Positions 1 to 21,790 of a stretch of DNA of 21,790 nt are shown here, one piece after another. Source of the stretch: a virus. Every line of letters begins with the position of its first letter. Position 1 is the stretch's first letter. The notes under the pieces were generated by a model. It had not been told where the DNA came from, searched no databases, and saw only the letters and a program-made list of their open reading frames with translations. The translations under genes and the position numbers were made by a program. The DNA is taken from positions 1 through 21,790 of IMG/VR virus record IMGVR_UViG_3300027898_000151. The stretch is one strand, 5' to 3'.

Positions 1-18
1 GGATTTCACATTCTTATT

Positions 19-34
19 GTATCAATGATGATAC
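19..34. repeat. Short perfect inverted repeat upstream of the first gene
   Basis: GTATCA, four bases, TGATAC. It lies about 100 bases before the first gene. It could be an operator half-site pair or a small hairpin; no T-run follows, so it is not an obvious terminator. Confidence 0.35.
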
Positions 35-118
35 AGTAGAGAATGATAACATCATGCTTGACGTTTGCTGGTCTTATTATCAGCATCATCGGCATCCTTG
101 ATGTTATTTGTCAGTATC

Positions 119-134
119 AGTGGAGTATCAGCAT
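119..134 (+). repeat. Leader repeat, copy 1 (16-mer containing the RBS)
   Basis: AGTGGAGTATCAGCAT occurs here and again at 575-590, both times carrying the GGAG ribosome binding site just before the chosen start codon. The identity covers the whole leader and not only the SD, so the two translation start regions are either duplicated or held alike by a shared regulator. Confidence 0.75.
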
Positions 135-492
135 GGTAAATCCATACGCAGAAGCATGTCTTATAGCACCTCATACATCGAAAGATGTTGCTACTGTTGT
201 CAAATGGTTAGGAGGAGGTAATCCAAGAGGTTTCATTCTTGATGATGCAGATAAAACAATGATTGTATTTGATGGATATGGTAACACACACTTTAGTATG
301 ATGAAATTTTTTAAGTTGAAGAGCGAGGATATATTTCTTGAATTTATATGGCAACAGAATGGCAATCTATCAATTCCTGATAATCCTAAAAGATTGTCAG
401 CATTGCTCAATCCAGATCAATGTAATTTTGTTATAGATGTTGCTAATAAGTTAGGCTGTAAAAAGCCGCCACGTTTTCAATCCTGGGAATAA
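133..492 (+). CDS. Hypothetical protein, 119 aa
   Basis: I do not recognise this protein. The open frame extends upstream to 43, but ATG 133 is preferred because GGAG at 122-125 lies 7 bases before it, inside a leader also used by the next gene. The hydrophobic stretch encoded at 43-132 is therefore probably not translated. The protein is soluble-looking, with a Gly-rich turn near residues 22-26, a Lys/Phe-rich middle, and a C-terminus rich in Lys, Pro and aromatic residues. It sits first in a row of three small genes and is followed at once by a terminator-like hairpin. Its position suggests an early accessory gene, but no function can be assigned. Confidence 0.7.
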   Translation: MVNPYAEACLIAPHTSKDVATVVKWLGGGNPRGFILDDADKTMIVFDGYGNTHFSMMKFFKLKSEDIFLEFIWQQNGNLSIPDNPKRLSALLNPDQCNFVIDVANKLGCKKPPRFQSWE

Positions 493-501
493 TAGACATT
501 T

Positions 502-528
502 GCTAGCGTTATTTATGCGCTAGCTTTT
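502..528 (+). terminator. Hairpin with T-run after the first gene
   Basis: The stem GCTAGCG (502-508) pairs with CGCTAGC (518-524), with a 9-base loop and TTTT directly after. It starts 10 bases past the stop codon and fits a short Rho-independent terminator or a 3'-end stabilising stem. Confidence 0.65.
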
Positions 529-574
529 GCCTGTTATTCTAATGTGGAATATCAGGATATCAACACACTAGCAA

Positions 575-590
575 AGTGGAGTATCAGCAT
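575..590 (+). repeat. Leader repeat, copy 2 (16-mer containing the RBS)
   Basis: Exact copy of the 16-mer at 119-134. GGAG at 578-581 lies 10 bases before ATG 592, which fixes the start of the kinase-like gene. Confidence 0.75.
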
Positions 591-591
591 C

Positions 592-1059
592 ATGGGACAT
601 CTTGTTCTTGTTCGTGGCTTGCCTGGGATCGGTAAGAGCACGTTTGCTAAGAGTCTGCACGGGTATGAGCATTTTGAAACTGATAATCATTTCATTAACG
701 ATAAAGGAGAGTATGTTTTTGATAGGAGTAAGTTGGCAGAATATCATAATAAAACACAACAAGAGACAGAATACTATTTGCGGCATGGTATGAATGTTGT
801 TGTCAGCAATACATTCAGCCAAAAATGGGAAATGATACCATATATTGAAATGGCAACCGTTTATTGTGGTCCATTTACTACAGTGATTTCCTTGCGCGCG
901 TTCTCATCTATTCGTGATGAGACTATTATTGAAAAACTGGCAGCAAGATGCAAACATCATGTGCCTGCGGAAATTATTAAAAGTATGAATGATAGATGGG
1001 AAAGTTATGAACATGAATTGATTTATTATGTGAATGTCAGTGTTGACTTGCCAGACTAA
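592..1059 (+). CDS. P-loop nucleotide/polynucleotide kinase-like protein (AAA_33 type), 155 aa
   Basis: A small P-loop kinase-fold protein. The Walker A motif GLPGIGKST is at residues 9-17, directly after a beta strand. An FETDNHF segment near 28-34, a GxYxFD segment near 39-44 and a VVVSNT...W segment near 69-79 match the layout of the T4 polynucleotide-kinase/NEDD4BP2-like kinase domain family. There is no phosphatase domain, so only 5'-kinase-type chemistry is plausible and the substrate (DNA, RNA or nucleotide) is open. The frame begins at 544, but the first 16 codons have no good RBS; ATG 592 has GGAG and the duplicated leader. The gene ends just before a hairpin. Phages use such kinases in nucleic acid repair or nucleotide metabolism. 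Confidence 0.8.
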   Translation: MGHLVLVRGLPGIGKSTFAKSLHGYEHFETDNHFINDKGEYVFDRSKLAEYHNKTQQETEYYLRHGMNVVVSNTFSQKWEMIPYIEMATVYCGPFTTVISLRAFSSIRDETIIEKLAARCKHHVPAEIIKSMNDRWESYEHELIYYVNVSVDLPD

Positions 1060-1083
1060 TAACAAGTTGCATTGAGTGATATT

Positions 1084-1117
1084 TACCAGCGTGCTTCTTA
1101 TAGTGCGCTGGTATTTA
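1084..1117 (+). terminator. Hairpin after the kinase-like gene
   Basis: TACCAGCG (1084-1091) pairs perfectly with CGCTGGTA (1106-1113), with a 14-base loop followed by a short TTT. It is laid out like the stem after the first gene, but the T-run is weak, so termination may be partial. Confidence 0.5.
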
Positions 1118-1161
1118 CCTATCAATGTTGATAGGAATAGCAGTAACTATGGAGATAGGAT

Positions 1162-1671
1162 ATGGCTCTCAGTGTGTATCTGTGCAAAGCATGTTCTCAT
1201 GAATGGGAACAAGGTTATCCACGTAATACTTGCCCATGGTGCAACAGTGATAATGTTGTGCATCTTGGTAATAGTGTGTCATCAATGCCAAATGTGAAAG
1301 CAGTTGAACAAATGGTTGAGACAGTAACGGCTTTTAATACTCCAATCACGATGAAAAACGCAGAAGAACAAGCACTTCATAAGTCTGGTATCTATGCTTG
1401 TAAGGTGCCACATACTAACTTCACATACTATGTCAATGTGAAGATTGCAGAAGATAGGAATAGTGTAAGAATTAAAAGTGCAATTCGCAGGCATAATATC
1501 AATGATGCAGAAGTAAAACATGTGAAAGGAACAGTTAAATTTATCTTTGGTGAAGGTAACAAGATAAGGTATGTGTTGCTGTATAATTGCCATGATATCA
1601 CAAGAGTCCAGCAGTTTCCTGTTAGTAATCCTATGACGATTGGAGAGTATATGGAGGTTACTTGGGAATAA
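1162..1671 (+). CDS. Zinc-ribbon protein, 169 aa, unknown function
   Basis: The N-terminus carries a zinc-ribbon pattern: C8-x2-C11 and C24-x2-C27, the second pair as CPWC. The rest (about 60-169) has no family I can name; it is rich in Val, Ile and Lys and looks like a beta-rich globular domain ending in Glu-Val-Thr-Trp-Glu. The start is set by GGAG at 1151-1154, 7 bases before ATG. The gene is the last of the left cluster and is followed by the long gene-free region. A nucleic-acid or host-protein binding role is a guess from the zinc ribbon only. Confidence 0.8.
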   Translation: MALSVYLCKACSHEWEQGYPRNTCPWCNSDNVVHLGNSVSSMPNVKAVEQMVETVTAFNTPITMKNAEEQALHKSGIYACKVPHTNFTYYVNVKIAEDRNSVRIKSAIRRHNINDAEVKHVKGTVKFIFGEGNKIRYVLLYNCHDITRVQQFPVSNPMTIGEYMEVTWE

Positions 1672-1830
1672 TTAGCTGATAGTAGCAGAAAATGATAGGT
1701 GGTTTGTTTCGATCATGTGGTATGCAAACTTGGCGCAACAACCATCTATCATCTGCAATCTGATAATAGAAATAATGATAAGTATGGACTTGGGATGTCG
1801 ATCACCATGTATTCAATGTTCCATTTGTGG

Positions 1831-1848
1831 CTCAATGTGCTCAATGTG
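1831..1848 (+). repeat. Tandem 9-mer CTCAATGTG x2
   Basis: Two head-to-tail copies, with the core TCAATGTG seen again at 2250-2257 inside the spacer of the downstream promoter. Confidence 0.55.
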
Positions 1849-1990
1849 ACCATGTTCCATGTCGGGGCGTCGGTCATTATGGCCCTCTTTTTGGGGTCTC
1901 ACCATAATAGTATCTCAATCATCATACTATCTATCCTATATCACTCTTTATACTATACTCTTTTCAATGTTGAATTTTTCTTTAAAGATA

Positions 1991-2004
1991 CCCTATAAAT
2001 AGGG
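1991..2004. repeat. Perfect palindrome at the composition switch
   Basis: CCCTAT, AA, ATAGGG. It sits exactly where the + strand changes from C-rich/G-poor to G-rich/C-poor. It could be an operator or an origin unwinding/binding site. Confidence 0.6.
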
Positions 2005-2235
2005 CACATAGATAAGAGGGGTGGTTGATAGTATGAGAAAATGATAAGTATAAAAAGAGAGCATGAAAAAGGGGGGAAATATTGAGAGGGGGAAAGTGGA
2101 ACATAGGAACATCGCATACTTGGCACCACAAATGGAACATAGTGATCGGCTTGCAAGAGTGATAGGTATCATTGAGTGATAAGTATAACATATTGTGGGG
2201 TAACAAGAATAACCATGATATGTTGTATTTTTCAC

Positions 2236-2264
2236 TTGACAGGTTTGCGTCAATGTGGGAAAAT
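2236..2264 (+). promoter_or_regulatory. Sigma70-like promoter for the 2323-6868 cluster
   Basis: TTGACA (2236-2241), a 17-base spacer, then GAAAAT (2259-2264). The -35 is preceded by TTTCAC, the same bases found before the promoter at 6893. The -35 to ATG distance is 87 bases here and 89 there, giving leaders of about 50 bases. GACAGG (2238-2243) and CCTGTC (2269-2274) form an inverted repeat bracketing the -10, a possible operator. The -10 is imperfect. Confidence 0.55.
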
Positions 2265-2322
2265 CTAGCCTGTCCAAAAATGTATCAACAGTTATCCGTA
2301 ACAATGAAAGGACTCCAAGACA

Positions 2323-2637
2323 ATGATACACTATGACGATGATCAATATACATCGCAACTAGATGACTTCATAGCAAAGCGACAAGCTAAGAGTAAGTTT
2401 AAAGATCACAAGGAAGCAACTGCTGCATTTCTTCAATATAAGAGAGAATGTAAGGAAATGAGTGATTTCGTAGTAGATGCTGCGAAGAAATCACACCGCT
2501 TGTCAGATTGGGAAAGTAGATTTATTTGCTCAATCAAAGAAGGTATCAACAATGGAGTTATCAAAACAAAAGACTCACTAACTCCGAAACAATTGGCAGT
2601 CTATCATAAGATCAGCAGAAAGGTATATGCAACATGA
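2323..2637 (+). CDS. Hypothetical protein, 104 aa, charged and helical
   Basis: I do not recognise it. It is a small, soluble, Lys/Asp-rich protein that looks mostly helical. The C-terminal part has a Leu-Thr-Pro-Lys-Gln turn followed by a basic segment near residues 90-103, which could bind nucleic acid. The start ATG 2323 has AAAGGA about 10 bases upstream. It is the first gene after the promoter at 2236-2264 and overlaps the next gene by 4 bases (ATGA), so the two are co-translated. Confidence 0.75.
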   Translation: MIHYDDDQYTSQLDDFIAKRQAKSKFKDHKEATAAFLQYKRECKEMSDFVVDAAKKSHRLSDWESRFICSIKEGINNGVIKTKDSLTPKQLAVYHKISRKVYAT

Positions 2638-2837
2638 TTGATTATGATCAAACTAGGATTGAGCATGACAGTGAAGTGAAGAGTGCAATTGAGCAATATA
2701 ATGCTGACATGAAAGTGTTGCAAGATTATGTTGATCAAGTATCACGACAAGAAAAGTGGTTTAGTTGGATGTTGATAATTCAGATTGTATTTGCAGCAGG
2801 ATTGTTAGGATATATCATTGCTGATACTATATTGTGA
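2634..2837 (+). CDS. Small tail-anchored membrane protein, 67 aa
   Basis: The first 43 or so residues are polar and probably helical or coiled. They are followed by one clear hydrophobic segment at about 46-66 (from WMLIIQIVFAAG to the end), so the protein is predicted to be anchored by its C-terminus with the N-terminus inside the cell. It starts in an ATGA overlap with the gene before it, with AAAGG 12 bases upstream. Small single-span phage proteins include host-takeover factors and holins, but the tail-anchor topology and distance from the endolysin give no support for a lysis role. Confidence 0.7.
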   Translation: MIDYDQTRIEHDSEVKSAIEQYNADMKVLQDYVDQVSRQEKWFSWMLIIQIVFAAGLLGYIIADTIL

Positions 2838-2863
2838 TTGTGATTGCAAGTGTGATTGCAAGT
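2834..2863 (+). repeat. Tandem 12-mer repeat
   Basis: GTGATTGCAAGT is repeated exactly at 2840-2851 and 2852-2863, with a partial copy GTGATTG at 2834-2840. It begins inside the stop codon region of the membrane protein gene. Confidence 0.6.
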
Positions 2864-2905
2864 ATAAGTGGGAGACTGAAACAACAATTGTTCTGGACCG
2901 CCAAA

Positions 2906-2951
2906 AATTGTGATAGTATCGAAGTTGCTATATCAAGATACTATCACAATT
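2906..2951. repeat. 15-bp perfect stem between gene clusters
   Basis: AATTGTGATAGTATC (2906-2920) and GATACTATCACAATT (2937-2951), separated by 16 bases. There is no T-run, so it is not an intrinsic terminator. It contains the TGATAGTAT motif of the upstream repeat region. A perfect 10-base palindrome AACAATTGTT (2883-2892) lies just before it. It is likely a protein-binding dyad or an RNA processing/stability stem ahead of the gene at 3004. Confidence 0.7.
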
Positions 2952-3003
2952 ATCTGCCGCTACCAATCGCTGCTATCAAATATCAACGCAAGGATGCGCT
3001 ACA

Positions 3004-4053
3004 ATGAAACTCCAATGTAGGATATCAGGACTAACTTTCTATTCTGCATATCACTTCAAGAATGAGCCAACAGTGCGCAATGCACTACATCCTATTTTTT
3101 CTGTATCACTCCGAGATTTACTTGCCAAAGCTCAAAAGTATGGCAGGGGAGACTATACTGAGGAAGAAGAAAAACTATTATTTCTAGCACTTCTCAATAA
3201 GACAGATGCTGTTGATTGGGAAGTGCCTGCTAATCCATCGCCTGATACTGTTGATCGCTATCTTGACAGTATATTCATCCTACTTTCATGGTATGAGAAA
3301 GTGACTCCGGGCGCCTTAAAACTACCTAGAATGAGAGTATCAGAACATAACAAAAATCTAGCTAACATTGGTATGTTCATTCAATCCTGGTATGATGTCA
3401 GGAAAGAATGGATGTCTCCATCTATCAAGAAATTCATGGCTGATCTACTAGAACACCGTGAACACTTGATGCAACGTCTTATCAATTCTAGACGTGATAC
3501 TTTTGAGTATGCTGGCAAACTAGCATCATGGGCAATGGATGCTGCTGATGTTCATCCTGATAGGAGAGCAGAATGGACAGCATTGTTTAAGATGAAGCCA
3601 GATAAAGAAGCACTTACTTGTGATCTTGATGAATTGCTTGATATGAGAGATCACATGGAACGTCATCTTTACGCAGTAGAAGGACTTGGACATAAATCAG
3701 GATTATCAGGCGATACTGCTAAGAAAGTAATGGATCATATTCATCGTCTGGTGGAAATACGAGAAGGTGGTATGATTGCATTACTTGGTGGTTTTGGAAT
3801 TACTGCAACTGATGACTTCCAACACAAAGTCAATACTGGTGGGGTCACAACAACTGATATCCAACAACTCAAGAGTAAGATACAAGAGAGCGGTGCGCCA
3901 AACACAGAACCAAAGAAAGAAGATTATCCTAACCTAATCTCTTTCATCAAAGCAAAGTCTGCATGGGTGTTAAGTTCTCACCTGAGAGAAAACTTAGCTT
4001 TTGCAGAACAACATTCATCACAAATCATTGATACTAATGAAACCCCGGAGTAA
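3004..4053 (+). CDS. Hypothetical protein, 349 aa, next to the replication cluster
   Basis: I cannot name this family. The protein opens with a Cys-containing beta-like segment and an HPIFS motif near residues 28-32. The rest is mainly alpha-helical, with many Arg, Glu and Trp residues (about 100-260) and a Gly-rich turn near 257-266. There is no signal peptide or membrane segment. AAGGA at 2990-2994 supports ATG 3004. The next gene begins 6 bases after the stop, so it belongs to the same transcription unit as the SF1 helicase downstream. That context makes a role in DNA replication or its control plausible but unproven. Confidence 0.8.
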   Translation: MKLQCRISGLTFYSAYHFKNEPTVRNALHPIFSVSLRDLLAKAQKYGRGDYTEEEEKLLFLALLNKTDAVDWEVPANPSPDTVDRYLDSIFILLSWYEKVTPGALKLPRMRVSEHNKNLANIGMFIQSWYDVRKEWMSPSIKKFMADLLEHREHLMQRLINSRRDTFEYAGKLASWAMDAADVHPDRRAEWTALFKMKPDKEALTCDLDELLDMRDHMERHLYAVEGLGHKSGLSGDTAKKVMDHIHRLVEIREGGMIALLGGFGITATDDFQHKVNTGGVTTTDIQQLKSKIQESGAPNTEPKKEDYPNLISFIKAKSAWVLSSHLRENLAFAEQHSSQIIDTNETPE

Positions 4054-4059
4054 CCAACA

Positions 4060-4473
4060 ATGAACGCGCCCGAACAATTCACACTAACACGTAGTCCCAA
4101 GATTGATATTGCAATCTATCGTCATGTTTGGCATCTTGAACCAGATTTGAAGAACCAACTAGGTTGTTCTCTGCTAGCAATTACTACTGTCAGTAAGTTC
4201 ATCTCACTAGTTGAGCCAGAGTGTTATCCTGATACTTACGAAGATAGCATTCTGCATCCTACTACCGGTAATCGTCATTTCATTAGTTATCTCTTCACAT
4301 CTGGTCAATATCTTGAAGATATGAATAATGATGTCGGTGACAAAGGATCAACACCTTTGGCACTACATTTTAGAGCATCTCGTGTTCTTAGTATTAGATT
4401 ATGTCTTGTTCGTTGTTGGGACAAAGCATGGACAAGATCATATCTCATGCAACAAGGAGCTGTTGAATTATGA
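4060..4473 (+). CDS. Hypothetical protein, 137 aa
   Basis: No family recognised. It is a soluble, mixed alpha/beta-looking protein with four Cys residues spread without a metal-binding spacing. The start ATG 4060 has GGAG 9 bases upstream, and the stop overlaps the next start (ATGA). It lies between the 349-aa unknown and the helicase in one operon. Confidence 0.75.
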   Translation: MNAPEQFTLTRSPKIDIAIYRHVWHLEPDLKNQLGCSLLAITTVSKFISLVEPECYPDTYEDSILHPTTGNRHFISYLFTSGQYLEDMNNDVGDKGSTPLALHFRASRVLSIRLCLVRCWDKAWTRSYLMQQGAVEL

Positions 4474-4667
4474 AAACGATAGTAGGTTACACACTGATAT
4501 CACAATTTCCGAACTCACAAGTAACTGATAGTGTTACAATCATGGAAATTACACCAGAATATGCACTAGACTATCAACAATACTCTGAATACACTCTAGG
4601 ATTACCAACACACATGCGCAAATTTACTATCATCGAAAAGCTGCCAGAAGAAAGTTACGAGCAATGA
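4470..4667 (+). CDS. Hypothetical protein, 65 aa
   Basis: A small protein of unknown function. AAGGAG at 4454-4459 supports the start, and both ends overlap the neighbouring genes by 4 bases (ATGA), which argues strongly that it is real and co-translated with the helicase. The sequence is polar with a beta-like N-terminus. Confidence 0.75.
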   Translation: MKTIVGYTLISQFPNSQVTDSVTIMEITPEYALDYQQYSEYTLGLPTHMRKFTIIEKLPEESYEQ

Positions 4668-6868
4668 GCACTATATCACCTGATCGCTTTAAGATGTTAC
4701 TAGAGCGAGCAAGAGCACATGCTGCTAGTATCAATCAGACTTCTGTGACCGCCAACATTTCCAATACTATCGACCTTATCAATAAGGAAAAACCTACAGA
4801 TGTTGATCTATCCAAAATGGGTATCAATCCATCAGATACAACGAAATCAAAAGAAGAAATTGATGAACAAATCACGGAAGTTATATCCGACTTACATGAA
4901 CCAATATCTATTTCCGATGAACCAACAAAAGAAAAGACTCACACAACAGGAGTTGCTGCTGACGTTGAGCTTAATGATAGGCAAAAACTATTCATTGAGA
5001 CGGCGCTAAAAGGAGAAGATGTTTGTTTGATTGGTGCTGCTGGCACTGGTAAAACTACTGTCACCGGTAAGTTTATCAAAGAGTTGCTAAACACTGGCAG
5101 ACTTAAGAAAGTTGGTATGGACACCAAATGGATTAAGTCTAATACTCCAGGTGTGCTTATTACTAGCTTTACTCGTAAGGCTGTTAACAATATCAGACGT
5201 GCAGTGCCACTAGAGTTGAAACCTCATGTGCTGACAATGCACAAGATACTAGAGTTTGCACCTGTCTTCTATGAGATCATGGATGAAAACAATCCAACTC
5301 AAGTTAAAAAGACAATGCGTTTTGAACCACAAAGAAGTGCTGTCAATCCACTTCCATATAACATCAGTCTTGTTGTTTACGAAGAAAGTTCTATGATTGG
5401 GACTGATTTGTATAACATGATGATGGATGCAATGCCACATAATCCACAAGAGATTTTCATTGGCGATATCAGACAGTTGCCACCAATTTTTGGACCAGCA
5501 ATTCTTGGTTTCAAGATGTCGCTGCTACCAACTGTTGAGCTAACCGATGTATATCGTCAGGCATTGCTATCTCCTATCATCAGACTTGCTCATGCTGTTC
5601 TCAGTGGAGATAGTAAGAAGTTTCTTCCTACTGGCAAGAAAGTGAGAATGAAGCATCCACATCTTGATAAGGTAGTGGATCGCATTATTATTCCATCACT
5701 GGAAGAGTTTAGTGAAGAGTCTGAACATGGTATCCTTAAAATACAACCATGGCAGAAAAAGCTAGCAGCAGAAGACGCTCTTAGCACTTGTATAACTCAA
5801 TTCATTGCATGGGAAAAATCTGGATACTACAATCCAGCGGAAGATATCATTCTCTGTCCGTTCAATAAAGCGTTTGGGACAATTGAGATTAATAAAGGTA
5901 TTCAGAATTATCTAGGTCGCAAACGCAAAGCAATAGTCCATGAAGTAATTGCTGGATATAATAAACATTATCTAGCGGTTGGCGATCGTGTTCTTTATGA
6001 CAAAGAAGATGCTACTATCATCGAGATCAAACGTAATGCTAATTATCTTGGTAAGTCATTTCTTCCGGCGTCCGAACATCTTGATAGGTGGGGAATTTAT
6101 CAAGAAAACATCTCACAAGAGCAACTCGCTAAGCTCACTACAGAAGAGACTGAGTATGATCACAAAGTATTAGATGACTTTTTTGAACTCAATTACAGTG
6201 ATGATACTGAAGAAGAGAATAGAGTTAATGCTGCCAGTCATGAAGTTACTATCCAGTTTGCATATAGCGAGGAAGTAATCAGATTGTCGGGCGCCGCTGA
6301 AGTCAATAACTTGATGGGCGGTAATGCTATCACAGTGCATAAAATGCAAGGCTCTGAAAGTCAGACAATCTTCTTTGTGTTGCACAACAGTCACGCTAAC
6401 ATGATCAACAATGAGCTTCTTTACACTGGTATCTCTCGTGCTAGACACAAGTTGCATATCATATGCGAGAGTGACACTTTTTTCAAAGGTGTAAAGACTC
6501 AAAAAGTGCGTGGTATAACTCTGCAAGATAAAATTGAATTCTTCAAAGGTAAAGTTGAATTCAAAGCAATGCAGAAAGAGTTGGAAAAACTTACACAACA
6601 GAGAGAACGAAAGAAACAAACCAATGCACAACAAGTTACTGCTGCTCCTATCACTGCTAGGATTAGTTATAATTTCACTCCTGCTACTCGTAGTAGTCTC
6701 ACAACATTGGATGAAATATACGATTACCAATATACAGATGATGGGTCACAAGAACGATATGAGAGTGAAGGCAACACACCAATCAAGCAGTTTGCTAGTG
6801 TCAAACCAAAACAACTCTCAGTAGAAGATCGTATTGCTATATTGAGAGCTAAGTTAGGTAAGCGCTAG
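4664..6868 (+). CDS. SF1 DNA helicase (RecD2/Dda-like), 734 aa
   Basis: An ATP-driven DNA helicase of superfamily 1. The motifs appear in order: a Q-like NDRQ segment just before Walker A GAAGTGKTT (124-132); Walker B/motif II with E240-E241 in VYEES; motif III GDIRQLPP (267-274); motif V ITVHKMQGS (556-564); motif VI YTGISRAR (587-594). HKMQGSE and GISRARH are typical of the RecD/Dda (SF1B, 5'-3') group. Residues 1-100 are an acidic, low-complexity extension, and about 640-715 is a linker. The last 17 residues (718-734) contain LSVEDRIAILRAK, closely matching the C-terminus of the Sak4-like ATPase encoded at 11282-12379. It ends the 2323-6868 cluster. The exact role (replication fork or recombination) is inferred. 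Confidence 0.92.
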   Translation: MSTISPDRFKMLLERARAHAASINQTSVTANISNTIDLINKEKPTDVDLSKMGINPSDTTKSKEEIDEQITEVISDLHEPISISDEPTKEKTHTTGVAADVELNDRQKLFIETALKGEDVCLIGAAGTGKTTVTGKFIKELLNTGRLKKVGMDTKWIKSNTPGVLITSFTRKAVNNIRRAVPLELKPHVLTMHKILEFAPVFYEIMDENNPTQVKKTMRFEPQRSAVNPLPYNISLVVYEESSMIGTDLYNMMMDAMPHNPQEIFIGDIRQLPPIFGPAILGFKMSLLPTVELTDVYRQALLSPIIRLAHAVLSGDSKKFLPTGKKVRMKHPHLDKVVDRIIIPSLEEFSEESEHGILKIQPWQKKLAAEDALSTCITQFIAWEKSGYYNPAEDIILCPFNKAFGTIEINKGIQNYLGRKRKAIVHEVIAGYNKHYLAVGDRVLYDKEDATIIEIKRNANYLGKSFLPASEHLDRWGIYQENISQEQLAKLTTEETEYDHKVLDDFFELNYSDDTEEENRVNAASHEVTIQFAYSEEVIRLSGAAEVNNLMGGNAITVHKMQGSESQTIFFVLHNSHANMINNELLYTGISRARHKLHIICESDTFFKGVKTQKVRGITLQDKIEFFKGKVEFKAMQKELEKLTQQRERKKQTNAQQVTAAPITARISYNFTPATRSSLTTLDEIYDYQYTDDGSQERYESEGNTPIKQFASVKPKQLSVEDRIAILRAKLGKR

Positions 6869-6877
6869 TAATTACTA

Positions 6878-6901
6878 ACGTGTCGATTTCACTTGACACG
6901 T
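6878..6901. repeat. Inverted repeat overlapping a -35 box
   Basis: ACGTGTC (6878-6884) and GACACGT (6895-6901), 10-base loop, no T-run. The right arm overlaps the TTGACA of the promoter at 6893, so it is better placed as an operator than as a terminator for the helicase gene, although a weak terminator is possible. Confidence 0.5.
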
Positions 6902-6921
6902 ATAGTGATCACCTCTAGAGT
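6893..6921 (+). promoter_or_regulatory. Sigma70-like promoter for the His-rich protein gene
   Basis: TTGACA (6893-6898), a 17-base spacer and TAGAGT (6916-6921). The -35 is preceded by TTTCAC, as at 2236. It lies in the only sizeable gap between the helicase gene and the gene at 6982. Confidence 0.6.
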
Positions 6922-6981
6922 GCATATGTTGGCCGAATTGTTCTGCCACACAAACTTGGACAAGTAGAAAGTATCTCAACA

Positions 6982-7683
6982 ATGTCTGAACATCACGAAC
7001 ACACTCACGAACACGCTAACCACGCACATCATGCTGCGGAAACTCCGGTTGTTACTGCCCCTCTCTATAATATCCGAGAGCTGAAGTTTTCTTTTAAGAA
7101 GCAGGTTCTCAAGGATGCTGATGGTAATCCTATCAAGGATGAGCTTGGTGTTGAAAAGAAGCGTCCTCCCGTTGTTCTCAATGTGAAGGTTCCTACGTTT
7201 GAAGGATTGCTGACAGAGATTTCTGATCCTAATGTTGCTAACTTTGTTCTTGATCTTGTTGAAGAGGCAATCAAGGATCAGGTTCGCCAGCAGCTTTCTG
7301 ATGAAGAAAACCCTGTTAATCGTCAGGAAGAACTTGACGAAAAGAAGCTCACTCTTTCGTATATTGCTAACATTCCTCGCAGCGAACGCACTGGTAGCGC
7401 TCTTAGCAAGGAAGTGTTTGAAGACTTTGGTAAGGATTATATCGAAGTCATGCAGCAGTTTCGTGCTGTTGAAAAGGTTACTCATGCTGCTAAATTGTTC
7501 ATGGGTAAGCTCAACAGTGTCAAGACTGACAAGCGTATTCTCAAGCTTCTGCGTGAACAGCTTGCTACTTGGGCTGAAAATACTAAGCAGCTTGAAGATT
7601 TGCAGGAAGTGTATGTCTTCCTTGATAATCGTATCTCTACTTTCCTCAAGAAGGATGATGTTGACCAGCTTGCCCTGCTGTAA
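6982..7683 (+). CDS. His-rich N-terminus, highly expressed-looking protein of unknown function, 233 aa
   Basis: Eight of residues 4-17 are His, which could bind metal. The body is charged and mostly helical, with a beta-like segment near 29-70 containing a Lys-Asp-Ala-Asp-Gly-Asn turn. There is no membrane segment or signal peptide, and I do not recognise the family. Codon use differs sharply from its neighbours: 21 of 22 Lys codons are AAG, whereas the DNA polymerase gene uses mainly AAA. This is typical of a very strongly expressed gene. It stands alone between its own promoter (6893-6921) and a strong terminator (7706-7742). An abundant DNA-binding, scaffolding or host-directed protein would fit. 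The SD before ATG 6982 is weak. Confidence 0.85.
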   Translation: MSEHHEHTHEHANHAHHAAETPVVTAPLYNIRELKFSFKKQVLKDADGNPIKDELGVEKKRPPVVLNVKVPTFEGLLTEISDPNVANFVLDLVEEAIKDQVRQQLSDEENPVNRQEELDEKKLTLSYIANIPRSERTGSALSKEVFEDFGKDYIEVMQQFRAVEKVTHAAKLFMGKLNSVKTDKRILKLLREQLATWAENTKQLEDLQEVYVFLDNRISTFLKKDDVDQLALL

Positions 7684-7705
7684 TATCTGACACCTTAACT
7701 TAACT

Positions 7706-7742
7706 ATAGCGTGGTAGGAGTAATCTTACCACGCTATTTTTG
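7706..7742 (+). terminator. Strong Rho-independent terminator
   Basis: ATAGCGTGGTA (7706-7716) pairs with TACCACGCTAT (7727-7737). The stem continues inward through a G-T, a G-C and an A-T pair to about 14 bp with a 4-base loop, and is followed by TTTTT. It closes the single-gene unit of the His-rich protein. Confidence 0.9.
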
Positions 7743-7768
7743 TAGATACACCATGAAGGGATGTTGTT

Positions 7769-8320
7769 ATGAGTGATAGTAATTTGCCAACTCTTGGGAC
7801 CCCGGTAAAAAATCTTATCTTGCCGGCTAACATTACCGGTCCTGCGGTCAAAGCAATCAATAATCTTGTTACCATTGATGAAGGTGGCTGGCATCTTGAG
7901 CATGTTGACGGTGACAATGATGGCGGTTGGACTTTTGGTGGCATGACAAGTAAATTGTTTTGCACTTACTTTCCAAACTATGCTGGATATGATGCAATTG
8001 AAAAAGTAGTTAACGATCCTAAGCTGTATCTTGTATTGATTGCTGAGTGTCAAGCAATTTACTATCAGGAATTTTATGTTCCAGTATCACGCATTATGTA
8101 TTCTACTGTTGTGTTTCCTGGACATCTTTCGTGTGCAATTAATGTTGGTATGTCTAGATTTGCTATGCTGTATGCAGCAACTAAGAATGCTCCATACAAA
8201 GATTTTCTTTCAGCGTGGAAAGATTTCTACTTTTCTTTGTTGAGGGACAATCCTGTTGATGACATTAAATTCATTCATGGTTGGATCAACAGAGTGTGGA
8301 ACCATCTGGGAGAGATCTAA
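7769..8320 (+). CDS. Endolysin, glycoside hydrolase family 108 type, 183 aa
   Basis: A phage muramidase-type lysin that would cleave the glycan strands of peptidoglycan. Residues 37-41 (DEGGW) carry the expected catalytic Glu38, followed by DGGWTFGGMT at 51-60, the second hallmark of GH108/TtsA-like lysins. The C-terminal half has a FIHGWINRVW segment typical of the peptidoglycan-binding domain (PG_binding_3) paired with this fold. There is no signal peptide, so a holin would be needed for release, and none is evident beside it. The length is normal for the family. AAGGGA at 7756-7761 supports ATG 7769. The gene contains one copy of a GC-rich 12-mer at 7794-7805. Confidence 0.87.
   Translation: MSDSNLPTLGTPVKNLILPANITGPAVKAINNLVTIDEGGWHLEHVDGDNDGGWTFGGMTSKLFCTYFPNYAGYDAIEKVVNDPKLYLVLIAECQAIYYQEFYVPVSRIMYSTVVFPGHLSCAINVGMSRFAMLYAATKNAPYKDFLSAWKDFYFSLLRDNPVDDIKFIHGWINRVWNHLGEI
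7794..7805 (+). repeat. GC-rich 12-mer TTGGGACCCCGG, copy in the endolysin gene
   Basis: One of three exact copies in the window (others at 13486-13497 and 19744-19755). Here it encodes part of LGTPV. Confidence 0.8.
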
Positions 8321-8321
8321 C

Positions 8322-8504
8322 ATGGGTAATGACACAGTAGAACACGCAACATATCTTATCTGTGAAGAACACAGTGTGTATTCTACTGTGTCATTTTCTT
8401 ATTGCTTTCTCTGTGCAAGACGTTCGCGCGCCCAAACATACGCATACCAAAAAATAAACAATACGTTGAAGTCAGGAGACAGTAATGAGCCCGACAACAA
8501 CTGA
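8322..8504 (+). CDS. Possible small zinc-finger-like protein, 60 aa
   Basis: ATG 8322 follows the endolysin stop directly and has GGGAGA 8 bases upstream. The product contains C14-x2-H17 and C28-x2-C31, a plausible zinc site, then a basic patch. Against it, a 15-bp hairpin with a T-rich tail lies within its first 25 codons, so the region may instead be just a terminator and leader. The last 20 bases overlap the next gene. No function is known. Confidence 0.5.
   Translation: MGNDTVEHATYLICEEHSVYSTVSFSYCFLCARRSRAQTYAYQKINNTLKSGDSNEPDNN
8328..8400 (+). terminator. 15-bp stem with T-rich tail after the endolysin gene
   Basis: AATGACACAGTAGAA (8328-8342) pairs perfectly with TTCTACTGTGTCATT (8381-8395), with a 38-base loop and a TTTTCTT tail overlapping the end of the stem. 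It begins 8 bases after the endolysin stop, like the stems after other genes here. The loop is long for an intrinsic terminator, and the stem lies inside a possible small gene. Confidence 0.55.
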
Positions 8505-8826
8505 TGAGTGGATAACACTGTTACGTGAGGAAAAGTTATATTTAACAGTGCATCAGCCAAGAGATGGTTTTTGTATAGTATTACAGTCAATGCCATCACA
8601 TACTGGTTATGAATATATATTACTTACTAATCAAGGATTAGCTACAAAGCCAAGTAGTTATTACATATCAAACGATCCTACTGAAACTTTGTGCAGTTGC
8701 ATATCAAAAGCATATCATAACTATAAAAATCCACCAGATCCTTTTTCTTATCAAAAGCAATCAGCATTGGATATACTCCGCAGATCAGTAGCAAAACGAG
8801 GAAAGATATCATACGATGACCTATAA
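8485..8826 (+). CDS. Hypothetical protein with YDDL tail, 113 aa
   Basis: No family recognised. It is a soluble alpha/beta-looking protein whose last residues are RGKISYDDL. The 179-aa protein encoded at 9134-9673 ends RGKKPTYDDL, so the two share an acidic-hydrophobic tail with a basic lead-in. AGGAG at 8474-8478 supports the start, 6 bases away. It opens the long operon running to 18262 and overlaps the next gene by 11 bases. Confidence 0.75.
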   Translation: MSPTTTDEWITLLREEKLYLTVHQPRDGFCIVLQSMPSHTGYEYILLTNQGLATKPSSYYISNDPTETLCSCISKAYHNYKNPPDPFSYQKQSALDILRRSVAKRGKISYDDL

Positions 8827-9127
8827 CACACAAAGTGCTGACATGGAAGAAATCTGGGAAACGTTGTTTCTTGGGAAAACTGTAATAATTAATTTTGATA
8901 CTCTCCAACAAGCTGAGGCGTTCAGAGTTGCATTGCATAAACTTAAAAATAAAAAAGAAAAAGATCTTATTGGTATTGGTTTTATGGAAACAGAAGAGTT
9001 ACAATCACTTTGCTTCCATCGTGCGCCAGAAACTCAATATAGTGAATTTCCAATCTATTCTTACAGAATATTTCTTGGTAAACGTAAACGTGGTGGTGCA
9101 CAGTTTACAATAACTGTATTGGACTAA
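8816..9127 (+). CDS. Hypothetical protein, 103 aa
   Basis: Unknown small protein with an internal Lys-rich helix (about residues 41-49) and a basic KRKRGG segment near 90-95 before a beta-like end; nucleic-acid contact is possible. The chosen start overlaps the preceding gene by 11 bases with GAGG roughly 15 bases upstream; ATG 8843 is a less likely alternative. It is co-oriented and coupled to its neighbours. Confidence 0.7.
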   Translation: MTYNTQSADMEEIWETLFLGKTVIINFDTLQQAEAFRVALHKLKNKKEKDLIGIGFMETEELQSLCFHRAPETQYSEFPIYSYRIFLGKRKRGGAQFTITVLD

Positions 9128-9133
9128 TCTACT

Positions 9134-9673
9134 ATGCGCACATACGAACCATACTGGCGTGAAATAAGATACAAAGGTTTCATAAACCTTCAACTTAAAC
9201 ATGCCTGTTATGTTCCTCGTGTGAAGCGTATGTTGTCAAAAGAAAAAGATGAAGATACAGGTTTTCGTTATATCAACAAAGACACAACATGGAGACTTAT
9301 TTTTACTTGGACAGATGCAGACAATAAACTACTAGTGCAACTTCAAAGTAAAAATCTAGTCTCTGACATGCAAAGGATACTCAAGATGAGTGCAACTAAT
9401 TCTACTGTGACAGCTACTCTCAACAATGCTGACATTGTCAAGCAGCGTATCAAAGACTTGCAAGTTGCATTGCAACAGAATGCTCCTAACTATGATAGTA
9501 TTCTACATACTATTCATCGTGCACTTGCAGAAGATGAGTCCACTGTTCATCTACTTTCTGAGGATGAGATTGGCACTATTGTTGCTGGTCTTAGCAAGCG
9601 CACTAACGTTGTGCTTGTTGAGAATGCACTGAAAAGTGGTAGGGGTAAGAAGCCAACATATGATGATTTGTAA
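9134..9673 (+). CDS. Hypothetical protein with YDDL tail, 179 aa
   Basis: Not recognised. The N-terminal part (1-85) is basic and beta-like, and the C-terminal part (about 85-165) is helical, with a SEDEIGTIVAGL segment near 138-149. The tail RGKKPTYDDL resembles the end of the protein encoded at 8485-8826. Codons for the two tails differ, so this is not a recent copy. The SD before ATG 9134 is poor, so translation probably depends on coupling to the gene ending 7 bases earlier. The surrounding operon encodes recombination and replication proteins. Confidence 0.75.
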   Translation: MRTYEPYWREIRYKGFINLQLKHACYVPRVKRMLSKEKDEDTGFRYINKDTTWRLIFTWTDADNKLLVQLQSKNLVSDMQRILKMSATNSTVTATLNNADIVKQRIKDLQVALQQNAPNYDSILHTIHRALAEDESTVHLLSEDEIGTIVAGLSKRTNVVLVENALKSGRGKKPTYDDL

Positions 9674-9687
9674 TATGGAGAGTTATC

Positions 9688-10002
9688 ATGTGCATTCTTT
9701 CTGTCAAGATTTTGGACCCCGCTAATTGTTATGACCCAAAATTTTGTCCTACTAACGGAAAATTGATTGCTCAATACAATGGCAATACTATCATATTGTT
9801 AGTTGTTAACAGTGTGGTTAATATTCATGTTGAGAGCAAAGAAGGTAGTTTTGATGCTGTCATTGATCCACCATACAAGGGTAGCATTCCTTGGGGTATG
9901 ATGATTGATAGCGTGTGTGAAGAAATATCACGTCGTATGATGAATGCTGCATTTATGCAGAGAGAGTATCTCATGTCGGAAGGACTATATCATGTCAACT
10001 AA
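9688..10002 (+). CDS. Hypothetical protein, 104 aa
   Basis: Unknown. The first half is beta-like with Cys residues at 2, 14 and 20, and the end is helical and Met-rich. GGAG at 9677-9680 is 7 bases before ATG 9688. It overlaps the nuclease gene by 11 bases, so translation is likely coupled to it. Confidence 0.72.
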   Translation: MCILSVKILDPANCYDPKFCPTNGKLIAQYNGNTIILLVVNSVVNIHVESKEGSFDAVIDPPYKGSIPWGMMIDSVCEEISRRMMNAAFMQREYLMSEGLYHVN

Positions 10003-11041
10003 CAGCTATACAGTTGCAGAACTGAGTGATGATGAGAGTGTGTTTGGCCCCGATGAAAATGATAAGTATCGAGACCCTACACTATACGTGCAAGATACCC
10101 ATACAAATAGCCCTATTCATTACAACCTAAGAACGTTGTCATACAGTGGTTTACTTACATTTCATTCGTGCCCACGTAAGTTTCAACTCAACAGATTGCT
10201 TCCTCGTGAAGCCACAGAAGAAACTGATGAAGGTGGGCATCTTGATTTTGGCACTGTAGTTGGTAACGGTGTGCAGGAATTACTTGTTACTGGATCAATG
10301 GAGCGTGCTATTTTTAAAGCATTCATTGATTGGAAAGATAATCTTGAAAGCGAACGTGGCGCTAAGAGTAGCAAGACATTCTGGCACGCTGTTCAAGCTA
10401 TCAAAAAATTCACAGAGATTATCAATGGTCCACTTGCAATGTATGAGCTTGCTTATTTCAATGGCAAGCCAGCAGTAGAGCTTGGCTTTCGTATTGACTT
10501 TGGTAATGGGTTCAAGTTTCGTGGTAAGCTTGACGCATTGCTTATCCATCGTATCAACAGATCATATCTTCCACTGGAATGTAAAACAACAGGTTGGAGT
10601 GTAATTGATGAGGCAATGTATGGTAACTCTGCACAAGGTGTAGGTTATGGCGTTGTCATTGATCGTGTTGCGTTTGAGAGCGACACAGAAGTCAACTCAT
10701 ACAATGTATTCTATCCTGTGTATATGACTAAGAAAGCTGAATGGGTGCCTATGTTTTTTCCCAAAAGCAATTCTTCACGTGCAGGATGGTTGCAATCTGT
10801 ATTTTTTGATGTGATGCGTATCAAAGAGTATGCAGAAATTGATCACTTTCCTATGCACGGAGAGAGTTGCTTTGGCTTTAATAAGCAGTGCAAGCACTAT
10901 GGTATGTGCGGTCTTAGCACTTCCACACTTGTTGGTGACATGAATAGTGTGCCAATTAAGTTGGATAAAGTTGAAGACTATCCTTTGGAGTTTGATGTTG
11001 ATGACTTAATCAATGCGCAGATAGCAAAGGAGTTTGAATGA
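9992..11041 (+). CDS. PD-(D/E)XK nuclease, Cas4/RecB-like with probable Fe-S cluster, 349 aa
   Basis: A DNA exonuclease-type domain of the RecB/Cas4 superfamily. An SYSGLLTFHSCPRKF entry motif holds C60. Catalytic D181 (GKLDALL) and E196-C-K198 (ECK) form the D...ExK core, and the downstream Gln in NSAQGVGYG fits motif QxxxY. C293, C300 and C306 near the C-terminus together with C60 match the four-Cys iron-sulfur arrangement of Cas4 and AddB. ATG 9992 is preferred over an upstream in-frame start at 9944 because GGAAGGA precedes it. It lies two genes before a Sak4-like ATPase, suggesting a resection/recombination pair. There is no CRISPR array here, so an adaptation role is unlikely. Confidence 0.88.
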   Translation: MSTNSYTVAELSDDESVFGPDENDKYRDPTLYVQDTHTNSPIHYNLRTLSYSGLLTFHSCPRKFQLNRLLPREATEETDEGGHLDFGTVVGNGVQELLVTGSMERAIFKAFIDWKDNLESERGAKSSKTFWHAVQAIKKFTEIINGPLAMYELAYFNGKPAVELGFRIDFGNGFKFRGKLDALLIHRINRSYLPLECKTTGWSVIDEAMYGNSAQGVGYGVVIDRVAFESDTEVNSYNVFYPVYMTKKAEWVPMFFPKSNSSRAGWLQSVFFDVMRIKEYAEIDHFPMHGESCFGFNKQCKHYGMCGLSTSTLVGDMNSVPIKLDKVEDYPLEFDVDDLINAQIAKEFE

Positions 11042-11292
11042 TGAAGAGGAAACGTGTAGATAACTATCAACTGAGAAAGCTACAACAATCATACTTTCTC
11101 AACAAAGGTAGAATTACAGCAGCGTTTGCGCTGTTGAAAAACTTTGCACGTCATTCTTATTTATCAGACAATATCATTCAGACACTAGATGTTCTCACTG
11201 GAATTCTTATATCAGAAAATGAAAAGATGTATCAAGAACAACGTCATGCACTAATTAGTGCTAGAGAGCAGGAGAATGCAGATGAAACCTAG
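11038..11292 (+). CDS. Hypothetical protein, 84 aa, helical and basic N-terminus
   Basis: A small, mostly helical protein with a basic start (KRKR at 3-6) and an acidic end. It overlaps the nuclease stop (ATGA) and the Sak4-like gene start. AAGGAG at 11027-11032 fits either ATG 11038 (5 bases) or the adjacent ATG 11041 (8 bases). Its place between nuclease and recombinase suggests an accessory DNA-binding role, but no family is recognised. Confidence 0.72.
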   Translation: MMKRKRVDNYQLRKLQQSYFLNKGRITAAFALLKNFARHSYLSDNIIQTLDVLTGILISENEKMYQEQRHALISAREQENADET

Positions 11293-12379
11293 TAAGATGT
11301 TCGAGCGTCAAGCTAAGAAGGTTATCGTGTTTGGAGAAAGTAAGAGTGGTAAATCAAGACTTGTTGCTGAGTTGCTCAAGCATGGATACAAGCTTCATTG
11401 GGTATCTCTTGATGGCGGCCATACCGTTATTCATAGCCTTGGTTTGTCTATAGATTATCTTGACGATCATCTTGAGTTGATCAATGTTCCAGATACTAAA
11501 GAGCAGACACAAGGTATATTTACTTGCTTGAAGATTATGTCTGGCACACCAGTTGATATCTGTGATGCACATGGCATTGTTAACTGCGGTAGTTGTAAAA
11601 GCAAAGGTGGTAGCGTTACTCGTTTTGACGCCAGCACTTTTGATAACTCACGCGATATCGTAGTATTCGATCACGCATATCAGATTGCAGTATCAGCTCT
11701 TAATGCGCAAGTTAAGAAAATGGCAGCGCAATCCAAGGGCGATGATAAAGATCCTGATATCTATAAACCAGAGTGGTCTGATTGGCGTGTTCAAGGATCA
11801 CTCATGGATAGGTTTTTCACAAATGTTCAAGCTGCTCCCTTTAATATTATCGTCATCACCCAGGCGACAGAGAGCGTTCTGGTGGATAAAAGCAAGAAGA
11901 TTCTTCCGGTTATCGGCACGGATAATTTTAGCGCTAACGCTGGGCGTTATGTGGATACTATTGTCTATTGTGAAGTCATTAATGGTAAGCATCGCTACGG
12001 CAGTTCTACGGATTATAAACTTGGGATTGGGTGTGGTTCTAGATATGATTACAAGATCGAAGGAATGACAGAACCAAGTTTGTCACCTTTGTTTTCTGGC
12101 GCTGCTAAATTGCTTCCGCAACAAATTGATATCAAAGCAGTTGTTACTACTGCTGCTGTCGTTAATAAACCAGCAGAGTCGCCTGAGCCTACGCGTATTG
12201 TTAGCGATGTCAAAGATGGTGAGATTATCTCAGATCGTTTCCCACCTATGACACCCACACCTAATGTTTTCTATCCTGACAAAGGTGTGAAACAAGTAGA
12301 ACCAGAAACACCTTCATTATCAATTCAAGAACGTCTTGCTTTGCTGCGTGCAAAACAGAACCAGCAAGGAGGTAAGTAA
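11282..12379 (+). CDS. Sak4-like RecA-fold ATPase/recombinase (AAA_24 type), 365 aa
   Basis: A RecA-fold ATPase of the type phages use for single-strand annealing or exchange. Walker A GESKSGKS is at 18-25, Walker B IVVFD at 126-130, and NIIVITQ at 188-194 is the usual Gln sensor strand. Between Walker A and B is a zinc-like knuckle, C94-x2-H97-x4-C102-x2-C105. The core ends near 275; a Pro/Val/Thr-rich linker leads to the C-terminal peptide LSIQERLALLRAK (346-358), nearly matching the end of the SF1 helicase. ATG 11282 is chosen because AGGAG lies 7 bases upstream; the frame opens earlier with a GTG. It may act with the nearby Cas4-like nuclease and the ssDNA-binding protein. Confidence 0.85.
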   Translation: MKPSKMFERQAKKVIVFGESKSGKSRLVAELLKHGYKLHWVSLDGGHTVIHSLGLSIDYLDDHLELINVPDTKEQTQGIFTCLKIMSGTPVDICDAHGIVNCGSCKSKGGSVTRFDASTFDNSRDIVVFDHAYQIAVSALNAQVKKMAAQSKGDDKDPDIYKPEWSDWRVQGSLMDRFFTNVQAAPFNIIVITQATESVLVDKSKKILPVIGTDNFSANAGRYVDTIVYCEVINGKHRYGSSTDYKLGIGCGSRYDYKIEGMTEPSLSPLFSGAAKLLPQQIDIKAVVTTAAVVNKPAESPEPTRIVSDVKDGEIISDRFPPMTPTPNVFYPDKGVKQVEPETPSLSIQERLALLRAKQNQQGGK

Positions 12380-12380
12380 C

Positions 12381-12953
12381 ATGTCAACATATCCAATTCG
12401 TATTGCACTCACTGGTAAGAAGGGTGTTGGCAAAGATACGTTTGCAAAAGTGCTTACTAGTTATGCTACGTTTTACACATTGTCTTTTGCTAAGCCATTG
12501 AAAATTGGTTTAGCAAATATGTTTGATGTCCATATTAAATACTTTGAAGACCCTGTGTTGAAAGAACGTAACCTTCCAGGATTTTCTTTTACACCACGCC
12601 AAGCAATGCAAGTAATTGGAACTGATGCAGTGCGTAATCATCTTGATGAAAACGCTTGGTGTTTCCTTATGCGGGAAAGATTGCAAGCATATCATCAACA
12701 CAATGTAATTATTACTGACCTTCGTATGCCAAATGAATATAATTTGTGCAAAACGTATGGTTTCACAGTTGTGCGTGTCATTTCCAATGTTTACGGCACA
12801 GCACAAGACAGTCATGTAACTGAAAACCAGCTTATCCCTTGTGATGTTACTTTGGAGAACGAGGGATCACTTGCTGATTTACATGACGAAGCAAAGAGAT
12901 TGCTGGGATATATCCAACGATCATCGTTATATACTCCAGCCAAACCCATCTGA
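12381..12953 (+). CDS. Deoxynucleoside monophosphate kinase, 190 aa
   Basis: A phage dNMP kinase that would convert dNMPs to dNDPs for DNA synthesis. It has a P-loop TGKKGVGKDT at 11-20, then the family-typical TPRQAMQVIGTD (71-82) and DLRMPNE (113-119) segments that handle the nucleotide. The length fits phage enzymes of this class. The start is fixed by a perfect AAGGAGGT at 12366-12373, 7 bases before ATG, and the gene follows the Sak4-like stop by one base. A frame open from 12336 is rejected as the start. Confidence 0.87.
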   Translation: MSTYPIRIALTGKKGVGKDTFAKVLTSYATFYTLSFAKPLKIGLANMFDVHIKYFEDPVLKERNLPGFSFTPRQAMQVIGTDAVRNHLDENAWCFLMRERLQAYHQHNVIITDLRMPNEYNLCKTYGFTVVRVISNVYGTAQDSHVTENQLIPCDVTLENEGSLADLHDEAKRLLGYIQRSSLYTPAKPI

Positions 12954-12968
12954 CCTAACAAGTCAGAT
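12948..12968. repeat. Hairpin spanning the dNMP kinase stop codon
   Basis: ATCTGAC (12948-12954), 7 bases, GTCAGAT (12962-12968). It includes the TGA stop. There is no T-run, so it more likely marks an RNA end-stability or processing site than a terminator. Confidence 0.5.
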
Positions 12969-12972
12969 ACAA

Positions 12973-12985
12973 GTGCATAATGCAC
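12973..12985. repeat. Palindrome before the ssDNA-binding protein gene
   Basis: GTGCAT-A-ATGCAC, perfect with one central base, 26 bases before the start codon at 13012. Possible operator or translational control site. Confidence 0.45.
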
Positions 12986-13011
12986 ACAACACTAACTACA
13001 AGGTAACTATC

Positions 13012-13467
13012 ATGTCTGAGACAAACGAGTTGGGTTTTGAAGTTGGCGATGACTTCCTGTTGGATGACATTGAAGACTTGCCTGAGTTTGTAAGCCCTCC
13101 TACCGGTGCTTACACTGTTCTTCTTCCTGATGGTATTGTTGATAAAGAAATCAATGATGCCAATTACTTTGACATCAAAATGGTCATTCAGTCTGTTGAA
13201 GAAATTGACCAGAAAGGTCTTGATGAAAACGAAGTGCCTCCCAAGGTTGGGGATATGTTCAACTTGATCTTCAAGAAAGACAACAAGTTTGGTGTTGGTA
13301 ACTTCAAGAAGTTTGCCAAAGGCATTGCAGAGCATTATCGTTTGCGGACTGTTGGTGAAGTTCGTGAGAAGGCAAAGGGTGTTCTTTTGCTTGTCGTTGT
13401 AAAGCGTGCATGGAATAAGAAGGCACAGCGCCATAATGTTAATGTTGAGCGTGTGCAGGTTATCTAA
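13012..13467 (+). CDS. Probable ssDNA-binding protein (OB-fold/DUF669-like), 151 aa
   Basis: The size, a beta-rich core with regularly spaced hydrophobics, a GNFKKFAKGI segment near 102-111 and a C-terminal strand set ending VERVQVI resemble the phage OB-fold ssDNA-binding proteins (DUF669 and similar). No strict signature exists, so this rests on shape and context. The N-terminus is strongly acidic with hydrophobics (GDDFLLDDIEDLPEF, about 12-26), like the acidic tip of SSB proteins but at the other end. Lys codons lean to AAG (10 of 15), suggesting high expression. AAGG at 13000-13003 supports ATG 13012 over an upstream frame opening. Hairpins flank the gene, and the DNA polymerase lies downstream. 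Confidence 0.6.
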   Translation: MSETNELGFEVGDDFLLDDIEDLPEFVSPPTGAYTVLLPDGIVDKEINDANYFDIKMVIQSVEEIDQKGLDENEVPPKVGDMFNLIFKKDNKFGVGNFKKFAKGIAEHYRLRTVGEVREKAKGVLLLVVVKRAWNKKAQRHNVNVERVQVI

Positions 13468-13485
13468 CCGTTAACTAGCAACTAG

Positions 13486-13497
13486 TTGGGACCCCGG
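13486..13497 (+). repeat. GC-rich 12-mer TTGGGACCCCGG, intergenic copy
   Basis: This copy forms the left arm of the hairpin at 13487-13524 and is the only one of the three outside a gene. Confidence 0.8.
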
Positions 13498-13524
13498 ATA
13501 GTTATCATACTTTTCGGGGTCCCA
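13487..13524. repeat. GC-rich 10-bp hairpin ahead of the 134-aa gene
   Basis: TGGGACCCCG (13487-13496) pairs with CGGGGTCCCA (13515-13524), with an 18-base loop. It stands out in an AT-rich region and lacks a T-run. The left arm is part of a 12-mer found three times in the window. It ends 4 bases before the AGGAG of the next gene, so it may affect that gene's translation. Confidence 0.7.
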
Positions 13525-13541
13525 CACAGGAGATACATATC

Positions 13542-13946
13542 ATGTCGTCAGATGATCTTACTGGTTTCAGCACCCTTGGCACTGTAAAGGGTGAGCTGAC
13601 TTCTGCAACACACCCAACTGATTATGTATTACTTGTTTGGGAACTGAGTTATGAGCAGCGTGCAGAGTTGTATCTTATTCCTGTCACGCATGAGTTGATT
13701 AATTATGTAATTAAGTCGCACAATAAATATATTAATGAGATTAATTACCCTGAAGACGACTCCATTTTTATTGTAAATAAAGAAATTTGTGAAAATATTC
13801 ATGATGTTCTTTGTACAGACGACGCCCTTTATGAACAAGAAGATAGAGAAGGTAAATTGTTTAAACATAAACTTAATAAAGATCAACCAATATCGTTGCA
13901 AGAAAATAAAATAGCACAGATTGTTGTGTGTGGTTTTATCTCCTAA
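13542..13946 (+). CDS. Hypothetical protein, 134 aa
   Basis: Unknown soluble protein, acidic overall, with alternating helical and strand-like segments and a hydrophobic C-terminal strand ending VVCGFIS. AGGAG at 13528-13532 supports ATG 13542. It lies between the probable ssDNA-binding protein and the DNA polymerase, in the same direction, with a GC-rich hairpin in front. Confidence 0.75.
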   Translation: MSSDDLTGFSTLGTVKGELTSATHPTDYVLLVWELSYEQRAELYLIPVTHELINYVIKSHNKYINEINYPEDDSIFIVNKEICENIHDVLCTDDALYEQEDREGKLFKHKLNKDQPISLQENKIAQIVVCGFIS

Positions 13947-13980
13947 CATCTAACCCTAACCAAATAAGGAGCATCTACTA

Positions 13981-16293
13981 ATGTCTCGTGCAGTAATCTT
14001 TCACTATACAGATGAAGATGCTCCTTACTTGGGCTTTCTTAAAGCTATAGTTCGCGGTCGCACAACAGCTACATATCTTGACAATACCAAACCAGTGCTT
14101 TTCACTGAGATGGCGATGAAAAGTAAAAAGCATGGCAATGCTGTAATTGTATCAACTAGCAAGCAACTTCTCAGTATCGTGTTTCCATTTGCTGACAATC
14201 CTACTATTGATGAGTATGCTGGAAATTATATCAATTACAAAGGCGTAGATGTTTTATTTATCAATCCGCTCAAACAACTTGTAACCGTCAACTACGGTAA
14301 GTTTGTATTCGAGCGTTTCCTGAGTAAAATCTTGGCGCCCGAAAATTTCATACCTGAGCCAGAGTTTCAGTGGGAATATTTTCAACCATCTCAACTTGAT
14401 GACTATGTTGAATTTTTTCAGCAATGCACTATCATTGGTATTGATAGTGAAACTGTTCGCAATGATCCTTTGCGTAGCATTTCTTGCATTGGCTTTTGTG
14501 GTGCAATTCTCCATGGTAACAAGATCACATTACGCACTGTAGTAGTGCCAATGGACGATATGTTTAATGTTGAGTTTTGCCGTTTACTATGCGATATGCC
14601 GGCGCCCAAAGTATTTCAGAATGGTAAATATGATATTGCATACTTCTTCCGATATAATATCATTGTCAGAAATTATGCGTTTGACACTATTAACTTATTT
14701 CATTCTTGGTTTTGTGAGCTGCCAAAAGATCTAGGCTTTGTATCAACGTTCATGCTGCGTAACTATGTATACCATAAAAATACCAAAGGTCTTTCCAAGC
14801 ATGAATTCTATGGTTACAATGCAAAAGATTGCTATGTAACTGTTATGTCTGCAATTGCTTTGTTGATGGAAATTCCAAAGTATGCAGAGACTAACTTTCT
14901 CATTGAGTTTCCTATTGTGTTTCCTTGCATACTGTCAGAGACAACAGGTATCAAATGGGATCAGCAAGCTGCTAATGATTTGAAGCAGCAAGTTAAAGTT
15001 ATCATGGAAAAAGAATTACTATCTCTCCGTAAGATGGTAGCTTGTCCGCAATACAATCCTAACAGCCCACAACAAACACAGCGATTGTTTCAAATACTAG
15101 GGAGTAGAGATGTTAAGTCAACTGATAAAGTTGGCAAAGATAAAGTAGCTTTTCGACATCCTCTCAACAGAGTATTGATGGATAAAATTATCAACTATCG
15201 TGAGAATATGAAAGTTAATAGCAGCTATTTCAAAGACACTGTATCTTGGAATGGTCGCTGTTTCTATGCACTCAATCCACATGGCACAGATACTGCCAGA
15301 CTTTCCAGTAAAGAGTCACAGTTTTGGTGCGGTCTTTCTATTCATACTATCAAGCGTGATGAAGATGGCGAAGAAGCTATCAATGTTAAAGATGCGTTCG
15401 TTGCTGATGAAGATTTTTGGTTTGGTGAAGCAGACTATAGCCAAGCAGAAAGTCGTGGCACTGCATACTTGTCAGGCGATCTTGCACTTATTGATGCAGT
15501 TGATAATCCTGCTACTGATTTTCATGGTGTCAATGCTAGTCGCTTCTTTGGTATTCCATACAATGAAATCATTGAAAGCAAGTGCATAACTATTGACGAA
15601 GATGGTAATGAAATTCCTACTGAACATTGCTATTGGGTGCACAAAATTCTTCGTAAACCTATTCGTCAGCTTAGTAAAAATACTAACCATGGCGCTAATT
15701 ATAACATGGGACCGGCCGTAATGGTTGATACTATGGGCATTAAAAATGTGCTCATGGCTAAGAAAATTCTTGGACTGCCGGAAAAATTCTCACCTATCAA
15801 TGTTACAGAGTATCTTCTTGCTGCATTTAATAGAACATATCATATTATGAAAGGTCCATACTATGACAAGATTAAAGCAGATATTCGTGACACAGGATTT
15901 CTTGTTAGCCCAACTGGTTGGACCCGCAAATGTTTTGGTAACCCAGACAAGAGTAAACTAGACCTCAACTCATATGTAGCACACCCATCACAAAACTTGA
16001 ATGCACAGATACTTAACAAAGCTGTGTTGAATGTTTTTTACAATGTGTGGCTACACAACAAACGTGATTTTAAATTCTGCGCTCAGGTGCATGATAGTCT
16101 TCTCTTTCAATATCGTAAGTCTCGTCCTGACTTACCTTGGCAAGTTGCAGATTGTATGAAAATTCCAGTTGATGTAAAAGATACATTTGGTATTACTCGC
16201 ACACTTATTGTTCCTACTGATATCAAAGGGGAAGGTAAAAGATGGTCTAGTTGTAAACCTCTCAAGAGACCTAAGAACCTGAAAGCATACTGA
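13981..16293 (+). CDS. Family A DNA polymerase with 3'-5' exonuclease, 770 aa
   Basis: The phage replicative polymerase. Proofreading domain: Exo I D155-S-E157, Exo II NGKYD (214-218), Exo III NAKD ending D283. Polymerase domain: motif A D485-YSQAESR (485-492), motif B R562...K566...N569-HGANYN (562-575), motif C QVHDS (702-706) with metal ligand D705. Motif C has Ser where bacterial Pol I has Glu, as in some phage enzymes. Residues 1-140 form an extra N-terminal domain with no motif I know. The length is near that of T7-type polymerases plus this domain. AAGGAG at 13966-13971 gives 9-base spacing. It is followed one base later by the DUF3987-like gene. No thioredoxin-type partner is evident nearby. 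Confidence 0.95.
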   Translation: MSRAVIFHYTDEDAPYLGFLKAIVRGRTTATYLDNTKPVLFTEMAMKSKKHGNAVIVSTSKQLLSIVFPFADNPTIDEYAGNYINYKGVDVLFINPLKQLVTVNYGKFVFERFLSKILAPENFIPEPEFQWEYFQPSQLDDYVEFFQQCTIIGIDSETVRNDPLRSISCIGFCGAILHGNKITLRTVVVPMDDMFNVEFCRLLCDMPAPKVFQNGKYDIAYFFRYNIIVRNYAFDTINLFHSWFCELPKDLGFVSTFMLRNYVYHKNTKGLSKHEFYGYNAKDCYVTVMSAIALLMEIPKYAETNFLIEFPIVFPCILSETTGIKWDQQAANDLKQQVKVIMEKELLSLRKMVACPQYNPNSPQQTQRLFQILGSRDVKSTDKVGKDKVAFRHPLNRVLMDKIINYRENMKVNSSYFKDTVSWNGRCFYALNPHGTDTARLSSKESQFWCGLSIHTIKRDEDGEEAINVKDAFVADEDFWFGEADYSQAESRGTAYLSGDLALIDAVDNPATDFHGVNASRFFGIPYNEIIESKCITIDEDGNEIPTEHCYWVHKILRKPIRQLSKNTNHGANYNMGPAVMVDTMGIKNVLMAKKILGLPEKFSPINVTEYLLAAFNRTYHIMKGPYYDKIKADIRDTGFLVSPTGWTRKCFGNPDKSKLDLNSYVAHPSQNLNAQILNKAVLNVFYNVWLHNKRDFKFCAQVHDSLLFQYRKSRPDLPWQVADCMKIPVDVKDTFGITRTLIVPTDIKGEGKRWSSCKPLKRPKNLKAY

Positions 16294-16294
16294 T

Positions 16295-17566
16295 ATGGCT
16301 GATGCTGATATCTTTGCCAACTATCTAAAATACACAGCAGATACTGAACCTCCTACAGTATATCATCGTTGGTGTTATCTTACATCTCTTGGTGCAGTTA
16401 TTGGCAGAAATGCTTATCTTGACATGGGATTGTTAGGCAGAGTATTTCCTACTCTATATGTCATGTTGCTTGGAGAGCCAGCAACTAGAAAATCTACTGC
16501 TATCAAAATGGCAAAACGTATTGTAGGTAGCTCAGGATATACTACGTTTGCTGCTGATAAAACAAGACAAGAAAAGTTTCTTCTTGATCTTGAAGGTGGA
16601 ATAGACGAAGACGTAATTGAAAAAGATAGCAAAGGAAGATATGATGCAGTCACAGCAGAAGCACTCTGGGGTTCCAGTGATGACAGAGAACCTAAACACA
16701 TGTTCATTGTTGCTGATGAATTTAACGACTTCGCAGGTTCAGGCAATCTTGAATTCTATACGATGCTCGGGTCTCTCTGGGACTTTGATAACACCACAAC
16801 ACCTTTTACACAAAGATTCAAAAATTCCAAATCAGTATCTATATATCAGCCAACAATTTCAATCCTTTCTGGAAATACTCCAGAGTTATTTGCAAAGGCT
16901 TTTCCACCAGAAGCCATCGGGTCAGGTTTTCTTTCAAGACTCTTACTTATTCATGGCGAACGTTCAGGACGAAGAATTACTTTCCCGCCACCCCCAGACG
17001 AAATTATAGGTAACGGAATTATCGAACATATGAAAGTTTTGCGGCTCCGACAAGTTGGCGAGTTAAAGAAGACCTCGCAAGCATACGCTATGTTAGATGC
17101 AATATATCAAGCTGATAGTCCATTGTATGACATTCGTTTTAAAGCATACACACAACGTCGCTTTACTCAACTGCTGCGGTTGTGTGTAATTATTGCAGCA
17201 GCTAAGTTGCAAACAGAAGTTACAGATCATGATGTATTGTATGCAAACACTATTCTTTCTCATGCTGAAATCAATATGCCGAAAGCTATTGGTGAGTTTG
17301 GTAAGGGTAAGAATAGTGACGTAGCTAACAAAATTATGAGCATACTAGAACAAGCTACCAAACCTGTCAGTAACAGAGAACTCTGGCAACAGGTTCACAA
17401 AGACTTAGCAAGTCAGAAAGATTTGATTGATATCATGTCTGGCTTGTTGATGGCTGATAAAATTCAAACTGTAGAGAAAGGATTTCTCTTGAAGAAGTTA
17501 GTTAGAAAAGACCCGCCACATGTAGATTGGATGTTGTTGACACAAGAAGAAAGAGACATGATATGA
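16295..17566 (+). CDS. DUF3987-type P-loop ATPase, probable replication helicase-like protein, 423 aa
   Basis: The N-terminal segment (DIFANYLKYTADTEPP, then a Trp-containing helix and VIGRNAYLDMG) is typical of DUF3987-like proteins found with phage and mobile-element replication genes. The P-loop is GEPATRKST (60-68), with Arg instead of the usual Gly before the Lys. Walker B ends D141-E142 (FIVADEF). An SGNTPE segment near 194-199 is a sensor-like motif. Residues 335-410 look like a winged-helix domain (VSNRELWQQVHKDL), likely for DNA contact. The gene starts one base after the polymerase stop with a weak SD, so it is probably coupled to it. Helicase activity is inferred from context, and no primase motif is seen. 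Confidence 0.8.
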   Translation: MADADIFANYLKYTADTEPPTVYHRWCYLTSLGAVIGRNAYLDMGLLGRVFPTLYVMLLGEPATRKSTAIKMAKRIVGSSGYTTFAADKTRQEKFLLDLEGGIDEDVIEKDSKGRYDAVTAEALWGSSDDREPKHMFIVADEFNDFAGSGNLEFYTMLGSLWDFDNTTTPFTQRFKNSKSVSIYQPTISILSGNTPELFAKAFPPEAIGSGFLSRLLLIHGERSGRRITFPPPPDEIIGNGIIEHMKVLRLRQVGELKKTSQAYAMLDAIYQADSPLYDIRFKAYTQRRFTQLLRLCVIIAAAKLQTEVTDHDVLYANTILSHAEINMPKAIGEFGKGKNSDVANKIMSILEQATKPVSNRELWQQVHKDLASQKDLIDIMSGLLMADKIQTVEKGFLLKKLVRKDPPHVDWMLLTQEERDMI

Positions 17567-17754
17567 CACTCAAACTCACGCCTGTAACTACAACTGACCC
17601 AGTGTATACAATTAAGAAAGTTGATCCAATCAATATAAGTGGTAAACCTGTATATGTTGTTTTCCGTAATGATATCAGAATGGATAGCTTTATATACAAA
17701 GGCAATGCACTAAATGCAATTGCAAAGATGAAAGCAAAAGATAATGGTAAATAA
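17563..17754 (+). CDS. Hypothetical protein, 63 aa
   Basis: Starts in an ATGA overlap with the DUF3987-like gene and overlaps the next gene by 11 bases. The short product is beta-like (two PVYxxxK-type strands) with a Lys-rich end. An in-frame opening at 17527 is rejected because it lies within the upstream gene and has no RBS. No function can be assigned. Confidence 0.7.
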   Translation: MTLKLTPVTTTDPVYTIKKVDPINISGKPVYVVFRNDIRMDSFIYKGNALNAIAKMKAKDNGK

Positions 17755-18262
17755 ACCTAACTCGTCGGGCGGCTACGATAATGATACTCATGAGCTTATC
17801 ACACTTCATCAGCCGCCAGCATCTCTTGTTGCTCTCAGACAAGAGCTTATGTATCATCCAGATGTAATTGAAAAGTCGCACGATGCAGTGACATTTGAAG
17901 ATGCACTTGCTAAAATTGCGGCATGTCTTGATATTGCATTGGATGGTTTATATGATGTTGAGCCACTATGTGCAATGCTTGTGGATAAGTTACGAGTAAA
18001 GCGTTTCCATCCTAATGATACTGCACTACTACATGCTGGACTTGTTGCTGTAGAGTTGCATGAACATGACGATAAAATAACTCTTGTGGAGAAACCAGAT
18101 GAAGCTCTTCAACTTCCTACGGACGCAATCGTCGTTGAGACGGGAATTAAGCCTGGAAAAAATGTTATCAAAGATGCTATACTCGACACTCCTACAACAG
18201 ATAGCAATCAACAAGTCACTGCACATGAGGATACAGCAGTTGGAGAACCAACAACCAATTAA
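17744..18262 (+). CDS. Hypothetical protein, 172 aa, disordered C-terminus
   Basis: Residues 25-115 look helical and acidic with many Leu and His. The last 50 or so residues are Thr/Asp/Glu/Pro-rich and probably disordered. There is no motif I recognise. It is the last gene of the + strand operon and precedes the shared terminator by about 40 bases. The SD is weak, so translation is probably coupled to the upstream gene by the 11-base overlap. Confidence 0.72.
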   Translation: MVNKPNSSGGYDNDTHELITLHQPPASLVALRQELMYHPDVIEKSHDAVTFEDALAKIAACLDIALDGLYDVEPLCAMLVDKLRVKRFHPNDTALLHAGLVAVELHEHDDKITLVEKPDEALQLPTDAIVVETGIKPGKNVIKDAILDTPTTDSNQQVTAHEDTAVGEPTTN

Positions 18263-18300
18263 TAATTTGCCGTCAGATTATCAAGGTTGCGCATAAATTT

Positions 18301-18335
18301 AAACCCCAGTAGATTTTTTCTACTGGGGTTTTTTA
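18301..18335. terminator. Strong terminator between convergent operons
   Basis: AAACCCCAGTAGA (18301-18313) pairs perfectly with TCTACTGGGGTTT (18319-18331), a 13-bp stem with a TTTTT loop and a long T-run on the + strand. On the minus strand the run is TTTAAATTT, so it probably stops transcripts from both sides but works best for the + strand operon. Confidence 0.93.
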
Positions 18336-18339
18336 TTAT

Positions 18340-21300
18340 CTAAGGCTCTTCTATTTGTTCTGGCATTACTGGATTTACTCTAGTGCTTCCAGTATTTCTA
18401 AAATCTGGTAATGGAATACCACCCATAATTTGCTGCATGTATTGTGATTGCGGATTTCTCATATTATCAGAAATTTTATTTACAACACTTGTTTGTGCCC
18501 CAGCAGATTGCGCCATCATCCATTTACTAAAGTTAACAACATTGCCACCTGCTTGTGCATATTCATTCAACAAGCGAGAGCTTTGTTCTTCACTCATACC
18601 TTCATTATCACCATCTCTAAGCGATGTTTTTACAGCAGTGCCAAGCTCATTTAATCTTTCTGCATCTCTAGCTTTAATAGCAGCTACACGATAGCTAGCA
18701 TCAAGTGCGATTGCTTCATCAAGTGGTCGGGCGCCAGCAAGTCTAGACATTCCGGCGATCGTTGACAACTCTGCCAAACCTGCATTTTTACTAATAAGCT
18801 GTCCTTGTGTATTAGTAGAATACCCTTGCACAAGCTCTGCCAATCCAGACAATGGTCTTGACAATCCATTATGTTCAGCAGCCATCAAAATAGATGCTGG
18901 AGCATTACCACCAGATGAAGCTAGATTGTTAGCCAATTGACTAAGCGTAGAATAAACTCGTATACCAGCTTGAACACTTGGCCATTGTAAAGGATTAACA
19001 GGAAGGATTGTAGGACGTCTAACATTAAGATCACCCCTAGAGTAGAAGCTAGTCCCAAGCAAACCACTGAAACTGCCATACATAAGATAGTCACCAACAT
19101 CTTTACCAAGCAAACTATTTGCTGCAGTGTAAAGATCAGACCCTGTTTCATTACCATGTCGCTCACCAATAAGATTATTTAGATACTGAAATCCAGGAAG
19201 TGATGACACACCAAAAATAGATGATTGCAATCCTGCAGCCATAGCAATTGCTTTTGTATCGCCATCGCCAAGATGACGAAGAATTTGCTGCATAGTATTC
19301 CATTGGTAAGATTGAAACAACCCAAGTGCAGAACCCACTGGTCCTTGGAAGATACCAGCACGTTGACCAGCAGCTACATTACCAAGCACACGCTGAGCAA
19401 ATGTGCCAGTATGGTCAATCAAATCCTGTCCAGTAAATCCAAGAGCTTCACCAGTTTGTCTACCAACATCTGCTGCAACAAAGTGGATAAATGAATTCAT
19501 CCAGTTAGAACCAGACAGTTTACCACCAGCAGCGATGGCATCATTCATTTTGTTGTTCCACCCATCAATACCAATGGGCGTCTTTGGCAATGTCAGAGCA
19601 TCCAACATCTTACCATGAGTCACAAAATTGCTAGCATCAAAACCAATATTGTTAGCATATGCTTGCTTCAACTTAGCAGCATCGTCACCGAAGAAATTCT
19701 TAACTGCATTATATAGTGTGCGAGTAAATGCAGGAACTTGTTGTTGGGACCCCGGCAAATTTACACTAGTAAGGGCTTTTAAATCATCAGTGGCTGAACT
19801 ATGTTCAAGCAATGCCATGATTGGCAAAGTAACACCATGGATCAATTGCTGAAAAGCATCAAGTCTAATGACTGTTCCATGCAATACAGTATTAGCAGTA
19901 GACACAAATTTACGAATAATGTTTTCTGGCGGTAATTGATTGACAAGTCCGCCATAGTAATTATTTTTAATCTCATCTAATGTCTTACCATAGATGTCAC
20001 CAAGACCAAATTTCTGCGCCATTTTAGCAGCATCTTCTGCTGGCAAAATACCATTGGCAACTGCACCAAGATTACTTCTTGCAGTATTAAATGCAGTGTC
20101 AGCAAACCCTTCCAACTTCTCTTGTGCAAACTGCCACAGTGGCATAATGTCTTTTGGATTGCGATTGAGTGCAGTATTGATATACGACATGTATGGATTA
20201 AAGGAGTTGTTTCTAGTAAGTTGATCAACAAATCCTTTCTTTGAAGTAGAAACTACTTCAAACCTTTTACCCATTGCTTCAAGCTGATCAAACGTAGCAG
20301 CATTGTGCAATGAAATATGATCATCAAGAAGATGCAATTCTTGACGTTGATGCCAACCAACAAGATCGCTAATCACATCTTCTGGTCTGGTGCCAGGAGC
20401 AGCATTATTATAAATACCTTTCCTACGCAATTCAGTATCAACTTTTGACGTGCCAAAGCTGCGATTGAAATCATACTCTCCTTTTGCAGAAAAGTATCCT
20501 TTCAAATTCTTATCAGTAAATACATCATACTCTGGACCAAGGCTAGCGATCTTTTGTTGCAACTCAGTTGAGCTTCTAGCAGTTACGATACTAGCTCCAC
20601 TCTCTCCAAACGCACTGCCTTCACGCTGTCTTACATAAGCAAAAAATGGATACCTATCAGGATTAATAGGGGGCGCATAAAGAATATTACCATCGGGTGT
20701 ATTTTTGTTAAGCCCCGCTGCTTTCCAAAATCCATCGCGCTGAGCAAGTCTAGCAGCGTTCAATTGTTGACTAGCACGCTCAACAGCCTGCACTTCTGGA
20801 GAAAGTGAATACCAAGTTTTAAGTCCAGCACCTTCTGTATCACCAGTAGAAAAACCATTAGGTAAATATGTTCTATCCCATGTTGGCATTTGTGTCTTGG
20901 CATCCATACCAAGAGACCCTTTTAGCACAACAGTTCCCTGAGGCAAGTTATGTTCTGCTGCAAGTGAGTCAGGAAGAAATTGAAAATCTTCGCCAGTGGA
21001 ATGACGAATGAAAGTAAACATACTATGTTCTGCTGCTGCGGCAGGATTTTGACGCAACACTTGTATAGCAGATGCAAGAGTGTCATTAACTTTGCTGGTT
21101 ACAACTTGTGCAAGTTGGTTTTTTGTTCTCCCAACACGTTCTGCTTGTTGTGCCAGTGTGCCATAGTTTGCATTAGCATTACCAAGAAAGCTTTTACCGG
21201 CGCCATTGATATCCGCATCTAGCGAGGTCCCACCAAGTTTCAATGCAGACATAACTTGCTGACCCTGATCTGCATTTAGACCAATATGACCAGACAAGTA

Positions 21301-21790
21301 GTTTGCAACTTGTGCAGTATTAATATCTCCTGCAACTTGCATACGATAGTTTACACCATTGAGACCACGAAGAAGATTTCCCTCGTTATCTTTTGTAGTA
21401 GAGATATCATAGGCTAGTCTGATATTTCTAATTTTATCGCTAGCTTCCCATGGCGTCATAATATCGCTAGCAACACCAGTATTAAACCCAGTGGTAATAC
21501 CTTTAGTTGGTGTATTCAATACACGTTCAATTTCCCCTTGTGTCTTTCCTTGACTAAGCATATCACCAAGCATACCTTGCTTGACAGTAGCAATATGATC
21601 AAGCAATTCATTTGGATCATGTGGCACATCTACACCATCAGAAAACTCTGACAGCCACTCACTGTGATCAACACCAGCAACTTGCTCTCTATACAATTGC
21701 TCAAGCATTGGCAAATCAGTAGAACTGAAATCATCTCCAGTTTTAATACCACGTTTTCCTGCCCAAACATATCTACTATTAGCTTCTGTA
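18340..21790 (-). CDS. Very large virion-like protein, C-terminal 1149 aa, partial at the window edge
   Basis: The frame runs without a stop to the window end (one base short), so the true N-terminus is outside; TTG 21714 and ATG 21708 are only internal candidates. The visible part is soluble, Gln/Asn/Ala/Gly-rich and mostly helical, with several glycine-rich amphipathic stretches near the middle (for example around nucleotides 19780-19890 and 19150-19400). Such large, motif-poor, Gln/Ala-rich proteins in phages are typically internal virion or ejection proteins (T7 gp16-like in size), sometimes with a lytic transglycosylase or toxin domain at the far N-terminus. I see no such catalytic motif here. 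It is the only minus-strand gene, suggesting that the structural/late module runs opposite to replication. One copy of the GC-rich 12-mer lies at 19744-19755. Confidence 0.75.
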   Translation of the reverse strand, partial: TEANSRYVWAGKRGIKTGDDFSSTDLPMLEQLYREQVAGVDHSEWLSEFSDGVDVPHDPNELLDHIATVKQGMLGDMLSQGKTQGEIERVLNTPTKGITTGFNTGVASDIMTPWEASDKIRNIRLAYDISTTKDNEGNLLRGLNGVNYRMQVAGDINTAQVANYLSGHIGLNADQGQQVMSALKLGGTSLDADINGAGKSFLGNANANYGTLAQQAERVGRTKNQLAQVVTSKVNDTLASAIQVLRQNPAAAAEHSMFTFIRHSTGEDFQFLPDSLAAEHNLPQGTVVLKGSLGMDAKTQMPTWDRTYLPNGFSTGDTEGAGLKTWYSLSPEVQAVERASQQLNAARLAQRDGFWKAAGLNKNTPDGNILYAPPINPDRYPFFAYVRQREGSAFGESGASIVTARSSTELQQKIASLGPEYDVFTDKNLKGYFSAKGEYDFNRSFGTSKVDTELRRKGIYNNAAPGTRPEDVISDLVGWHQRQELHLLDDHISLHNAATFDQLEAMGKRFEVVSTSKKGFVDQLTRNNSFNPYMSYINTALNRNPKDIMPLWQFAQEKLEGFADTAFNTARSNLGAVANGILPAEDAAKMAQKFGLGDIYGKTLDEIKNNYYGGLVNQLPPENIIRKFVSTANTVLHGTVIRLDAFQQLIHGVTLPIMALLEHSSATDDLKALTSVNLPGSQQQVPAFTRTLYNAVKNFFGDDAAKLKQAYANNIGFDASNFVTHGKMLDALTLPKTPIGIDGWNNKMNDAIAAGGKLSGSNWMNSFIHFVAADVGRQTGEALGFTGQDLIDHTGTFAQRVLGNVAAGQRAGIFQGPVGSALGLFQSYQWNTMQQILRHLGDGDTKAIAMAAGLQSSIFGVSSLPGFQYLNNLIGERHGNETGSDLYTAANSLLGKDVGDYLMYGSFSGLLGTSFYSRGDLNVRRPTILPVNPLQWPSVQAGIRVYSTLSQLANNLASSGGNAPASILMAAEHNGLSRPLSGLAELVQGYSTNTQGQLISKNAGLAELSTIAGMSRLAGARPLDEAIALDASYRVAAIKARDAERLNELGTAVKTSLRDGDNEGMSEEQSSRLLNEYAQAGGNVVNFSKWMMAQSAGAQTSVVNKISDNMRNPQSQYMQQIMGGIPLPDFRNTGSTRVNPVMPEQIEEP
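19744..19755 (+). repeat. GC-rich 12-mer TTGGGACCCCGG, copy in the large virion-like gene
   Basis: Same + strand orientation as the other two copies, although the gene here is on the minus strand, where it reads as LPGSQ. Shared strand regardless of gene direction suggests a DNA-level signal. Confidence 0.8.

Follow-up and report, generated by a model that had tools for sequence, protein, structure and literature searches.

A non-coding inverted repeat with an iteron array in each arm is most likely a bidirectional, iteron-type replication origin of a phage family. Judged from sequence, we give this reading a probability of about 0.68. The element lies in the window, i.e. the whole 21.8-kb stretch of DNA analysed, which is a fragment of an IMG/VR virus record and an incomplete genome. 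Most likely, it represents an origin of a known kind, found here in a setting and an arrangement that are new.

An earlier note on this DNA had drawn attention to a sharp composition switch at a 14-base palindrome within a gene-free tract. The base counts proved exact. Positions 1898–1990 contain 4 G and 20 C, the remaining bases being 40 T and 29 A, and positions 2005–2100 contain 34 G and 3 C, together with 42 A and 17 T (direct count). The intergenic region spans 1672–2322, and the genes on either side are both on the + strand; the note had stated that they point the same way. A scan of the entire 21.8-kb record with 120-bp flanks identified this as its largest C-to-G switch (z 4.9, about 5 SD), with the C/G contrast maximal at ~1991–1998. 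The palindrome is a dyad but not a perfect one: CCCTATAAATAGGG comprises 6-bp arms around a central AA, and its reverse complement is CCCTATTTATAGGG. It is not a conserved part of the element. The features of the region are as follows.

1784–2157, no strand: whole element, a long imperfect inverted repeat, non-coding, proposed origin
1816–1824, + strand: left outer iteron ATGTTCCAT, exact
1831–1848, + strand: CTCAATGTG twice, a direct repeat found in the left array only
1852–1860, + strand: left inner iteron ATGTTCCAT, exact, 36 bp from the outer one
1898–1990, no strand: pyrimidine-rich tract, C over G (base count)
1904–1963, no strand: 60-bp duplex of lowest stability in the whole record, immediately left of the axis, putative unwinding element
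1991–2004, no strand: central dyad CCCTAT-AA-ATAGGG (6-bp arms, AA centre), the switch point
2005–2100, no strand: purine-rich tract, G over C (base count)
2096–2104, - strand: right inner iteron with one mismatch; the + strand reads GTGGAACAT
2132–2140, - strand: right outer iteron, exact, 36 bp from the inner one; the + strand reads ATGGAACAT
2236–2264, + strand: sigma-70-like promoter TTGACA-17-GAAAAT, directed toward the replication genes

The composition switch lies at the centre of a longer inverted repeat with arms at 1816–1859 and 2097–2140. Its score of 41 was the best in the surrounding 650 bp; among 100 shuffles that preserved the dinucleotides, the highest score was 29.5. The outer parts of this repeat are inverted iterons. 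Both arms show the same 36-bp spacing within the iteron pair, and the symmetry axis is at 1978. Three exact copies of ATGTTCCAT were found in the whole record (0.48 expected), all of them within the element. The unstable duplex at 1904–1963 is flanked by both iteron pairs. It counts against an origin that intergenic DNA often is AT-rich and compositionally extreme anyway. Most intergenic gaps at the left end of the window also carry strong hairpins (490–545, 1065–1130, 1674–1770 and 2906–2951), the last being a perfect 15-bp stem just 5' of the first conserved gene.

The phage encodes a family A polymerase, a Dda-like helicase, a PD-(D/E)XK nuclease, a Sak4-like ATPase and a DUF3987 protein. 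Four genes matter for the following analysis.

3004–4053, + strand: first conserved gene of the replication operon, the anchor for locating the element
4664–6868, + strand: Dda-like SF1 helicase
13981–16293, + strand: family A DNA polymerase
16295–17566, + strand: DUF3987 protein with an MCM-like AAA+ fold and a C-terminal winged helix, candidate helicase-initiator

A DNA-level search for phages with the region gave no match, and a search of viral contigs with a single polymerase protein gave no relative. Using an alignment of four polymerases, we obtained 425 related stretches from the viral contigs, of which 80 were kept. Polymerase identity to the relatives was mostly 40–50%; the nearest named phages (Aeromonas phage P5, Polaromonas phage Tiera and EBPR podovirus 3) reached 28–31%. 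We read 22 long, mostly complete genomes (41–48 kb) and one fragment (G008); counts over 24 genomes include the window. The product of 3004–4053 served as the anchor for finding the element. Its family stands at the start of the replication operon in 24 of 24 genomes; the protein had no Pfam or PHROG match, and a fold search gave no match with E below 0.001. A second set of relatives was collected with the helicase. Twenty elements, from 19 genomes and Tiera, were located by the inverted repeat without the use of skew. The elements of G009 and P5 were located by the switch.

Dozens of relatives share a layout that precedes the first conserved replication gene: two iteron arrays in inverted orientation ~290–500 bp apart, an AT-rich core, and a polarity with C on the left and G on the right. 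In 17 of 24 genomes, with G017 counted via a tandem array, the top inverted repeat of the genome was located upstream of the anchor gene and within ~2.6 kb of it. The element of the window is the second-ranked inverted repeat of its record, just behind a hairpin at ~2785–2986. In the second set, a strong inverted repeat (span 285–499 bp) was found upstream of the helicase in 12 further relatives (L183, L185, L191, L193, L194, L195, L198, L200, L201, L202, L207 and L219); some other loci of this set had no strong inverted repeat there. In the window and nine other genomes, the element contained the 60-bp duplex with the lowest stability in the record or genome.

Iteron orientation was maintained in nearly all relatives: the left arm carried mostly forward copies and the right arm mostly reverse complements, and opposite-sense counts were near zero. 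G002, for example, had 5 + 5 iterons in the expected sense and G007 had 4 + 5, with 0 opposite. The iteron word itself varies by phage: TACCATC in G002, GTGCTA in G007, GTATAC in G003, AGACCG in G015 and G021, TGCCAT in G016 and G022, and TGCCTGAA in G026. A Gibbs motif search of the core returned a C-tract plus a weak TTTTAAAG-GGGGTA (information 11.0 versus 9.3–10.0 in shuffled sequences). As this motif was present in only some genomes, it was dropped as an invariant core motif.

No recognisable copy of the element was found in G010, G011, G017 and G019, and no clear element was seen in PaP2 and EBPR podovirus 3. P5 has the switch, and neither iterons nor a significant inverted repeat were found in it. 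At the place of the element, G017 (L102) carries a ~220-bp array of TTGTACAAA-type tandem repeats, ~1.5–1.7 kb upstream of the 3004 homolog. Tiera (L181, ~43.94–44.1 kb) has a tandem direct duplication (TGTTCGTTATATCCCCGCG...) in the left half of its element.

The small window genes 1162–1671, 2323–2637 and 2634–2837 had no homologs among the relatives read. Most relatives have a gene of ~230 residues left of the element, weakly similar to window 6982–7683; it mostly points toward the element, and away from it in G001, G002, G003, G007 and G008. In G002 (L088, ~1.25–1.4 kb), a small gene next to the element contains GCTGATGCTTAT repeats that encode a low-complexity Ala/Asp/Tyr run, and G010 has a similar GCT-rich run.

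The polarity of the switch was also recovered in the relatives. Among the 20 elements located by the inverted repeat alone (G009 and P5 were left out), the strongest C-to-G switch of the genome or record lay within 150 bp of the axis in nine. Over 22 genomes, the strongest C-to-G switch of the genome fell at the element in 11, and the strongest G-to-C switch in two. In the second set, the switch maximum of the locus was at the element in 5 of 12 relatives (L193, L194, L198, L201 and L202). Averaged over the 22 genomes, the skew at a distance of 80–160 bp from the axis was ~-0.3 on the left side and ~+0.2 on the right, and the AT content just left of the axis was 0.72. An antisymmetric skew follows from the inverted repeat; the shared sign is not explained by it.

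The earlier note had further expected a genome-wide skew extremum at the site. This was seen in P5, where the minimum of the cumulative skew (31315) is 5 bp from the site and coincides with the strongest switch (31319), close to the changeover from leftward to rightward genes, i.e. the transcription divergence. In most relatives, however, the global minimum was elsewhere, and the detrended minimum fell within 2 kb of the element in only 2 of 20, which is chance level. Hence, the skew argument does not generalise, and genome-wide skew was rejected as general support for an origin.

Two kinds of contrary evidence had been named in the same note, namely a conserved protein or a structured RNA encoded by the tract. 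No conserved protein covers the tract in the relatives. The RNA reading, in which the composition flip reflects the two arms of a long + strand RNA that is structured or serves as an RNase III substrate, was prompted by strong folding energies in the window. The + strand of 1664–2237 folds at -185 kcal/mol (z -8.6) and the - strand at -143 kcal/mol (z -5.7), and smaller hairpins flank the putative long RNA. Against this, positions 1890–2110 on the + strand folded no better than shuffles, and Rfam gave no match. Moreover, iteron arrays make up the arms, and the element lies upstream of the operon promoter. The relatives were decisive. Selection for G-U pairing would give more G-U than A-C on one strand; the mismatches over 20 elements were 81 G-T and 106 A-C, so no G-U excess was seen and a DNA element is favoured. 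The better-folding strand also varied among the 20 elements, with neither consistently ahead. We rejected the RNA reading on these mismatch counts and consider it very improbable. Separately, a G-U-rich hairpin at 2159–2237 is stable only as + strand RNA (-28.3 versus -12.0 kcal/mol, z -6.2) and ends at the TTGACA promoter.

TTGACA adjoins the element in most relatives. The right array is near a promoter, so the element may have a regulatory role. One could go further and read it as the control region of an early promoter with no replication start. In most relatives, a TTGACA promoter is found inside the right array or immediately to its right, and some iterons overlap it in G016 and G022; the window has one at 2236–2264. 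In the window, G001, G002 and G003, however, it is ~60–150 bp or more outside the right array. Promoter control also fails to explain distant inverted arrays ~290–500 bp apart, the low-stability core and the polarised switch. We therefore regard this reading as unlikely, though it is the strongest of the alternatives.

A packaging (pac/cos) or partition site would also contain iterated sites, and many relatives have leftward genes of terminase-like size 1.5–4 kb left of the element; in Tiera, annotated terminase genes are on that side. However, packaging is one-directional and the element is two-fold symmetric. In many relatives another conserved gene stands between the element and the terminase-like-sized genes, and no ParA/ParB-like protein was found among the window genes searched. 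The chance that the element serves packaging or partition appears slight.

An origin, or a site where strands are opened, as proposed in the earlier note, is the best explanation of the conserved position, the inverted iterons, the unstable core and the polarity of the switch. The 14-base dyad, on which that proposal was centred, does not provide the support.

Several satellite origins are built as two iteron arrays around a low-stability core. In PICI/SaPI origins, an AT-rich region has a set of short iterons on each side, and the iteron sequence differs between elements (PMC7581432). The window element likewise has two iteron sets around an AT-rich core, with a word that varies by phage. The PICI/SaPI origin is directly 3' of rep, whereas the window element (~1816–2140) precedes the entire replication operon, with the DUF3987 gene ~14 kb away, an arrangement also found in the relatives. 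It further differs by its occurrence in podovirus-like phage genomes, its inverted arrays and the C-to-G switch centred between them. Ori lambda has initiator-bound iterons adjoining an AT-rich tract (PMC7466680), and iterons next to an AT-rich tract are present here as well. In ori lambda, a single array adjoins the AT tract within the O gene, whereas the window element has two inverted arrays around the core and is intergenic; no O-like protein was found. The origin of Vibrio cholerae PLE is non-coding, with repeats bound by the element-encoded initiator RepA (PMC7145576). The window element is also non-coding with repeats, but in contrast to PLE with its RepA_N initiator, no RepA_N family match was found among the window proteins searched.

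If the element is an origin, an initiator would bind both iteron arrays, and the AT-rich, low-stability core would then melt. Two helicase rings could be loaded in opposite orientations, and forks would leave both ways. The leading-strand templates would be the + strand on the left and the - strand on the right, both of which are pyrimidine-rich. Such templates would suit primers with a purine start, and the sign of the switch would thereby be accounted for.

Our candidate for the helicase-initiator, the DUF3987 protein, is predicted to be an AAA+ ring similar to MCM that ends in a winged helix. The closest solved folds to its predicted structure were MCM helicases (Foldseek E 1.3e-8; VIA Z 19.6, 279 residues, rmsd 3.5). 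Sequence searches against the PDB returned nothing convincing, so the MCM link rests on the predicted structure. The winged helix is predicted at residues ~341–399. Its probable recognition helix H3 (374–386) is the least conserved helix of the winged helix, with a mean identity of 33% versus 54% in the AAA core. This predicted helix and its low conservation fit a varying specificity. SaPI Rep helicases read the origin with their C-terminal domain and apparently bind as two hexamers (PMC7581432).

We also compared iteron similarity with the divergence of 11 conserved protein families. No protein stood out, since most relatives that share iterons are close kin anyway. The left neighbour gene, inspected for a link to the iterons, did not stand out either. 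We tentatively suggest that two oppositely oriented MCM-like DUF3987 rings are loaded at the inverted arrays, and that the iteron word changes from one phage to the next, with no change in the layout or in the C/T bias of the leading-strand templates. The odds are against this specific version. If it is true, DUF3987 loading would parallel MCM double hexamers in a minimal form in bacterial viruses.

The papers searched described no origin for these phages, whether for P5, Tiera or the PaP2 family. The group is large, as the 425 stretches come from the polymerase search alone. A recognisable origin would make the start and direction of replication readable from sequence in many metagenomic genomes, and the cultured phages P5 and Tiera offer a direct test of the prediction. 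The fast-changing iterons would be a natural system for studying initiator–origin specificity, in which an MCM-like helicase may be the reader.
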